Below, one piece after another: positions 1 through 61,320 of a stretch of DNA of 61,320 nucleotides. The notes beneath the pieces were generated by a model. The model saw nothing but the letters and a program-made list of their open reading frames with translations. It made no database searches and was not told the DNA's origin. Location of the stretch: contig JAJRQC010000155.1 of assembly GCA_024280455.1 (NCBI GenBank), positions 1 through 61,320 of the forward strand, in the 5' to 3' direction. Position 1 is the stretch's first letter. Every line of letters starts with the position of its first letter. This DNA comes from Deltaproteobacteria bacterium. Lineage in GTDB: Bacteria; Desulfobacterota; Desulfobulbia; Desulfobulbales; Desulfobulbaceae. A program made the position numbers and the translations under genes.

Positions 1-3000
1 CCAGGATTCCAGCACCATTTCAACCGCCCCGATCAGCTGGACCCAGGGGTCCTCCGGCACACCGCACCCGAGCCGACGGACGGCGTGCTCATACCTTAGC
101 GCCAGCTCCTGCATCTGCTTAGAGGTAAAATCCCGTTTCAGCCGAGCACCGTAGCGCTGTTTATGGTCATTCATCAGGGACTGGAACTCTTCCCGGTCAA
201 TGCCGTGGGCCATGGCCCAGGACTGATTAAAACGCCGGTAATTATCCCAGGCAAAATAGGCCTGCTCCGGATGATTACCGACAAATTCCTCGACCAGTTC
301 ACTGTTGGATCCCACGTTATGGATCGTGGTCATCATCCCGGGCATGGAGACAGCCGCCCCGCTGCGAACCGACAGCAGCAACGGGCGATCCGGTGAACCG
401 AAAACCCTGCCGGTCAACTCCTCGATCTCGGTAATTGAAGAGCGAACCCTCCCCATGAACTCGTCCCGGGCCCGGTCAAACTTGCGGACCGCGGGCCAGC
501 AGCGGAAAATCTCTGTGGTAATAATGGCGGCCGGCGGCACCGGTTTGCCGTCACCGGCAAGGACCATCAAGTTGAACCCCTTGTTGCCCAGATGAATCAG
601 GTTATGGGTCGCCAGGTTTTCATTGAACAGCGAGCTGATCGACTTTTTCGGATTATAGGTCATCAGCAGATCAAGGGTCTTTTCATCAAGGAGGTCCTTC
701 TGCGCCTCCAGGGTCTGGATAATCCGGCTGATAAAGTTATCCAGATGCTGGAGCCCGAAGGTGGTGGCAATCAGATCGCGGAAAAAGGATTCGGAAAGCC
801 TGAGCACGGTTGAGGGGATATCCTCATCGTCCCAGAGAGAGCGATACATGGTCAGCAGGTTTTCCTGGCCGATCTGGGGGATAATGATCGACAGGTTGTT
901 CTGGTGAATATTGGTATAATAGGCATAGATAACATCCTTGACCCCTTCGGAGAGACCGCGCATGATATCAAGATGCTGGGTATAGGAAAAGCGCTTGATG
1001 CCGATGGATGAGGATAACAGACTGGCATAGGTATCCAGGCGGCGGCTGCTGATCCCGTCGATCTGCAGGGCCCGGAGGTAGAGTTTCAGACAGCGGACGA
1101 TATGGATAAAGGTCGCCTGGGTGATGAAGTTGAGATTAATGGTCTGGAAGAGGCGTTCAAGGTAGATGTTGGCCAGGTTTTCCAGGCGGAAGCTCAAGCC
1201 CAGAGCATCGAATTTCCGTTCGCTGTAGCGGCCGTAGACCGAGGGGATGTCCACCGCAATATGCCGCTTGTAATAAATCTCCTCCCGGGGTTCAAACACC
1301 TGATCACTCAGGATAATCTCTTTGAGCTGCTCAAGATGATCCATCAGGGCGCCGAGGCACTGCAGAGGGTTGCAGTTCTCCAGAACCTCCAGCAGGTCTT
1401 CCATCTCCGGGAATCCGGACTGAGTCGCCTGCTGGAGCTGGTTCCGCAGCTCGGGCAGACCGAGGTTGTACTTCTGATGCAGGAGTTTGAACATCCTGAC
1501 CAGCAGTTCAAAACGTTTGCGCTCGACAACGGACAAATCCTGCTGACGCTCCAGGTAGGCCCGCCGTTCTTCAGCATCCCACTGCAGAATATCCTGCATG
1601 GAATCAAACTGCAGGTCCTCCTGGATGCGGGTGGCCAGGATATGCTGTTCATCGATAAAGGGGCCGGAGGTCTCCACCTGGGAGAGAATTTCATCGGGCA
1701 GATAATCGCGCAGCTGTTCCTTGTCCCTGGTGATCCAGAAGCTGAATATAGCCTTGATGAAATCAACGATCAGGTTGCTGGATTCGACATGGCTCTGTTT
1801 ACGCAGGAAATGAATGAGCACATCGCGCCGCTTATGGAGCTCGTCAAGCTCGGTCGAGACCTCGCGCAGTTCACCCTCAGCCCCGATCTCGTTGAAGAAA
1901 ACCGGCATTAATTTGGTAAACTGCTTGGCCAGATTGTAAATCGGGCCAATCGGATGGTTGAGCAGATCGGTGATGTCGCGCTGAAACAGGTCGGTATCCT
2001 TGACACAGGTACCGGAGAGTTTGATATTGATGATCAGGGCTGAAAACAGGATGGAACACCACTTGGGCTCCTGCATGATCAGATTGAGCCAGACCCGGAT
2101 ATTGGCCAGATGGGCCGGGTTGGTCAGGGGCTGCCAGTCCTCATCCACCCCCATGACGTTGGCGTACTGAAACCCGAAACGCACCGCCTGCCAGAGAAAG
2201 GCCTCGACTAAGCGCGAGTTGCCGCGCTTGAACACCTCACCGCCGATAACCTGGATGCACTGGAGAGAGGTATGGGGATATTTGCGGACATTGGCCTTGA
2301 GCAGTTGAAAGGTGGTGACAAAAAACTGTTCGATCTCTTCAAAGCTCTGCTTGCGGATCAACTGGACCAGAGAACGGTTGATTTCACGCAGGGTCTCTTC
2401 ATGGATCAGATACAGGCCGGAGGTGTCCATAATCCGAAACAGAAACAACAGCTTGCGATTCTCAACAAAGGGCGCCCCCTCCCCCTGAACCAGATCGGCC
2501 CCCAGCTTGCCCGGAATCTCACGATAGAGGCGGACCACATCCATATGGGCCGGGAGTTGCAGAATCTCCTGCAGAGCCGTTAACGGATCCCGGTCTACGT
2601 CTATCCTCCGCAAGGCCTGCAGGTGCCGTTCTATCCGGGCATGAGATATAGCCGAGAGCAGCGGTCCGGCCTGCCAGTCGCGGCAGTATTCGCCGCAGCG
2701 TTCTTCAAACCAGGGCAGCGGGTCTTCCTCCCTCAGCCAGTAACCGTAATTCAAGGTTAGAATTTTCTGCATCAACCGGGCAATGGGACCGTAATCAAAG
2801 TCGACCTGCTCCCGCTCCCGGGCAAAACCGATCAGACGCAGGGCCATTTTTTTCATGGGATGATGGCCCTGGACCATGTACATCATGACCTGGTGATCGA
2901 TTTCATCCAGCCGCGACAAGCGAACAAAAAACTCATTTAAAACAGATTCATAACGGAGCAGACTGGGATAATCCAGAGAGTTGATGAGCTTATCGGTATA

Positions 3001-3363
3001 GGCAAGCATGGCCTCCATTATCCTGCGGACCAGCTTGCCGTTTTTATGGGAATCCTCCAGAGCCTCAAAAAAAATACCCGAGAACAGGGCAAAGGCCTCC
3101 GGACCCTGTTCGTGGGTACGGTAATGGTTAAGATTTTTCAGGACAAAGGCACGGAGTTCAGGGATGATCAACTGCCAGTTCCGATAGGGGTGACTGACCT
3201 CGTACAGCAGCCCTTCCAGCTTAACGGACAGGCCCTGAAACCTGGACACAATATCCTGCAGGGGGAGATAGGCTTTATTGATAACCACCTGGCCGGCTGT
3301 TTCCTGGAGGTTGGCCTTCAGGGCTCCGGATTCGATATCGGGCGGAGAAATATGTTGACTCAT
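1..3363 (-). CDS. PEP/pyruvate-binding (PPDK-like) giant protein, partial at 3' end
   Basis: An open frame starts with ATG at 3363 and stays open to the window edge (1121 codons seen), so the C-terminus is missing. The last ~200 residues match the N-terminal ATP-grasp domain of pyruvate,phosphate dikinase: a LGNKGFNLM stretch near 590-560 (compare LGGKGANL), then VPPAAIITTE, then LLLSVRSGAAVSMPGMM near 340, the phosphate-binding signature. Ordinary PPDK begins at this point, but here about 920 residues precede it. That extension is rich in hydrophobic and charged helices (for example LIRKQSFEEIEQFFVTTFQL) and I recognise no domain in it. The start is supported by the lack of an upstream in-frame extension. 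It may be a regulatory or divergent dikinase; whether the histidine and PEP domains exist lies beyond the window. Confidence 0.85.
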   Translation of the reverse strand, partial: MSQHISPPDIESGALKANLQETAGQVVINKAYLPLQDIVSRFQGLSVKLEGLLYEVSHPYRNWQLIIPELRAFVLKNLNHYRTHEQGPEAFALFSGIFFEALEDSHKNGKLVRRIMEAMLAYTDKLINSLDYPSLLRYESVLNEFFVRLSRLDEIDHQVMMYMVQGHHPMKKMALRLIGFAREREQVDFDYGPIARLMQKILTLNYGYWLREEDPLPWFEERCGEYCRDWQAGPLLSAISHARIERHLQALRRIDVDRDPLTALQEILQLPAHMDVVRLYREIPGKLGADLVQGEGAPFVENRKLLFLFRIMDTSGLYLIHEETLREINRSLVQLIRKQSFEEIEQFFVTTFQLLKANVRKYPHTSLQCIQVIGGEVFKRGNSRLVEAFLWQAVRFGFQYANVMGVDEDWQPLTNPAHLANIRVWLNLIMQEPKWCSILFSALIINIKLSGTCVKDTDLFQRDITDLLNHPIGPIYNLAKQFTKLMPVFFNEIGAEGELREVSTELDELHKRRDVLIHFLRKQSHVESSNLIVDFIKAIFSFWITRDKEQLRDYLPDEILSQVETSGPFIDEQHILATRIQEDLQFDSMQDILQWDAEERRAYLERQQDLSVVERKRFELLVRMFKLLHQKYNLGLPELRNQLQQATQSGFPEMEDLLEVLENCNPLQCLGALMDHLEQLKEIILSDQVFEPREEIYYKRHIAVDIPSVYGRYSERKFDALGLSFRLENLANIYLERLFQTINLNFITQATFIHIVRCLKLYLRALQIDGISSRRLDTYASLLSSSIGIKRFSYTQHLDIMRGLSEGVKDVIYAYYTNIHQNNLSIIIPQIGQENLLTMYRSLWDDEDIPSTVLRLSESFFRDLIATTFGLQHLDNFISRIIQTLEAQKDLLDEKTLDLLMTYNPKKSISSLFNENLATHNLIHLGNKGFNLMVLAGDGKPVPPAAIITTEIFRCWPAVRKFDRARDEFMGRVRSSITEIEELTGRVFGSPDRPLLLSVRSGAAVSMPGMMTTIHNVGSNSELVEEFVGNHPEQAYFAWDNYRRFNQSWAMAHGIDREEFQSLMNDHKQRYGARLKRDFTSKQMQELALRYEHAVRRLGCGVPEDPWVQLIGAVEMVLESW

Positions 3364-3500
3364 GAACGCCTCATTCTAATGAACGGATTATCCGAATCAC
3401 AACCACTCACGGGGTTAGTAACTATGTGTTTTCACATACCTCAATTCCGTATGTATGACTCTGTTTCCGGCCCGTGCCGTCGCCCTCACCGGACAACAGC

Positions 3501-4913
3501 TCACCCCGTCATGCAACGGGGGAGCACAAGGGTAAAGGTTGTCCCCTGCTCAGGCGATGAGGTAACCTTGATTTCACCCTTGTGGTTCTTGACGATACCA
3601 TAGGATACCGAAAGGCCAAGGCCGGTGCCGGAGACCTCCGGTTTGGTGGAGAAAAAGGGCATAAAAACATCCTCCTGATTTTCCCGGCTGATACCCGCAC
3701 CGGTATCGTGAATGGTAATGACGACGGTTTTCGCATCCGTCTCCGTGCCGATTGTCACGATCCCGCCGGTTTCATCCATGGATTCCGCCGCATTGAGAAG
3801 CAGATTCACCAAAACCTGTTTTATCTGATCTTCAACAGCCATCACCGGGGGGATATCGTCTCCATATGCCTTGACGACCTCAATCTTTCGTGACTTAAAA
3901 AAAGATTTCTGAAAGAGGAGAATGTTATCTATGAGGTCATGAAGAACAACAGGTGTCACCTGACCCGACGTAGGACGGTAGAAACACTTCAGATCTCGGA
4001 TGAGTTTTTTCATCCGGCTGCACTCTTCCAGGCCCAGATCCAGCAGCCGTTGGTGTTCCTCATCCAGACAGGGATTCCTCTTCAAATCACCCAGCAGAAA
4101 GCTGATCCCCATGAGCGGGTTGCCGAACTCATGGGCAATGGATGAAGACAGGATGCCGATTGCCTCCATCTTCTGGGCCTGATGAAGACGATGTTCACGT
4201 TCTTTGACGGCCTGGGTCATCATATTAAACGCCTCGGCCAACCTGCGGATCTCAAAGACTCCGGCAACCTTTGCCTGTTGATCGAAGTCACCGTCGGCCA
4301 CATTCTCAGCCACAACCATCATGTCCTCAAGAGGACGGGTAACCGCGGCGGAAAAAAAGAAAATCAGAAGGGATATAACAAAGAGCGCGATGCCGGTTAC
4401 CACTGTAATTTTTTTCTTCATGGAGACAAGACCATTCTGAACATATCCAACATCAAGAACGATCTTACACCAGCCGATGGTCGCGTTTCCAACCTGGATG
4501 GGAAGCAGTGTTTTCGCCAGCCCGGCCTTGAAATCCACCTGGATAGTATCCTGGCCCGGCAGCCAGTCCGCCCCCCCCATGGGAACGGTCAATGAATCAC
4601 CGAGATTTTCGGGATCGGTATCGGCGATAACGATCCCGTCAGGCGTAGTCACGGTAATCGACTCAACATGTACTCTGCGCTGGAACGATATGATACTGTC
4701 CTGCAGAGAGGCATAGTTTTCGGTGATGATAAAGTCGGCTTCGGCAGTGGCAACATTTTCAGCCACAGTGACCGCATAATGGTGCAAATGAATCAGGGCC
4801 GCCTCTTTATACTGCACTGTAAAAAACCAGGATATAATAGCGATCACAGGCAGAATCGACAGAGTCACCGCTAAAATGAGGACAAGGCGCAGCCTCGGAC
4901 TGGTAAAGCTCAC
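3501..4913 (-). CDS. Membrane sensor histidine kinase (dCache-like/HAMP/HisKA/HATPase)
   Basis: A 470-residue sensor kinase. Membrane segments at about residues 10-32 and 170-191 enclose a ~135-residue periplasmic sensor region. A HAMP linker follows (190-245), then the H-box SSIAHEFGNPL with phospho-acceptor His261, an N-box QVLVNLLLNAAES, a G1 box DTGAGIS and a G2 box GTGLGLS. It therefore should autophosphorylate in response to an extracytoplasmic signal. Its ATG overlaps the stop of the upstream PhnD-like binding-protein gene by 4 bp (ATGA), which points to translational coupling and to the binding protein as its likely ligand-presenting partner. No response regulator is adjacent in this operon; the hybrid kinase upstream at 6166-8436 carries receiver domains and is a candidate, by inference only. 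Confidence 0.9.
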   Translation of the reverse strand: MSFTSPRLRLVLILAVTLSILPVIAIISWFFTVQYKEAALIHLHHYAVTVAENVATAEADFIITENYASLQDSIISFQRRVHVESITVTTPDGIVIADTDPENLGDSLTVPMGGADWLPGQDTIQVDFKAGLAKTLLPIQVGNATIGWCKIVLDVGYVQNGLVSMKKKITVVTGIALFVISLLIFFFSAAVTRPLEDMMVVAENVADGDFDQQAKVAGVFEIRRLAEAFNMMTQAVKEREHRLHQAQKMEAIGILSSSIAHEFGNPLMGISFLLGDLKRNPCLDEEHQRLLDLGLEECSRMKKLIRDLKCFYRPTSGQVTPVVLHDLIDNILLFQKSFFKSRKIEVVKAYGDDIPPVMAVEDQIKQVLVNLLLNAAESMDETGGIVTIGTETDAKTVVITIHDTGAGISRENQEDVFMPFFSTKPEVSGTGLGLSVSYGIVKNHKGEIKVTSSPEQGTTFTLVLPRCMTG

Positions 4914-5761
4914 GGCAGCTCCATCCTGCGCGCTTCTTCCTGCCTTTCCAGACGCAGGGTTTCCAGCCCATTGCGACGAATACGCTCAAAACCCTTTATA
5001 TTCAAACTCTCAAGGATAGCGGCTGTTTCAGGCTGATCCATGGTTATCGAGGCCAGAACATTCCAGATCTTCTCCCGCATGGCCGGAGCCATATCCGACC
5101 GTACAGCAAAGGGAAACTGGGGATTTTCCTGGGAAGTATAGATAGTTTTCAACTTTTTCTTTACTTCGGCAAAGGCAGGTTTCTCCAGAGCATCGAGCCG
5201 AATTGCCCCGGAATCGTCCTGACCACAGAGAACGGCATAGATGACCGAGTCAAACTTTCCGCGAAAATGTACATCCACCTCGCTCTCAGGGTCAATACCC
5301 ATTTTCAGCAAAGCCATTTCCTGCAGCTTGTATCCGCCCCTGTCCTTGACATTGACAGCCCCCATGGTTTTTCCCCGCAGCTGCCGAAGGGTATCTATTC
5401 CGCTGTCCTTACGAACAATAATACCAGCCCGAAACGGCGGAAACCCTCTGGCCACGGCCTCGTACCCCGCCCTGTCATGCGCCTTGAAGTAAAAAGTGCT
5501 GCCCAGAATAATAATATCATACTTCTGTGCATACACTCTTTGCAGGTACTGTTCATAGCCATCGGCCGTAACAACCCGGACACTTTTGCCCAGCTTCTCC
5601 ATCAGCAAAGAGGCAATAGGCTGATAAAGCCGGACAACTGTTCTCGGACTCTTATAGGGAACAACACCAAGCCGCAACCAGTCGTCATTCCTATCGGCAG
5701 CGGAAACAGATGTCAGTGCCAGAAAAAAGAACCCGAAAAATAGTATTTTTATCTTTTTCAT
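4910..5761 (-). CDS. PhnD-like periplasmic substrate-binding protein
   Basis: A 283-residue exported binding protein of the phosphate/phosphite/phosphonate (PhnD) ABC-type fold. It has a signal peptide (MKKIKILFFGFFFLALTSVSAA, cleavage expected near residue 22), then RLGVVPYKSPRTVVRLYQP, the DIIILGSTFYF hinge and a GAIRLDALEK region typical of the family. No ABC permease or ATPase gene is nearby. Instead the gene overlaps a histidine kinase by 4 bp, a known arrangement in which a PhnD-like protein serves as a sensor input rather than a transporter part. The ligand cannot be told from sequence; an oxyanion or phosphonate is possible. The upstream 400 bp are non-coding and contain a decayed repeat copy. 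Confidence 0.85.
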   Translation of the reverse strand: MKKIKILFFGFFFLALTSVSAADRNDDWLRLGVVPYKSPRTVVRLYQPIASLLMEKLGKSVRVVTADGYEQYLQRVYAQKYDIIILGSTFYFKAHDRAGYEAVARGFPPFRAGIIVRKDSGIDTLRQLRGKTMGAVNVKDRGGYKLQEMALLKMGIDPESEVDVHFRGKFDSVIYAVLCGQDDSGAIRLDALEKPAFAEVKKKLKTIYTSQENPQFPFAVRSDMAPAMREKIWNVLASITMDQPETAAILESLNIKGFERIRRNGLETLRLERQEEARRMELP

Positions 5762-6165
5762 GTAATTCCCATCCCGGCGGGCCGGGACAACGAAGGATGA
5801 AAGCCGTCCAGGAGTTGAGGCCTTGAAGACTACTTTTATGTAAACTAATCACTGGGCTTATAACTCTGCGGCTCAACTGTATTTCGATCTTATAAGATGG
5901 AAGAATGGAAGTCAATCAGGAGGAACTCGTAAAAAGTCAAAACCGCCATCTGCCCCCTATGACACGACCTCTCCGCCGTCGGTTTCGTGGCTTCTCGGAG
6001 TCTCACGAGTTTGCTCGTCATGTGGACATTGCCACATCACTACCGGAAGTATCCGCTATCTACGACACCGACAATCAGGATAACAACGGAAAAATCTACC
6101 AGGAATCGAAAACAGGTATAGGGAGGTGAAGAGACGAGTTCTGCATTGGGATGATGGCGGGAGGG
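5762..6165. other. Non-coding gap of 404 bp with a decayed repeat
   Basis: No convincing gene was found. The stretch is the upstream region of the PhnD-like/histidine-kinase operon and the downstream region of the hybrid kinase. It contains the decayed copy of the 87-bp repeat (5927-6008) and several short self-complementary runs around 6008-6045. No clear intrinsic terminator was recognised for the hybrid kinase gene. Confidence 0.6.
5927..6008 (-). repeat. Decayed copy of the TCGTAAAAAG inverted-repeat element
   Basis: The left arm TCGTAAAAAGTCAA at 5927 and the internal core CCGCCGTCGG at 5973-5982 match the intact 87-bp copies at 30351-30437 and 32093-32179 in reverse orientation. About 14 bp in the middle are missing and the second terminal arm has drifted. 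The copy lies upstream of the PhnD-like gene. Confidence 0.7.
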
Positions 6166-8436
6166 TCAGGAAACCGGCAGGTCCAATACCTCACGGACGA
6201 CCCGGCCAAGTTCGTAACCGACAACAGGTTTTGCCACAAAACGACGAATACCTAACGCCAGTGCATCCTGCTCGGAAACCAGGGCGCTGTACCCGGTACA
6301 GAGGATAATCGGAAACCCGGGTCGCAGCGAAAGAATCTTTGTCGCCAGCTCAATGCCGGTCAGGTGGGGCATGGTCTGATCGGTTATGAGCAGATCAAAC
6401 CGATCGGGCTCCTGCTGCAGGGTCTCCCAGGCCTCAACACTGTCGGTCGTAATGGTTACATGATAGCCAAGGCTTTCCAGAGCAATCTTCTGCACACTGA
6501 CGATACTGCTCTCATCGTCAACCAGCAGAATGTGTTCACTGCCGGAAATCTTCTCAGCACTCCCAGCCGACGGTGCTTTCTCATCTTTCAACGACGGAAT
6601 AAAGACCTCCACCACCGTACCGATTCCCGGGGCACTCTCCACCCGGATCATACCATGATAGTCACGAATTATACCGTGGAGAACCGCCAGGCCCAGACCA
6701 CTCCCGCTCCCCACCTCTTTGGTGGTATAATAAGGATCAAAGACCCGGTGCAGGGTTATCTGATCCATGCCGGTGCCGGTATCACGGACCGACAGGACAA
6801 CAAAAGTCCCGGCCTTCACCCCCTGCTCAAGTATATCTTTTGTTTCAAGGTGCCGGCGCCTGAGGCCGACGGTCAACACTCCCTTTTCGTTCTCCATGGC
6901 ATGGAGGGCATTTGTGCACAGCTCAACCACTATCTGGTAAATCCTGGTCGGGTCGGCAACAACTATTGCGCCGCCGGCCTCAATGTTTTCTTTGATTGAA
7001 ACGGTTGCTGGAAACGAGGAGCGCAGCATCTTCACCGCCTCCTTCACAATAAGATAGGGCTCAAAAGGCTGCAGTTTATGCTCTGATTTCCGGCTGAACG
7101 CGAGCAGCTGCTTGACCAACTGTGAGGCCCTCCTGCCGGCCTTGACAATCTGATCAAGATTCTCCGAAAGATCCATCCCGGTCTTCAGTCCATATTTGCT
7201 GATCTCGGCCGAACCAAGGATAACGGTCAGCAAGTTGTTGAAATCATGAGCAATACCACCGGCAAGCGTACCAATTGCCTCCATCTTATGGGCCTGGAGC
7301 AGGTGCTCTTCCAGACGCTTCTGCTCAGTAACGTCTTTGGCGGTGTAGACAAGGTGGGTAATCCGGCCATGTTCTCCGATAACAGGCGATGAAGTGACCT
7401 GAAAAAACCGATTCCACAATTTATGCTCTATGATCCTGGTATGGTTGCAGGCATCTGATAATGTTTCCAGGATCGGACAATCGTCACAGGGCTCATCCCG
7501 CTGCCTGAAGAGCTGATAACAATGTTTGCCGAGCATGTCCCGATACCCGATCTGAAAAAAATCAACCGCTGCTCTGTTGGCCCGCAGAATGCGCATCTTT
7601 TTATCCAGGAGGATAATCAGGGCGGGTATGGCATCAAAGGTTTTCTCCCACTGCTGCTTGCTGCGCCGCAGGATTTCCTCATCCCTTTTACGCCGGGTAA
7701 TATCCAGCACAATCCCCTGGTAATGACTTATCCGTCCCCGGCCGTCCCGCTTCAAGGAGGTACTGTCCTCCACCCATTTAACCTGACCATCCCGGGTAAC
7801 TATTCTATACGGAGCATGCCGAAAAAACTCTGTTTGCGGATCCCTTTCCGCCCGCTGCACCTCTGCCGCCACACGACTCCGGTCTTCAGGGTGTATGATC
7901 CCCACATAGGAAATTTCTCCACTGATAAATTCCCCGGCCGAGTACCCGCAGAGGGAAACGACATTCTCTGAAACAAACTCCACCGGCAAGCCCTCTTCTT
8001 TTCGCCACAGGAAGGCTATAGCCGGACTGAGGTTGATTATATCATAGGCGTCACGCAGATTTCGTTCAGAGAGTCTCTGCTCCAGGGCCCGGTGCAGAAT
8101 ACGGGTAAGATGATCGGGATCACAGGGTTTTATGAGATAATCAAAAACCCCCAGGCGAAAGGCGGCCAATCCTTTTTCCGCATCATTTTCTCCGGTAAGA
8201 ATTATGACCGCGGTCTCGGGATACTGCTTAACAATATGGCGGGCAAGAACTGTTCCCGGCATATCCGGAAGCCCCATATCAAGGATAACGCCATGATAAA
8301 ATGTTTCCTGGAGGGCGCTTTCCCCTTCCCGACCGGAGTAGACCGCATCCACATGAAATCCTTCCGCTTCCAGCAGGAGTATCAGGCTTTGACAGAACCG
8401 GGGTTCATCATCAATGAGGAGAATAGTTTTTTTCAT
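6166..8436 (-). CDS. Hybrid sensor kinase: REC-PAS-PAS-HisKA-HATPase-REC
   Basis: A 756-residue soluble hybrid kinase without membrane segments. Order: N-terminal receiver (1-120, acceptor Asp53 in ILDMGLPDMPG, FDYLIKPCDPDH), a PAS domain (about 130-250), a second PAS with a cysteine-rich stretch EPCDDCPILE that could bind metal or sense redox (260-375), HisKA with GTLAGGIAHDFNNLL, HATPase_c (DTGTGMD, GSGSGLGLAV) and a C-terminal receiver (LLITDQTMPH, FVAKPVV). The two receivers suggest that it takes a phosphoryl group from one kinase and passes it on. No DNA-binding output domain is present. It lies upstream of and parallel to the PhnD-like/kinase operon, separated by 404 bp. Confidence 0.93.
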   Translation of the reverse strand: MKKTILLIDDEPRFCQSLILLLEAEGFHVDAVYSGREGESALQETFYHGVILDMGLPDMPGTVLARHIVKQYPETAVIILTGENDAEKGLAAFRLGVFDYLIKPCDPDHLTRILHRALEQRLSERNLRDAYDIINLSPAIAFLWRKEEGLPVEFVSENVVSLCGYSAGEFISGEISYVGIIHPEDRSRVAAEVQRAERDPQTEFFRHAPYRIVTRDGQVKWVEDSTSLKRDGRGRISHYQGIVLDITRRKRDEEILRRSKQQWEKTFDAIPALIILLDKKMRILRANRAAVDFFQIGYRDMLGKHCYQLFRQRDEPCDDCPILETLSDACNHTRIIEHKLWNRFFQVTSSPVIGEHGRITHLVYTAKDVTEQKRLEEHLLQAHKMEAIGTLAGGIAHDFNNLLTVILGSAEISKYGLKTGMDLSENLDQIVKAGRRASQLVKQLLAFSRKSEHKLQPFEPYLIVKEAVKMLRSSFPATVSIKENIEAGGAIVVADPTRIYQIVVELCTNALHAMENEKGVLTVGLRRRHLETKDILEQGVKAGTFVVLSVRDTGTGMDQITLHRVFDPYYTTKEVGSGSGLGLAVLHGIIRDYHGMIRVESAPGIGTVVEVFIPSLKDEKAPSAGSAEKISGSEHILLVDDESSIVSVQKIALESLGYHVTITTDSVEAWETLQQEPDRFDLLITDQTMPHLTGIELATKILSLRPGFPIILCTGYSALVSEQDALALGIRRFVAKPVVGYELGRVVREVLDLPVS

Positions 8437-8517
8437 CGCCGAGGGACAGTAGGGGGCAGCCGATCAGAAAAGAATAGATCTAATTAAAAGAATACCGTAT
8501 CAGGGATAAAAGAACAA

Positions 8518-8556
8518 GAAAATCCCCTGACCGATGACCGATCAGGGGATTTTCTT
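8518..8556. terminator. Strong bidirectional-looking intrinsic terminator
   Basis: A 13-bp perfect stem GAAAATCCCCTGA (8518-8530) pairs with TCAGGGGATTTTC (8542-8554) around an 11-nt loop, with T-rich sequence on both sides. It lies upstream of the hybrid kinase and about 235 bp downstream of the carbonic anhydrase stop, so it probably ends the minus-strand carbonic anhydrase transcript. Confidence 0.8.
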
Positions 8557-8788
8557 TTCGTTGCGGGCAATACTGCCTTAGGGGTACTTTGATATCCTGC
8601 AGGAGTTCAACCGGACACAGCCGAGTGTACCTTTTGATCTATCTTGTTCTTCCCGACAAGACGGGCTGCGTTTCGAAGCCCCGGCAAGGACTCATACTTA
8701 AGAAAACTGCCGGGAGATTGGGTAAACCCTTACAGACCTCAAAAGGCGAGGATATCGTGCCCTTTGTTAACTGTAACGATTTTCGAAA
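8557..8788. other. Non-coding gap, nothing recognised
   Basis: About 230 bp between the terminator and the carbonic anhydrase stop. Together with 8437-8517 the gap is 352 bp. Short open frames occur on the plus strand, but none has a ribosome-binding site or a recognisable product. It may hold a decayed gene; I could not identify one. Confidence 0.4.
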
Positions 8789-9529
8789 CTACTGCAGAAC
8801 CGGACGAGCGTTTACAGGTTGTACAGGACGGTTATTGGGATGATGCATTACGTGGGTAAATGCCTCAACCTGCTCTTTGGAAACAGTCACCGGCTGTTTC
8901 ATCACCATCCAGAGAACACCTTCCGTACACGGCGGTGTGGTCAGGGAGCCGTTGAAACGATAGTAATCACGGTCCTGGGGCAGAAGGTCGTCCGCCTTGA
9001 CCTGGGAGGCCATTGCAACCTTGTCCCCGGCCTTGGCCGGCATCTGCTTCCAGAGCTTGGCCATGCCCTCATTCTCATCACCAATCTTATACATAACTGC
9101 GATAACTGCCAGAGATCCATCCTGGGCCGCATGGACAAAATGTGATTCCATGGGAAAGGATTCACCGTTAATGGTATTTTCACTGGGAGAATGGAAATGA
9201 AACTGCTTGAGTTCAAAAATCTTGCCGGCAGCCTCGATGGTGGATCCGGCCGTGTAATTTGCCTGAATGGCATGACCGTTATTCACGATCTCCGTTGCCA
9301 GTCCCGAGTAATGAAAGGTTATGGGGGCGAGTTCCGACTCGACAAAAGCGGTCAAATCAATCGGAGACTGATTCACACCCTTGCCGCACATCTCATAGGC
9401 CTCATTGAGTGTGGCCCAGTTGTCGGGACCACCGTCTCCGGAATAACCCCAGTGCATAGCCTCCGACGCCATACTGCTCCCGGCCACCAGCACAAAGGCT
9501 GCAGCCATTGACAAACATACTTTTTTCAT
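8789..9529 (-). CDS. Periplasmic alpha-type carbonic anhydrase
   Basis: A 246-residue exported alpha-class carbonic anhydrase that interconverts CO2 and bicarbonate in the periplasm. The start ATG at 9529 is preceded by AAGGAGGAAAG and begins a clear signal peptide (MKKVCLSMAAAFVLVAGSSMASEA); an upstream in-frame extension runs through a terminator and is rejected. The zinc histidines are visible in FHFHSPSE and MESHFVHAA. SPIDL, NNGHAIQ, and RFNGSLTTPPCTEGVLW are the conserved alpha-class blocks. The gene follows gap on the same strand with a terminator hairpin between them, so it may depend on read-through or on a promoter hidden near the hairpins. Confidence 0.95.
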   Translation of the reverse strand: MKKVCLSMAAAFVLVAGSSMASEAMHWGYSGDGGPDNWATLNEAYEMCGKGVNQSPIDLTAFVESELAPITFHYSGLATEIVNNGHAIQANYTAGSTIEAAGKIFELKQFHFHSPSENTINGESFPMESHFVHAAQDGSLAVIAVMYKIGDENEGMAKLWKQMPAKAGDKVAMASQVKADDLLPQDRDYYRFNGSLTTPPCTEGVLWMVMKQPVTVSKEQVEAFTHVMHHPNNRPVQPVNARPVLQ

Positions 9530-9553
9530 ACTTTCCTCCTTGATACAAAAGCT

Positions 9554-9614
9554 GAAAATAAAAACGGGGCAACGGAAAACCCGTTGCCCCGCACGGGTAC
9601 GGCAAAAACCGTAC
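9554..9614 (-). terminator. Tandem hairpins ending in a T-run, downstream of gap
   Basis: On the minus strand, a short hairpin (arms 9609-9614 and 9597-9602) is followed by an 11-bp stem (arms 9581-9591 and 9565-9575, CGGGGCAACGG) and then TTTTTATTTT at 9564-9555. This is a good intrinsic terminator for gap. The run ends only about 25 bp before the carbonic anhydrase start codon, so it also sits in the leader of that gene. Confidence 0.85.
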
Positions 9615-9630
9615 ATCTTTTAGCCTTCAA

Positions 9631-10635
9631 TTACAAGGGTTTATTTGCCTCCATGTGCAAAACAAGATCCAGCATCCGATTCGAGTAGCCCCATTCATTG
9701 TCATACCAGGACATCACTTTGACCGTTGTTCCCAGGGCCCGGGTACAGAGTCCATCGACGATTGAAGAATGGGGGTCTCCCTGAAAGTCTATGGACACCA
9801 ACGGTTCTTCGGTATACCGCAGGTAGCGATCAGCCGCTTCTGCAAGGGCGTTATTGACCTCTTGAGCCGTGACTTCACGTTCCACTTCCATCACCACATC
9901 CACCAATGACACATCAGGTGTCGGTACTCGAACAGCCAAACCGTCAAATTTATTTTTCAGCTCCGGAATTACCAGAGCCACGGCGGCAGCGGCCCCGGTT
10001 TTGGTCGGAATCATCGACATCGCAGCCGCCCTGGCCCGGCGCAAATCCGAATGGGGAAAATCCAGCAACCGCTGATCGCCGGTATAGGCATGCACAGTAG
10101 TCATCAGACCGCGCTTGATGCCGAAATTATCCAGAATCACCTGGGCCACCGGGGCCAGACAGTTGGTCGTACAGGAAGCGTTGGAGATCACATGGTGCTC
10201 AGTGGGATTATATTCATCCTCATTCACGCCCATGACGATGGTCTTGACATTTCCCTTGGCCGGAGCCGAGATGATTACCTTGGCCGCACCGGCATCAATA
10301 TGAACCTTGGCCGTATCCATATCCCTGAACAATCCAGTACACTCAAGAACATAATCAGCACCGTATTCCCCCCAGGGGATATCTTTCGGCTGCCGGTGAC
10401 TGAATACCGGGACAAGATGCCCGTCAACAACTATCCCGTTTCCCGCCGCAGTTACCTCACGGTCAAAGACACCCATGACCGAATCGTACTTCAGCAGGTA
10501 GGCAATGGTATTGATATCGGTAAGGTCATTGATGCCGACGATTTCGATATCGGCAAACGCCTCATCTTTATCAAGTGCCCGAAAAACATTCCTTCCGATC
10601 CGTCCAAATCCATTAATACCGACTTTTATACTCAT
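9631..10635 (-). CDS. gap: Glyceraldehyde-3-phosphate dehydrogenase, type I
   Basis: A 334-residue phosphorylating GAPDH that oxidises glyceraldehyde-3-phosphate to 1,3-bisphosphoglycerate in glycolysis or runs in reverse for gluconeogenesis. It has the full family length, the NAD-binding start KVGINGFGRIGRNVFRA, an Asp in VGINDLTD (NAD preference), the catalytic SNASCTTNCLAP block and the C-terminal SWYDNEWGYSNRM. The start has an AAGGGG site upstream. It lies downstream of a conserved unknown and glgA on the same strand, which fits a carbon storage and glycolysis theme, and is followed by an intrinsic terminator. Confidence 0.98.
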   Translation of the reverse strand: MSIKVGINGFGRIGRNVFRALDKDEAFADIEIVGINDLTDINTIAYLLKYDSVMGVFDREVTAAGNGIVVDGHLVPVFSHRQPKDIPWGEYGADYVLECTGLFRDMDTAKVHIDAGAAKVIISAPAKGNVKTIVMGVNEDEYNPTEHHVISNASCTTNCLAPVAQVILDNFGIKRGLMTTVHAYTGDQRLLDFPHSDLRRARAAAMSMIPTKTGAAAAVALVIPELKNKFDGLAVRVPTPDVSLVDVVMEVEREVTAQEVNNALAEAADRYLRYTEEPLVSIDFQGDPHSSIVDGLCTRALGTTVKVMSWYDNEWGYSNRMLDLVLHMEANKPL

Positions 10636-10743
10636 CGTTTTTCCCCTTGGTGGAGTTTATCCGGTTGCCCGACAGGGAATCACTCCCGACCGGACGTATT
10701 CTCTGCCGCCTCGCTCTCCGGACATGCCCGAAAATCCACGGCT

Positions 10744-11658
10744 TCACCAATTCCGCAAGCTGCGGTTTTCCTGCAACACTGCCTTTAAATGAACGACTTT
10801 CGCACGGGCCTCGTCACATTGACTCTCACAGCCCAAGGCTCGTTGATACATATCCAGGGCCTGTACATACCACTGGGCCGACAGGTAACTTCGGCCGGCG
10901 GCGCAAAATCCCTCAGCGCCACTGCCGGAGAACATATCGGCAAACAGCTCTTCAACTCGTTCTCCCCATCCGCTCAAAACAAGCTCTTCCTTCTCAACCA
11001 GCAACCGGACAACCAGCATGTTTGCGGCCAGATCCGGCATCATCATCCGGAGAATAAAATTGGCCTGTCCCAGCAGAAAGCCGATCTGTTCCATCTGGCC
11101 GACGACATCTGCGGCAATGCGACGGATAAGGGTCTCGGCATCGACCATGTTCGAGAGCCGGGGAAACGAGCCGGCCGGCCGGAGCACTCTAAGCGCTGAG
11201 GCCTCAGGCATGTCACGCATCCGGATAGCCGCCGGACCGTAGGTATTGAGCAGGTAGATATTTTCCTTGAGCTTCATGGCTTCATGAAAAACAGAGCCCA
11301 GCAGCCAGTCCATCAGTGAACCATGGACACCATATTCCCCCTCCTGTTCCGGCCAGACCTGATGACAGAGATCCTTCAACTGCCACAGCATCCCCTTTTC
11401 AGTTTCCGTCCCGATCATCTCCGTCAACCGGTTCCACATCTGTGCCCTGACCGCTTCGGTTTCCGGACAGAGGAAGTCGACATCGCCGTGCCCCTGTGTA
11501 TTCCTGCACTCAAGATACACTCCGTACAGCTGCTGAAAGGAGCGGACAAGGGAAAAAAAATCATCTACAATCTGACGGATAAAATGATCGCGACGCTGCT
11601 CAAACCAACCGGGACGTTTTGCCCCCTGTGCAGAGATTGGAGTCGTATCGCAATCCAT
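10744..11658 (-). CDS. Conserved protein of unknown function, coupled to glgA
   Basis: A 304-residue soluble protein that I do not recognise. It is largely alpha-helical by composition, has no signal peptide and no membrane segment, and ends with a short TPR-like tail (YLSAQWYVQALDMYQRALGCESQCDEARAKVVHLKAVL). Its ATG overlaps the glgA stop by one base (TGATG), so it is probably translated by re-initiation after glgA and made in step with glycogen synthase. A role in glycogen metabolism or its control is inferred from position only. A 108-bp gap separates it from gap. Confidence 0.75.
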   Translation of the reverse strand: MDCDTTPISAQGAKRPGWFEQRRDHFIRQIVDDFFSLVRSFQQLYGVYLECRNTQGHGDVDFLCPETEAVRAQMWNRLTEMIGTETEKGMLWQLKDLCHQVWPEQEGEYGVHGSLMDWLLGSVFHEAMKLKENIYLLNTYGPAAIRMRDMPEASALRVLRPAGSFPRLSNMVDAETLIRRIAADVVGQMEQIGFLLGQANFILRMMMPDLAANMLVVRLLVEKEELVLSGWGERVEELFADMFSGSGAEGFCAAGRSYLSAQWYVQALDMYQRALGCESQCDEARAKVVHLKAVLQENRSLRNW

Positions 11659-13334
11659 CAGTTCCTGCAGGTCATGGCCAGAGCCTGATCATAGAGCTTG
11701 AAATAGCTGGACATGACTTTTTCCCAGGTATGACATTCATAAATCCGCTCAACGGCGGCCCGCTGCATGTTCAGAATCCGTTTAGGGTCCCCGCCGTACA
11801 CTGCAAGTGCCTCCAGCATCGTCTCGGCCAAAGCTTTCGGCGTATGCCGGTCGTAGGCAAACCCGGTTTTTCCATCCAAAACTTTGACCAGCCCGCCCAC
11901 GGAATGCACAATAGGCAGGTTGCCCAGCAGCTGGGCAATATAGTCGGTCAAACCACAGGGCTCATACAGGGACGGGATCAGAAAAAAATCACCGGCCGCA
12001 TAAATTCTGGTGGCCAGAGCCGGGTCATACCCCTTGACAAAGCAGACCTGCGCCCGGACATCCTTCGACTGGGTCAAATCAGCCAGCTGCTCTTCAAGCT
12101 CCGGATCACCAGAGCCAAGGACCAGCAGTTGAAACCGGGAATTCTCCTCCGGCAGCAGCTTAAGGCTCTCAAGAAGGACATCCACCCCTTTTTGCGTGGT
12201 CAAACGGCCGATAAAGGTACAAAGCGGCAGGTCGGCATCCATGGACAGTCGACCGATCTGTTCCACATGAGCCAGTTTCCGCACCCGGCTGAAATCGTTT
12301 AGTATATCTTCCTTGCATACCCGTTTACCGGCAAGATCTCCTTTGAGTGGATTAAAGGCGGCGGCCAGACCGCGCTTCTTCGGCTCTGCCGGGTCAAAGT
12401 CCTGCGGGTTGATACCATTGGTCACTCCGGCCAGCTGCACCCCTCTTTGCAGCAGACGGTGTCCCAACCAGCCTGTACGGGCATCATCACCTGTTTCCTG
12501 CAGTTCACGGGCATAGTTTTCGCTCACCGTATTCATAACCGCATAATCGGCGGCAGCCATAAAGGGATCAAAACTGCTCCCCAGGCGGGAGGTCCGGAGG
12601 AGAACCCGCGGCAGACCGGTAACGGCCCGGGCAAAGGAGAGATCAGCGACCTCCTGATGATATCCAAGCCCGGCATTATGAATGGTGACCACCACGCCAC
12701 TGTGACGAAAATAATGGCGGTATCCCGGGGTTTCCCGCATCATGGCGGCCAGGGTTGCAGCATGGCCATCCTGGAGGTGGAGGATATCCGGGCGTTCATC
12801 AAGAAGGATCATCACATCCATTGCCGCCTTCTGCAGCAAAATATTCATGGCGAAATAATCATAATGCCCGCTTCCCTGCCGTTGCCAGGACTCCTTTTTT
12901 TCCTCTTCTTCCGTATAGGTGTAGACCCCGAGTTTTTCGGCAAAGCGTTCAGCTTCAAGCAGAATAATCCTGACCCCGTTTATCTTCCGCTGCAGGAGGG
13001 TGACCGTCTCCCGACGCTCCTCATCGGGGTAGTTCATGTCCACATCAAAGGCGCTGTTAAAGCCGTCGGCACAGACAACATCAGGATTGCCAGGCGGCAG
13101 CCTGAGCGGAGAGAAACCGAGCTTTTCAGCGTCCATGAAACCATACCTGGGCAGGACAAGCGTCACCTGGACCCCGGTGGCTCCAACCAGGGTTTCGGCC
13201 AACTGCCGACAGACATCCTTTACCCCGCCGGCCCCGGCCAGACCGTCATATTCACGACTGATCATCCAGACCGAGCGGATGGTCCCCTGTGTTTTTTTTC
13301 TAGACGCCATGGTTCCGTAACGTTTCCCGGACAT
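11658..13334 (-). CDS. glgA: Glycogen synthase (GT5 family)
   Basis: A 558-residue glycosyltransferase that extends alpha-1,4-glucan chains from a nucleotide-diphospho-glucose. The N-terminal block reads ISREYDGLAGAGGVKDVCRQLAE, where the usual KxGGLGDV motif is replaced by GAGGVKDV. The C-terminal GT-B half has FIGRLTTQKGVDVLLESL and SLYEPCGLTDYIAQLLGNLPI, the sugar-nucleotide site. The first ATG at 13334 overlaps the end of aroC by 35 bp; the ATG at 13310 is an alternative start, and neither has a strong ribosome-binding site. It lies between aroC and the coupled unknown gene. No glgC, glgB or glgP is in the window. Confidence 0.92.
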   Translation of the reverse strand: MSGKRYGTMASRKKTQGTIRSVWMISREYDGLAGAGGVKDVCRQLAETLVGATGVQVTLVLPRYGFMDAEKLGFSPLRLPPGNPDVVCADGFNSAFDVDMNYPDEERRETVTLLQRKINGVRIILLEAERFAEKLGVYTYTEEEEKKESWQRQGSGHYDYFAMNILLQKAAMDVMILLDERPDILHLQDGHAATLAAMMRETPGYRHYFRHSGVVVTIHNAGLGYHQEVADLSFARAVTGLPRVLLRTSRLGSSFDPFMAAADYAVMNTVSENYARELQETGDDARTGWLGHRLLQRGVQLAGVTNGINPQDFDPAEPKKRGLAAAFNPLKGDLAGKRVCKEDILNDFSRVRKLAHVEQIGRLSMDADLPLCTFIGRLTTQKGVDVLLESLKLLPEENSRFQLLVLGSGDPELEEQLADLTQSKDVRAQVCFVKGYDPALATRIYAAGDFFLIPSLYEPCGLTDYIAQLLGNLPIVHSVGGLVKVLDGKTGFAYDRHTPKALAETMLEALAVYGGDPKRILNMQRAAVERIYECHTWEKVMSSYFKLYDQALAMTCRN

Positions 13335-14400
13335 GGAGTATCGGCAGCTGCCTGAGCAGATGATCGGCCAGGGTCAACCTGACCATGGCCTCACAGACCG
13401 GGATAATCCTGGGGATTGCAGAAATATCATGACGGCCTCCGACCTTGATGGACACGGGTTCGTTGTCGATATTGACGGTTTGCTGTTCCTTATGGATGGA
13501 GGGTATCGGCTTGACGGCAACCCGGATAATCAGGTGTTCCCCACTGCTGATACCGGCCAGGATCCCGCCGGAGTTGTTGCCGAGAAAACCGGCCGGTGAG
13601 ATGGCATCGTTGTTTTCCGAACCGAGCATCGAGGCGGCGGCAAAACCGGCCCCGATCTCCACCCCTTTGACCGCACCGATCGACATCAGTGCCCGGGCAA
13701 GTTCGCCGTCCAGTTTATCAAAAACCGGTTCACCAAGCCCGGGCGGACAGACCGCCCTGATTTCGACAATACCGCCCAGGGTATCACCCAGGCTGCGGAC
13801 CTCGGCAATGCGTTCTTCCATCCGGGCGGCGGCTTCACTGTCCGGACAGAACAGCCGGTTCTCACTCACCACCTTCAAATCACGCTTATCGGCACTGATC
13901 CCGCCCAGAGCCACTGTATAGGCCTGCACATTCATAGAATACTCGGCAAGCAGCCGACCGGCAACAGCTCCGGCAGCCACCCGGGCCGCGGTTTCCCGAG
14001 CCGATGCCCGACCACCGCCGCGATGATCCCGTATCCCGTATTTAGACTGGTAGGTCAGGTCACCGTGACCGGGCCGAAAGACATTCTGCAGATGGTTGTA
14101 GGACTTTGAATGGGCATCCTTGTTCATAATCACCAGCGAAATCGGGGTGCCGGTGGTCAGTTCACAACCACCATCATCGGGCCGGAAGGTTCCGGACATG
14201 ATCCGTACCCGATCCGGTTCTTTCCGGGGTGAGGTTGCACCGCCTTTGCCGGGCCGTCGTCGTTCGAGTTCGGCCTGAATCATCTCTTCGGTGAGTTCAA
14301 TACCCGGCGGACAGCCGTCGATAACAGCTCCAAGCCCGGTGCCGTGGGATTCTCCCCAGGTGGTTACCTTAAACAGTGTACCAAATGTATTGCCTGCCAT
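13300..14400 (-). CDS. aroC: Chorismate synthase
   Basis: A 366-residue enzyme that converts 5-enolpyruvylshikimate-3-phosphate to chorismate, the last shikimate step, using reduced FMN. Full length, with MAGNTFGTLFKVTTWGESHG at the start, the GKGGATSPRKEPD block and RPGHGDLTYQSKYGIRDHRGGGRASARETAARVAAGAVA, the three family signatures. It follows aroK on the same strand, but a 177-bp palindromic element occupies the gap between them. Its end overlaps the start of glgA by 35 bp if the longer glgA start is used. Confidence 0.98.
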   Translation of the reverse strand: MAGNTFGTLFKVTTWGESHGTGLGAVIDGCPPGIELTEEMIQAELERRRPGKGGATSPRKEPDRVRIMSGTFRPDDGGCELTTGTPISLVIMNKDAHSKSYNHLQNVFRPGHGDLTYQSKYGIRDHRGGGRASARETAARVAAGAVAGRLLAEYSMNVQAYTVALGGISADKRDLKVVSENRLFCPDSEAAARMEERIAEVRSLGDTLGGIVEIRAVCPPGLGEPVFDKLDGELARALMSIGAVKGVEIGAGFAAASMLGSENNDAISPAGFLGNNSGGILAGISSGEHLIIRVAVKPIPSIHKEQQTVNIDNEPVSIKVGGRHDISAIPRIIPVCEAMVRLTLADHLLRQLPILHVRETLRNHGV

Positions 14401-14413
14401 TTTTTCTCTCTTA

Positions 14414-14590
14414 GGGTTCGCTCAAAAATAACTTCATAGAGATGAGGTGTAATGTGGACATTTAGAGAAGTGATCTGATTGCATGCAACCGCAGGCGTAG
14501 CAGGCTACGTCGAGGATTGCATAATTGAAGATCGCTTTTCTACATGTTCAGAGTGCGCCTCAGAATGCGAAGTTATTTCTGAACGAACCC
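14414..14590. repeat. 177-bp palindromic MITE-like element between aroK and aroC
   Basis: The ends GGGTTCGCTCAAAAATAACTTC (shortened here to its 20-nt part GGGTTCGCTCAAAAATAACT, 14414 on) and the mirror GAAGTTATTTCTGAACGAAC (ending at 14590) are near-perfect inverted repeats. A second, inner palindrome is nested around 14473-14546 (ATTGCATGCAACC against GGATTGCATAATT, with GCGTAGC-AGGCTACG in the centre). TTA flanks both ends (14411-14413 and 14591-14593), consistent with a duplicated target; the right TTA is the aroK stop codon. It encodes no protein. A short version lies at 42996-43036 and a single end at 33364. Confidence 0.85.
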
Positions 14591-15184
14591 TTATATACTA
14601 TCCTTTCTTTCAGTTAACCGTGTCAGGCCCTGCTCTATTTCTTTGACAAGCTCACGGGGCGAACGACCATCAGTGCGGATGGCAAAGTCGGATCCAAGCC
14701 GATACAGAGGGGTCCGCTCAGCGAGCAGTGTGTTAATCTCACAACTGGGGTCCATGCCTGTCAGAGAGGGCCGTTGCTGCTCGGACTGGACATCCGTTAC
14801 CAGACGCTGCTGTATGGTCCGTTCATCGGCCCGCAGCCAGATGGAGGCACTCCGACTGCGTAGTGCCGCCCACGCCTGCTTGTGAAGTACGGCTCCGCCG
14901 CCGGTTGCGATGACTACGCCTGAACGCCTGCATAAGTCCGTCAATAAACACTCTTCCTGCTCTCGAAACCGAGCCCAGCCGTGTTCGGCCACAAAATCCG
15001 ACACACTGCAGCCGATGAGCCGGCAGAGAAGGGCATCGGTGTCAAGAAAATCCAGGGCCAGTCTGTCGGCAAGCAGCCGCCCGACCAGAGACTTGCCGGT
15101 GGCTCGAAATCCGGTCAGCAGGATACGTTCAAAAAAAAGCGGCCGGACTACCGGCGGCTCCATCCTTTTTTTTTGCACCAGCAT
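14591..15184 (-). CDS. aroK: Shikimate kinase
   Basis: A 197-residue kinase that phosphorylates shikimate with ATP. The Walker A loop is GFRATGKS, the shikimate-binding Asp is in DFLDTDALL, and GVVIATGGGAVL is the family's glycine loop; RPSLTG fits the lid. The protein is slightly longer than usual because of a ~15-residue N-terminal extension before the first strand. The TAA stop is the base triplet directly bordering the palindromic element, so the insertion happened exactly at the gene end. It is divergent from cbpA. The enzyme acts in the cytoplasm in aromatic amino-acid synthesis. Confidence 0.95.
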   Translation of the reverse strand: MLVQKKRMEPPVVRPLFFERILLTGFRATGKSLVGRLLADRLALDFLDTDALLCRLIGCSVSDFVAEHGWARFREQEECLLTDLCRRSGVVIATGGGAVLHKQAWAALRSRSASIWLRADERTIQQRLVTDVQSEQQRPSLTGMDPSCEINTLLAERTPLYRLGSDFAIRTDGRSPRELVKEIEQGLTRLTERKDSI

Positions 15185-15472
15185 AAAAACTGTTCAGTTG
15201 AGGACTGCACCCAACCGTTGCTTCCGCAATAGTACAAATGCAGGCCTTAGGGCATATCTTGTTCAGGGGGATTTTACAGCCTGATTTTTTTTCTTTTCTT
15301 TTCATCTTTCTCTACTTACAGTATGCCATAAAGAAAATATTACCAGCCTAAAGATAAAAAACAAGTAACTAATCACCGGCGACCCGGAATCTCCCGGGAA
15401 ACGCCCGGCTCTGAACGGTTACATTTAAGGTGTCTGTCTTTTTCGGCATGCACCGGAATGCTTAAAAAAAAA

Positions 15473-16423
15473 ATGGAATACAGGGATTACTACGACATTC
15501 TCGGCGTTGATCGAAACGCCACTCAGGATGCAATCAAACAGGCCTACCGGCGCCTTGCCCGCAAGTATCACCCAGATGTCAGCAAGGAGGCCGATGCAGA
15601 TAAGAAGTTTAAAGACCTGGGTGAGGCCTATGAAGTCTTAAAAGATCCTGAGAAAAGAGCAGCTTACGATAAGTTCGGCAGCAACTGGCAAAACGGCCAG
15701 GATTTTGAGCCGCCGCCCAACTGGGATGCAGGTTTTGAGTTCCGGGGAGCAGGATATACCGGCGGTCCGGACGGCGATTACAGTGATTTTTTTGAGACCC
15801 TGTTCGGCCGCAGTGGCTATACCGGCGGCGGAACCCGGCGCAGCACCTATCGCATGAAAGGTGAGGATCAGCATGCCAAGATCGTTATCCGGCCGGCCGA
15901 CGCCTATAACGGTTCCAGGCAGACTATCACCCTGTCCCGGGCGACCATAGACGACCAGGGCCGAGTGACCACCACGCCCCACAGTCTGCAGGTCACCATT
16001 CCCAAAGGCATAACCGAAGGTCAGCGGATTCGACTCGAAGGCCAGGGAATGCCGGGGATGGGCGGTGCACCTGCCGGTGACCTGTTCCTTGAAATTGCCA
16101 TTGCCGATGATCCGGTGTTCAAGGTCAACAAACGTGATATCATCCTGGAACTGCCGATTACACCATGGGAAGCGGCCCTGGGCGCAACCATCACCGTGCC
16201 CACCCTGGGCGGGAAAGTTCAGCTGAAAATCCCCGCCGGTTCTCAGGGGGGCAACAAGCTGCGACTGAAAGGCCGGGGGCTGTCGACAGCAAAAAAACAG
16301 GGCGACCAGATCGTCAACCTACGCATAGTTGTGCCTGAAGCAAAAACAACAGAGCAGAAAGAACTGTATAAGAAGATGGCCGAAATCATGCCGACCAACC
16401 CGAGAAATGACCTGGGACTGTAA
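15473..16423 (+). CDS. cbpA: DnaJ-class co-chaperone CbpA
   Basis: A J-domain co-chaperone of DnaK. Residues 1-70 form the J domain ([18 protein letters not shown], with the HPD triad in KYHPDVS), followed by a Gly-rich segment ([21 protein letters not shown]) and two C-terminal beta-sandwich domains with [17 protein letters not shown]. There is no Cys-rich zinc domain, which separates CbpA from DnaJ proper. The start at 15473 is preferred over the ATG at 15458, because homologs begin just before KDYY and because GGAA lies about 10 bp upstream. It is followed after 1 bp by its modulator cbpM. Confidence 0.95.
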
Positions 16424-16424
16424 G

Positions 16425-16730
16425 ATGACAGACACATTCACCCAAATAACAGGTACTGTACTTGATGAAAATACCCGCTGCAGTTTCGGTGATCTCTGTC
16501 GATTCTGCGGAGTTCCCGCAGAACTTATTCTTGAGATGATTGACGAGGGACTGTTAAATCCGCAGGGGACCGCACCGGGAGAATGGCACTTTACGGCCAT
16601 TGAAATAAAACGGGTCCAGACCACCATCCGCCTGCAACGGGATCTGCGAGTCAATCTTCCCGGCTGCGCCCTGGCCCTGCAACTCCTTGAAGAGCTTGAA
16701 GAGCTGCGCCGTCTGCACCGGATTCGTTAA
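16425..16730 (+). CDS. cbpM: Chaperone modulator CbpM
   Basis: A 101-residue protein of the MerR-like CbpM family, which binds the CbpA J domain and inhibits it. It has an N-terminal helix-turn-helix-like part (CSFGDLCRFCGVPAELILEMIDEGLL) and a C-terminal helical part (ALALQLLEELEELRRL). The ATG follows the cbpA stop by one base, so the pair is translationally coupled. A longer in-frame start inside cbpA is rejected. Confidence 0.93.
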   Translation: MTDTFTQITGTVLDENTRCSFGDLCRFCGVPAELILEMIDEGLLNPQGTAPGEWHFTAIEIKRVQTTIRLQRDLRVNLPGCALALQLLEELEELRRLHRIR

Positions 16731-16733
16731 CCC

Positions 16734-18068
16734 TTGAACTCCCTTATCCTTCTTGCAGAGCGACTGCACGGGCCATCCCTTGTTCTCGGCCTGTTCTGCG
16801 CCGGCATCCCGATGCTTTTCTTCGGCCTCATACTGTATACCAGGCTGAGCCGCCGGAATATCGGCTTATCCATCCGCCTGGAACAGGCCGGACGCAATAT
16901 TTCACGTCTGGATACCGATATTGACCGGCTGCGGGCTGAGCGGGACGGCTTACGCGTTCAAAACCGGAGAGAGGCCGAACTCAGTGCCGCTTTAGAGGCC
17001 GAACTGGTCTCGGCTCGGAAACTTATGCAGGAGCGGGAATCCCTTTTGGAAACGACCAGAAAACAAATGGAACGAGACTTCCAACTGCTGGCCGGGCAGA
17101 CCTTAAGTGAAAAAGGCGCGCAACTAAACGCTCAACACGAATCCGGCCTGCAGGCGATCCTTGAACCGATGCGTGAACAGCTGCAGGCGTTCAGACAGCG
17201 GGTGGAAGACGTCTATGACAAGGAATCCCGTGACCATTCCGCCCTGCGCAGAGAAATAGAATTGCTGAGGGATCTGAACCAGCAACTCAGCACCGATGCC
17301 ATCCATCTCACCGAGGCCCTGCAGGGAAAAAGCAAGATCCAGGGACAGTGGGGTGAGATGATCCTGGAAAAGCTTCTTGAGGATTCCGGGCTCCGTAAGG
17401 GAACTGAATTTGAAACTCAAGCCGCCATCCACAACGAGCAGGGACAGCTTCGCCAGCCGGATATCGTTATTCACCTGCCGAAAAACCGGGACATTGTTAT
17501 CGACGCCAAGGTATCGCTTAAGTCCTGGGCCCTGGCCGCGCATGAGCTGGATCCCAAAAAGCAACAGAAACTCCTCAAGCAGCATCTTCACTCCCTGCAT
17601 AGCCACATCAAAGGACTTGCCGGCAAGCAGTACCACCAGTTGCCCGGCCTCAACAGCCTGGACTTTGTTCTGCTTTTTATGCCGGTGGAAGGGGCCTTTC
17701 AAGCGGCTCTCATACAGGAGCCCGAACTGCTGACCCAGGCCATGCGGAAAAAAGTTATCCTCGCCGGCCCATCGACCCTGCTGGCCATACTCCGCACTAT
17801 TCATCACCTGTGGCGGATAGATGAACAGGGCCGCAACGGTTTAACTATTGCCAAACAGGCTGGAAATCTTTATGATAAATTCGTAGGTTTTGCCGAAGCC
17901 TTTGAAGAGATAGGCTTTCGACTTGAGCAGAGCCGCAACTCCTGGCAGACCGCACGAAAAAGACTGGTCTCGGGACGGGGCAATCTGATCGCCCGGGTTG
18001 AAGCATTAAAAGAACTCGGCATTCAACCTGAACGCAACTTTCCAAAAACTCTAAAAGATGACAAGTAG
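16734..18068 (+). CDS. rmuC: RmuC family DNA recombination protein
   Basis: A 444-residue RmuC homolog, a family thought to limit DNA inversion and rearrangement and predicted to carry a nuclease-like core. A membrane anchor lies at about residues 17-37, a long coiled coil at 45-160, then the conserved domain with GQWGEMILEKLLEDSGL, IVIDAKVSLKSW, FVLLFMPVEGAFQAA and AGPSTLLAILRTI. The reading frame begins with a rare TTG at 16734, 4 bp after cbpM, without an obvious ribosome-binding site; re-initiation is possible. Same strand and close spacing with cbpAM suggest one transcript. Confidence 0.93.
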   Translation: MNSLILLAERLHGPSLVLGLFCAGIPMLFFGLILYTRLSRRNIGLSIRLEQAGRNISRLDTDIDRLRAERDGLRVQNRREAELSAALEAELVSARKLMQERESLLETTRKQMERDFQLLAGQTLSEKGAQLNAQHESGLQAILEPMREQLQAFRQRVEDVYDKESRDHSALRREIELLRDLNQQLSTDAIHLTEALQGKSKIQGQWGEMILEKLLEDSGLRKGTEFETQAAIHNEQGQLRQPDIVIHLPKNRDIVIDAKVSLKSWALAAHELDPKKQQKLLKQHLHSLHSHIKGLAGKQYHQLPGLNSLDFVLLFMPVEGAFQAALIQEPELLTQAMRKKVILAGPSTLLAILRTIHHLWRIDEQGRNGLTIAKQAGNLYDKFVGFAEAFEEIGFRLEQSRNSWQTARKRLVSGRGNLIARVEALKELGIQPERNFPKTLKDDK

Positions 18069-18077
18069 GAGGTCACT

Positions 18078-18524
18078 ATGAAACATCTCAGTATACTGGC
18101 AATTCTCTGTATGTTTGCACTCACTTCCTGTGCCAACATGAATAAAGCACAGACTGGAGCCGTCGGCGGAGCGGCAGGCGGGGCCCTCATCGGCCAGATG
18201 ATCGGACATAACACCGAGGCCACCCTGATTGGGGCCGCAGTCGGCACCATGCTCGGCTACATTGTCGGAAATGAAATGGATAAATATGATCGTCAACAAC
18301 TTAATCATGTCTATGAACGGGGGGTGTCCAACCGAACCTCGTCATGGGTCAATCCCGATAACGGCAACCAGTACAATGTCACCCCGCAACCGGCGTATAC
18401 CGATCCAACGACAAGCAGGGTCTGTCGTAAAGCAGAGATTGATGCGGTGATCGACGGCAAGATGGATAAGACATACACCACGGCCTGCCGTGATGAAAAC
18501 GGCCACTGGCAGCTGCAGAACTAA
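18078..18524 (+). CDS. Glycine-zipper outer-membrane lipoprotein
   Basis: A 148-residue lipoprotein. The signal peptide ends in the lipobox LTSC (Cys18). A glycine zipper follows (AVGGAAGGALIGQMIGHNTEATLIGAAVGTMLGYIVG), similar to the SlyB/17-kDa surface-antigen group, and then a C-terminal domain (SSWVNPDNGNQY, VCRKAEIDAV). Such proteins reside in the outer membrane and are linked to envelope integrity. A good AGGAGGT site lies just before the ATG. It is 9 bp from rmuC and 11 bp from yjbQ. Confidence 0.85.
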   Translation: MKHLSILAILCMFALTSCANMNKAQTGAVGGAAGGALIGQMIGHNTEATLIGAAVGTMLGYIVGNEMDKYDRQQLNHVYERGVSNRTSSWVNPDNGNQYNVTPQPAYTDPTTSRVCRKAEIDAVIDGKMDKTYTTACRDENGHWQLQN

Positions 18525-18535
18525 GGGGTAGCCAT

Positions 18536-18937
18536 ATGCCTTCGGGTCAATTTGCCGTTTCCACCTCCGCCCACATGGAGTTTGTCGATATCACGACACA
18601 ACTCCAGCAGGCGATTGACGACAGCGGCGTAAGCGACGGCCTGCTGGTGGTCTATAACCCGCACACCACCGCGGGGATCACCATCAATGAGGGCGCCGAT
18701 CCGGCTGTTCAGAGCGACCTGATCGGCGTCTTTGCCCGGATTATCCCCGAAGACTATCCATACAAGCACAGGGAGGGCAACTCGCCCTCCCACATGATGA
18801 CCACACTCACCGGCAGTTCCGCCACGGTGTTTATTGAAAACGGCCGGATACGGCTCGGCACCTGGCAGCGTATTTTTTTCTGTGAATACGATGGGCCACG
18901 CAGTCGTAAAGTCTGGTGGAAAATCCTCAAAGGCTGA
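18536..18937 (+). CDS. yjbQ: YjbQ/UPF0047 family protein
   Basis: A 133-residue protein of the YjbQ family (secondary thiamine-phosphate synthase activity has been reported for some members; physiological role unsettled). The conserved block HTTAGITINEGADPAVQSDL and the C-terminal GTWQRIFFCEYDGPRSRKV are present. Family length and full fold are retained. It is in a tight row of plus-strand genes and is followed after 2 bp by a small unknown gene. Confidence 0.93.
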   Translation: MPSGQFAVSTSAHMEFVDITTQLQQAIDDSGVSDGLLVVYNPHTTAGITINEGADPAVQSDLIGVFARIIPEDYPYKHREGNSPSHMMTTLTGSSATVFIENGRIRLGTWQRIFFCEYDGPRSRKVWWKILKG

Positions 18938-18939
18938 CT

Positions 18940-19188
18940 GTGACCGAAAAATCGTCCATACCTGCAGACGAGATCTGTTTTGGCTTAGATCGCATAACCG
19001 ATGAACGTTCGCTGGCCCTTTTTCTCAACCTGTTCAGCCGCAAGCAACTGCTTGGCACCCTCATTCCGCGTCTTGATGATTATGAGATAGAACAGGTGGT
19101 CGACCTGCTTTCCACACTCATGCGTACCCATCTGCAGGAAAAAGAATACCATGAGCTGTTCCTTGACGATCACGACCATCACCACTGA
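18940..19188 (+). CDS. Small acidic protein of unknown function
   Basis: An 82-residue soluble protein beginning with GTG at 18940, 2 bp after the yjbQ stop. It reads as DEICFGLDRITDERSLALFLNLFSRKQ, then DYEIEQVVDLLSTLMRTHLQEKEYHELFL and a His/Asp tail DDHDHHH. No known domain was recognised. The tail could bind a divalent metal. Close linkage to yjbQ suggests co-translation. Confidence 0.7.
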   Translation: MTEKSSIPADEICFGLDRITDERSLALFLNLFSRKQLLGTLIPRLDDYEIEQVVDLLSTLMRTHLQEKEYHELFLDDHDHHH

Positions 19189-19196
19189 TAGCCAGA

Positions 19197-19604
19197 ATGA
19201 CTGAGTCTCACGAAACAACTGAATGTGCAGATTGCGAAACTCCAATCGACGATAGTGGTGACACTCCGCAAGGCCGCGTCCCATGTACTAAATGCGGAAG
19301 TACAAAACGCAACTATAGTGTTTCTATCACCGAAACCATCGTAGTCCGCGATGGATATAGATCGAAGGCAAAGCGCCCAGACGAAAATCGACCATTCGTT
19401 GAGGAGCTCTCGGCTCCGGATCATTCCCACAGCAGAGACAAACTTGTCCACCGGCAAAGAGTAATTGACAGAGACAATGATAGCTATTTCGAGAAAATTA
19501 CTGACTACGAAACCGGGGAAGTCATTCATTACTGCGAGGAACCGTTGTCCCAACATCAAGGGCACGGCTCCGCAAAACAAAAAGAAGGTCAGCGTAATGG
19601 CTAA
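19197..19604 (+). CDS. Small zinc-ribbon-like protein of unknown function
   Basis: A 135-residue protein with two cysteine pairs (ECADCETP near residue 10 and PCTKCGSTKRNY near 30) that probably bind zinc. The rest is polar (FVEELSAPDHSHSRDKLV, RDNDSYFEKITDYETGEVIHYCEEPL) with no membrane segment. I recognise no named family. Its codon use looks more AT-rich than the flanking genes, which suggests possible acquisition by transfer. It may be a nucleic-acid-associated or redox protein; that is a guess from the ribbon only. Confidence 0.7.
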   Translation: MTESHETTECADCETPIDDSGDTPQGRVPCTKCGSTKRNYSVSITETIVVRDGYRSKAKRPDENRPFVEELSAPDHSHSRDKLVHRQRVIDRDNDSYFEKITDYETGEVIHYCEEPLSQHQGHGSAKQKEGQRNG

Positions 19605-19660
19605 CCATGCAGCTTATAGCGAAAAGTTAAAAAACCTTTGATTATTTACCATTAAGAGCC

Positions 19661-21433
19661 ATGCCCCCTATCCTTAATCTGCGCAATTTCCTGGATATCC
19701 TGCAAAAAAATGATCAGCTGCTGATCATTGACAGCGAGATGGACCCCTATCTTGAGATTGCAGAAATCCATCGACGGGTTATAGCCCGGCGGGGCCCGGC
19801 TCTGCTCTTCACCAATGTCAAAGGTTCTTCATTCCCGGTAACGACCAATCTTTTCGGTACCGGAGAACGGCTGGAGCTTGCCTTTGGCCGCCGCCCCCTT
19901 GATTTTGTCCGCGATCTGGTCAATCTTGTCGAGCATCTGATGCCGCCCAAGATGTCCACCCTCTGGCAGGCTCGTCCTCTGCTCGGCCAGGGTTTGAGAG
20001 TCGGCCTAAAGTCCACTAAAAACGCACCGGTCATGGAGTGCTGCATGCAGCCCGCCCGCCTGAGCGAACTGCCCATGCTCACCTCCTGGCACTCGGACGG
20101 CGGCCCCTTTGTCACCCTGCCCCTGGTCTACACCGAGCACCCGGACGGCCTGGGCCACAACCTGGGCATGTACCGCATTCAGCGCTACGACGACACCACC
20201 ACCGGTATCCACTGGCAGATCCACAAGGGAGGCGGATATCACTATTATGCGGCCGAGCAAAAGAACCAGGCCCTGCCCATGACCCTGTACATCGGCGGCC
20301 CGCCGGCCCTGATGCTGGCTGCCATTGCCCCGCTGCCGGAGAATATCCCGGAACTCATGCTCGCCTCCCTGCTACAGGGGAAGAAACTGGGTATGGCCGC
20401 AGATCCCATGGGCGGACATCGCCTGGTTGCCGAGGCCGAGTTTGCCGTCAAGGGCATAGTACCACCGACTCTGCGCAGACCGGAAGGGCCTTTCGGCGAC
20501 CATTACGGCTACAACTCGCTCCAACATGATTATCCGGTTTTCCAGACCAGCCACCTCTACCACCGCAAGGATGCCATCTACCCCGCCACCGTGGTTGGAC
20601 GCCCCAGGCAGGAAGATTATTTTATCGGAGACTTCCTTCAGGAACTGCTCTCCCCCCTCTTTCCGCTGGTCATGTCCGGGGTGAGGCAGCTCAAAACCTT
20701 TGGCGAGACCGGATTTCACTGCCTTGCGGCGGCCAGGGTCGCCGATCGTTACCCGCGCGAGGCCTTTGCCAGCGGTCTGCGTATTCTCGGCGAGGGCCAA
20801 CTCTCATTGACCAAGTTGCTCCTGCTCACCGACGGCAGTCTGGATGTAGCTGACTTCCCGGTTCTCTGGCAGCATATCCTTGAACGAATCCAGTGGGACC
20901 AGGACCTGTTTGTCTTTGCCAACGTCTCCCAGGATACTCTGGATTACACCGGTCCTTCGGTCAACAAGGGCTCCAAGGCCATGATGATGGGGCTTGGTAA
21001 GAAAAAACTGCGGGAACTGCCCCGGGAATTCAACGGTTCCCTGCCTGCAGACTGCTCAAATCCCGTACCCTATCTTCCCGGGACTCTGGTCGTCCAGGGA
21101 CAATCCTACGAAAAGGCTCCCGATCAGGCGGCAGAACTCGCACGTTTTTCCGGGGTGGCCGACTGGCCGGTTCTGCTGCTGGTTGATTCAACGGCTGAGG
21201 CGACCTGTAATCTACAGGAATTTCTCTGGACCTTTTTCACCCGCTTTGAACCGGCCGCCGACATCCATGGTGCGACTGAGAAAACCAGTCGTTTCCATGT
21301 CGGCCTTGAACCGCCGATCGTTTTTGACTGCAGGATGAAGCCCTGGTACACGGACGTGCTTGAAGTTGACGAGGCCACAAAGAAACTAGTGGATTCTAAG
21401 TTTAACACCCTTATCCCCAGCCGCTGGCGATAG
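19661..21433 (+). CDS. UbiD family decarboxylase, menaquinone-type length
   Basis: A 590-residue UbiD-type enzyme that would use prenylated FMN for decarboxylation of an aromatic or unsaturated acid. Family blocks visible: NLFGTGERLELAFG, YYAAEQKNQALPMTLYIGG, RRPEGPFGDHYGYN and ATVVGRPRQEDYFIGD. The length and layout resemble the menaquinone-associated (futalosine pathway) decarboxylases of anaerobes rather than the ~490-residue E. coli UbiD. No ubiX partner or other mqn gene is in the window, so the pathway is inferred. It stands between a small unknown and rluB on the plus strand. Confidence 0.88.
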   Translation: MPPILNLRNFLDILQKNDQLLIIDSEMDPYLEIAEIHRRVIARRGPALLFTNVKGSSFPVTTNLFGTGERLELAFGRRPLDFVRDLVNLVEHLMPPKMSTLWQARPLLGQGLRVGLKSTKNAPVMECCMQPARLSELPMLTSWHSDGGPFVTLPLVYTEHPDGLGHNLGMYRIQRYDDTTTGIHWQIHKGGGYHYYAAEQKNQALPMTLYIGGPPALMLAAIAPLPENIPELMLASLLQGKKLGMAADPMGGHRLVAEAEFAVKGIVPPTLRRPEGPFGDHYGYNSLQHDYPVFQTSHLYHRKDAIYPATVVGRPRQEDYFIGDFLQELLSPLFPLVMSGVRQLKTFGETGFHCLAAARVADRYPREAFASGLRILGEGQLSLTKLLLLTDGSLDVADFPVLWQHILERIQWDQDLFVFANVSQDTLDYTGPSVNKGSKAMMMGLGKKKLRELPREFNGSLPADCSNPVPYLPGTLVVQGQSYEKAPDQAAELARFSGVADWPVLLLVDSTAEATCNLQEFLWTFFTRFEPAADIHGATEKTSRFHVGLEPPIVFDCRMKPWYTDVLEVDEATKKLVDSKFNTLIPSRWR

Positions 21434-21473
21434 GCACTTTGCAAAAATAAAGTCCTGCCGCCTTTTAAAAAAA

Positions 21474-22217
21474 ATGGAAGAACGACTGCAAAAGATCCTG
21501 GCCCGGGCAGGTATCGGCTCCCGCCGAAAATGTGAAGAATTTATCAAGCAGGGGCGGGTCACGGTCGACGGCAAACCAATCACCGGCATGGGCACCAAAG
21601 TCGATGCTGCAAAGGCAAGGATTACCTTTGACGGTAAGCCGATCAGCAGCCAAGAGCCGGTCTATCTGCTTCTCAACAAACCGACCGGCTATGTTACGAC
21701 CCTGTCCGACCCACAGGGCAGACCGATCATCACCGACCTGTTGCCGGAGATTACAGCCCGGGTGTTTCCGGTCGGCCGACTCGATCTAAACAGTGAAGGT
21801 GCGTTACTGATCACCAACGATGGCCGGATGACTAATTTTATTCTCCATCCCCGGTACGGAGTCAATAAAACCTATGAAATTACCGTTAACACGGCCCCTG
21901 ATTCGGAACGGATACATAGACTTGAGCGAGGGATTATCCTCGACGGCACCAGAACATTACCTGCCGAAATTCGTTTCCTTTCCAGAAAAAAGGGAAACGT
22001 ACGCTTACAGGTAATTCTTCATGAAGGAAAAAAGCGACAGGTCAGAAAAATGTTCTCCGCCATAGGCCATCCGGTGAAAACCCTGAAAAGAACTGCCTAT
22101 GGGAGACTTACCCTCGGCCGACTGCGACCGGCGGAATATCGGTTTTTGACCGGAAAAGATATAAAAAAAGTATTTTCCGGAAAAATTCCCTTTACAATCA
22201 AAAACATACCTGATTAA
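21474..22217 (+). CDS. rluB: 23S rRNA pseudouridine synthase, RluB/RsuA family
   Basis: A 247-residue enzyme that isomerises a uridine in rRNA. An S4 RNA-binding domain (MEERLQKILARAGIGSRRKCEEFI) is followed by the RsuA/RluB catalytic domain with the active-site aspartate in GRLDLNSEGALLITND and the C-terminal GKKRQVRKMFSAIGHPV. Length and order match RluB. The substrate position (RluB or RsuA-like) cannot be fixed without alignment. It follows the UbiD gene by 40 bp. Confidence 0.92.
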   Translation: MEERLQKILARAGIGSRRKCEEFIKQGRVTVDGKPITGMGTKVDAAKARITFDGKPISSQEPVYLLLNKPTGYVTTLSDPQGRPIITDLLPEITARVFPVGRLDLNSEGALLITNDGRMTNFILHPRYGVNKTYEITVNTAPDSERIHRLERGIILDGTRTLPAEIRFLSRKKGNVRLQVILHEGKKRQVRKMFSAIGHPVKTLKRTAYGRLTLGRLRPAEYRFLTGKDIKKVFSGKIPFTIKNIPD

Positions 22218-22360
22218 ATCTGAATAGCTGGAAAAATAACATCTTTTGACCTGTTATTGAAGACAATATACGAACCAAACTGTGACCGGATTCAGAGTAA
22301 CCGTTCACCAAGTAGCAAATAAGATCGAGGAACCATACTCGTTGTGTGAGGGAGAACAGC

Positions 22361-22648
22361 ATGAACAAATCAGAACTGATTGAAGCCTTGGCCGAAGAAA
22401 TGCAGCTGCCAGTCCGTGAGGCGGCCTCAATTACCAACACTATAATCGACACCATGACCGAGGCTCTAGCCAGTGGTGACTCCATTGAAATCCGGGGATT
22501 CGGCAGCTTTGTCGTCAAAAAATACGGAGCCTATACCGGTCGCAATCCTAAAACCGGGGAAAAAATAAAGGTCGCTCCAAAGAGTTTACCGTTCTTCAAG
22601 GTTGGCAAAGACCTGCGCGAGAGCGTCAACAAGAACTTCAAAAAATAG
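22361..22648 (+). CDS. HU/IHF family DNA-binding protein
   Basis: A 95-residue histone-like protein: dimerising helices (MNKSELIEALAEEMQLPV), the beta arm RNPKTGEKIKV and GFGSFVVKKYGAYTGRNP. It bends DNA as a dimer. The GSF and RNPKTG signatures fit either HU or IHF. The ATG at 22361 follows GGGAGAAC; a GTG at 22346 is less likely. It is the last gene of the plus-strand block and is convergent with rimO. Confidence 0.95.
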   Translation: MNKSELIEALAEEMQLPVREAASITNTIIDTMTEALASGDSIEIRGFGSFVVKKYGAYTGRNPKTGEKIKVAPKSLPFFKVGKDLRESVNKNFKK

Positions 22649-22712
22649 CTGTGCCGTGCCTGCCGGGCACAACACCTGCCGGACCCTCTCTCCGCAACCA
22701 GATGATAGACCA

Positions 22713-22738
22713 GGCACCGGTAGCAACCGGTGCCTTCT
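22713..22738. terminator. Hairpin between HU/IHF and rimO
   Basis: A 9-bp perfect stem GGCACCGGT (22713-22721) with ACCGGTGCC (22726-22734) and a 4-nt loop lies between the two convergent genes. The following T-run is poor (TTCTGA), so it is either a weak terminator or a 3'-end stabiliser. Confidence 0.5.
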
Positions 22739-22790
22739 GATCCCGAAAGCCTCATCGTGGGCCAGTTATCTCAGAAAACCGGGCCGCCAG

Positions 22791-24140
22791 CTATTCCCCT
22801 TCACTCAGGATTTCTCCAACCAGATCATAGGTATGGGCCTCTGTTATTCGCACGGAAACAAGAGCACCGGGATCGGCCTGGCCATCGTTGATATAGACAC
22901 CACCATCGATCTCAGGGGCCTGGAAACGGGTGCGCCCTTCAAGGAGTAAATCAGTTTCCGCACTAACCCCCTCAACCAATACCTGCTCCACCCGACCTAT
23001 GTATTTCTGCACATTTCCGGCACTGATCTCCGCCTGCACCGCCATAACCCTCTTATACCGATCCTCCTTTTCCAGGTCATCGATCTTATTTTGGAGGTTA
23101 TGGGCCGCACATCCCTGCTCATCCTGATACTGAAAGACACCGACATGATCGAGCTGCCAACCCCGTAAACACGCAATCAACTCCTCAACATCTTGCTCAG
23201 TTTCTCCGGGAAAACCGACCAGTAAGGTTGTCCGCAGGGCGCAGTCAGGCAGATACTGGCGGATCCGGGCAATGAGATCGTCGAGATCCTTTCGGCCATA
23301 ACGCCGATTCATTGCCTGCAGCACCTGATCGCTGACATGTTGAAAGGGAATGTCCAGGTAGGGACCAATGCGTGACTCAGCAGCCATCAGTTCGAGCAGC
23401 CGGGTTGAAGTCGTTGTCGGATAGAGATAGAGAAGACGGAGCCAGGGAATATCAGTTCGCTTCAAAATATGCTCGAGCAGGTCGACAAGATCGACTGCAG
23501 GGGTCAAATCAGTCCCGTAGGCGGTCAGGTCCTGAGCAATGAGATTGAGTTCACGAACCCCGCCGGCGGCAAGTCGTTCCGCCTCAACGACGAGATCAGG
23601 AACAGGACGGCTGCGAAGACTGCCGCGGATAGAGGGAATCAGGCAATAGGTACAGCGATTATCGCAACCTTCGGTAATCTTGAAAAAAGCTTGAAAAAAC
23701 CGGGTGGACAGACGGCGAGGGGTCCTGCTGTCCATTAGATATTTCGGCGAATCCAGCACAAGAAAGGACCTGTCCTTCCGGAGTCGCTTCTCTATCAGGG
23801 CATCGATCTCGGCAATTCCGTTAATACCGGTAAACAGGTCAACCTCGGGCAGTTCTTCAAGCAGACTCTTTCCATAGCGCTGAACAAGACAACCGACAAC
23901 AACCAGCAGCTTGTCCGGATCCTGCTCCTTATATTCAGACAGGCGCAGGATCTCATCAACGGCCTCCTCGACTGCCGGTTGTATAAAACCGCAGGTATTG
24001 ACCAACAGGAGGTCTGCCTCGCCTGGGTCTTCGACTACGCTGTAGCCGGCATCGCCGAGCAAAGCGAGCATAATCTCGGAGTCAACAAGGTTCTTGGCGC
24101 AGCCAAGACTGACAAGATGCATTCTCTTTTTTTTACTCAC
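22791..24140 (-). CDS. rimO: Ribosomal protein S12 methylthiotransferase
   Basis: A radical-SAM methylthiotransferase that modifies an aspartate of ribosomal protein S12. N-terminal UPF0004 domain (HLVSLGCAKNLVDSE, VNTCGFIQPA, VVVGCLVQRY), radical-SAM cluster CDNRCTYCLIPSIRG, and a C-terminal TRAM domain. The chosen start is GTG at 24140, six codons before the MHLVSLG of homologs and preceded by AGAGGTAG; the longer ATG at 24206 reads through a terminator and is rejected. RimO rather than MiaB is preferred from the SIRGSLRSRP and QDLTAYG stretches. Confidence 0.95.
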   Translation of the reverse strand: MSKKKRMHLVSLGCAKNLVDSEIMLALLGDAGYSVVEDPGEADLLLVNTCGFIQPAVEEAVDEILRLSEYKEQDPDKLLVVVGCLVQRYGKSLLEELPEVDLFTGINGIAEIDALIEKRLRKDRSFLVLDSPKYLMDSRTPRRLSTRFFQAFFKITEGCDNRCTYCLIPSIRGSLRSRPVPDLVVEAERLAAGGVRELNLIAQDLTAYGTDLTPAVDLVDLLEHILKRTDIPWLRLLYLYPTTTSTRLLELMAAESRIGPYLDIPFQHVSDQVLQAMNRRYGRKDLDDLIARIRQYLPDCALRTTLLVGFPGETEQDVEELIACLRGWQLDHVGVFQYQDEQGCAAHNLQNKIDDLEKEDRYKRVMAVQAEISAGNVQKYIGRVEQVLVEGVSAETDLLLEGRTRFQAPEIDGGVYINDGQADPGALVSVRITEAHTYDLVGEILSEGE

Positions 24141-24180
24141 CGATTCTACCTCTGAGAAGCTCTCTTTCCTAAAGGGGAAA

Positions 24181-24226
24181 AAATAAAAAAAGGGGGGCTG
24201 CAGCATAGTGCTGCAGCCCCCCTTTT
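24181..24226 (-). terminator. Strong intrinsic terminator of the F0 operon
   Basis: An 18-bp near-perfect stem (24188-24205 with 24209-24226; core GGGGGGCTGCAGCA) with a 3-nt loop ends on the minus strand in a long T-run. It lies 22 bp beyond the atpE stop and just ahead of rimO, so it separates the two transcription units. The stem is symmetrical and could act in both directions. Confidence 0.93.
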
Positions 24227-24247
24227 AGACAGATATTCTATCCTATC

Positions 24248-24529
<282 letters not shown>

Positions 24530-24580
24530 TTATATAAAAGTTGGCCTTCTTCTCCGTTAGACGGAAACTGATTGTTCGAA

Positions 24581-25303
24581 TTAATGAGCATGATCCATGG
24601 CCTGCGCACAGTAGAGTACTGCAAGCAGGACAAAAACAACCGCCTGAATCAACGAGACCAGCACGCCGAGACAAAGAATCGGCAGCGGTGCAAAGTACGC
24701 ACCGGCCAGCATGAAGAGAACGCTAAGCAGTGTCTCCTTGGCAAAGATGTTTCCAAAAAGACGCATGGAAAGTGACAACAGGCGGGCAAAGTTACTGATA
24801 ACTTCAAGGACAAACATAAAGGGTGCCATAATCGGAATAGGCCCCATGAAATGCTTGTAATACTTGATACCGTGGTAACGGAAGCCAAGGACATGATGGG
24901 TAACCCAGACCATGATGGTCATGGCAAGGGTAATGTTCAGATTGGAGGTCGGTGACATGAAGCCGGGGATCAAGCCGATCATGTTACTCAGGATAATGTA
25001 CAGAAAGAAGGTGGCCATCATGGGAAAGAGCATCTTGGCTCCATCTTCACCAAGATTTTCTTTAAAGAAATTCATCAAACCACCGATCATCACTTCCCAG
25101 AAATTCTGGCCGCTGCCGGGAATCACCTCAAGCTTACCCATGGTCAGCTTAGGCACGATAATCAAAAATGCCATGACCAGCCAGGTATACGTCATATACG
25201 GCTCGCACAACCTTTCCAGCATATTGCTTCCTACCGGAGTATGCGGTACCGGCAATCCCATTTGATCAAGGATGAGCGAAATAAATAATATTGGATGTTC
25301 CAT
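24581..25303 (-). CDS. atpB: ATP synthase F0 subunit a
   Basis: A 240-residue polytopic membrane protein that forms the ion half-channels next to the c ring. The essential arginine lies in LSLSMRLFGNIFA, and the C-terminal helices (LPILCLGVLVSLIQAVVFVLLAVLY) match the family. It begins 3 bp after the atpI stop, so expression is coupled to atpI. The F1 genes and the b subunits are absent from the window, as in several Desulfobacterota with split atp operons. Confidence 0.97.
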   Translation of the reverse strand: MEHPILFISLILDQMGLPVPHTPVGSNMLERLCEPYMTYTWLVMAFLIIVPKLTMGKLEVIPGSGQNFWEVMIGGLMNFFKENLGEDGAKMLFPMMATFFLYIILSNMIGLIPGFMSPTSNLNITLAMTIMVWVTHHVLGFRYHGIKYYKHFMGPIPIMAPFMFVLEVISNFARLLSLSMRLFGNIFAKETLLSVLFMLAGAYFAPLPILCLGVLVSLIQAVVFVLLAVLYCAQAMDHAH

Positions 25304-25306
25304 GGC

Positions 25307-25753
25307 CTACACTCCCTTCACACTTTGTACGGAATATATTCTACCCTTACTCAAGACGACAACAACGACGCTGAGCATAACTGTCGATAACCCTATCACC
25401 AGACCGATTATATTGATATGAACTTTGGTTGTAAGTACAAACAGTAACAGACCAAAAACAATCAATCGGGCATAAAACTTTACGAGGAAACGGACCTTCT
25501 CCATGTTTTTTACGCCTCTGAACGAGCTCCCGGCCACACTGACCCGGGCAATGACCTGCTCAACATCCCGTTTCAGAAAATAAAAACTGCCACTGGCAAG
25601 GATCCCACCGATAAGTACGGCTTGAGCAAAGGCCCAGTTTTCCAGATACCAGCCCCCGGCGGTAAAAACAGCAAGCATCAACAGGCTGACCTGCATGATC
25701 GAGTGGAGCAGACGCTCTTTAAACTCACTTTTTGCTGTCCTCTTTTTTTCCAT
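25307..25753 (-). CDS. atpI: ATP synthase subunit I
   Basis: A 148-residue protein of the ATP synthase I family with four predicted membrane segments (about residues 18-34, 39-60, 93-107 and 111-134). AtpI-type proteins assist c-ring assembly or Mg transport. The gene is sandwiched between atpZ (1 bp upstream) and atpB (3 bp downstream). The sequence is poorly conserved, and the call depends on both topology and position. Confidence 0.85.
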   Translation of the reverse strand: MEKKRTAKSEFKERLLHSIMQVSLLMLAVFTAGGWYLENWAFAQAVLIGGILASGSFYFLKRDVEQVIARVSVAGSSFRGVKNMEKVRFLVKFYARLIVFGLLLFVLTTKVHINIIGLVIGLSTVMLSVVVVVLSKGRIYSVQSVKGV

Positions 25754-25754
25754 T

Positions 25755-25985
25755 TCACTCTTTCTTCGATATGTCCCTGATTATATCCCAGAGATTTTTA
25801 AACCCGGCGGCAATCCCGAAGGCCAGGAATATAAATGTCAGATAGGGGGCGGTTCGACCATCAAAAACTTTGGTATCAAGATACCAGCCGATGCCAAACC
25901 CAATCACAATAGAAAAGACGAACGACATTCCAACATGACTGTATACTGCAAGCTGTCTGAACATCTCCCTGCTGTCATCGGACAT
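25755..25985 (-). CDS. atpZ: AtpZ/AtpI-like F0F1 assembly protein
   Basis: A 76-residue, two-helix membrane protein (SHVGMSFVFSIVIGFGIGWYLD and YLTFIFLAFGIAAGFKNLW) of the AtpZ family (F0F1-ATPase subunit of DUF/Pfam AtpQ-Z type). It is the first gene of the F0 operon and has an AAGGAGAAGAG site just upstream. It pairs with AtpI in many bacteria. An 84-bp gap separates it from hemL. Confidence 0.85.
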   Translation of the reverse strand: MSDDSREMFRQLAVYSHVGMSFVFSIVIGFGIGWYLDTKVFDGRTAPYLTFIFLAFGIAAGFKNLWDIIRDISKKE

Positions 25986-26069
25986 CTTTCTCTTCTCCTT
26001 GCTCCATCAGGGGTTACAGAACTGGACAACAAGTAGCACGCGAAATCGGCAAACGCAATGATTTTTTTA

Positions 26070-27359
26070 CTAAACAACCATTTTTTTGAATGACGATTCA
26101 GTCAATGTCAGCATTTTTTCCAAGTGAGTTCGGTCATGTGCAGCCGATATAAATGCCGCCTCAAACTGTGACGGTGCCAGCCAGACGCCGCCGGCCAGCA
26201 TCTGTCTGAAATGGCGGCCGTACCGTTCCGTATTCGCCTGCATGGCACTTGTGAAGTCTGTTACCGGTCCATCGGTAAAAAAGCAGGTCATCATGGAACC
26301 GATACGGTTCAAAACCGTCGGTACATCAGCACCAGCAGCGATGCGGGCAAGTTCTCCGGCAAACCAGGTACTCTTTTCTTCAAGTTCCGTATAAAAACCA
26401 GGCTTACGAACGACTTTCAGCATGGCAAGACCTGCTGCCATGGCAAGCGGGTTGCCTGATAATGTTCCGGCCTGATACACGGGTCCGTCAGGGGCCACCT
26501 GGTCCATGATTTCCTGTTTACCGCCATAGGCTCCCACCGGCAGGCCGCCGCCGATGATCTTACCGAGACAGGTCAGGTCGGGAAGTATGTCGAAACGCTC
26601 CTGGGCGCCACCAAGGGCCAGACGAAAGCCGGTAATAACCTCATCAAAGATCAACACAATACCGAGCTCAGCCGTCACAGCACGCAGGGTCTGCAGAAAT
26701 TTCATATCCGGAACAACCACTCCCATATTCCCGGCCACCGGCTCGACAATCACACAGGCAATATCATCAGCTTTTGCCCGCAGGGTCTTTTCGAGCTCTT
26801 CTGGATTATTATAGGGAATGGACAGAGTATTTTTAACGATACCCTCAGGCACGCCCGGGCTGCCGGGAATTCCCAAGGTAATAACCCCGGAACCGGCCTT
26901 GACCAGAAAAGAGTCGGCATGGCCGTGATAACAGCCGTCGAACTTCACCACTATATTGCGACCGGTAAAACCTCGGGCCAGGCGAACAGCGCTCATGGTC
27001 GCTTCGGTGCCGGAGTTTACAAATCGTACCTTTTCCAGAGACGGAACCGAATCACAGACCAGCTCGGCAAGCTCGACCTCAAGCGGGGTCGGGGCCCCGA
27101 AACTGGTGCCAAGCGGCGCGGTCTCAGCAATAGCTTCAAGGACATCGGGATGGGCATGCCCAAGGATCATCGGCCCCCAGGAACCGACAAAATCAATATA
27201 GGAGTTGCCGTCGGCATCGGTCACCATACACCCTTTTGCACTGCTGACAAACAGTGGGTCGCAACCAACGGATTTACAGGCACGAACCGGAGAGTTGACG
27301 CCACCTGGAATAACTTTTTTTGCCCGGATGAATAATTCCCGGGAGTGTTCTGTTTTCAT
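26070..27359 (-). CDS. hemL: Glutamate-1-semialdehyde 2,1-aminomutase
   Basis: A 429-residue PLP enzyme that makes 5-aminolevulinate in the C5 route to haem, sirohaem and cobalamin. Family blocks: VIPGGVNSPVRACKSVG at the start, HGHADSFLVKAGSG, IVEPVAGNMG, LIFDEVITGFR, and the PLP lysine in LGKIIGGGLPVGAYGG. The ATG at 27359 matches the homologs; a longer frame to 27488 is rejected. Sirohaem is the cofactor of the Dsr enzyme in this same window. The gene is divergent from trxA. Confidence 0.97.
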   Translation of the reverse strand: MKTEHSRELFIRAKKVIPGGVNSPVRACKSVGCDPLFVSSAKGCMVTDADGNSYIDFVGSWGPMILGHAHPDVLEAIAETAPLGTSFGAPTPLEVELAELVCDSVPSLEKVRFVNSGTEATMSAVRLARGFTGRNIVVKFDGCYHGHADSFLVKAGSGVITLGIPGSPGVPEGIVKNTLSIPYNNPEELEKTLRAKADDIACVIVEPVAGNMGVVVPDMKFLQTLRAVTAELGIVLIFDEVITGFRLALGGAQERFDILPDLTCLGKIIGGGLPVGAYGGKQEIMDQVAPDGPVYQAGTLSGNPLAMAAGLAMLKVVRKPGFYTELEEKSTWFAGELARIAAGADVPTVLNRIGSMMTCFFTDGPVTDFTSAMQANTERYGRHFRQMLAGGVWLAPSQFEAAFISAAHDRTHLEKMLTLTESSFKKMVV

Positions 27360-27683
27360 GTAATCACCATTTCGGCAGAATAAGGAACAAAAAATATAAT
27401 GAGTTAACCCGAAGAAGAAGAACAGACAACATGTTCTTCTCTGAATACAAAGCTTTTTTATATAGCACGAGGACGCTTTATCTGTCAAAAAAAGAAAGTA
27501 TCCCCCTTGACAAGCAGAGACAAATGCTAATTTTTACTTGTCACCGCATCAGCTGCAAGGTAAAGTACCTGCTGAACATTAATATGTTGCCAGGTAACCG
27601 ATTAAAATCAGTATTCTCTAATTAACCATATAGAAACCAGAAATATTCCTTGCCGACAAGGAAAGCAGAAGGAGAGAGAGAAC
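27360..27683. other. Intergenic region between divergent hemL and trxA (324 bp)
   Basis: No gene recognised. It must hold the promoters of both neighbours. A TTGACA at 27507-27512 and an inverted repeat TGACAAG (27508-27514) / CTTGTCA (27537-27543) lie towards the trxA side. AAGGAG at 27669-27674 is the trxA ribosome-binding site. Confidence 0.5.
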
Positions 27684-28013
27684 ATGGCTAGTGACAAGGT
27701 ACTCCACGTAACAGACGGCGAATTCGACAACACGGTTGTCGGTAATGATCTTCCCTGCCTGGTAGATTTCTGGGCCCCATGGTGTGGCCCGTGCAAGGCT
27801 ATCGGCCCGGTTATTGATGAGCTTGCCGAAGAATTCGACGGCAAGGTCGTGATCACCAAAATGAATGTTGATGATAATCCGGCGACCCCCGGGAAATTCG
27901 GGATCAGGGCTATCCCGACCCTGATCCTTTTTAAAGACGGCGAAGTTGTGGACAAGGTCACCGGTGCTATCGGCAAAACCCAGCTCGTCGAGCTGATCAA
28001 CAAGGCGCTCTGA
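27684..28013 (+). CDS. trxA: Thioredoxin
   Basis: A 109-residue cytoplasmic thioredoxin with the active site WCGPC at residues 33-37 and the cis-proline in IRAIPTLILF. It reduces protein disulfides and is itself reduced by the thioredoxin reductase encoded 16 bp downstream. It is preceded by a purine-rich AGAAGGAGAGAGAGAAC leader that serves as ribosome-binding site. It begins the trxA-trxB-bamD row. Confidence 0.98.
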   Translation: MASDKVLHVTDGEFDNTVVGNDLPCLVDFWAPWCGPCKAIGPVIDELAEEFDGKVVITKMNVDDNPATPGKFGIRAIPTLILFKDGEVVDKVTGAIGKTQLVELINKAL

Positions 28014-28029
28014 TCGATTCATCTGATAT

Positions 28030-28959
28030 ATGCCGGTTGATTACCAACTCATCATTGTCGGCGGCGGCCCTGCGGGCCTGACTGCCGGCCTCTACGCCGC
28101 CCGCGGCCGCGTCAAGACCCTGCTCATTGAAAAGGGTGCGACCGGCGGCCAGGTTCTTCTTACCGACTGGGTCGATAACTATCCCGGCTTTACCGAAGGT
28201 GTCAGCGGTTTTGAGTTAATGGACAAGATGACCGCCCATGTTGACCGTTTTGGGCTCGAAAAAAAATTTGCCATGGTCAGCGGGCTCGACCTGCTGGGAG
28301 AGATCAAAACCATTTCCCTGGAAAACGGTGATCAACTGAGCTGCAGAAGTGTTGTTCTCTGCACCGGTGCCCGGCCCAGGACTCTTGATGTGCCGGGTGA
28401 AAAGGAGTTAACCGGCCAGGGGGTCTCCTACTGCGCCACCTGTGACGGCCCCTTTTACCGGGGCCAGGAAATTGCCGTGGTCGGCGGCGGCAACACCGCC
28501 ATCCAGGAGGCGCTGCACTTGACGAAATTTGCCTCCAAGGTCACCGTCATCCACCGGCGGGACGAACTGCGGGCAACGAAAATACTCCAGGAAAAAGCCT
28601 TTGCCAACGAGCAGGTCGACTTTATATGGAATGCACAGGTTCAGACAATCGAAGGTGATGCCAACGGCGTCAATCAGCTGCAGATTGGGCTGACCGACGG
28701 TTCTAAAACAACCCTGCCCGTCACCGGTATCTTCATCCTTATCGGTGTTGTTCCAAATAATGAGATCCTGCCCATGGATCAACTGCAAACCGATGCGGCC
28801 GGGTTTGTCATAACCGATACCGAGATGGAGACATCCATTCCAGGCGTCTATGCCGCCGGTGATATCCGCAGCAAAAATTTTCGCCAGATTATTAACGCCG
28901 CCGGTGAAGGAGCAAATGCTGAATTATCAGCAGAGCAGTACCTGGCCGGTTTGAAATAG
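28030..28959 (+). CDS. trxB: Thioredoxin reductase
   Basis: A 309-residue FAD enzyme that passes electrons from NADPH (or another donor) to thioredoxin. FAD motif IVGGGPAGLTAGLYAARG, redox-active CATC in SYCATCDGPFY, second Rossmann motif VVGGGNTAIQEAL and the C-terminal PGVYAAGDIR. HRRDELRATK fits the NADPH-binding arginines. Full family length. It follows trxA directly, so the two are a functional pair. Confidence 0.97.
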   Translation: MPVDYQLIIVGGGPAGLTAGLYAARGRVKTLLIEKGATGGQVLLTDWVDNYPGFTEGVSGFELMDKMTAHVDRFGLEKKFAMVSGLDLLGEIKTISLENGDQLSCRSVVLCTGARPRTLDVPGEKELTGQGVSYCATCDGPFYRGQEIAVVGGGNTAIQEALHLTKFASKVTVIHRRDELRATKILQEKAFANEQVDFIWNAQVQTIEGDANGVNQLQIGLTDGSKTTLPVTGIFILIGVVPNNEILPMDQLQTDAAGFVITDTEMETSIPGVYAAGDIRSKNFRQIINAAGEGANAELSAEQYLAGLK

Positions 28960-28996
28960 TCCCTTTTCCCCTCGCTCTCTCAGCCGTAGATACACT

Positions 28997-29824
28997 ATGT
29001 ATAAATCACACCTGTTCACACTATTGCAGCGCACTCTCTGCCTGATTCTTCTCTGTGTCCTGCCTCTTTCCCTGGGCGGCTGCTCAACCTTCAGCGGAAT
29101 ATTCGACAAACTGACATTCGGCAGCGGCAGTGACGAGGAGCCTGAACAGGAGCCGGCGGAAAGCCTGATTACCCAAGGCATGGATGCCTATAATGTGGGC
29201 GACTATTTTGAAGCCCTTAAGGCCTTTAACCAGATTCTGGACCAGTACCCGTTCAGTCGTCAGGCAATACTTGCCGAACTTAAGGCGGCGGACAGTCATT
29301 TCTATCGGGAAGAATATATCGAGGCAAAAGTTCTGTATCAGGAATTTGAAGAACGCCATCCCACCAACGAGGCCATCCCCTATGTGATGTTTCAGGTAGG
29401 CATGTGCGATTTCAGACGTACGGACCGTATCGACCGTGACATTTCCGGTGCCCGGGAAGCCATTCAGGACTTCTCCAAACTCCTGCGGGCCTTTCCCGAC
29501 TCACCCTATACCCGGGAAGCCAGGGCTCACATTGCTGCGGCCAGGGAATTCCTGGTCAACCACGAGTACTTTGTTGCCGTATTCTATGTTCGCACCGAGA
29601 AATATGAACAGGCCCAGCACCGCCTCAAATACCTCCTGAACATGTACCCGGATGCGACCATCGCGCCAAAGGCCAAAGCCCTCCTTGCACGCCTGGAGGC
29701 CGGTGAACCGCCCAGATGGGGTCTGCGCGGCTGGCTGCCGGATCTCACCATGCCTGATCTGAAATTCTGGGAATCCGACGACAAAGCAGAGGCTGGACAA
29801 CAACAGGAAAAAACGGCGAACTGA
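28997..29824 (+). CDS. bamD: Outer-membrane assembly lipoprotein BamD
   Basis: A 275-residue lipoprotein of the BamD/YfiO family, part of the beta-barrel assembly machine on the inner face of the outer membrane. The signal peptide ends with the lipobox LGGC. Tetratricopeptide-like repeats follow (AYNVGDYFEALKAFNQILDQYPFS, EYIEAKVLYQEFEERHPTNE, FPDSPYTREARAHIAAARE, EKYEQAQHRLKYLLNMYPDA). Length and repeat layout fit. A weak 7-bp hairpin (29835-29869) lies after the stop, before the convergent ferredoxin gene. Confidence 0.92.
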   Translation: MYKSHLFTLLQRTLCLILLCVLPLSLGGCSTFSGIFDKLTFGSGSDEEPEQEPAESLITQGMDAYNVGDYFEALKAFNQILDQYPFSRQAILAELKAADSHFYREEYIEAKVLYQEFEERHPTNEAIPYVMFQVGMCDFRRTDRIDRDISGAREAIQDFSKLLRAFPDSPYTREARAHIAAAREFLVNHEYFVAVFYVRTEKYEQAQHRLKYLLNMYPDATIAPKAKALLARLEAGEPPRWGLRGWLPDLTMPDLKFWESDDKAEAGQQQEKTAN

Positions 29825-29874
29825 GACAAATCAGCCTTCCGGGTTCCAGGCCCGTCAGTCAGCGGAAGGAACTC

Positions 29875-30318
29875 TCAGGCCGTGGTCAGCAACTCCTCTT
29901 CAGGCAGCAGGTCAAAAGACACCTGCATGGCCCTGACCGGACAACCGGTGACACAGAGTCCGCAACCGGTACATTTCTCCACATCAAAACGAACTTCCAT
30001 TGAGGGCCGCTCAACATAGAGTGCCCCGACCGGGCAGATACCGGTACAGGCCCCGCACTGAAAGCACTTGGTCTCGTCCCGGCTTATCTTTGTCGCCAGG
30101 CGCTCCGCCTGGACACCAAGGCCTTTAAGGTAGGCCAGCGCTTCACGTACATTTTCCTTATTGCCTTTGAGTTCCAGGATCATGATCCCGTCACGCTGCG
30201 GACGGATATCGGCCTTGAGGATATTAAATTCCACATCATACTGTTTAACCAGTTGATAGATGATGGGCTGTTCCGACGTTTCTTTGGGATAGCGAAGAAA
30301 ATAAATGCGTGTATACAT
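29875..30318 (-). CDS. NIL-domain ferredoxin (2 x 4Fe-4S)
   Basis: A 147-residue protein. The first ~75 residues form a NIL domain (RIYFLRYPKETSEQPIIYQLVKQYDVEFNILKADIRP), best known from methionine ABC transporters as an amino-acid binding fold. The rest carries two 4Fe-4S motifs (CFQCGACTGICPVGA and CTGCGLCVTGCPVRA). Such NIL-ferredoxins occur in sulfate reducers and methanogens and have been linked to sulfur assimilation into homocysteine or methionine. No partner gene is adjacent. The 87-bp repeat lies 33 bp upstream of its start. Confidence 0.9.
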   Translation of the reverse strand: MYTRIYFLRYPKETSEQPIIYQLVKQYDVEFNILKADIRPQRDGIMILELKGNKENVREALAYLKGLGVQAERLATKISRDETKCFQCGACTGICPVGALYVERPSMEVRFDVEKCTGCGLCVTGCPVRAMQVSFDLLPEEELLTTA

Positions 30319-30350
30319 TGCTCAGGTTCCAGGTTTCAATTTTGTCGGTG

Positions 30351-30437
30351 TCGTAAAAAGCCATGAGACCGACGGCGGACAGGTCGTATCATCTTGTAAT
30401 TCCGTACTATGCAAGTATCGATCTTGACTTTTTACGA
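30351..30437 (+). repeat. 87-bp inverted-repeat element, intact copy
   Basis: Perfect 10-bp terminal inverted repeats TCGTAAAAAG (30351-30360) and CTTTTTACGA (30428-30437), with the core CCGACGGCGG at 30369-30378. It ends 5 bp before the stop codon of the P-loop ATPase gene. It has the same length and orientation as the copy at 32093-32179. Confidence 0.85.
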
Positions 30438-30442
30438 GGTCA

Positions 30443-31015
30443 TCAAAGTTCAGGCTTCAGGGATTCTTTCCCAAGCCATCTTGTGACGGCATCCAGTAAT
30501 TGCTCAAGTTCCGCCTCGGTATCGAGGAGAAGCAGTTGGGCCCTTGTCAGCTCATCAGGGTGTTCAAAAGTTTCCCGCTGCTTGAGATAAATATCCCAGC
30601 GGCCATCGGAAACTGCCAGGGGATCCCGGGCGCGCAGTTCAAGCCGGCGCCGGGTCTCCTCCTCAGAGCAGTGACAGAGAATAAAACAGACCTTTGCTCC
30701 ATTTCTGTTTCCACACTCCAGCACCCGGGCCCGCTCTTTACGACTGCTGTAGGAACCGTCGAGAACAACGCTTTTTCCCTGCCGCAGCTCACCAGCGGCT
30801 GCATCCAACATGGCCTGATAGGTTTTTTCCGTGTATTCCCGGCTGTAAATACCCCGGCCATGCTCATCAGGCCTGCGCTCGGTTACCGCAATACCAGCCA
30901 GTTCTTTGCGAACCCGATCGGTATTGAGATAAAGCACTCCCTGCCGGCGGGCGAAGGCCTCGGCAAGGGTTGATTTCCCAGAGGCAATCAGGCCAAAGAA
31001 GACCAGGATTTCCAT
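30443..31015 (-). CDS. P-loop ATPase / small-molecule kinase-like protein
   Basis: A 190-residue P-loop NTPase. Walker A is GLIASGKST, a kinase-like lid region reads RVRKELAGIAV and the DGSYSSRKERA segment recalls AAA/zeta-type small kinases (COG0645 group). It starts 8 bp after the phosphotransferase-fold gene at 31024-32040. In many bacteria these two parts are one fused protein of ~500 residues (phosphotransferase/ATP-binding); here they are separate adjacent genes, which strengthens a joint function. The substrate is unknown. Confidence 0.85.
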   Translation of the reverse strand: MEILVFFGLIASGKSTLAEAFARRQGVLYLNTDRVRKELAGIAVTERRPDEHGRGIYSREYTEKTYQAMLDAAAGELRQGKSVVLDGSYSSRKERARVLECGNRNGAKVCFILCHCSEEETRRRLELRARDPLAVSDGRWDIYLKQRETFEHPDELTRAQLLLLDTEAELEQLLDAVTRWLGKESLKPEL

Positions 31016-31023
31016 ACGCTGCC

Positions 31024-32040
31024 TTATCCCTTGCGGGCGTAGCTATGAGCCAGGGTAAAATATTTTGCCGCTGCCGCCAGGCTCTTTTTCTTGACCTCGG
31101 GATCGACAGCCGGATCCGCTGCCGTAAAAAGGCCTATTTTACCCCGGACATAGGCCCGGTAACAGGTGTAAAAGTTCAGCAGTTCCCGCAGGGAATCGTC
31201 TTCGGACTGTTCACAGAACCTGTCAATAAAAAGAGCCGACAGCTCGTCCAGGCCATGAAAATCCAGATCCATGGCCAGAAAGGCCACATCGCTGGCAACA
31301 TCACAGTAACGAAAGCGTTGATTAAACTCTATGCAGTCGTAAATATATACCTTATCCGCCAGACAGATATTAGCGGAATACAAATCACCGTGACAGTCCC
31401 GGATGCGTCCCTGGTTAATCCTGGCCAAAAAGAGATCTTCCCGGGCAAGCACTGAGCGGGCGTAGGATGATATTCCATCAAACTGTTCCTGCGACAGGGC
31501 GCCGTTGCCGATAAACCCCTGGGTCTGCTCAAAGTTTTCCAGCACATTGACCGACACCGCCTCTGCGGTGCCGAAGTCGTCAATTTCTGCGCTCCGTTCG
31601 GCCTGTTCATAAAAGGGCACGAGAACCTCGACCAGGGACTCGACATGGGCCGAAGTCAACTCGCCCCTGTCAATAACCCGGACCATCATCCGTTCTTCGG
31701 GCATCCGCTGCATCTTGACACCGTACTCGATAGCCGTACCTACACCGTCGAGTACCGGGCTGCCGTTCACTTCATTGACCTGAACCAGGCCAAGATAAAT
31801 TTCAGGACAGAGGCGGCGATTGAGCAGCAGTTCCTGCTCACAGCAATGCTTTCGTTTCTCAAGGGTGGAGAAATCAAGAAAACCAAAATCCACCGGTTTC
31901 TTAAACTTGTAGACAAAATCTCCGGCCAGCAGGACAAAAGAGATGTGGGTCTGGATCAGTTGTACGGAATCAACCGGGTGTGGATAGGCCGCAGGTTTGA
32001 GCAGGGCCTGGATATACTTGGGGTACTTATCGTCTGCCAT
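31024..32040 (-). CDS. Aminoglycoside-phosphotransferase-fold protein (COG2187 type)
   Basis: A 338-residue protein with a protein-kinase/APH fold: lysine region FVLLAGDFVYKFKKPVDFGFLDF, catalytic loop RDCHGDLYSANIC and metal site IYDCIEFNQRFRYCDVASDVAFLAMDL. The start at 32040 has GGAGGA upstream; the ATG at 32055 lies before that site and is less likely. Physiological substrate is not known and antibiotic modification should not be assumed. It is coupled to the downstream P-loop ATPase, and the pair is bracketed by the two intact 87-bp repeats. Confidence 0.88.
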   Translation of the reverse strand: MADDKYPKYIQALLKPAAYPHPVDSVQLIQTHISFVLLAGDFVYKFKKPVDFGFLDFSTLEKRKHCCEQELLLNRRLCPEIYLGLVQVNEVNGSPVLDGVGTAIEYGVKMQRMPEERMMVRVIDRGELTSAHVESLVEVLVPFYEQAERSAEIDDFGTAEAVSVNVLENFEQTQGFIGNGALSQEQFDGISSYARSVLAREDLFLARINQGRIRDCHGDLYSANICLADKVYIYDCIEFNQRFRYCDVASDVAFLAMDLDFHGLDELSALFIDRFCEQSEDDSLRELLNFYTCYRAYVRGKIGLFTAADPAVDPEVKKKSLAAAAKYFTLAHSYARKG

Positions 32041-32092
32041 ACAATCCTCCGGCATTTTTTTTATATTTTTTATATTTTTTATTTTGCCTGTG

Positions 32093-32179
32093 TCGCAAAA
32101 ATCATCGCCACCGACGGCGGAAAGTTTATCACTTCCTGTTTTTCCGTACAGTACAAATGGCGTTTTTGCCTTTTTACGA
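32093..32179 (+). repeat. 87-bp inverted-repeat element, second near-intact copy
   Basis: Left arm TCGCAAAAAT (two changes from consensus) at 32093, right arm CTTTTTACGA at 32170-32179, core CCGACGGCGG at 32111-32120. It is exactly 87 bp and has the same orientation as the copy at 30351-30437. It lies between the divergent phosphotransferase-fold gene and larB. Confidence 0.82.
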
Positions 32180-32293
32180 GTCCATCTATTTTTAAATTAT
32201 TTTTTTTAAATCAAAAATTCGTGTCCACTCTACCAGAACTTCCAACAACCGTAAATGGTTTACCTCTCTTTTGCCGCATGGTAGGGTGCAGTC

Positions 32294-33067
32294 ATGAATG
32301 AACAGACCTTACGAACACTCCTGCAGGCCGTGCAGGAAGGAGACATGAATATAGATGACATGGTTGAGCGCATGCGCCTTCTACCCATGGAATCTATCCC
32401 CTCAGCCCGGCTGGACCATCATCGCAGCCTGCGTACCGGCATGCCTGAGGCCGTTTTTGGTGAGCATAAAACCGTGGCCCAACTCATCGAAATTCTCTCG
32501 GCCCAGTTGCAGCAGCCGCATGTTGTCCTGGCCACCCGGATCTCAAACGATAAAGCAGAAGATGTGTGCCAAGCCGTTGAAGGACTCTCGTATCACCCGG
32601 AGGCCCGGATGCTGACCGGCAATGAAAACCAGATCAGCGACCAGCAAGGCAGCCGGGCGGTTCTGCTTGTCACTGCCGGAACTTCAGACCTGCCGGTGGC
32701 GGAAGAGGCCCGGGTCACCCTGCAATGCCTTGGCCGAAAAGTTGAACCCATCTACGATGCCGGAGTAGCAGGAATTCACCGGATTCTGGCCCACCAGAAA
32801 CTCCTGCAGCGGGCCCCGGTGATTGTTGTAATCGCCGGCATGGAAGGCGCCCTGCCCTCGGTGGTGGCGGGCATGACCCCGGCTCCGGTGATCGGGGTCC
32901 CAACCAGTATCGGCTACGGCACCGGGGCCGGAGGCTTTGCCGCCCTGCTCGGCATGCTCAACAGCTGTGCCCCCGGCCTTGCCGTGGTCAACATTGATAA
33001 CGGGTTCGGCGCCGCCTGCATGGCCGCAGCCATTACCAGGGATCTGGGATCAAGGGTCAGGGATTAG
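32294..33067 (+). CDS. larB: Nickel-pincer cofactor biosynthesis protein LarB
   Basis: A 257-residue protein of the LarB family, which carboxylates and hydrolyses nicotinic acid adenine dinucleotide in nickel-pincer cofactor synthesis. The C-terminal half is a PurE-like fold (VTAGTSDLPVAEEARVTLQCLG, YDAGVAGIHRILAH, IAGMEGALPSVVAGM, VPTSIGYGTGAGGFAALLGML). Family length. LarC, LarE and LarA are not in the window, so the user of the cofactor is elsewhere. The gene stands alone on the plus strand. Confidence 0.95.
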   Translation: MNEQTLRTLLQAVQEGDMNIDDMVERMRLLPMESIPSARLDHHRSLRTGMPEAVFGEHKTVAQLIEILSAQLQQPHVVLATRISNDKAEDVCQAVEGLSYHPEARMLTGNENQISDQQGSRAVLLVTAGTSDLPVAEEARVTLQCLGRKVEPIYDAGVAGIHRILAHQKLLQRAPVIVVIAGMEGALPSVVAGMTPAPVIGVPTSIGYGTGAGGFAALLGMLNSCAPGLAVVNIDNGFGAACMAAAITRDLGSRVRD

Positions 33068-33319
33068 CGGACCAATACGGAAGTCATAGTTTCAACAAAC
33101 AGATTGACCACCTCCCTCCTCAACTGTAACCCGGATCTACATGAGGAGAGACTAGCCGCCAATACAACCTCGCCAGATGTTCCCCTGGCACTGAATCAGG
33201 GCGCACCACATTCAGGCAATCTTACCGGGAATCTCCCAAAATATTTACAACGCGTCAGCTGGTCACCCTGAATCCTATCAGTTAAATCCCTTATCCCCGG
33301 CTTTCAGCCCTTTTTCCCA

Positions 33320-33348
33320 TTGCAGGATACGGCCCGGCGTCGTATAAT
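33320..33348 (+). promoter_or_regulatory. Sigma70-type promoter of secDF
   Basis: TTGCAG (33320-33325) and a perfect TATAAT (33343-33348) are separated by 17 bp. Transcription would start near 33355, giving a leader of about 75 nt before the secDF ATG at 33430. Confidence 0.8.
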
Positions 33349-33363
33349 CCGAAAGTTTTGCCC

Positions 33364-33388
33364 TTAGGGCTCGCTCAAAACAAATTCC
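33364..33388 (+). repeat. Single end of the GGGTTC palindromic repeat family
   Basis: TTAGGGCTCGCTCAAAAC resembles the left end of the element at 14414 (TTAGGGTTCGCTCAAAAA). No matching right end was found, so this is a remnant. It falls within the predicted 5' leader of secDF. Confidence 0.5.
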
Positions 33389-33429
33389 ACACATTCAGTT
33401 ACAAATCATAAGAAACGGATAGATTTTCC

Positions 33430-35994
33430 ATGAACACAAACCTGAAGTTAAAGCTCGGCCTGCTCATTACCCTGATACTTTTCGCCTTCATGATCCTGGT
33501 GCCATCCTTTTATCCAGGCGCACCGGACTGGTGGAAAAAATACCTGGCGCCGGGTGGTTTAAAACTTGGCCTGGATCTGCAGGGCGGCATGCATCTGGTC
33601 CTTCAGGTGGACCTGGATAAAGCGGTGGAAAATTCCCTGGATCTTGCAGCTGCCGACCTCAAAGACGGGCTGGCTGAAAAAAATATCTCTGCCGTGCGCC
33701 TGGACTCCGGGGATAAACAACGGGTTATCTTTACCCTGCCCAATACCGGCGCAGTGGACACGGTCAACCAGATCATCAAAGAAGACTTTCCCAACCTGGA
33801 CATTACCGTAGATGCCGAGGCCGGCAGCTTTCCCAGGATCACCCTGAAACTCACCAAAGAAGAAATCGATTTCATAGAGAAAAATGCGGTCAACCAGTCT
33901 CTGGAAATTATCCGGAACCGTATTGACCAGTTTGGTGTTGCCGAACCGGTTATTCTGCGCCAGGGTGAGAATGAAATTGTTGTCCAGCTCCCTGGTGTCA
34001 AAGATCCGGATCGGGCCATGGACCTCATCGGCCAGACTGCCCAGCTGGAATTCAAACTGGTTGCCGACGATACCGGCGTTGATCTCCACCAGTTGATAAA
34101 TGAAGCGATCAGGGCCGGCCAATGGAAACAGGGCGAGAGTCGCAAGCAACTGAACCTGGCTCTGCAGTCACGGCTGCCTAAGGGAACGGAAATCTACTTT
34201 CAGCGCATTATCGATAAACAGACCAAGAAAGAAAGTCGGGTGCCGATCCTGTTGAACAGTCAGGTTCTCATGACCGGAGAAATGGTCAAAAACGCCCAGG
34301 TTCGAATCGGCGGCAGCTTTAACGAACCTTATGTCAGCCTGGATCTCACCGGTCGAGGCGGCAAGCTGTTTGGCAATATAACCGAAAAAAGTGTTGGAAA
34401 ACGACTGGCCATTGTCCTGGACGAAGTAGTGCGCTCCGCTCCGGTCATTCGCGAAAAGATACTTGGCGGCAGCGCCCAGATCTCCGGCAGTTTCAGCCAT
34501 GAAGAGGCCACCGATCTTGCCATCGTCCTCCGGGTCGGCGCCCTGCCTGCACCGGTTGAGATTATCCAGAACCTGACCGTCGGCGCAAGCCTTGGCCACG
34601 ACTCCATCAGCAAAGGACTGACGTCCGGCCTGTTCGGCGCATTACTGGTGCTGGTTTTCATGGTCGTCTATTACCGGCGATCCGGGGTCATTGCCGACCT
34701 TGCCCTGGTTTTAAACATCTTCTTTCTCTTCGCCGGGCTGGCCATGCTCGGGGCGACCCTGACTCTGCCCGGCATTGCCGGTATCATACTCTCCATAGGT
34801 ATGGCGGTCGATGCCAATGTTCTTATCTTTGAACGAATGCGGGAGGAATTTGAACTGGGAAAATCGGTCAAATCCGGGGTCGATGCCGGATTTAACAAGG
34901 CCTTCTGGTCCATTGTCGACTCCCAGGTCACCACTCTTATCACCGCCATGGCCCTGTTCATGTTCGGTACCGGACCAATTAAAGGTTTTGCCATTACCCT
35001 GTCGCTCGGCATCATCTTCAACCTTTTTGCCGTTCTCTTCTGCAGCCGCCTGATCTACGACATACTCTACGGAACCAGGATGCTGAAGGAATTGAAATTC
35101 ATGCGCTTTGTCAAAAAGCCGAATTTCGACTTTATGAAAATCCGTAAATACGCCTTCGCCGTCTCGGCCATTCTAGTGTTGTTCGGCCTATTTTCCTTTG
35201 TCGAGATCCTGCGTGGCGATGCCAACCTCGGGGTGGATTTCTCCGGCGGATCACTACTGCAGTACAAGGCCGACCAGCCTTTCCAGCTCGATGAAGTCCG
35301 CTCCTCCTTTCAAAAAAACGGATATCCCGGCATAGACCTGCAGCAGGTCACCGGGGAGAATCGTTTGATCGTCAAAATAAAAAAGTCGGAAGATACCGTC
35401 GGCCACCTTGGGGAAGAGATAACGACAATCTTGACCAAAGAACAGGCCGACAAGGGATTTGTCCTGGAAAGCCAGTCTGAAATCGGCTCATCCATTTCCG
35501 CAGTCCTTCGAAACAAAGCTATCCAGGCCATTGTCATATCACTGCTTGGTGTCCTCGCCTACCTGGCCATTCGTTTTGACATTAGCTTCGGGCTGGCTGC
35601 GGCGGCCGCAACCTTCCACGATGTTCTTGTTGTCCTCGGCATCTGCTGGCTGCTGAATGTGGAGATCACCCTGCTACTGGTCACTGCGCTGCTCACCCTG
35701 GCCGGTTACTCACTCAACGACTCGGTTGTTGTTTTCGACCGTATTCGGGAAAATATGCAAAAAAATCCGTCCAGAAATTTTTTTACTATTATCAACGACA
35801 GTATCAACCAGGTGCTCGGCCGCTCCATCGTCACCTCGCTGACCACGACCCTGGTCCTGGTTGCTCTGTTTTTCTTCGGCGGCTCGGCAATCCATGCGTT
35901 TTCCTTTGCCCTGCTGGTCGGTGTAATCGTGGGAACCTATTCCTCGGTCTTTATCGCCAGCCCGCTCCTGACCCTGAAGGCGCGTAAGGGGTAG
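33430..35994 (+). CDS. secDF: Fused protein-export membrane protein SecDF
   Basis: An 854-residue fusion of SecD and SecF, which uses the proton gradient to help SecYEG translocate proteins. SecD part (1 to ~540): N-terminal helix, GLKLGLDLQGGMHLVLQVD, large periplasmic domain, then six helices with AGIAGIILSIGMAVDANVLIFERMREE. SecF part (~560-854): ANLGVDFSGGSLLQYK and a second helix bundle with LAGYSLNDSVVVFDRIREN. The proton-relay aspartates in these two motifs are present. No yajC is adjacent. It is 4 bp from the next gene. Confidence 0.97.
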   Translation: MNTNLKLKLGLLITLILFAFMILVPSFYPGAPDWWKKYLAPGGLKLGLDLQGGMHLVLQVDLDKAVENSLDLAAADLKDGLAEKNISAVRLDSGDKQRVIFTLPNTGAVDTVNQIIKEDFPNLDITVDAEAGSFPRITLKLTKEEIDFIEKNAVNQSLEIIRNRIDQFGVAEPVILRQGENEIVVQLPGVKDPDRAMDLIGQTAQLEFKLVADDTGVDLHQLINEAIRAGQWKQGESRKQLNLALQSRLPKGTEIYFQRIIDKQTKKESRVPILLNSQVLMTGEMVKNAQVRIGGSFNEPYVSLDLTGRGGKLFGNITEKSVGKRLAIVLDEVVRSAPVIREKILGGSAQISGSFSHEEATDLAIVLRVGALPAPVEIIQNLTVGASLGHDSISKGLTSGLFGALLVLVFMVVYYRRSGVIADLALVLNIFFLFAGLAMLGATLTLPGIAGIILSIGMAVDANVLIFERMREEFELGKSVKSGVDAGFNKAFWSIVDSQVTTLITAMALFMFGTGPIKGFAITLSLGIIFNLFAVLFCSRLIYDILYGTRMLKELKFMRFVKKPNFDFMKIRKYAFAVSAILVLFGLFSFVEILRGDANLGVDFSGGSLLQYKADQPFQLDEVRSSFQKNGYPGIDLQQVTGENRLIVKIKKSEDTVGHLGEEITTILTKEQADKGFVLESQSEIGSSISAVLRNKAIQAIVISLLGVLAYLAIRFDISFGLAAAAATFHDVLVVLGICWLLNVEITLLLVTALLTLAGYSLNDSVVVFDRIRENMQKNPSRNFFTIINDSINQVLGRSIVTSLTTTLVLVALFFFGGSAIHAFSFALLVGVIVGTYSSVFIASPLLTLKARKG

Positions 35995-35998
35995 TTTC

Positions 35999-36733
35999 AT
36001 GAGTGAACAGCTGCCGGAGAACTTTAAACCGGTCCAAAGTGATGAAACCTTCTGTTTTTCCTGTCATCCCGGCGTGCCGTGCTTTACCGAGTGCTGCCGG
36101 GCACTCGACCTGGCTTTGAGTCCCTATGATGTGCTCCGGTTGAAAAATCGGCTGCAGATGCATTCAGGCACCTTTCTTGAAAAATATGTCCTGATTTCCT
36201 GGGAAGAAGGACAGATTTTCCCCACCTGTTATCTGACCATGGTTGATGACGGCCGGGCCAGCTGTGTGTTTGTCGAAGCGGCCGGATGCAGCGTCTATCC
36301 GGACCGGCCGGGTGCCTGCCGCACCTATCCGCTTGGAAGAGGAGCACGGCGCAGACGGGACGGCTCCACTGAAGAACAGTTTGTGCTGGTTAAAGAGGCG
36401 CATTGCCGTGGATTTGAAGAGGAAAAAGAGCAGACCCCGCAGGATTATATTATCGATCAGGAACTCGAAGCCTATAACCGGGCCAACGATGCAATAATAC
36501 CCCTGCTGCAGCATGAGCGTATTCAACAGGGGTTTCGCCCGGACCGGGCCGGACTTGATCAATTCATCCTTGCCCTGTACAATCTTAATATGTTTCGCCA
36601 GGAGATGAGTGATGGCCGGATCAACATGAATCGCCCTTTAAATGCCATCGAACTGCAGGCACTGGCGGGTGATGATGAAAAGTTACTCCAGCTCGGCGTC
36701 CGCTGGCTGCTGCAGGAGTTTTTTTCTGAGTAA
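35999..36733 (+). CDS. YkgJ-type cysteine-cluster protein
   Basis: A 244-residue protein of the YkgJ/UPF0153 family, thought to bind a metal or Fe-S cluster through an N-terminal cysteine set: FCFSCHPGVPCFTECC, then SCVFVEAAGCSVYPDRPGACRTYPLGR. The spacing CxxC...CC...C...C matches the family. The rest is helical. No enzymatic activity is known. It starts 4 bp after secDF and may be co-transcribed with it. Confidence 0.9.
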   Translation: MSEQLPENFKPVQSDETFCFSCHPGVPCFTECCRALDLALSPYDVLRLKNRLQMHSGTFLEKYVLISWEEGQIFPTCYLTMVDDGRASCVFVEAAGCSVYPDRPGACRTYPLGRGARRRRDGSTEEQFVLVKEAHCRGFEEEKEQTPQDYIIDQELEAYNRANDAIIPLLQHERIQQGFRPDRAGLDQFILALYNLNMFRQEMSDGRINMNRPLNAIELQALAGDDEKLLQLGVRWLLQEFFSE

Positions 36734-36768
36734 TTTGTTTTTCTTTTTACCTCACCAGGTAGCCCTTA

Positions 36769-37413
36769 GTGAATGAACAACGGTTAAGCAAACTCAGAGA
36801 AATCTCCAATCAATATTGCCGCCGGGAAGGAGGGGCACACGGTCCTGACCACAGTGACCGGGTCTACCAGATGGCCCTTCGCCTTGGCCGGGAGATGAAC
36901 GCTGACCTTGACATTCTTACCGCTGCTGCCCTGCTTCACGATATCGGCCGAGGGGAAGAAAGCAGCAGCAAGGGGACGGTCTGTCATGCGACCCATGGCG
37001 CGGAAATGGCTGCCGCCATTCTGCAGGAGCTCGGCTACCAGCCCCAGGCTATCCAAAGAATCTGTCACTGCATCCGATCCCATAGATATCGCGGTAACTG
37101 CAGCCCGGAAACCCTTGAAGCCAGAATTCTTTTTGATGCCGACAAACTTGACTCCATAGGTGCCATAGGTATTGGCCGCGCCTTTCTCTTTGCCGGCCAG
37201 ATCGGTGCCTGCCTGCATAATCCTGAGCTGGATCCGCAGGCAACAGAGTCTTATTCCGATCAGGATACGGCCTACCGTGAATTTCAGGTTAAAATGTCCC
37301 GGGTCCGCAACAAGTTACTGACCTCTGCCGGCAGCAGGATTGCTGAAGAACGGCACCGGTTCATGGAAGTCTTTTTTGATCAACTCAACAGGGAAATTTA
37401 CGGAGCAGCCTGA
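36769..37413 (+). CDS. HD-domain phosphohydrolase
   Basis: A 214-residue metal-dependent phosphohydrolase of the HD superfamily. Ligands are visible in GAHGPDHSDRVYQMALRLG, ALLHDIGRGEE (the HD pair) and CHATHGAEMAAAIL, with a later DADKLDSIGAIG. The start is GTG at 36769; an ATG 4 bp later is out of frame. Family length and order agree with HDIG/YedJ-like enzymes. The substrate may be a nucleotide. It lies between the YkgJ gene and a HAD phosphatase. Confidence 0.88.
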   Translation: MNEQRLSKLREISNQYCRREGGAHGPDHSDRVYQMALRLGREMNADLDILTAAALLHDIGRGEESSSKGTVCHATHGAEMAAAILQELGYQPQAIQRICHCIRSHRYRGNCSPETLEARILFDADKLDSIGAIGIGRAFLFAGQIGACLHNPELDPQATESYSDQDTAYREFQVKMSRVRNKLLTSAGSRIAEERHRFMEVFFDQLNREIYGAA

Positions 37414-37457
37414 GAGAAAAACAGTCATGCACTCTACCCAAGGCCGAAAATAAAAAA

Positions 37458-38093
37458 ATGTTGAAACTGGTAATTTTTGACTGTGACGGGGTCATGTTCA
37501 ACTCAAAAGAAGCAAATCGCGCCTACTATAACCATCTCCTTGAGACCTTTAACTGCCCGCCCATGAATGAAGGCGAAGTTGACTTTGTCCACGTCCGTAA
37601 TGTCACCGACTCGGTGGCCCATATCTTTCGTCGTCACCCCCAAGTCTCGGCTGAGGCTGTTGAACGGTATCGAACCGAACTCGACTACAGCCCCTTTCTC
37701 AAACACATGAATATGGAACCGGACTTGATCGACTTCCTTGAGCTGATCAAACCCCGTTACCATACCGCCATCTCGACCAACCGAACCACAACCATGGACA
37801 TGGTTCTTGACATGTTCGATCTCCGGGCCCGGTTTGAAATAGTTGTCACCGCCCTGACTGCGCCACGGCCAAAACCTGCTCCGGACGGGTTGTACATGAT
37901 ACTTGATCATTTCGGCCTGCAGCCCGACGAGGCGATCTATATTGGTGACTCCGATGTGGACCGGGAGCATTGCGCCGGAGTCGGCGTGCCGCTTATTGCC
38001 TTTAAAAATCCCGAACTGGCCGCTGAGTACCATGTAGAGGATTTTATGGCCATTGCAGGACTCCCACCTTTTCTTACCCCGGAGGCGACATGA
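37458..38093 (+). CDS. HAD-superfamily phosphatase
   Basis: A 211-residue HAD hydrolase (Gph/phosphoglycolate-phosphatase-like). Motif I VIFDCDGVMFNS carries the nucleophile Asp; motif II is ISTNRTTT; motif III lysine is in KPAPDGLYM; motif IV is YIGDSDVDREHCAGVG. An alpha-helical cap lies between motifs I and II. Its stop overlaps the ATG of the next gene by 4 bp, so they are translationally coupled. The substrate is unknown. Confidence 0.9.
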   Translation: MLKLVIFDCDGVMFNSKEANRAYYNHLLETFNCPPMNEGEVDFVHVRNVTDSVAHIFRRHPQVSAEAVERYRTELDYSPFLKHMNMEPDLIDFLELIKPRYHTAISTNRTTTMDMVLDMFDLRARFEIVVTALTAPRPKPAPDGLYMILDHFGLQPDEAIYIGDSDVDREHCAGVGVPLIAFKNPELAAEYHVEDFMAIAGLPPFLTPEAT

Positions 38094-38587
38094 TGAATCT
38101 CCTCGTCTGCCATACCCTGCTTATCAGCGGCAAAGACCTTGCGGCCTGTACAAAGCGAGCTCTTCATTTCTTTAAGACAACCCAGCTCGTTCATTATGAT
38201 GACATCAAGATCATCGAAAAACGCTGTTGTTCGGCACGCTCTGAATCTTTCCAGACCCTGCTTGATGAGGCCCTGCTCAAAAATCGGGACCGCCTGAAAA
38301 GTCTGCTGGCTGAACTGCAGGACGACGGCTACACAACCCTTACCGACCTGCTGGATCTGCCCCAGGGCTACCAGTCAAAAATTCTCCACACAATAGCCCA
38401 CATAGAGGACGGGTTCTTCGGCATAGATGCCGGCTTCTTTGATCTGGATGAATCCTCCTACCGGGTATCTGAACGAAGAAAACTGGAAATCCTGCAACAA
38501 CCGGACAGGTGCTGGCTCCTGACCATTGCGGCAAGCTCAACGGGCGGAAATGGTTTTGAACAGATAAAGGGAACGGGGAATCTCTGA
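38090..38587 (+). CDS. Conserved protein of unknown function coupled to the HAD gene
   Basis: A 165-residue soluble protein that I do not recognise. It has Cys residues in KRCCSARSE, a helical stretch (SFQTLLDEALLKNRDRLKSLLAELQ) and the segment LDLPQGYQSKILHTIAHIEDGFFGIDAGFFDLDESS. The ATG overlaps the stop of the HAD phosphatase gene by 4 bp, and coupled synthesis suggests that the two proteins work together. It is the last gene in the plus-strand row that starts with secDF. Confidence 0.75.
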   Translation: MMNLLVCHTLLISGKDLAACTKRALHFFKTTQLVHYDDIKIIEKRCCSARSESFQTLLDEALLKNRDRLKSLLAELQDDGYTTLTDLLDLPQGYQSKILHTIAHIEDGFFGIDAGFFDLDESSYRVSERRKLEILQQPDRCWLLTIAASSTGGNGFEQIKGTGNL

Positions 38588-38648
38588 GCCTTTGGAATTG
38601 TAAAAAAATGTATTGAAGAGGGAGGAGGTATGCCTTGACTGCTCTCAC

Positions 38649-38948
38649 TTAATTAAAATATATATTTCGGGGTTCAGGATACAAAGAGCTGGCACGCATT
38701 GTTACCCTGATGGACTCGCCGACCTCTTCAAAAACAGGGGTGATTTTGGGGTCGGTATGCTCATAGATGCTTTTTCCCAACCGATGAACATCGACAACAA
38801 ACGGTACTCCGGGCAGGGATTTTTCACGACCGACAACCTGATCGGCAACACCAAAAACCACGGTGCCGCCCCCACCATTGACCTGTCGGCAGGGTCCTGT
38901 TCGCCGATGTTGCCCGGAAAAGATACGGCAACTGGTTTTCCGCATCAT
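38649..38948 (-). CDS. Possible small hypothetical protein
   Basis: A 99-residue open frame downstream of the DUF4388-like gene on the same strand. The C-terminal two thirds read like real protein (VVFGVADQVVGREK, VPFVVDVHRLGKSIYEHTD, KITPVFEEVGESIRVTM), but the first ~28 residues are Arg/Gly-rich and there is no good ribosome-binding site. It may be the remnant of a larger gene. A plus-strand frame over the same bases (38613-38951) is taken as a shadow. Confidence 0.4.
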   Translation of the reverse strand: MMRKTSCRIFSGQHRRTGPCRQVNGGGGTVVFGVADQVVGREKSLPGVPFVVDVHRLGKSIYEHTDPKITPVFEEVGESIRVTMRASSLYPEPRNIYFN

Positions 38949-39000
38949 TAAAGGGTAGAAGTCGTATACCCAGACACCTTACTGCGGCAAGACTATGCGC

Positions 39001-39612
39001 TCAGGACTCATCTTCATCCATCCGCTTGAGTCCCTCCATTAAAATCATCATGAAGTCACCAATTTCCCGTGACTTCACCATGGATTCGGGCAGGCCGGGT
39101 AAAAAACGGAAATAGCCGTTTCGCTGGGCGAGCATGGCATAAATGGCCTCCAGATTGTCCAATTCCTCATATCGGGCGGCAATCACCGCCCCCTCGCGAA
39201 ACGTCACTCGAGCGGTTCCGCCTTCCATATCGAGCAGCAACCTGCCGGTTTTCTGGTGCATATGAAAAACCTGCAGTAATTCAGCCGGCAGGAGAGCATC
39301 TATACGACCACTTATGACCGGGTCGCCCTCGTCTTCCCCCAACCCCTGCGGCAATTCCCCAAGCTGTAATTTAATCAGTCCGGTACACCCCCCGCAGGTA
39401 AAAACGGTCTCACGGTATTCAGAAAAATCGGTGGCTACAGCGGGGATAAGCTGAAACAGCAATTCGGTGATGGCTCGAACCAGAATCAGACAGGACGGAC
39501 GTCCAACCGGCAAGACAACGGCTTTGTCGGTTAACAACATGCGGTCGTCATGACTGTAAAAAGGACAGCCGCACTCATCAATAATATCAAAAGCTGCAGA
39601 AAAATTTGCCAT
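39001..39612 (-). CDS. DUF4388-like protein with cysteine clusters
   Basis: A 203-residue protein. The central and C-terminal part (LLPAELLQVFHMHQKTGRLLLDMEGGTARVTFREGAVIAARYEEL) matches the DUF4388/PATAN type, often seen in signalling and gliding-motility proteins. The N-terminal half has CGCPFYSHDDRMLLTDK and FTCGGCTGLIKL, two cysteine sets that could hold a metal. The start at 39612 (MANFS) is preferred; an upstream extension to 39723 is rich in Cys and Pro and unlikely. It is divergent from the E2-like gene, with a 357-bp gap between them. Confidence 0.75.
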   Translation of the reverse strand: MANFSAAFDIIDECGCPFYSHDDRMLLTDKAVVLPVGRPSCLILVRAITELLFQLIPAVATDFSEYRETVFTCGGCTGLIKLQLGELPQGLGEDEGDPVISGRIDALLPAELLQVFHMHQKTGRLLLDMEGGTARVTFREGAVIAARYEELDNLEAIYAMLAQRNGYFRFLPGLPESMVKSREIGDFMMILMEGLKRMDEDES

Positions 39613-39969
39613 GTAAACACAATATACTGTTAGGGGCACACAACAAAGAGGATAAAGACATGCGCAGGAAGGAGCCCTCTGATTATTCCTTTCTACTGTA
39701 CACGGGAACGAATCCATACTCAATTGGATTTTTGCCTATGTGTTTACAGGCAGATGCCGTATTTCCTCGCTCCCCGCAACAAAATTGACGGATAAGCTGA
39801 ATTATCTATTCTTTGATGAGAAATCGACTTGTATTCCACCATGAGATTATTATAGAATAACAAATATGCAGAATGGGCAGTACCTATGGAATTCTCATAA
39901 CATTCCCAATAATGATTCGCCGATCTGCGGTTTGCTCACCATCTGATCTCATCATTACAGGTTCACAAT
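39613..39969. other. Intergenic region between divergent genes (357 bp)
   Basis: No convincing gene; one short frame (39661-39788) has no support. An inverted repeat TGTAAACACA (39612-39621) / TGTGTTTACA (39739-39748) brackets 117 bp next to the start of the DUF4388-like gene. The right half is AT-rich and should contain the promoter of the E2-like gene, though no consensus was clear. Confidence 0.5.
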
Positions 39970-42354
39970 ATGGCCACAGCTTCCGACCAGCACAACAACG
40001 ATTACGAGCAACTGAAAACAACTCTTGAACTCTATCCAAGTATTCAGATTTCTCAAGTTGAAGGCCAGCCTCCCGACAACTATGAAATAGAATATCACCT
40101 CAAGGGATATGTTCGTAATCCCGACGGCAGTATTGCAACCGCAGAACTCCATAGAATACGAATCAGCCTCCCCTTCGGTTATCCTCATTTTGCTCCCACC
40201 GTCAAACCGCTCACCCATATATTTCATCCGGATATCGACCCGGCAGCCATCCGTATCGCCGATCAATGGCAGGAAAAACCGAATCTCTCGGATCTGGTTC
40301 TCACCATAGGAGAAATGATCTGCGGAAATATCTACAGCATCGAAGACCCGTTTAATCAGGAAGCTGCCGACTGGTATGAACAGCATCGCGACACCCTGCC
40401 GCTGGATGTCCTGCAGATAGCCGACATTGATGATTCCGATGATGACCGATTCGACACCCTGGACGAAGATACATTTTCCTCCCTTGGCCTTGACGATGAC
40501 GACATTTTCGGGACCGAAACAGAGATGGATGAAAGCCGGATTGATATGCTTCGTCTGCAGATTGAACAAAAAAATATCTTCGCCGCCAGCAAAACCATGT
40601 CGGAGATTCCAAAATCGGTGAACATCCCTGACCGTGACCAACTTGAACAGACAATTGCCACCGCCCTTAAAGAGAGTGATAAATTATATAAAAAGGCGGA
40701 ACAGCATGAAGACCATGGCCGGCTCGATGAGGCAGCCCATGTTTTAGAGGAAATTGAAGCCATTGCTGCCGACACCCCCGGTCTGGACAGCTTGCGCAAC
40801 CGGGTGCTGCAATCCCAATCTCTGGCCGACAACTTCTCTCTTGAACAGGAGGAGAAGCCCTCGGAAGAAACAATTGCGCAGGCCACATCCGATGCTCCGC
40901 CGCCAAAACAAAAAATAAAAAAAACAGGTATTGCCAAGAAGTCATCCTTCCCGCTCAAATTCGTCCTGGTGATCGGTGTCATTGGCGCAGTCCTCACTGC
41001 CGCCGGCTTGCTCTATCTACAGGATAAGAAGGTGCTCAATCAATGCCTGGCCGAGTGGCAGAAGGTGCAGTCATTGACCACCAACAACCAGTTTGACGAT
41101 GCACAGGCGGAAGCTGAGGCAATTCTCAGAAACATACCCAATCTCAAACTGCTTACATCTTCCGGCAACGCCTTAGCCTCACAGGTAACGGCCTTGCTCA
41201 ATTCCGATGACTTTCAGCAGGGACTTCTGGGGAACACCTTGTACGATGGCGTTTATATCTCTTTTGCCAAGAAACAGAAGATCGACAAGTTAAAGCCACT
41301 GACGGAATCCGCTGAAGCGCTGGTGAAACAGGGAAAAATCAGAAAATCCCTGGCAGCCTACCAGGAGGCAATTCGCTTTGCCCGCAAACATGAACTGATT
41401 GAGCAGGCCCGGGAACTGACCGAGACCATGAACAACCTGCGCTTTGAAGAGGCTCTGGCCTCAGCCAAAAAAGCCGAGGATGAAAAAGAATGGGAAAATG
41501 CCGCCGATACCTACCGCCGCGCGCTCGAAATTTCCCGCACGCTCTCCGACCCTGAAGAGGCCAAAGAGATAACAAAACGACTGACGGTCGCCACCTTCCG
41601 GCACGAACTCGACCAGTCCAGACAGGCATTTACCGGAGCACAGTGGCAGGAGACCATCACCATGCTCGAACATGCCCAGCATCTTATTGATGCCAACCCG
41701 GCGGCGGTGTCGGCCGAGGAACGAGCGGAGCTGAACCGGCTGCTGCTCAACTCACGTCTCTATCAAATACTGACCCTTGCCCGGGAAGCATACGAACGCC
41801 GTGACTGGGCTGCCAGCATCAAGCAGTACCAGAAGGCTCTTCATCTCCTGAAAACGGAAAAAGAAGGATTTGGCCCCGGAACGGAGGAATCGTACACCAA
41901 GATAGAAAAGACCTTGCTCATGATGCAGATAGCGCAGGAACAAAGCTATGCTATACGGGCAAAAAAGGAAGACGATCTGGAGAGAATCCTTCAGCATTAC
42001 AACAAAATTCTTGAGCTGGTCCAGACAAGTAAATTTCGTTCAGATACAAACCTGCGCAAACTCACACTGAACTCAAGGGAACAGATTGCCGAAACCCGAA
42101 CCCTGCTCGATATACAGGACAGGATCAACTACCTGAAAGCAAACTACCAGCAGATCTTTACAAAGAATTACCCGTCCTTTGCCGGATCAAAGCTTGAGCC
42201 CCCCAAGGTACATTTCAATAAAAGAATAGGGCGCAAGATGCTCTTTACCATGACCTGCATTGAACGAAGCCAGGGCAGCCCGTCACGCCTGGAACTCAGG
42301 TATATCTATGATCCAGACACAAAGCGCTGGTCTTTATTTACCGGCCAGGGATAA
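39970..42354 (+). CDS. E2-like (ubiquitin-conjugating fold) - TM - TPR-like membrane protein
   Basis: A 794-residue protein. Residues ~10-140 resemble an E2/UBC fold: KGYVRNPDG, HRIRISLPFGYPHFAPTVKPL, IFHPDIDPAAIRIADQW and LSDLVLTIGEMICGNIY follow the order of the E2 strand-Pro-rich loop-HPN-active-site-helix layout. HPN is HPD (86-88) and the position of the catalytic cysteine is Ile96 or a neighbour, so it looks non-catalytic (UEV-like). An acidic linker (150-180), a helical part, a Lys-rich stretch and one membrane helix (about 329-350) come next. The remaining ~440 residues are TPR-like helices (GKIRKSLAAYQEAIRFARKH, WAASIKQYQKALHLLK). The positive-inside rule puts the E2 part in the cytoplasm. 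Identification of the E2 fold is from motif order only. Confidence 0.85.
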   Translation: MATASDQHNNDYEQLKTTLELYPSIQISQVEGQPPDNYEIEYHLKGYVRNPDGSIATAELHRIRISLPFGYPHFAPTVKPLTHIFHPDIDPAAIRIADQWQEKPNLSDLVLTIGEMICGNIYSIEDPFNQEAADWYEQHRDTLPLDVLQIADIDDSDDDRFDTLDEDTFSSLGLDDDDIFGTETEMDESRIDMLRLQIEQKNIFAASKTMSEIPKSVNIPDRDQLEQTIATALKESDKLYKKAEQHEDHGRLDEAAHVLEEIEAIAADTPGLDSLRNRVLQSQSLADNFSLEQEEKPSEETIAQATSDAPPPKQKIKKTGIAKKSSFPLKFVLVIGVIGAVLTAAGLLYLQDKKVLNQCLAEWQKVQSLTTNNQFDDAQAEAEAILRNIPNLKLLTSSGNALASQVTALLNSDDFQQGLLGNTLYDGVYISFAKKQKIDKLKPLTESAEALVKQGKIRKSLAAYQEAIRFARKHELIEQARELTETMNNLRFEEALASAKKAEDEKEWENAADTYRRALEISRTLSDPEEAKEITKRLTVATFRHELDQSRQAFTGAQWQETITMLEHAQHLIDANPAAVSAEERAELNRLLLNSRLYQILTLAREAYERRDWAASIKQYQKALHLLKTEKEGFGPGTEESYTKIEKTLLMMQIAQEQSYAIRAKKEDDLERILQHYNKILELVQTSKFRSDTNLRKLTLNSREQIAETRTLLDIQDRINYLKANYQQIFTKNYPSFAGSKLEPPKVHFNKRIGRKMLFTMTCIERSQGSPSRLELRYIYDPDTKRWSLFTGQG

Positions 42355-42405
42355 ACCAGCACGGCTGGACCAAGATTTTTTAACGTCACAGCCACAACCA
42401 ACCAT

Positions 42406-42444
42406 GAAAATAGCCTGACTGAGCATCCCTAGCGGGCTATTTTC
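42406..42444 (+). terminator. Intrinsic terminator after the E2-like gene
   Basis: A 10-bp stem GAAAATAGCC (42406-42415) with GGCTATTTTC (42435-42444) lies 52 bp after the stop. The T-run is part of the stem and short, so efficiency is uncertain. It lies between convergent genes. Confidence 0.6.
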
Positions 42445-42498
42445 GGATAAACCAGCTATGTGGAGGGCTGCATGGCGATGCCCGGTTACCACACCCCG

Positions 42499-42759
42499 TT
42501 AATGGTGGTGATGATGGCCGTGACCGTGCTCATGTGCGTGCCCAGCCTCTTCCGCAAGTGGACCGCCAGTCATCTCCAGAGCTTTCTCCAGCGCCTGTCG
42601 GGCATCCTCCAGGGCATGGACAGCGCTGTTCAATTGCCCGGCAAGCTCAGCATTTGCCTGGGTAAGCTGCTCCGCCCAGCCCGCAAATTCTTCGCCGTGA
42701 CTCCGGTTATGCTCAATCCAGTGCGGCAACATAACCCGTAATTTCTCGATAACATCCAT
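42499..42759 (-). CDS. Small His-rich-tailed protein next to cooT
   Basis: An 86-residue protein with a helical body (VMLPHWIEHNRSHGEEFAGWAEQ, then a coiled-coil-like ANAELAGQLNSAVHALEDAR) and a C-terminal metal-binding tail HAHEHGHGHHHHH. It follows cooT by 5 bp on the same strand, so the two are probably co-translated. A role in nickel or zinc handling is inferred from the tail and the neighbour; I know no named function for it. Confidence 0.8.
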   Translation of the reverse strand: MDVIEKLRVMLPHWIEHNRSHGEEFAGWAEQLTQANAELAGQLNSAVHALEDARQALEKALEMTGGPLAEEAGHAHEHGHGHHHHH

Positions 42760-42764
42760 ATTAT

Positions 42765-42974
42765 CTACGCTCCTGATCCGTTCGGGACAGATTTCAAAAC
42801 CACGGCCCCGCCAAGGAAATCTATCTTTTCAATAACCACATTGGAAATTATTTTTGGTTCTTCAAAAAACGTCGACAGGACAACCCCGTTCTCAACGACT
42901 TCAAGGGAGGTTACAGACTCCATCACCGTCTCTTGAGCACCATCTCGTTCAACAACCGCACTTATCTGACACAT
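42765..42974 (-). CDS. cooT: CooT-family nickel-binding protein
   Basis: A 69-residue protein that begins MCQISAVVE, the N-terminal Met-Cys of the CooT family, in which a dimer binds one Ni(II) through the Cys2 pair. The small SH3-like body is present (SLEVVENGVVLSTFFEEPKIISNVVIEKIDFLGGAVVL). In Rhodospirillum CooT takes part in nickel insertion into CO dehydrogenase. No cooS or cooC is in the window, so the client enzyme is unknown. It is 22 bp from a short repeat. Confidence 0.9.
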   Translation of the reverse strand: MCQISAVVERDGAQETVMESVTSLEVVENGVVLSTFFEEPKIISNVVIEKIDFLGGAVVLKSVPNGSGA

Positions 42975-42995
42975 ATTTTTTCCTCTCCATTAGGG

Positions 42996-43036
42996 GGGTT
43001 CACTCAAAAATAACTTCGTCGTGATCAGGTGAACCC
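42996..43036. repeat. Short version of the GGGTTC palindromic element
   Basis: GGGTTCACTCAAAAATAACT at 42996 matches the left end of the element at 14414, and GTGAACCC (43029-43036) closes an 8-bp inverted repeat. As at aroK, the element abuts a stop codon: kdsD ends at TTA 43037-43039. The interior is only ~25 bp. Confidence 0.75.
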
Positions 43037-44005
43037 TTAAATCAAGAAACGAAATTCACCCTTACCGAGCAGATCATGGAGATGCAGAATACCGTGTAAA
43101 TGCTTCTGCTGGTCAATGACTGCGAGAATTGTAATTTCATGCTGCTGCATAAGGCTGAGGGCGTCGGCAGCCAGCAGGTTGCCGGTAATTGCAATCGGGT
43201 CACGGGTCATGACATCGGCAAGCTGCAACTTCGACAGATCACCACCGATCAGAATCCTCCGGACATCTCCATCCGTCAATATACCGACAAGACCGCCAGT
43301 GGTACTCGTGACCATTACGGCACCGAGACTTTTTTCATTGAGTACGGCCAGAGCATCCTGCAACGAGACATTCTCACCAACACTGGGCATTTGCCGACCG
43401 GTGAGCATAACCTCGCTGACCGCAACCTTTAAGCGCTCGCCAAGGCTGCCGCCGGGATGATTACGACGAAAATCCTCAGCCCGGAACTCTTTGCGCTTAA
43501 GCAGGGCAACCGCCAGGGCATCGCCAAGGGCAAGGGTTGCCGTGGTACTTGTGGTTGGCGCAAGACCGAGTGGACAGGCCTCTCTGGGCACACTCACATT
43601 TAGGGTCACGGCAGCAAAGTCGGCCAGTGTCGAATCCGCACCACCGGTCAGGGCAATGACCGGAACCCTGCGTTCGGCAATACTGGCCAGCAGCGAGTTT
43701 AACTCTGCGGTCTCTCCGGAATAGGAGATGGCCAGCACAACATCGGTGGCGGCAACCATGCCAAGGTCACCATGCATGGCCTCAACCGGATGGAGGAAAA
43801 AGGACGGCGTTCCGGTTGAGTTAAGCGTAGCGGTTATCTTCTGGCCGACAAGCCCGGACTTGCCGATTCCGGTCACCACCAACCGGCTGGGACAGGCCAT
43901 GATCAGGTCAATCGCCTGCCCAAACTCAGCCCCCAGGCGATCTCGAACAGCAAGAATCCCCTCGGCCTCGACCTGCAGGACCTCTTTGGCCAGCTCTATT
44001 GTCAT
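43037..44005 (-). CDS. kdsD: Arabinose-5-phosphate isomerase
   Basis: A 322-residue KpsF/GutQ/KdsD enzyme that converts ribulose-5-phosphate to arabinose-5-phosphate for Kdo and lipopolysaccharide synthesis. SIS domain (VVTGIGKSGLVGQKITATLNSTG, HPVEAMHGDLGM, SYSGETAELNSLL, PTTSTTATLALGDALAV, NHPGGSLGERL) plus two C-terminal CBS domains (ILTDGDVRR, MQQHEITILAVID). Its ATG overlaps the stop of the acuI-like gene by 4 bp. The presence of a Kdo gene supports a Gram-negative envelope with LPS. Confidence 0.96.
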   Translation of the reverse strand: MTIELAKEVLQVEAEGILAVRDRLGAEFGQAIDLIMACPSRLVVTGIGKSGLVGQKITATLNSTGTPSFFLHPVEAMHGDLGMVAATDVVLAISYSGETAELNSLLASIAERRVPVIALTGGADSTLADFAAVTLNVSVPREACPLGLAPTTSTTATLALGDALAVALLKRKEFRAEDFRRNHPGGSLGERLKVAVSEVMLTGRQMPSVGENVSLQDALAVLNEKSLGAVMVTSTTGGLVGILTDGDVRRILIGGDLSKLQLADVMTRDPIAITGNLLAADALSLMQQHEITILAVIDQQKHLHGILHLHDLLGKGEFRFLI

Positions 44006-45033
44006 ACCGTCTCCCGCATGTCAACCACTATCCTGCCCCTGGCACCTCCTGCAAGCATACGATCAATTTCCGGATCGAGCGCATCAAGGGTGACAGTTCT
44101 GCACATGGGCGCGAGATCCGGAAGTCGCCATGGCCCGGAAAGCTTACCCCAGATCGCTTTCCGTCGAGCCATCGAGCATTGTGCCGAATCAATACCGGCC
44201 AGGACGACCCCACGCAGAATAAACGGATACACGCTCAGAGGTAAATCTCCGGAAGCCGCATTGCCGCAGCAGGTCACCACCCCATCATAGCGGGTCCCCT
44301 TGATTGCTGTTGCCAGAAAATCTCCGCCAACCGTATCAACCACGCCGGCCCACCGCTCACGCAGCAGTAATTTATCAGCACCGGCAAGAAATTTCTGTCG
44401 ATCGATGACCTTGGCGGCCCCAATTTCATGCAGAAATGCATGCTGATCCGGCTTGCCGGTCACAGTTGCAACCTCAAACCCCTGTGCAGCAAGCAGACGG
44501 ACAGCAATAGAGCCGACGCCGCCGGTAGCACCGGTCACCAGCACCGGGCCCTGTTGCGCTTGAACACCAAGTTCACCCAACCGGTGAACGCACTGGGCGG
44601 CGGTAAAACCGGCTGTGCCGATCTGCATGGCTTCAAGAGCTGTCAAGGATTCCGGCAGGGCCATAACCCAGGAGGACGGCACGGAGATGTAGCCGCCAAA
44701 ACCACCAGGGGTGTTCATTCCCAGGTCATAGCCCATGCACAACACCCTGTCTCCTGGAAAAAACCGGTCCACACGGGATGTGTGAACACGGCCGACAGCA
44801 TCAATACCCGGTGTATGCGGATAGCGTCTGGTCACTCCCCGGTTCCCGCTGGCGGACAAGGCATCTTTATAGTTGAGTGAAGAGTATTCAACTGCAATCA
44901 AAACCTCATTTTCTGGTAAATCCTCGATGTTTTTCCATTGAAGACGGCGGAGATAACCGCCGTCTTCATTTTCACTCACAACAAAGGCCTGAAATTTTAA
45001 CTGCTTCATAGACAATAATTTGGAGGGTTCCAT
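44002..45033 (-). CDS. acuI: YhdH/AcuI family zinc-free MDR oxidoreductase (acrylyl-CoA reductase-like)
   Basis: A 343-residue medium-chain dehydrogenase of the YhdH/AcuI group, which reduces acryloyl-CoA or similar enoyl compounds with NADPH. N-terminal KTxxYSSLNYKDALS block (here VEYSSLNYKDALSASG), PHTPGIDAVGRV, the Rossmann motif VLVTGATGGVGSIAVRLLAAQGFEV and ATVTGKPDQHAFL. It is in the middle of the birA-acuI-kdsD operon (6 bp after birA, 4-bp overlap with kdsD). The start at 45033 or 45009 (MKQLKFQA) is open. The substrate is not fixed by sequence. Confidence 0.88.
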   Translation of the reverse strand: MEPSKLLSMKQLKFQAFVVSENEDGGYLRRLQWKNIEDLPENEVLIAVEYSSLNYKDALSASGNRGVTRRYPHTPGIDAVGRVHTSRVDRFFPGDRVLCMGYDLGMNTPGGFGGYISVPSSWVMALPESLTALEAMQIGTAGFTAAQCVHRLGELGVQAQQGPVLVTGATGGVGSIAVRLLAAQGFEVATVTGKPDQHAFLHEIGAAKVIDRQKFLAGADKLLLRERWAGVVDTVGGDFLATAIKGTRYDGVVTCCGNAASGDLPLSVYPFILRGVVLAGIDSAQCSMARRKAIWGKLSGPWRLPDLAPMCRTVTLDALDPEIDRMLAGGARGRIVVDMRETV

Positions 45034-45039
45034 AAGAGC

Positions 45040-45768
45040 TCAACCCGGTTTGATCGTACCGGCAAGGATAGAATGGAGAACACCTGATGCGTCAATCATG
45101 CTGTACCTGCCGTCACTCAGGACACCTTGACCAATACCGGAGATGACTGATCGACCATTTGACCACTGCATCGACTGCTCCTTAAGATAATCACGCCTGT
45201 CCCATTGTGCCAGTAGTTTAACCCTGTTTTCCTTCAGGGTGTGAACCTGATGGAGGATTGCATCGACTAACGACTCAAGGAGCCGCTGGAGGTCAAATGT
45301 TTTTTTAGTTGTGTCAGCAAGGGTTGTAACTGCAGGGCGCAGTTCTTCAGGATAGTCGGAAGAAGTGGAATTGACATTGAGGCCTACACCAACAACTACC
45401 ATAGGCCTTTCCGGCCCGACAAGAGGCAGGCCCTCGGTAAGTATACCGCCGAGTTTTTTTCCATTCACATACAGATCATTTGGCCATTTAAGTAAAGGAG
45501 CAACTGCGCAATTCTGTTCAAGGCAGAGACAACAGCCGACGCCGGCGGCAAGGGTTACAAGGGGTAATCGCTCCGACGGCAGGTCCGGCCTGAGAATAAG
45601 AGAGAAATAAAGGCCGCCTACAGGCGAAGAGAACCGACGCCTGTATTGTCCTCGACCGCCTGACTGCTCAAGGGCCCAGACAACTATTTTATGCTGAGCC
45701 CCACCGGCTGCAAGCTCAAGGGCATAGGCATTGGTGGAAGGCAACCGGGCAAATGAAAGTATCTCCAT
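45040..45768 (-). CDS. birA: Biotin--[acetyl-CoA-carboxylase] ligase, no HTH domain
   Basis: A 242-residue biotin protein ligase that activates biotin to biotinyl-AMP and transfers it to carrier lysines. The motif QSGGRGQYRRRFSSPVGGLYFSLIL is the biotin/AMP loop, KWPNDLYVNGKKLGGILTEG the catalytic block, and VVVGVGLNVN follows. There is no N-terminal helix-turn-helix, so it is a group I ligase without repressor function. It is the first gene of the birA-acuI-kdsD row and lies downstream of the dsrABD terminator. Confidence 0.95.
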   Translation of the reverse strand: MEILSFARLPSTNAYALELAAGGAQHKIVVWALEQSGGRGQYRRRFSSPVGGLYFSLILRPDLPSERLPLVTLAAGVGCCLCLEQNCAVAPLLKWPNDLYVNGKKLGGILTEGLPLVGPERPMVVVGVGLNVNSTSSDYPEELRPAVTTLADTTKKTFDLQRLLESLVDAILHQVHTLKENRVKLLAQWDRRDYLKEQSMQWSNGRSVISGIGQGVLSDGRYSMIDASGVLHSILAGTIKPG

Positions 45769-45841
45769 ATCCTTCCCAGCGAATAATCGATGGCTATTTT
45801 AACCTTTAAACGGAGTTTCGAGGCCGACGAGCCTGCAGGCG

Positions 45842-45873
45842 AAAAAAAAAGCAGAGACCAATACGGTCTCTGC
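45842..45873 (-). terminator. Intrinsic terminator of dsrABD
   Basis: On the minus strand, a 9-bp stem GCAGAGACC / GGTCTCTGC (45865-45873 with 45851-45859) is followed by nine T residues (45850-45842). It lies 27 bp past the dsrD stop and 73 bp ahead of birA. Confidence 0.93.
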
Positions 45874-45900
45874 TTGACACACACATACACCTGAGGAGAT

Positions 45901-46146
45901 TTAGTTTATTCCCTCATCACCCTCTTCGTCTTTAATACGGCTAGGAAGGGCATACATGGTCGTAGAGCCGGAGGACCAGAACATCAGAGTTCCTTTACTC
46001 ACGAGCTTGTTAGCAATATTTTTGATCTCACGGGGTTTACGGTCAGGATCACATTTGTAGAAATCCTTTATGTACAACTGCGGTTTCGGGGCCTTGGTGG
46101 CCTTCGCAATCATCGCAGCTTCTACTTCTTCGATACTCATTGCCAT
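45901..46146 (-). CDS. dsrD: Dissimilatory sulfite reductase-associated protein DsrD
   Basis: An 81-residue winged-helix protein found with dsrAB in reductive-type sulfate and sulfite reducers, reported to stimulate DsrAB activity. Sequence matches the family: APKPQLYIKDFYKCDPDRKPREIKNIANKLVSKGTLMFWSSGSTTMYALP. The start MAMSIEEVEAAM may alternatively be the third residue. It follows dsrB by 76 bp with a hairpin in the gap. Presence of dsrD argues for a reductive Dsr pathway, although sulfur disproportionators also carry it. Confidence 0.97.
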   Translation of the reverse strand: MAMSIEEVEAAMIAKATKAPKPQLYIKDFYKCDPDRKPREIKNIANKLVSKGTLMFWSSGSTTMYALPSRIKDEEGDEGIN

Positions 46147-46170
46147 AACTTATACCTCATGTGGCAGAGA

Positions 46171-46205
46171 TGAAAAATGATCCGTCCCTGCAGTCAGGGA
46201 CGGAT
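46171..46205 (-). terminator. Hairpin with T-run between dsrB and dsrD
   Basis: An 11-bp perfect stem ATCCGTCCCTG / CAGGGACGGAT (46195-46205 and 46180-46190) with a 4-nt loop is followed on the minus strand by CATTTTTC. It lies in the 76-bp gap between dsrB and dsrD, so it is a candidate partial terminator or an RNA-processing or stability element that sets the dsrAB to dsrD ratio. Confidence 0.75.
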
Positions 46206-46222
46206 ACCCATAGCAGTTAAGC

Positions 46223-47365
46223 TTACTTGGTATAAGCGTCAGTATGGGATGTATACTTGAATGCTGCGGTGGTTCTCCAGGTATCGTAGGCCAGACGGTA
46301 ATCATCGACTGACTTATCGGTAAAGGGAATCTCACATTTTTCAAAAAATTTCTCCCAACCGATACGCTCTGCCCACTCACCAATACGCTCATACTTTCTG
46401 GCATCCTTGGCATAAACATGGACAATCCTGTGAACTACTTCAACCGTCTCAGGCCAGCGCGGCGGGGTGTTCGGCAGGAAGGGCACGACCAGTTTGGAGA
46501 ATTTGGGGGCGGATCTCGAATTGGCAACCTTACCGCCGACCAGGATAGCCATACCGTCACCATCCGGATCCGCCAGAGGCATGGCGGGGCACATGGTGTA
46601 GCAGTTACCACAGAACATACAACGCTCAGCATTTACCTTAACCGACTTAACCTCTTCGCCCTGGCTGTTGATGGCCTTGGCAGGCTTAACAGCGCCCAGC
46701 GGACAGGCGGAAATGGCAAGAGGAATCTCGCACACACCGGTGATACGATCGTTATCAATCATCGGCGGCTTACGATGCACACCCAAAAGAGCGATATCGG
46801 AAGCATGAACAGCACCACACATGTTCAGACAGCAGGCCAGAGCAATACGAACCTGTGCCGGCAGCTTCATGGAGCCGAAATACTCAAACAGATCATCCAT
46901 GACCGCCTTAACCGGGCCGGAAGCATCGGTAGCAGGGGTGTGACAATGAACCCACCCTTGAGTATGAACAATGTTGGTTACACAGGCTCCGGTTCCACCA
47001 ATGGGGAATTTGTTGCCGCGACCTTTAAGATCTGCAATCAGAGCATCACATTTCTCTTTTGAGTCGGTCATGAATTCCGCATTATTACGGGTGGTAAAAC
47101 GCAGGAAGCCTTCACAATGTGCGTCTGCGATATCACACATTTCACGAATATGCTCGATGGAAATCAGACGGGGAGAACCGACACGAACGGTGTAACACTC
47201 GGCGCCACTCTCGGAAACATGTACCAGCACACCCGGCTCAAGAATTTCATGATACAGCCATTTACCTTTATTTTCGATAATAACAGGCGGCATCATGGTG
47301 TCATATTTATGCGGTCCCAAGTCGGTGATCCGACCTTCCATGGGATTTTTAGGATCGTAACCCAT
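46223..47365 (-). CDS. dsrB: Dissimilatory sulfite reductase subunit beta
   Basis: A 380-residue beta subunit of the DsrAB sulfite reductase, cytoplasmic, which reduces sulfite with sirohaem-[4Fe-4S]. The sirohaem-cluster cysteines lie in [23 protein letters not shown] together with a CPLGAVKP stretch, and the inserted ferredoxin domain has [26 protein letters not shown]-terminal [13 protein letters not shown] and the [20 protein letters not shown] block are typical of Desulfobacterota. It follows dsrA by 57 bp in the same operon. Confidence 0.99.
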
Positions 47366-47422
47366 TATACAATCTCCTTATATGTTAAATAGTTCAATTA
47401 CAGTAAAATCGGTTAACGATTA

Positions 47423-48703
47423 TCAGGCTGCGTGTTTCTTACGGAACTCGACAACATCACGCTCCCAGCCGCCCGGAATCTCTTCTTCCTTCCAGAAGAC
47501 ATACGGGTTCGAACGCGGCTCTTTAACGTGCTGCGGAATCGGCTCAACTTCCATAACGGAGAGGAAGGTCGGCAGACCGATACGCTGCATAGTCTCACCA
47601 ACACGCTCCCGGTTTTTACCGACTTCCATCCACCAATCCCAGATCTTCTCGATAACGTCGATAACTTCCTCGTATTCACTCTCTTTGGAGATCTTGATAA
47701 ACGGAATGATCATGGTGGCAAACTGAGCACCATCGAGGATCGGGGCCTTGGCGCCGATACAGATGGTTGCGCCTTTCTCTTTACCCGGGCGCAGGGCACG
47801 CGGCATAACGTTGATGCAATGCATGCAACGATTACACTCGGAATTATCAATCTTCAGTTCATCGCCTTCCATCCACATGCACTCGGTGGGGCAGAGGTCA
47901 ATAACTTCTTTCTTGATATCAAAAGCACCCCAGTCACCATCTTTATGGGCACCAGCGTTAGAAGGATAGTTACCGGCAATATACTCTTTAACTGCAGCCT
48001 GATCCATCTGGATATCATCTTTCCAGGTACCGATAACGGCAAAGTCTGAACGGGCAATGGCAGCTACACAGTCATTGGCGCATGCGGAGAATTTAAACTT
48101 AAACTTATACGGGAATGCGGGACGATGAATCTCGTCCTGATAATGCATGGTCAAATGGTGACAGAGATCCTGAGCATCATAGCAGGCCCACTCGCAACGA
48201 GACTCGCCAAGGCAGCAGGAAGGGGTACGCAGGTTGGATCCGGAACCGCCAAGATCCTGTTTCAGATCATGGGTCAGATCCCAGAACAGGGGCTCAAGAT
48301 TCTCGGTACGGGTACCAAGTAGAATCATGTCACCGGTGGAGCCGTGCATATTGGTCATACCGGAACCGTACTTGTCCCACAGATCCATCAGGCCGCGCAG
48401 GTTCTTGGACGAGTAATACATACCGGAAGGCTGGGCAATACGAACGGTATGAAAATGCTCAACACCAGGAAACTGCTTGGGCACATCCGAGTACCGACCG
48501 ACGATACCACCACCGTAGCCGAAAACACCTACGATACCACCATGCTTCCAATGGGTAATTTTATCTCTGTACGAAAGCTCAAGCTGCCCGAGAATATCCC
48601 AGCAGTCGGGGTGTGTTTCAGCCTGTCGCTTCAGGTCGGTGACGAAACTCGGCCACGGGCCTTTTTCCAGCTCGTCCAACATAGGCGTATCATGCTTTGC
48701 CAT
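47423..48703 (-). CDS. dsrA: Dissimilatory sulfite reductase subunit alpha
   Basis: A 426-residue alpha subunit of DsrAB. The sirohaem/4Fe-4S binding cysteines are in RTPSCCLGESRCEWACYDAQDLC and FSACANDCVAAIARSDFAVIG; the ferredoxin domain carries CPTECMWMEGD and CNRCMHCINVMPRALR. The start ATG has a strong AGCGAGGAGGAACACTG site. A consensus promoter and a palindrome lie 100-150 bp upstream. Together with dsrB and dsrD it defines the organism as a dissimilatory sulfite/sulfate (or sulfur) metaboliser. No dsrC, dsrMKJOP, apr or sat gene is in the window. Confidence 0.99.
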   Translation of the reverse strand: MAKHDTPMLDELEKGPWPSFVTDLKRQAETHPDCWDILGQLELSYRDKITHWKHGGIVGVFGYGGGIVGRYSDVPKQFPGVEHFHTVRIAQPSGMYYSSKNLRGLMDLWDKYGSGMTNMHGSTGDMILLGTRTENLEPLFWDLTHDLKQDLGGSGSNLRTPSCCLGESRCEWACYDAQDLCHHLTMHYQDEIHRPAFPYKFKFKFSACANDCVAAIARSDFAVIGTWKDDIQMDQAAVKEYIAGNYPSNAGAHKDGDWGAFDIKKEVIDLCPTECMWMEGDELKIDNSECNRCMHCINVMPRALRPGKEKGATICIGAKAPILDGAQFATMIIPFIKISKESEYEEVIDVIEKIWDWWMEVGKNRERVGETMQRIGLPTFLSVMEVEPIPQHVKEPRSNPYVFWKEEEIPGGWERDVVEFRKKHAA

Positions 48704-48804
48704 CAGTGTTCCTCCTCGCTAATTTTATTAACAATTATCTACCAAATTACCCCACTAATACAGGCCTGGGAAGTCGACAATTCTTTCTCAGACCAGTACC
48801 ATAT

Positions 48805-48818
48805 TGAATGGTCATTCA
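48805..48818. promoter_or_regulatory. Palindromic operator-like site at the dsrA start of transcription
   Basis: TGAATGGTCATTCA is a near-perfect 14-bp palindrome (TGAAT-N4-ATTCA), the style of TetR-family operators. It covers about +1 to +15 relative to the predicted dsrA start. A wider imperfect inverted repeat (AGACCA...ATATTG at 48790-48806 and CAATAT...TGGTCT at 48827-48843) encloses it and overlaps the -10 box. Confidence 0.6.
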
Positions 48819-48825
48819 GTGAGCG

Positions 48826-48854
48826 ACAATATACGGATGGTCTGACTTTGTCAA
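48826..48854 (-). promoter_or_regulatory. Sigma70 consensus promoter of dsrABD
   Basis: On the minus strand, TTGACA (48854-48849), a 17-bp spacer, and TATTGT (48831-48826). The -35 is a perfect match and the -10 retains TAT..T. Transcription would begin near 48819, giving a leader of about 116 nt to the dsrA ATG at 48703. Confidence 0.85.
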
Positions 48855-48901
48855 CAAAAAAGCACGCCATCTGTCGGCAGTTCTTCATATTTTATGTCCG
48901 G

Positions 48902-50521
48902 TCATTCCCTGCCCGATACTGCCGCCTGCCGGAGCAGATCTTTTTCCGGTGAATCGTTTGCAGACGTCACTTCACCATTCCTGTCCTGGTGTATAATTTC
49001 AGCCAATATCCGTGTAGCCAGTACTTTGCCGAGCTGCACTCCTTCCTGGTCAAATGAGTTGATATTCCAGCAGAACCCCTGAAAGACGATCCGGTGTTCA
49101 TAGAGCGCAAGCAGTGCACCCATTGAATATGGAGTCAGACGGTCCGCCAGCAGGATGGAATTGGGCCTGTTACCCGGAAAATACCGGTTGGGATTTTCAT
49201 GGCTTCTGCCCAGGGCCAGGGCAAGGGACTGAGCCAGCATATTTGCAATCAGCTTCTGCTGACTGGTCGAACCCTCGACCTCCAGATCATGACCATATTG
49301 AGAATGACGGAAGCCTATAAACTCAGCCGGTACGATTTCCGTACCCTGATGCAGCAACTGATAAAAGGCATGCTGACCATTGGTCCCGGGTTCACCCCAG
49401 ACCACCGGTCCGGTCTGCCAGCGGACAGGATTGCCCTGTCTGGTCATAAACTTACCGTTACTCTCCATGTCGCACTGCTGCAGGTGGGCGGGAAACCGTA
49501 TCAATGCCTGACTGTACGGCAGAACAGCCAAAGTGGGCAGGCCGAGAAAATTGTGATTCCAGATACCTGTTAATGCCATCATCAGCGGCATATTATTACG
49601 GATATCTCTTTCTTCCGCCGCCTGATCCATGGCATGGGCTCCGGCAAGGAGATCCAGAATCCGGTCATAACCAAGAAGAAAACCTAGGGTTACGGCACCA
49701 ACCATGGAGGTGGCTGAATAGCGACCACCAATATAATCATACATATAAAAGGAAGCCAGGTAGCGCTCCGGATCATCCATGGGGCTGCCCTCACCGGTAA
49801 CCGCCAGGATGTGGGAGGCCGGATCAAGCCCGGCTTTCTCATAGGCCGTTCGCACCAGCTGTTCATTGGTCAGGGTCTCCAGGGTGGTCCCGCTCTTGGA
49901 CACCACATTGACCAGGGTGCGAGAGAGATCAAGGCCAGCGAGCACGGCCGCGGCATCATCAGGATCGACATTGGCAATAAACCGTACGGCCCGGTTCGGA
50001 CGGGCATAGGCGGTAAGAGCCAGACAAAGGGCACGGGGCCCAAGATCAGACCCCCCAATGCCTACCTGAACCATAGTGGTAAATGATTCGCCCTTATGAT
50101 TGACAATGGTACCGTCTTCCAGATCCTGCAGAAAACTCTGCAGAGCAGCCAGCTGCTGTCTGGCCTGGGCGGCCGCCTCCGGGTAGCCTGGTTGCTCACG
50201 AAAAATATCCCGACAGGCTGTATGGAGTACCCGGCGCTCTTCGCTTTCGTAGCCTTCAATCCGGTTCATGACCGCGCCCTGTTTCATGGCACAAAATTTA
50301 TCGACCAGTTCCGCCTCATCGGCAAGGGCCTGTAAGCCGTCAAGCACGACATCGTCAAGCCGCTGGGTCGCATACAGTAACTCAAAGCCACAGCTGCTCA
50401 TCCGATAGTCGGCAAAGCGATCGGCAGACAACAGGCCGGGCCGGGTCAAATCGCAGGGGGTCCCGGCAACCTGCTGCAGCTGATCAACCGCAGCCAAATC
50501 GGAAAAATCTTTAAAGTGCAT
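48902..50521 (-). CDS. pgi: Glucose-6-phosphate isomerase
   Basis: A 539-residue enzyme that interconverts glucose-6-phosphate and fructose-6-phosphate. Substrate-binding and signature blocks: VQVGIGGSDLGPRALCLAL, NVVSKSGTTLETLTNEQL, VWGEPGTNGQHAFYQLLHQG and SFDQEGVQLGK, with the active-site Glu and His in these. Length fits the large class. It follows rpe by 27 bp on the same strand, so the pair forms a sugar-phosphate unit. A 198-bp gap with the dsr promoter lies downstream. Confidence 0.97.
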   Translation of the reverse strand: MHFKDFSDLAAVDQLQQVAGTPCDLTRPGLLSADRFADYRMSSCGFELLYATQRLDDVVLDGLQALADEAELVDKFCAMKQGAVMNRIEGYESEERRVLHTACRDIFREQPGYPEAAAQARQQLAALQSFLQDLEDGTIVNHKGESFTTMVQVGIGGSDLGPRALCLALTAYARPNRAVRFIANVDPDDAAAVLAGLDLSRTLVNVVSKSGTTLETLTNEQLVRTAYEKAGLDPASHILAVTGEGSPMDDPERYLASFYMYDYIGGRYSATSMVGAVTLGFLLGYDRILDLLAGAHAMDQAAEERDIRNNMPLMMALTGIWNHNFLGLPTLAVLPYSQALIRFPAHLQQCDMESNGKFMTRQGNPVRWQTGPVVWGEPGTNGQHAFYQLLHQGTEIVPAEFIGFRHSQYGHDLEVEGSTSQQKLIANMLAQSLALALGRSHENPNRYFPGNRPNSILLADRLTPYSMGALLALYEHRIVFQGFCWNINSFDQEGVQLGKVLATRILAEIIHQDRNGEVTSANDSPEKDLLRQAAVSGRE

Positions 50522-50548
50522 ACCGTTCTCCTTTGAAGACGTGAGAAA

Positions 50549-51220
50549 TCAATCCGACGGGAATCCGGCCAGCTCTTTGAGCTCCGAGATTACCGAGCCA
50601 TACTCTTCCTTCCCATAAATGGCTGATCCGGCAACAAAGATATTGGCTCCTGCCCCGGCTACATCGGCTATGGTTTTCGGGCTGATACCGCCGTCAATTT
50701 CTATGCCGGCTCCCGGGTTGACCTCATCCATCATGGCCCGCAGGGTCCTGATCTTGTCCAGGGTCGAGGCAATAAACGACTGACCGCCGAAACCTGGATT
50801 GACACTCATCAGCATGACCAGATCTATATCGGCCAACACGTATTCAAGGGTGGAAAGAGAAGTCGCCGGGTTGAGAACCGCCCCGGCCTTTTTTCCAAGT
50901 TCCTTAATATGGTGCAACGTTCGATGGAGATGGGTACAGGCCTCGACATGGACGGTTATCCAGTCGGCCCCGGCCTCGGCAAAATCCTGCAGATACCGAT
51001 CCGGCTCAGTAATCATCAGGTGGACATCTACCGGCAGATCCGTTACCTGACGAACCGCACGAACCACCAGTGGACCAATGGTAATATTGGGAACAAAGTG
51101 GCCGTCCATTACGTCGACATGAATAATCTCGGCTCCGGCCTGTTCGACGGCACGGATTTCCGGACCGAGACGAGAGAAATCAGCAGAGAGAATGGAGGGG
51201 GCGATCATCATCTGGTTCAT
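50549..51220 (-). CDS. rpe: Ribulose-phosphate 3-epimerase
   Basis: A 223-residue TIM-barrel enzyme that interconverts ribulose-5-phosphate and xylulose-5-phosphate. Family motifs [60 protein letters not shown] and [10 protein letters not shown], with metal-binding His and Asp residues, are intact. The start at 51220 (MNQMMIAPS) has GGAAAAG upstream; in-frame extensions to 51310 lack support. Its product is the substrate pool shared with KdsD. It is followed by pgi. Confidence 0.96.
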
Positions 51221-51399
51221 AGTCTTTTCCGATTGCATAGTAACCAGAAAATCAGACCGGCACGGCCTGACGCCGGAACGATTTTCATCATTTTTACTAG
51301 TGAGACTCATTTTTATTGCTGAAACGTTATGGACTTCAAGTGAACACCATTGTAACGAGCTTCATGCGGTTGTACAGATTTTTTTTAAAAAAATTACGC

Positions 51400-52509
51400 T
51401 CAATCAATGACGATTTTTTCATACATCTGACCCGGCTGTTGTCGCACCATGCCTTTGAGCTCAAGCTGCAGGAGAAGATCCAAAACCCGACCGGCGTCCA
51501 GACCGGTTACACGCAGGACGGTATCAATATCGATCGGGTAGACATCAAGACAGTCAAGGACTCGCTGTTCCTCTTCGCCCCCGGCCGCGACCTTCTCGCC
51601 GCCTGTCGCCTGGACCGAGACCATCTGCCGGCCAAGCCCGAGTTCCTCTGTAATATCATCAACCCGCTGGACCAGATGCGCCCCCTGCCGGATCAGATGA
51701 TGAGCGCCTTCACTTTTTGCCGAGTCAATCCGACCGGGCACGGCAAAGACTTCTCTCCCCTGATCAAGAGCCAGGCGAGCCGTAATCAGAGAGCCCGATT
51801 TCAAGGTTGCCTCAATCACCACAACCCCCTGCACCAGACCACTGATGATACGGTTTCGGGCCGGGAACCGAAACCCGTCCGGACGAGTCCCACAGGGGTA
51901 TTCGCTCAGCAGAATGCCATGGGCGGCGATCTCTGGATATAAATCCTTATTGGCCCTGGGATAGACGACGTCAAGACCGCAGCCCAGGACACCGGCCGTC
52001 AAACCGCCGGCTGCAAGCGCACCCCGGTGGGCATGGGCATCAATCCCCAAGGCGACGCCGGAGACCACCACCACCCCCTGCCGGGCGAGACCGGCTGCCA
52101 GTTTATAGCTGATATCGCGACCATAAGAAGTGGCGGCACGCGAGCCGACAAGGGCTACAGACGGTTTCTGCAGACAGGAAAGATCACCCCGGTAAAACAG
52201 AAAAACCGGCGGGTCGGCAAGGGCGCAAAGCTGTTTGGGATACGCAGGGTCACCGTAGCAGATCAGAGAAATCCGGCGACGATTCAGGGAATCAAGCTGC
52301 TGCCTGGCTCGCTCTTTTGCCTCAATGGAAAACTTTTGATTGGTGAGTATACGGGCAAGGCGGGGATTAATCTCGGAATCCCGGTCGGGTCCGGAAAGAA
52401 CGGCAGAGGGATTGCCATAGCGTTGCGCAAGACGGCAGAGTGTTGTGCTGCCGACTCCCGGCAAAAAGGCGAGAGCCAGCCAGTCCAGGGCCGTGTCACT
52501 GATATACAC
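51400..52509 (-). CDS. dprA: DNA processing protein DprA (Smf)
   Basis: A 369-residue DprA that binds single-stranded DNA and loads RecA during uptake. The Rossmann domain carries VALVGSRAATSYGRDISYKLAAGLA, VVSGVALGIDAHAHRGAL, SEYPCGTRPDGFRFPARNRIISGL and EATLKSGSLITARLALDQGREVFAVPG. An N-terminal SAM-like helix-hairpin part and a C-terminal winged helix (VYPIDIDTVLRVTGLDAGRVLDLLLQLELKGMV) complete it. It begins 12 bp after the rpoD stop, at the end of the dnaG-rpoD-dprA row. Confidence 0.95.
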   Translation of the reverse strand: MYISDTALDWLALAFLPGVGSTTLCRLAQRYGNPSAVLSGPDRDSEINPRLARILTNQKFSIEAKERARQQLDSLNRRRISLICYGDPAYPKQLCALADPPVFLFYRGDLSCLQKPSVALVGSRAATSYGRDISYKLAAGLARQGVVVVSGVALGIDAHAHRGALAAGGLTAGVLGCGLDVVYPRANKDLYPEIAAHGILLSEYPCGTRPDGFRFPARNRIISGLVQGVVVIEATLKSGSLITARLALDQGREVFAVPGRIDSAKSEGAHHLIRQGAHLVQRVDDITEELGLGRQMVSVQATGGEKVAAGGEEEQRVLDCLDVYPIDIDTVLRVTGLDAGRVLDLLLQLELKGMVRQQPGQMYEKIVID

Positions 52510-52521
52510 GGCCTTAAGGGA

Positions 52522-54123
52522 CTAATCGGTCATGAAGGTGGAGAGTTCACGACTCCTGGTTGGATGCCTCAATTTCTTGATTGCCTGGGCCTCGATCTGC
52601 CTGATACGCTCACGGGTGACGGAAAAACACTGTCCGACTTCTTCCAAGGTGTGATCACAACCGACTTCAATCCCGTAGCGCATCCGTAGAACCTTTGCCT
52701 CCCGCGGAGAGAGCGAGTCCATAACCTTGCACAGGCAACGCTTGAGGCTCTGGGTCACCGAGGCTTCCTGGGGATCGGGATGGGCATGATCCTCGACGAA
52801 ATCACTGAGCAGGGTATCTTCTTCATCACCAACCGGTGCATCAAGGGAGATCGCATCTTTTGCGGTTTTCAGGGCCATATGCACCTTTTCCACGTCCGTT
52901 CCCAGCTGTTCTGCCAGTTCGTCCGGAGAGGGCTCACGACTTTCCAACCGTTGAAAATCCTTGGAATAACGCAGCATACGATTAATGGTTTCAATCATAT
53001 GCACAGGCAGCCTGATGGTCCGGCCCTGGTCGGCAATCCCGCGAGTAATAGCCTGCCTGATCCACCAGGTTGCATAGGTGGAGAATTTATAGCCCCTAGT
53101 ATAATCATACTTCTCAACCGCCTTCATCAGGCCGATATTTCCCTCCTGAATCAAATCAGGCAGCTGTAAGCCACGGTTGAGAAATTTCTTGGAAACCGAG
53201 ATAACCAGCCGCAGATTTGAACGTACCAGCGACTCCTTGGCCTGTTTGGCCATTTCCCGGCCAAGCTCAATTTCCTGCAGAATATCATCAAAAGTCTGCC
53301 AGCAGACACCAATGGTTTCGGCGAGCTCCAGGGCAATGTGCTGCTCTATTTCGCCGGGAGTCGGGACTTGTGTTTCACCGGCAAGCGCCTGACGACGAAC
53401 GGCAAGCATTTCACGCTGCTGGGCAACAACTTTCACCTTCTTAAATTTCAGGCTCAATTCCTTGACGGCATCGGCAACAGACAAAATGCCCTTTGAACAG
53501 AGGCGATACTCAATAAACAAAGCGGATATGTCTTCACCAACGTCAAGAATCTCCTTGACCAGTCGTTCCTCTTCTGCGGAAACTCCGGCGATATTCTTCA
53601 ACTCCAGAAACAGCTGACTACGGTGGTCATCAAGGCCATTGGCCTTCTCAATCCGCTCAAGAAACTCATCCTTGATGGCCTGTAAATGTTTATCATCGTT
53701 TTCTGAAACACCACGCAACACGGTTCCAATACGCACCTTACCCGTAAACAGCTTGTCGGCAAGATCATTCAAGGCGGAAATACCGGGAGTAACTCTCAGG
53801 ACGGCATGCTGCACCCTGGTCTCCCCCTCTTCTATCATACGGGCAAGCTCAACTTCCTCTACATGACTGAGCAACGATTGACTGCCCATTTCACGGAGAT
53901 AAATATTCATCGGATCGATACTCGTTCCCACCCGGCGAGCATCATTTTTTCTTCGATCACGACCCTTCCGCCGATCGCTCGAAACTCTTCGTTCAGCTTT
54001 TTTCAATGCAAGCTCAGCTTTAACCCTGCTTTCGTCTTTCAGGTTTTTTCCAACCGAATTAACGGGATTGGATTTAATTTCACTTCCTGTTTCCATACCA
54101 AAAGTCGAATCTTGTGTGTCCAT
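52522..54123 (-). CDS. rpoD: Primary-type RNA polymerase sigma factor
   Basis: A 533-residue sigma70. Region 1.2 [32 protein letters not shown], a non-conserved insert (about residues 120-250), region 2 ([61 protein letters not shown]), region 3, and region 4.2 ([30 protein letters not shown]). Region 1.1 is replaced by a short basic segment ([20 protein letters not shown]). Start chosen at the ATG behind AAGGGGGG; 54126 is equally possible. It follows dnaG as in the macromolecular-synthesis operon, but rpsU is absent. Confidence 0.95.
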
Positions 54124-54277
54124 CATCCCCCCTTGGATAGTGCACAAAATACAGAACCAACACCGACGCCGCCGCCTCCACACAAGATAACAGACTGGAA
54201 CAACTTACAAAAACAACATCCCACGCCTTCGGCCACTTATCTTGTTCCCTGAGTACAGTTTTGTAATGTACCAGTAT

Positions 54278-56092
54278 TTATTCTTTTTTCAACATGTTAT
54301 CGCAGAATTCCGTTCTTTTCCTCCCGCACTCCTGTTTCCGTTTCAACAATTCCATCAGTTTTTCCTGATCTCCAGCCTGCTGTGCCTCCCGGATCTGCTG
54401 CAGCAAACCCGCCTCATCCTGCAGCCTGCCGCGCTGACGAAGCCAGCCGACAAGTTCATCACACATCTCCCGCTGCCAGGCTCCATCCTCCTGCTCGACA
54501 GTGCCTGCACGCATGAACAATTCAGCCACATAGTCACGCTCAACCCCATCGGACAGGGCCGAAAAGATCGTTTCCGGTGTGCATGGACCGGCAGCGGCAG
54601 TTTGTTTTAAAAAAGTTATAAAATCAAGGAGAAGAGGATCACGAACCACGGCTTCAAGACCGGCGTCCAGCAGCTCATCAAGAAGCTCAGGGTAGAGAAT
54701 TAGAAAATCAACCAACTGTCGATGCTGACGGGAAAGCTGCTTAAAACGCGACCCCTGTATCTCTCCCCCGGCAACAGGAGACCGCCGAGTCGTCTCAACC
54801 GCTACCGTTGACATCTGAGCAGGCGGAACCCCAAGCTTTTCACTGAAATGGGCAACCATGAGTGAACGCTGGCGGGAATCACCGGCTTTAAACAGGGGCT
54901 GCAACTCAGCAATAATTCGATTTTTCCCGTTCAAGGTCAAACCATGCTGCTTGACCAGGGTATCAAAAACAAACTCCGGAAGCCCTAGAGCCCCCTCAAC
55001 CAATTCCTCAATACCCCCGGCCCCCTTTTCACGAATCAGGGTATCGGGATCATGCCCCTGGGGCAGCAGCACAACCCGGGCCTCGACCTGTTCGGCAAGA
55101 AAAAAAGGCACTGAACGCATGGCCGCCTTGAGCCCGGCGGCATCGCCGTCAAAGAGCAGAACAACTTCTTCGCAGTACCCCCGCAGAGATCGTACATGCT
55201 GCCGGGTCAATGAGGTGCCGAGCGGGGCGACCACGTTTTCAACCCCGTGCACGGCAAGGGACAGCAGGTCAAAATTTCCCTCCACCACCAAGGCCCGGCG
55301 CTGCTCACGGATGGCCTCCTTATGTTGCGCCAGACCAAACAGCAGGCGACTCTTATCAAAAATCAGACTCTCCGGCGAGTTCATATACTTAGGTTTTCCT
55401 TCACCAAGTATTCGGCCGCCGAAGGCGACCACCCGGCCGCTCATGTCGAGAATGGGAAAAAGGACCCGGTCACGAAAGCGATCATAGTAGCCGCCATGTT
55501 CTTTTTTCACCGCTAGGCCGGCCCGCTCGATATCAGCCACGGCCAACCCTTTTTTCTGCAATTTGCCGGTCAGGTAACTCCATCCGCCCTGATCGGGGCC
55601 GGGGGCATATCCGAGCCGATATTTTTCCCGGGCCTGATCGGGAATTCCCCGCTCAAGGAGATAGGTGCGGCAGTGCTCTGCCACCGGGGATTGCAGCAGG
55701 GTCTGCTGAAAAAGTTCAGCCGCCGCCTCATTGACGGCATAAAGCCGTTCGCGCTGTTTAAGCCGCAGCTGATCGTTTTTGCTCAAAGCCCGCTCAGGCA
55801 GATCAATCCCGGCCCGACGAGCAAGCTCTTTTAATGCCTCCGGAAAACTGAGCCGGTGGTACTTCATCATAAAAGAGAAGGCGTCACCGGATTCACCACA
55901 ACCAAAACAGTGAAAAAACTGATGCCCGGGATTGACGGAAAAAGACGGCGTTTTTTCGGCATGAAAGGGACAGAGCCCGACATAGTTCACCCCGGCTTTT
56001 CTCAGCTCAACACTCTCGCCGATGATCCGGACGATGTCCGTACTCTCACGAACCCTGTTTTTGATCTCGTCCTGTGCCCGGAAAGTTTCCAT
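54278..56092 (-). CDS. dnaG: DNA primase
   Basis: A 604-residue primase that makes RNA primers for replication. Zinc-binding domain CPFHAEKTPSFSVNPGHQFFHCFGCGESGDAFSF, TOPRIM core with VVEGNFDLLSLAVHGVENVVAPLGTSLTRQH and LLFDGDAAGLKAA, the GGRILGEGKPKYMNSPE motif, and a helical DnaB-interacting C-terminus. The ATG at 56092 has AGGAGTG at a good distance; an upstream TTG is rejected. It lies 154 bp upstream of rpoD on the same strand. Confidence 0.97.
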   Translation of the reverse strand: METFRAQDEIKNRVRESTDIVRIIGESVELRKAGVNYVGLCPFHAEKTPSFSVNPGHQFFHCFGCGESGDAFSFMMKYHRLSFPEALKELARRAGIDLPERALSKNDQLRLKQRERLYAVNEAAAELFQQTLLQSPVAEHCRTYLLERGIPDQAREKYRLGYAPGPDQGGWSYLTGKLQKKGLAVADIERAGLAVKKEHGGYYDRFRDRVLFPILDMSGRVVAFGGRILGEGKPKYMNSPESLIFDKSRLLFGLAQHKEAIREQRRALVVEGNFDLLSLAVHGVENVVAPLGTSLTRQHVRSLRGYCEEVVLLFDGDAAGLKAAMRSVPFFLAEQVEARVVLLPQGHDPDTLIREKGAGGIEELVEGALGLPEFVFDTLVKQHGLTLNGKNRIIAELQPLFKAGDSRQRSLMVAHFSEKLGVPPAQMSTVAVETTRRSPVAGGEIQGSRFKQLSRQHRQLVDFLILYPELLDELLDAGLEAVVRDPLLLDFITFLKQTAAAGPCTPETIFSALSDGVERDYVAELFMRAGTVEQEDGAWQREMCDELVGWLRQRGRLQDEAGLLQQIREAQQAGDQEKLMELLKRKQECGRKRTEFCDNMLKKE

Positions 56093-56401
56093 TACAGACA
56101 ATCACTCCTGAACCGGCCGTCGTTTCTCTTCAGAACCATTTTTCCCCTAACCATAATTTATATGTTTCAAATGCAGGAATATCATCGACAAGTCACCCGA
56201 GGTTCATTACAATTTATTCGAAACAGGGGTTTCAGAGCATGAGACATCCAACTTTTTTTATCGTTTTCCCCGGCTGCGGGCCGAAATCAGAAAACTCAGC
56301 ACCACCCTGCATGCCCGCTTGACCATAATGATTTGCACAAACGCTCCTGCACAATATTTCCGAGCAGGTACACAGACAAACTTCACCCCACGGGAGGACC
56401 A
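56093..56401. other. Intergenic region between divergent dnaG and a helical unknown (309 bp)
   Basis: No gene recognised. It must carry both promoters; TTGACC at 56321 is a weak -35 candidate towards the plus strand. GGGAGG at 56391-56396 is the ribosome-binding site of the plus-strand gene. Confidence 0.5.
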
Positions 56402-57130
56402 ATGCCTCAAAACATTGACGAAATGCTCTCCTTTGAAGTCAAAAAAGAAATTGCCGACCGGTATTTCAGTTTTCGCAAACTCATTGAGGAGGACATTGAA
56501 GACTATGATAATCAGGTTGTTACTGCCTTCAGAAAGCTTGAACAAAAAATTGGATTCGACCTTGTCAGGCTGTATATCCTACTGAAGGACGAACAGGTTA
56601 TCCATGATTTTTTTCAAATAACCGGACTCAAGGAAAGGCTTTCTTTCGACCCGTACCTTGCCGAGTCACCGACCATTCGTAAACGAGTCTTTGCCGGGCT
56701 CATGGCCCATGGCCTGACCAAAAAATCCAGATTCAGAAACATGGTCGCTGAAACATACCAAACCCTGACCGAGCATATCGACAGTTATGATGAAAATCTG
56801 CAAAAACTCAGCGAGGAACAGCAAACCATTGCTGAAGAAATCAATCTTTTCTACCGAAACAACGACCTCAGTACGATCATGACGTTTCTGCGCGAACTGG
56901 GTGGTTCTGGAAGTTACAAGGCAGGAGCTATGGAAGGAGGTTTAACTCCGCAGACGGGCACGGGACTTGACAAGAAAATGCATTTCAAGACGCCTCCTCC
57001 CGTAAATGAACTTCTGCCCACGCTCCCGAGGATACGGCCCTACAAGGAAATAAAAAAAGAACTGCTCAAAGTCATCGACAGAGCGTACATGCTCAGGGGT
57101 GAACCGGAGATGAGGGAGTTTACCCACTGA
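56402..57130 (+). CDS. Helical protein of unknown function coupled to an antiporter
   Basis: A 242-residue soluble protein, helical almost throughout (SFRKLIEEDIEDYDNQVVTAFRKLEQK, TYQTLTEHIDSYDENLQKLSEEQQTIAEEINLFY), with a Gly/Pro-rich linker (GGSGSYKAGAMEGGLTPQTGTG) before a C-terminal helix. I recognise no family. The start at 56402 follows GGGAGGACC; an earlier in-frame start is rejected. Its TGA stop overlaps the ATG of the antiporter by one base, so the proteins are made together and this may be a regulator of the transporter, an inference from position. Confidence 0.8.
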   Translation: MPQNIDEMLSFEVKKEIADRYFSFRKLIEEDIEDYDNQVVTAFRKLEQKIGFDLVRLYILLKDEQVIHDFFQITGLKERLSFDPYLAESPTIRKRVFAGLMAHGLTKKSRFRNMVAETYQTLTEHIDSYDENLQKLSEEQQTIAEEINLFYRNNDLSTIMTFLRELGGSGSYKAGAMEGGLTPQTGTGLDKKMHFKTPPPVNELLPTLPRIRPYKEIKKELLKVIDRAYMLRGEPEMREFTH

Positions 57131-58083
57131 TGGAGCCGACATCTCTCTCCTTCTCCCTGTCTGTTGCCGCAGTCATCGGCGGCCTGATCATGCTGGTCGG
57201 CGGCGGGGAATCATTAATAGGCGGCGCAACACGTCTTGCCCGTCACCTGGGCATGAAACCCCTCCTTATCGGGTTGACGGTTGTCGCCTTCGGCACCTCG
57301 GTCCCGGAACTCTTTGTCAGCTTAACGGCGGCCATACAGGGCTATCCCGACATCATGATCGGCAATGTGGTCGGCAGCAACATAGCCAATGTCGGCCTGA
57401 TTCTCGGCTGCAGCGCCCTGCTCGCAACTCTGCGGCTGACTATCCAGGAGGTGTGGATTGAGTTGCTGCTGGTGACCTGCGGCAGTATTATCCTGATGTT
57501 CTGCAGCGGATACGGCATGTTCCCCCGGCCAGTGGGGGTGCTCTTTATTGTCACCCTGGTCAGCTACACCGTCTTTACCTGCCTCGGTAGTTTCACCGGT
57601 AAAAACAGGCAGGAATCATCCGAAGAACCCGGAAAAAAAATGGGGCTGCCGCTGATGCTGGCCCTGATCTTCTTTGGCCTGCTGCTGCTGGCCGGAGGGT
57701 CAAACCTGTTTATAAAGGGGGCGGTTGACATTGCCCGCCACTTCGGAGTCAGTGAACTGATCATCGGCCTGACCCTGGCGGCCATCGGGACATCGCTGCC
57801 GGAACTGGCCTCAAGCCTTTCGGCCCTGCGCCATAACGAATCAGGTTTGCTGATCGGCAATATCATCGGCTCCAACATGTTCAACCTGTTCATGGTGCTG
57901 GGCCTGACCGGAGCCATCAAGCCCTTTACCCTCTCACCGGAGCTTCTTCACCGCGACCTCCCGGTCATGCTGGCCTTTACCCTGATCCTGATCCCGATTC
58001 TGCACAGAAACAGCGGCACCAGACGCTGGCACGGCCTGCTCTTTCTCGGCGCCTATGCCGCCTATATGTACAGCCTTATCTAG
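57130..58083 (+). CDS. Calcium/sodium antiporter, YrbG family
   Basis: A 317-residue inner-membrane exchanger of the CaCA family with about ten helices and the two inverted alpha-repeats: GLTVVAFGTSVPELFVSL with IGNVVGSNIANVGLILG, and GLTLAAIGTSLPELASSLSAL with IGNIIGSNMFNLFMVLG. The acidic residues in GTSxPE (two copies) bind cation. It would exchange Na or H for Ca or K across the membrane. Its ATG overlaps the stop of the helical unknown gene by one base. Confidence 0.93.
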   Translation: MEPTSLSFSLSVAAVIGGLIMLVGGGESLIGGATRLARHLGMKPLLIGLTVVAFGTSVPELFVSLTAAIQGYPDIMIGNVVGSNIANVGLILGCSALLATLRLTIQEVWIELLLVTCGSIILMFCSGYGMFPRPVGVLFIVTLVSYTVFTCLGSFTGKNRQESSEEPGKKMGLPLMLALIFFGLLLLAGGSNLFIKGAVDIARHFGVSELIIGLTLAAIGTSLPELASSLSALRHNESGLLIGNIIGSNMFNLFMVLGLTGAIKPFTLSPELLHRDLPVMLAFTLILIPILHRNSGTRRWHGLLFLGAYAAYMYSLI

Positions 58084-58232
58084 TGCCTGTCCATAAACGG
58101 TCTTTTGCCCGATCTCGGCGTTGTACGGAAAGTTTTATCCTCGGAATATCCGGCTTGTTGTAAAATTTTGCGCATGCCTCGGAGTCTCCGCTTACCTGAC
58201 CTTGAACGAAAAGCCTAGTTTTTCAAGGCATC
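58084..58232. other. Non-coding stretch with self-complementary sequence
   Basis: About 150 bp after the antiporter stop and before a convergent small gene. It contains several short self-complementary pieces, for example CCTTGAACGAAAAGCCTAG followed by TTTTTCAAGG, whose CCTTGAA/TTCAAGG arms form a hairpin near 58200-58230. It may be a decayed repeat or a 3' structure; no second copy was found in the window. Confidence 0.4.
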
Positions 58233-58451
58233 CTACACTCTGATATCAATCCGCCTGCCACCTCCGTCATCGGCATCCGGGGCTTCAACGGACTCAACCG
58301 GCCGGGCAACCTGCTGCGCCGCCTGTACGGAGCCACCTGACGGCAGGGCACCCTGAAAAACCTCCAACGCCAGTTCCGGCTGTTTATTAGCTGACTTTAA
58401 AATCGACATGGAACCTGCAACCTGTGCAGTACCGGCTTGTGAAATTTGCAT
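58233..58451 (-). CDS. Small YjfB-like putative motility protein
   Basis: A 72-residue protein beginning MQISQAGTAQVAGSMSILKSANKQPELALEVF, resembling the small YjfB-type proteins annotated as putative motility proteins, followed by a Pro/Gln/Asp-rich tail. AGAGGTG upstream supports the start at 58451 over 58469. It stands alone, and no flagellar gene is in the window. The family match is weak and rests on the N-terminal helix only. Confidence 0.6.
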   Translation of the reverse strand: MQISQAGTAQVAGSMSILKSANKQPELALEVFQGALPSGGSVQAAQQVARPVESVEAPDADDGGGRRIDIRV

Positions 58452-58734
58452 TGAAACACCTCTAATCAAGAGTGAATATTATTCATTAACAAGTTAAGCA
58501 ATTGTGCAGGTAAAGTCAACAACCAGCTTTCACCTCCACCACCGAAAAGCTGTTCGCTTTCCGGGAATCCGGACCGGAAAGACGGAATCCTACAATCAGA
58601 TAACATGATAAAATTTATCCGTAAATTTTTCTTCTTTCAACCCAAACACCTCCAGGCAAGTTACACAATGTGGTACAGACACTGCTTGCATTCTTACAGC
58701 CGGAACGGATATCACAACCCGAGCCTTAAAGAGA

Positions 58735-59818
58735 CTACTCTGTATCTTCATCTTTCTCTTTCAGCTGCTTGATCAGCCGGTCAAAGTCGCTCTCGAAAAG
58801 GCGGTCCTGCACGATTCGGTATTTTTCAAATTCACTCTCGACATGAGCTTTGGCTATTTCTGCCGTTACCTTTCCGGCGTCCTGTAGAATCTCCCTGTCC
58901 CAGAGCTTCAGGAACCCGCTTAAGCGTTCTTCCCAATTCGCCATGGTCATGGGAATACGGCGCATAGCGTGGACTTCCGCCATATCAAGATACGCAGAAA
59001 CAATTCGCTGCATTTGCTCAAGCTCAAACCCGGAAAGGTAGCTCTTGGCTATGGAAACATCGTATTTGTGAATTTTCCCGTTAGGCGCTCCCTCCCAGCT
59101 TGTCAGGCCCATTTTTTTTTTGCTTGTGATCCGCACGATCAACGATGACTTCCGCCGCTGTCTGGCCGTGAACGGTATAGTGCATTTTGTTCTGAATCGC
59201 GGCGAAAAAGCGTTTTGTTGCTGTAGCGGTCGGGTCATAGTCCAATGAGGTGGCGTACATATCAGTGATTTTCTGATAGAATTTGCGCTCTGAAAGCCGG
59301 ATTTCCCGAATACGCTCCAGTTGCTCTTCAAAATATTTTTTACCAAGGATAGTGCCGTCGTTCTTCAGGCGCTCATCATCCATGGTGTAACCTTTTATAG
59401 TAAACTCCTGAATAATCCGGGTGGCCCATTTGCGAAATTGCACAGCCCGCTCTGAATTGACCTTATAGCCGACGGCAATAATGGCCGAAAGATTGTAATG
59501 TTTGGTGTTATAGTTTTTACCGTCTGCGGCAGTTATTCGAAAATTTCGAATAACTGAGCCCTCTTCGAGCTCGCTGTCGGAAAAGACCTTCTTCAGATGG
59601 TAATTAACGGTGTGGGTTTCTACATCATAAAGAATTCCCATCATTTTCTGTGTAAGCCAAATGTTTTCATCCGCGTATACCGCCTCAACACCGCCCTTGC
59701 CTGTGGCTGCGACAAATGTCAGGTACTCCGCAGCCGACGAGCGGACAATGGATGTCTCATTTTTTCCGGCTTTTTGTATTCCTTCGCCGTTTTCACTGCT
59801 GTTTTTATTCTTCTTCAT
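58735..59818 (-). pseudogene. rhuM: RhuM family (virulence-associated) gene, frameshifted
   Basis: Two overlapping frames together encode a full RhuM protein. The first (59818 to 59081) has VRSSAAEYLTFVAATGKGGVEAVYADENIWLTQKMMGIL, HTVNYHLKKVFSDSEL, RNFRITAADGKNYNTKHYNLSAIIAVGYKVNS and QFRKWATRIIQEF. It breaks in a run of ten A residues (59121-59112 on the minus strand); the matching C-terminal part (KKMGLTSWEGAPNGKIHKYDVSIAKSYL to KEDEDTE) continues in another frame to 58735. With nine A the frames would join. Either a broken gene, a sequencing error in the homopolymer, or transcriptional slippage. RhuM-like genes are found in mobile and pathogenicity islands. Its start directly abuts the pRiA4b ORF-3 gene. 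Confidence 0.85.
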
Positions 59819-60406
59819 TCAATCCCTCTCCCAGTTTTGATACCTGTCCCTGGACCAACGGAGGTATTTCATCAGTTCCCAGTTAGCGGCATCGGCATCA
59901 AATCGTTCACTGTCAAAGTCTCTACCGGACCATTCCATGTAGTTTTCATGTTCTTCATGATTCGGGTCCTTCAGGGCTTTACAGAATTCAAAGTAACCGG
60001 GCACACCACCAACATCTTCAGGCGGACAGGCTCGTTCGCCTTCAATACAGGCCAGTTCCGTCCTCAATTCCGGATTGAAATAGCGACTTTCTTCAAGAAC
60101 AAGTTCGTGCTCCCAACTGTCACCAAAGTCATACAGATAGTGAAATGTGCGCCCCTTCTGTTTGATCAGATCCCCGAGCCGGTATTTGCCGCATTCAAGC
60201 CCGTCTTCTTTCGATTCCGGATATTCGGTATAGCGTTTTTTCCCAATGGTAAATTCGTGCAAATGGCTGCCGGTCCAGCCCATGACAATCTGAATGACGT
60301 CATGCAGCCGGTCCAGCGTGATGCTTGCGGGCACCACAAAACGACGCCAGATTGCAGATTCGACATCAAGTAATTGTATTTTCAGCAGATAAAATCGTTC
60401 GTTCAT
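59819..60406 (-). CDS. Plasmid pRiA4b ORF-3 family protein
   Basis: A 195-residue protein of the PRiA4_ORF3 family, common on plasmids and genomic islands, function unknown. The family signature is visible: LLDVESAIWRRFVVPASITLDRLHDVIQIVMGWTGSHLHEF, HYLYDFGDSWEHEL, ACPPEDVGGVPGYFEF. Full length. It abuts the RhuM gene with no spacing, so the two form one unit, as seen in accessory islands. Confidence 0.93.
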   Translation of the reverse strand: MNERFYLLKIQLLDVESAIWRRFVVPASITLDRLHDVIQIVMGWTGSHLHEFTIGKKRYTEYPESKEDGLECGKYRLGDLIKQKGRTFHYLYDFGDSWEHELVLEESRYFNPELRTELACIEGERACPPEDVGGVPGYFEFCKALKDPNHEEHENYMEWSGRDFDSERFDADAANWELMKYLRWSRDRYQNWERD

Positions 60407-60429
60407 GATTCTTCCTTATATATCAACAT

Positions 60430-61233
60430 TCAATATCCTATAACTTTTTCAGCCAACTCCAAAACATCCACCGGCCAGAAGCACTCCGGGCGTGGATGGC
60501 GTACATGCGCCTGTCCGACCACAAGGCGACAGTTCAGCAAGCATCCGGTCCATTGCTCTGGAATCGCGTCCCGGCCCCACACAGCGCCAAGAAGCGCCCA
60601 ACAGATGGCTGCGTTGGTGTCGGTGTCTCCACCACGCATAATGGTGTCCACCACGGCTTCCTCCAGGTTCGGAGCGTGGCGGAGCTGCCACAGGGCATTT
60701 CGGAAAGCGATCAAGACCCAGCCTTGCTGGTGGACATAATCCTCGGGTGGTGCTTCTGCAGTACTGGTGATCGCCTCTATGAGTGAGTCGTCCGCGTTCA
60801 TCTCGACGGCCCAGAGCACGATCTGTTCGTGGAGGCCCTGGGCCCTAATTCCAGTCCGAATGGCATGGGCAATCGCCATCGTGAACAACGCATTGGCCTG
60901 CTGGCAAACTGGATGGGGATGGGTGAGCGTTGCGTCCTGGCGCGCCCACTCGGCAACCTGCTCCAGATCATGGTTCGCTTCGAAAATGCCCAAGGGACTG
61001 CTCCAGATCATGGCACCATTGGCCTGACTGTCGGGGTTAGGTCGACCGCAGAGCCCACTTGAGACAGTCATGCCACAGTCAAAAGGACCGGAATCAAGCC
61101 AGTAGACGTAAGCGTTACGGGCGGCTTTGGGATCGTAGGTTCCGCACCCTACTAACATCCTGGCTAGGGGTGCAATCCAATTTTGTCGCATAATGAAAGT
61201 CTTTCTCAACTTGAGAACGTTCTGCCATTTCAA
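60430..61233 (-). pseudogene. ADP-ribosylglycohydrolase family protein, 5'-truncated
   Basis: The 267-residue frame matches the body and C-terminus of the ADP-ribosylglycohydrolase (DraG/ARH) family: ARMLVGCGTYDPKAARNAYVYWLDSGPFDCGMTVSSGL, SQANGAMIWSSPLGIF, and the Mg site MRGGDTDTNAAICWALLGAVWG. The usual N-terminal ~70 residues, with the GAxxGxAxGDALG and WTDDTxM motifs that hold half of the metal ligands, are absent, and the sequence upstream of ARML (TFIMRQNWIAPL) is not family-like. It is probably a truncated, inactive gene. It lies next to the pRiA4b/RhuM pair. Confidence 0.75.
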
Positions 61234-61320
61234 TCGACCATTTGCAGGTAGATCGGCTACAGAAAAGGCTCATTTTGTGATTAATGCTATAGCATTTTAT
61301 TATAAATCAATCACTTTTTA

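Follow-up and report, generated by a model that had tools for sequence, protein, structure and literature searches.

What does a bacterium of the Desulfobulbaceae do with a protein that begins like a ubiquitin-conjugating (E2) enzyme and continues through the inner membrane? The question arises from a window, by which we mean the whole 61,320-nucleotide stretch that was analyzed (positions 1-61,320 on the forward strand of contig JAJRQC010000155.1, Deltaproteobacteria bacterium, assembly GCA_024280455.1). One of its open reading frames encodes 794 residues, shares 24-44% identity with 19 relatives aligned along its length, and is the single match to this protein in its own genome. Its parts are as follows, with the evidence for each in parentheses.

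39970-42354, plus strand: coding sequence of the 794-aa membrane-anchored pseudo-E2/TPR protein (open reading frame and relatives)
39970-40404, plus strand: predicted cytoplasmic E2 (UBC) domain, residues 1-145 (Pfam, phmmer, model, structural alignment)
40252-40254, plus strand: codon of Arg95, at the catalytic Cys position (alignment; HPD at residues 86-88 replaces HPN)
40405-40530, plus strand: acidic linker, residues 146-187, with low model confidence at 153-183 (sequence, model)
40531-40836, plus strand: helical (TPR-like) domain N-terminal of the membrane helix, residues 188-289 (model; weak TPR_14 match at 240-270)
40837-40962, plus strand: lysine-rich linker, residues 290-331, with low model confidence (sequence, model)
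40963-41019, plus strand: transmembrane helix, residues 332-350, N-terminus inside by charge bias (hydropathy, charge bias)
41020-42174, plus strand: predicted periplasmic TPR-like helical hairpins, residues 351-735 (weak TPR matches, models)
42187-42351, plus strand: C-terminal beta domain, residues about 740-794 (L742, P745, C763, E765, and W787 at 90% or more; model)

The original prediction held that the N-terminus follows the order of an E2 fold, and profile and structure searches both bore this out. UQ_con (Pfam PF00179) matched residues 40-141 above its curated cut-off (E = 6.8e-10, 39.1 bits against 27), and the 794-aa protein was the sole UQ_con match in its genome. With phmmer, the best match of residues 1-157 among PDB sequences was UBE2C (4.4e-7), and a 27-row profile recovered the UBE2C family again (1.2e-7). 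A model of the domain built on 59 sequences had a pLDDT of 91.8 and a pTM of 0.87. Foldseek matched it to 332 PDB chains at E ≤ 1e-3, and the 50 matches listed were all from entries for E2s or E2 complexes. The best structural alignment obtained with VIA-align was to UBE2S (7ahf; Z 13.4, rmsd 2.8, 128 residues aligned). Pfam matches up to an E-value of 1 included no RWD family, and UQ_con together with the HP motif favors UBC. Among aligned members, 56 of 59 matched UQ_con at E ≤ 1e-3, including the window protein; this frequency, the profile, and the fold rule out a chance order of motifs. Profile matches and predicted structure thus confirm residues 1-145 as a genuine UBC/E2 domain.

Downstream of this domain, the original prediction had placed one membrane helix followed by repeat helices. 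Both were recovered, the former as a hydrophobic segment at residues 332-350 and the latter from weak TPR matches and models, and the analysis added the helical domain at 188-289 and the terminal beta domain. The full-length model (pLDDT 87.2, pTM 0.49) runs from the E2 domain through the acidic linker, helices 188-289, and a second linker to a long helix starting from the transmembrane segment, then through hairpins to about residue 735, and it closes with a beta domain that reaches 794. TPR superhelices (LGN and designed TPRs) led its Foldseek matches, which also included BamD and E2s. The best TPR profile in the window protein was TPR_11, at 23 bits and below its gathering score of 26.8; 33 of 59 members matched TPR_2 at E ≤ 1e-3. 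In a hydropathy scan of 59 proteins, 54 had one transmembrane segment and 5 had two. In 54 of the 59, the flank on the N-terminal side of the segment was the more positive one. By this charge bias, the E2 head should lie in the cytoplasm and the TPR part in the periplasm.

We then asked what had become of the active site. Profile alignments set the canonical I-C-L against A-I-R-I, which is why Arg95 was assigned to the catalytic position. Judged as an active E2, the window protein lacks both the catalytic Cys and the HPN Asn; judged as a UEV-type protein, it has an E2 fold without the catalytic Cys. The survey across relatives used 113 distinct E2 stretches drawn from 153 matches in the collected loci (an E-value limit of 1e-20 removed none); one locus from outside the class, L135, lies outside these rows because its E2 frame was not kept when open reading frames were picked. 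The catalytic column held R in 64 rows, C in 37, K in 6, P in 2, A in 2, H in 1, and D in 1. The family therefore comprises potentially catalytic and clearly non-catalytic members. Hence, the earlier claim of a non-cysteine residue at this position stands for the window protein, whereas "non-catalytic" does not apply to the family as a whole because 37 of 113 rows bear Cys. The residue after HP was D in 107 rows, E in 2, A in 2, and N in 2, and both rows keeping the HPN Asn come from outside the class.

The distribution of these residues was followed on a tree computed without the catalytic column, the support of which was moderate, with 44 of 110 inner branches open. The window's own family is f1, and the labels f6, f13, and f15 were transferred to further rows by tree position. 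The f1 branch (62 rows) had R in 60 rows and A in 2, the f6 branch (30 rows) had C in 29 and H in 1, and branches with f13 and f15 genomes mixed C, K, and R. The Cys has been lost in the lineage of the window protein, and at least four changes between Cys and non-Cys states were required on the tree. A Cys-bearing member is found, for example, in Desulforhopalus sp. IMCC35007 (L127). Some f6 genera carry a second, shorter copy of about 530 aa, which in genome G129 occurs alongside the long copy.

Conservation within the E2 part was uneven. With related rows left unweighted, mean per-column entropy was 0.42 bits for the HPD region (85-90) and 0.55 bits for the loop-4 region (68-77) against 1.67 bits overall. 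Conservation was lowest in helix 1 (2.27 bits) and strands 1 and 3, and loop 7 (98-106) averaged 1.8 bits, with W100 alone conserved. In canonical E2s, loop 4 faces the E3, loop 7 is a second E3-facing loop, and helix 1 faces the E1. A conserved loop-4/HPD face beside a variable helix 1 is the pattern expected of a binding module that can do without an E1.

Having located the domain and its active site, we next considered how widespread the protein is and where it came from. Of 257 genomes in the class, 170 contained a match to the E2 part. In samples of the phylum, 13 genomes among 395 matched the window-family profile, and 10 of these belong to the class; UQ_con matched 12 of 390, with 7 above cut-off. 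A species-level genome scan gave 156 relatives; among the best 80, many were titled Desulfobulbaceae, Desulfobulbus, or Desulfocapsaceae, some were the cable bacteria Electrothrix and Electronema, and others had general titles such as Deltaproteobacteria. Desulfobulbus elongatus and Desulfogranum mediterraneum, both in culture, were also in the set. A scan of viral contigs gave 19 pattern matches with no relative among them. Given this result for viral contigs and the matches across the class, a recent phage-borne oddity was rejected.

Three matches lay outside the class. The closest relative seen there, L133 of genome G585 (profile E = 2.1e-38), has an E2 domain with HPN and Cys at its N-terminus, followed by a Zn-ribbon-like stretch that scored below cut-off. 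Its cluster encodes a subtilase, an AAA ATPase, a DnaJ protein, Prok-RING_1, an FHA protein, JAB, and ThiF (E1), which amounts to a bacterial ubiquitin-type cascade set minus a recognized ubiquitin-like gene. The second, L134 (G281), is a Cys-less E2 with a transmembrane segment and TPR-like parts by eye, and it adjoins a TPR protein. At the L135 locus (G331), we found ThiF, a JAB-like protein below cut-off, a proteasomal-type ATPase, and a Pup ligase. The window-family profile rated L133 far above any PDB E2 (132 bits versus 34.7 for the best), and for this reason the sequences most likely place the window family among the descendants of bacterial ubiquitin-type cascade E2s, having left the cascade. 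This descent agrees with parts of two earlier papers, one reporting bacterial E2s and inactive RWD-like E2s (PMC1779556) and the other reporting archaeal and sporadic bacterial cascades (PMC5654768).

We next turned to the neighborhood of the gene. Flanking genes in the window include those for SecD/SecF-type export, CxxCxxCC, HD, HAD, and SIS-CBS sugar isomerase proteins, as well as dehydrogenase, biotin/lipoate ligase, and sulfite-reductase-type genes. The gene divergent from the E2 gene encodes a protein with four conserved cysteines and a DUF4388 domain, which we take to be the same as PATAN. Its features are as follows.

39001-39612, minus strand: coding sequence of the partner, a Cys4-DUF4388 (PATAN) protein of 203 aa from the Met at 39612 (Pfam, linkage)
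39358-39612, minus strand: partner N-terminal domain, with C16, C41, C73, and C76 invariant in 17 aligned rows (alignment)
39010-39312, minus strand: partner DUF4388 (PATAN) domain, PF14332 (Pfam, 7.1e-18, 65.2 bits, cut-off 25)
39613-39969, no strand assigned: shared divergent intergenic region (sigma-70-like matches on the plus strand at 39785-39812 and 39824-39853)

The partner's start was chosen by comparison with relatives; the listed reading frame opens at an upstream TTG. The two promoter matches in the intergenic region are near chance, with 1.1 expected (sd 1.0). The N-terminal domain of about 85 residues had no Pfam match above cut-off. By a scripted motif, a cNMP-binding domain lies between Cys4 and DUF4388 in 26 of 79 partner rows, and Pfam scans of six partners found cNMP in five and DUF4388 alone in the sixth. 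We also tried the rule that Cys-bearing E2s pair with cNMP-bearing partners. Among rows with a partner, cNMP was present for 24 of 29 C rows and for 2 of 50 non-C rows, but the rule was not supported, as the tree gave a single supported independent pair.

Linkage of the two genes is widespread. A divergent DUF4388 gene was the commonest neighbor family (68 of 99 sources, against 57 for the runner-up, duplicates counted). Of 102 distinct E2 rows, 79 have the partner in divergent orientation no more than 1.5 kb away; for the other 11 of the 113 rows, no counted locus extended 1.5 kb upstream, and these include the window's own row because loci L001-L032 were not used in this count. The median gap between the two N-terminal matches was 264 bp (87 of 111 loci, duplicates counted). 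In the f13/f15 branches, the partner adjoins the E2 gene in 15 of 15 rows, and the export, HAD, and SIS-CBS families are gone from up to six open reading frames per side (14 of the 15 rows listed). The original suggestion that the divergent gene may belong with the E2 gene gains support because the linkage persists where the other usual neighbors are gone. The 23 rows missing the partner were distributed across the cable-bacteria clade (9), short paralogs (4), f6 (6), A rows (2), and rows from outside the class (2). Being gone from all nine rows of the cable-bacteria clade, the partner is not obligatory there.

The two families also co-occur across genomes. The Cys4 family was matched in 172 of 249 class genomes, with both families in 160, Cys4 only in 12, and E2 only, or E2 in genomes not searched for Cys4, in 10. 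These numbers compare a Cys4 search of 249 genomes with an E2 search of 257: G036 and G071 are listed as Cys4-negative, and eight E2 genomes missing from the Cys4 list (G037, G087, G091, G106, G157, G160, G172, and G223) are most likely the eight unsearched. Co-occurrence need not concern the linked gene because matching genomes hold 1-7 Cys4 matches each. It also tracks the species tree and is no independent evidence. As to what DUF4388 domains do, one paper reports that in cyanobacteria the photoreceptor PixD binds the DUF4388/PATAN regulator PixE, for which the pilus motor PilB1 is a presumed binding target (PMC7690835), and another calls PATAN domain function undetermined (PMC7380572).

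We also looked for other genes of a cascade. As originally noted, none is adjacent: Pfam scans of 17 neighboring reading frames (7 + 10) gave no ubiquitin-like, E1, or JAB match, and no recurrent cascade-forming neighbor was seen across the clustered neighbors, of which only some were domain-scanned. Prok-JAB was above cut-off in one of seven genomes carrying the protein, namely the window's own, away from the E2 locus. There, on contig 128, a JAB gene lies beside ThiF and is adjoined by a short TusA-like reading frame and a sulfhydrylase-like gene (names by eye); judged by eye, the group looks like sulfur-carrier chemistry rather than an E2 cascade. ThiF-family genes were present in all seven genomes examined, so an unlinked E1 is conceivable, and it could in principle load Cys-bearing members. 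Among eight ThiF-family proteins from G117, G126, and G129, one passed the cut-off for ThiF (ThiS adenylyltransferase) and one a MoeB cut-off; TcdA was best but below cut-off in three, and three were MoeB/ThiF-like below cut-off.

Taking profiles, models, and linkage together, we tentatively favor, at a little short of an even chance, the reading that the window protein is a UEV-like non-catalytic E2 descendant. It would supply the binding head, on the cytoplasmic side, of an adaptor that crosses the inner membrane once and works together with the Cys4-DUF4388 partner. Under this mechanism, the E2 head would no longer bear a thioester and would bind a protein or peptide via its conserved loop-4/HPD face. 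The partner would sense the state of the cytoplasm, with metal or redox state read through Cys4 and cyclic nucleotide where cNMP is present, and would act on the same complex as the E2 head. The periplasmic TPR part and its beta cap would hold envelope proteins, and assembly or signaling on both sides of the membrane would thereby be coupled. Points against this mechanism are the 23 of 102 rows in which the partner does not adjoin the E2 gene and the variable loop 7, in which W100 is the one conserved residue. It is doubtful that the protein is instead an envelope scaffold, its E2 head serving only in dimerization or anchoring and DUF4388 linked merely by the shared promoter region. Such a scaffold fits with the TPR region past the membrane helix being the largest part and with the lack of an adjacent partner in several branches, the cable-bacteria clade among them. 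However, loop 4 and HPD are conserved more strongly than a dimerization tag would need, and the f13/f15 rows kept the linkage despite losing other usual neighbors.

The remaining explanations concern the former catalytic site. Members with a Cys (the f6 branch, part of f13, and f15) might still conjugate via an unlinked MoeB/ThiF-type E1 and modify membrane-near substrates, leaving Arg/Lys members, the window protein among them, as regulators or degenerate copies. Cys in 29 of 30 f6 rows and, on one f13 branch, in 6 of 8, its repeated change on the tree, L133 with its HPN and Cys inside a ThiF-E2-RING-JAB cluster, and MoeB/ThiF-like proteins in both Cys-bearing genomes examined for them (G117 and G129) all speak for this. 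We nonetheless regard it as distinctly unlikely: the HPN Asn is Asp in all 36 Cys rows besides L133, Prok-JAB was not found in the Cys-bearing genomes searched (G117, G129, and G240), and the neighbors examined include no recurrent cascade former. More improbable still is a receptor for a free or attached ubiquitin-like protein, in which Arg95 or Lys95 would bind the C-terminal carboxylate in place of a thioester. The catalytic position is indeed basic on branches that lie apart: f1 and an f13 pair have R there, and an f13 clade has K. Moreover, the partner gene was missing beside all 6 rows that have P, A, H, or D at this position and beside 17 of 96 R/C/K rows (Fisher 7.5e-5). Both hints are weak; residue type and partner presence yielded only 3 supported independent pairs, too few at a sign test p of 0.25. 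In addition, the reading frames scanned included no linked ubiquitin-like gene, and the Cys-first order depends on L133 alone.

The favored reading, a binding head on a membrane adaptor, can be placed among known E2 proteins. With the UBC/E2 superfamily (UBE2S, UBE2C), the window protein shares the fold over residues 1-145, the GYP...P loop, the HP motif, the W, and the C-terminal helices, but it differs in having Arg for Cys, Asp for the HPN Asn, and a transmembrane and TPR-like fusion. It shares an E2 fold without Cys with the eukaryotic UEVs (Mms2/UBE2V, Tsg101) and FTS/AKTIP, soluble proteins in which the fold serves in binding. One structural match, 8qat chain D (VIA-align Z 12.0), is presumably FTS/AKTIP. 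We know of no eukaryotic Cys-less E2 in which a membrane helix leads into a TPR part outside the cytoplasm. UBE2J/Ubc6 are likewise tied to the membrane by one helix, but they are catalytic, tail-anchored E2s with nothing sizeable past it. Bacterial E1-E2-RING-JAB clusters, represented by L133, share the N-terminal E2 but have HPN and Cys, a Zn-ribbon-like stretch instead of the transmembrane-TPR part, and adjacent cascade genes. Other bacterial Cys-less E2s are the inactive RWD-like proteins of polyUbl operons (group 6e), thought to bind ubiquitin-like proteins; they are encoded inside Ubl/E1/JAB operons, and the part of their description consulted mentions no transmembrane-TPR part (PMC1779556).

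The literature searched, which excluded most subscription journals, contained no description of an E2-transmembrane-TPR arrangement, and the matches listed for it were eukaryotic. Among the matches listed for cable bacteria, neither DUF4388 nor "ubiquitin-conjugating" was found. To our knowledge, a membrane-anchored pseudo-E2/TPR arrangement has not been described, and non-catalytic E2 domains outside eukaryotes have hardly been studied. The window protein is a member of a conserved family rather than a one-off, and within Cys-less E2s it is a new variant.

These results bear on sulfate-reducing and cable bacteria, in which this conserved inner-membrane protein may relay signals through the envelope or assemble complexes that span it. 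A bolder form of the idea, which we consider unlikely, is trans-envelope signaling built on an E2 fold: a post-cascade head would have turned from Cys transferase to Arg/Lys reader on more than one occasion. Together with a sensor of the Cys4-(cNMP)-PATAN type, it would inform complexes bound by the periplasmic TPRs of metal, redox, or cyclic-nucleotide state, and would do so in much of the class. The Cys, Arg, and Lys versions of one site in a widespread bacterial family make the change from enzyme to binding module testable in natural orthologs. If the proposed role is true, the conserved E2/DUF4388 gene pair would have its first functional idea, and, in sulfate reducers and cable bacteria, E2 folds would gain a part in linking the cytoplasm to the envelope.

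The E2-TPR gene is flanked on one side by the divergent Cys4-DUF4388 gene, whose product begins with the Cys4 domain, and on the other by a small ORF:

39358-39612, minus strand: Cys4 domain of the partner gene, ~85 residues with four conserved cysteines.
42499-42759, minus strand: small ORF of 86 aa, directly downstream of the E2-TPR gene.

A Pfam search with the Cys4 domain returned no match above the cut-off. The domain family was found in 172 of the 249 Desulfobulbia genomes searched, with 1-7 matches in each genome that has any. Where it adjoins the E2 gene, the Cys4 domain is joined to DUF4388 and, in part, also to cNMP-binding domains. The 86-aa ORF encodes a protein with a His-rich C-terminus, for which neither Pfam nor NCBIfam gave a match above cut-off.

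As for relatives of the E2-TPR protein, four are of reduced length (~530 aa; loci L033, L035, L112 and L117); their catalytic position is occupied by P or R, and they lack a DUF4388 neighbor. In L033 and L035, the E2 domain is followed almost immediately by the membrane helix. The E2-TPR gene is retained in the clade containing cable bacteria (L095, L097, L098, L111 and other loci), with most of these loci having another gene (cluster 26, Sua5/YrdC-like by eye) as its upstream neighbor.

Elsewhere in the window's own genome (L162, G000:C128), a TusA-like ORF is grouped with JAB, ThiF, and sulfhydrylase-like genes, unlinked to the E2-TPR locus. Here, the TusA-like and sulfhydrylase-like names were assigned by eye, those of JAB and ThiF were not.

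Two matches of the E2 profile outside the class lie within gene clusters:

L135, G331:C211:91000-105000: adjoining ThiF (E1), JAB-like, proteasomal-type AAA ATPase, and Pup ligase family genes.
L133, G585:C35:56000-70000: subtilase, AAA ATPase, DnaJ, E2, Prok-RING_1, FHA, JAB, and ThiF genes.

The L135 match and a short ORF of ubiquitin-like appearance by eye sit among the ThiF, JAB-like, ATPase, and Pup ligase family genes. This single cluster holds both ubiquitin-type and Pup-type components; its JAB-like protein scored below cut-off. The E2 of L133 has both HPN and the Cys, and its gene cluster is a putative bacterial ubiquitin-type cascade.
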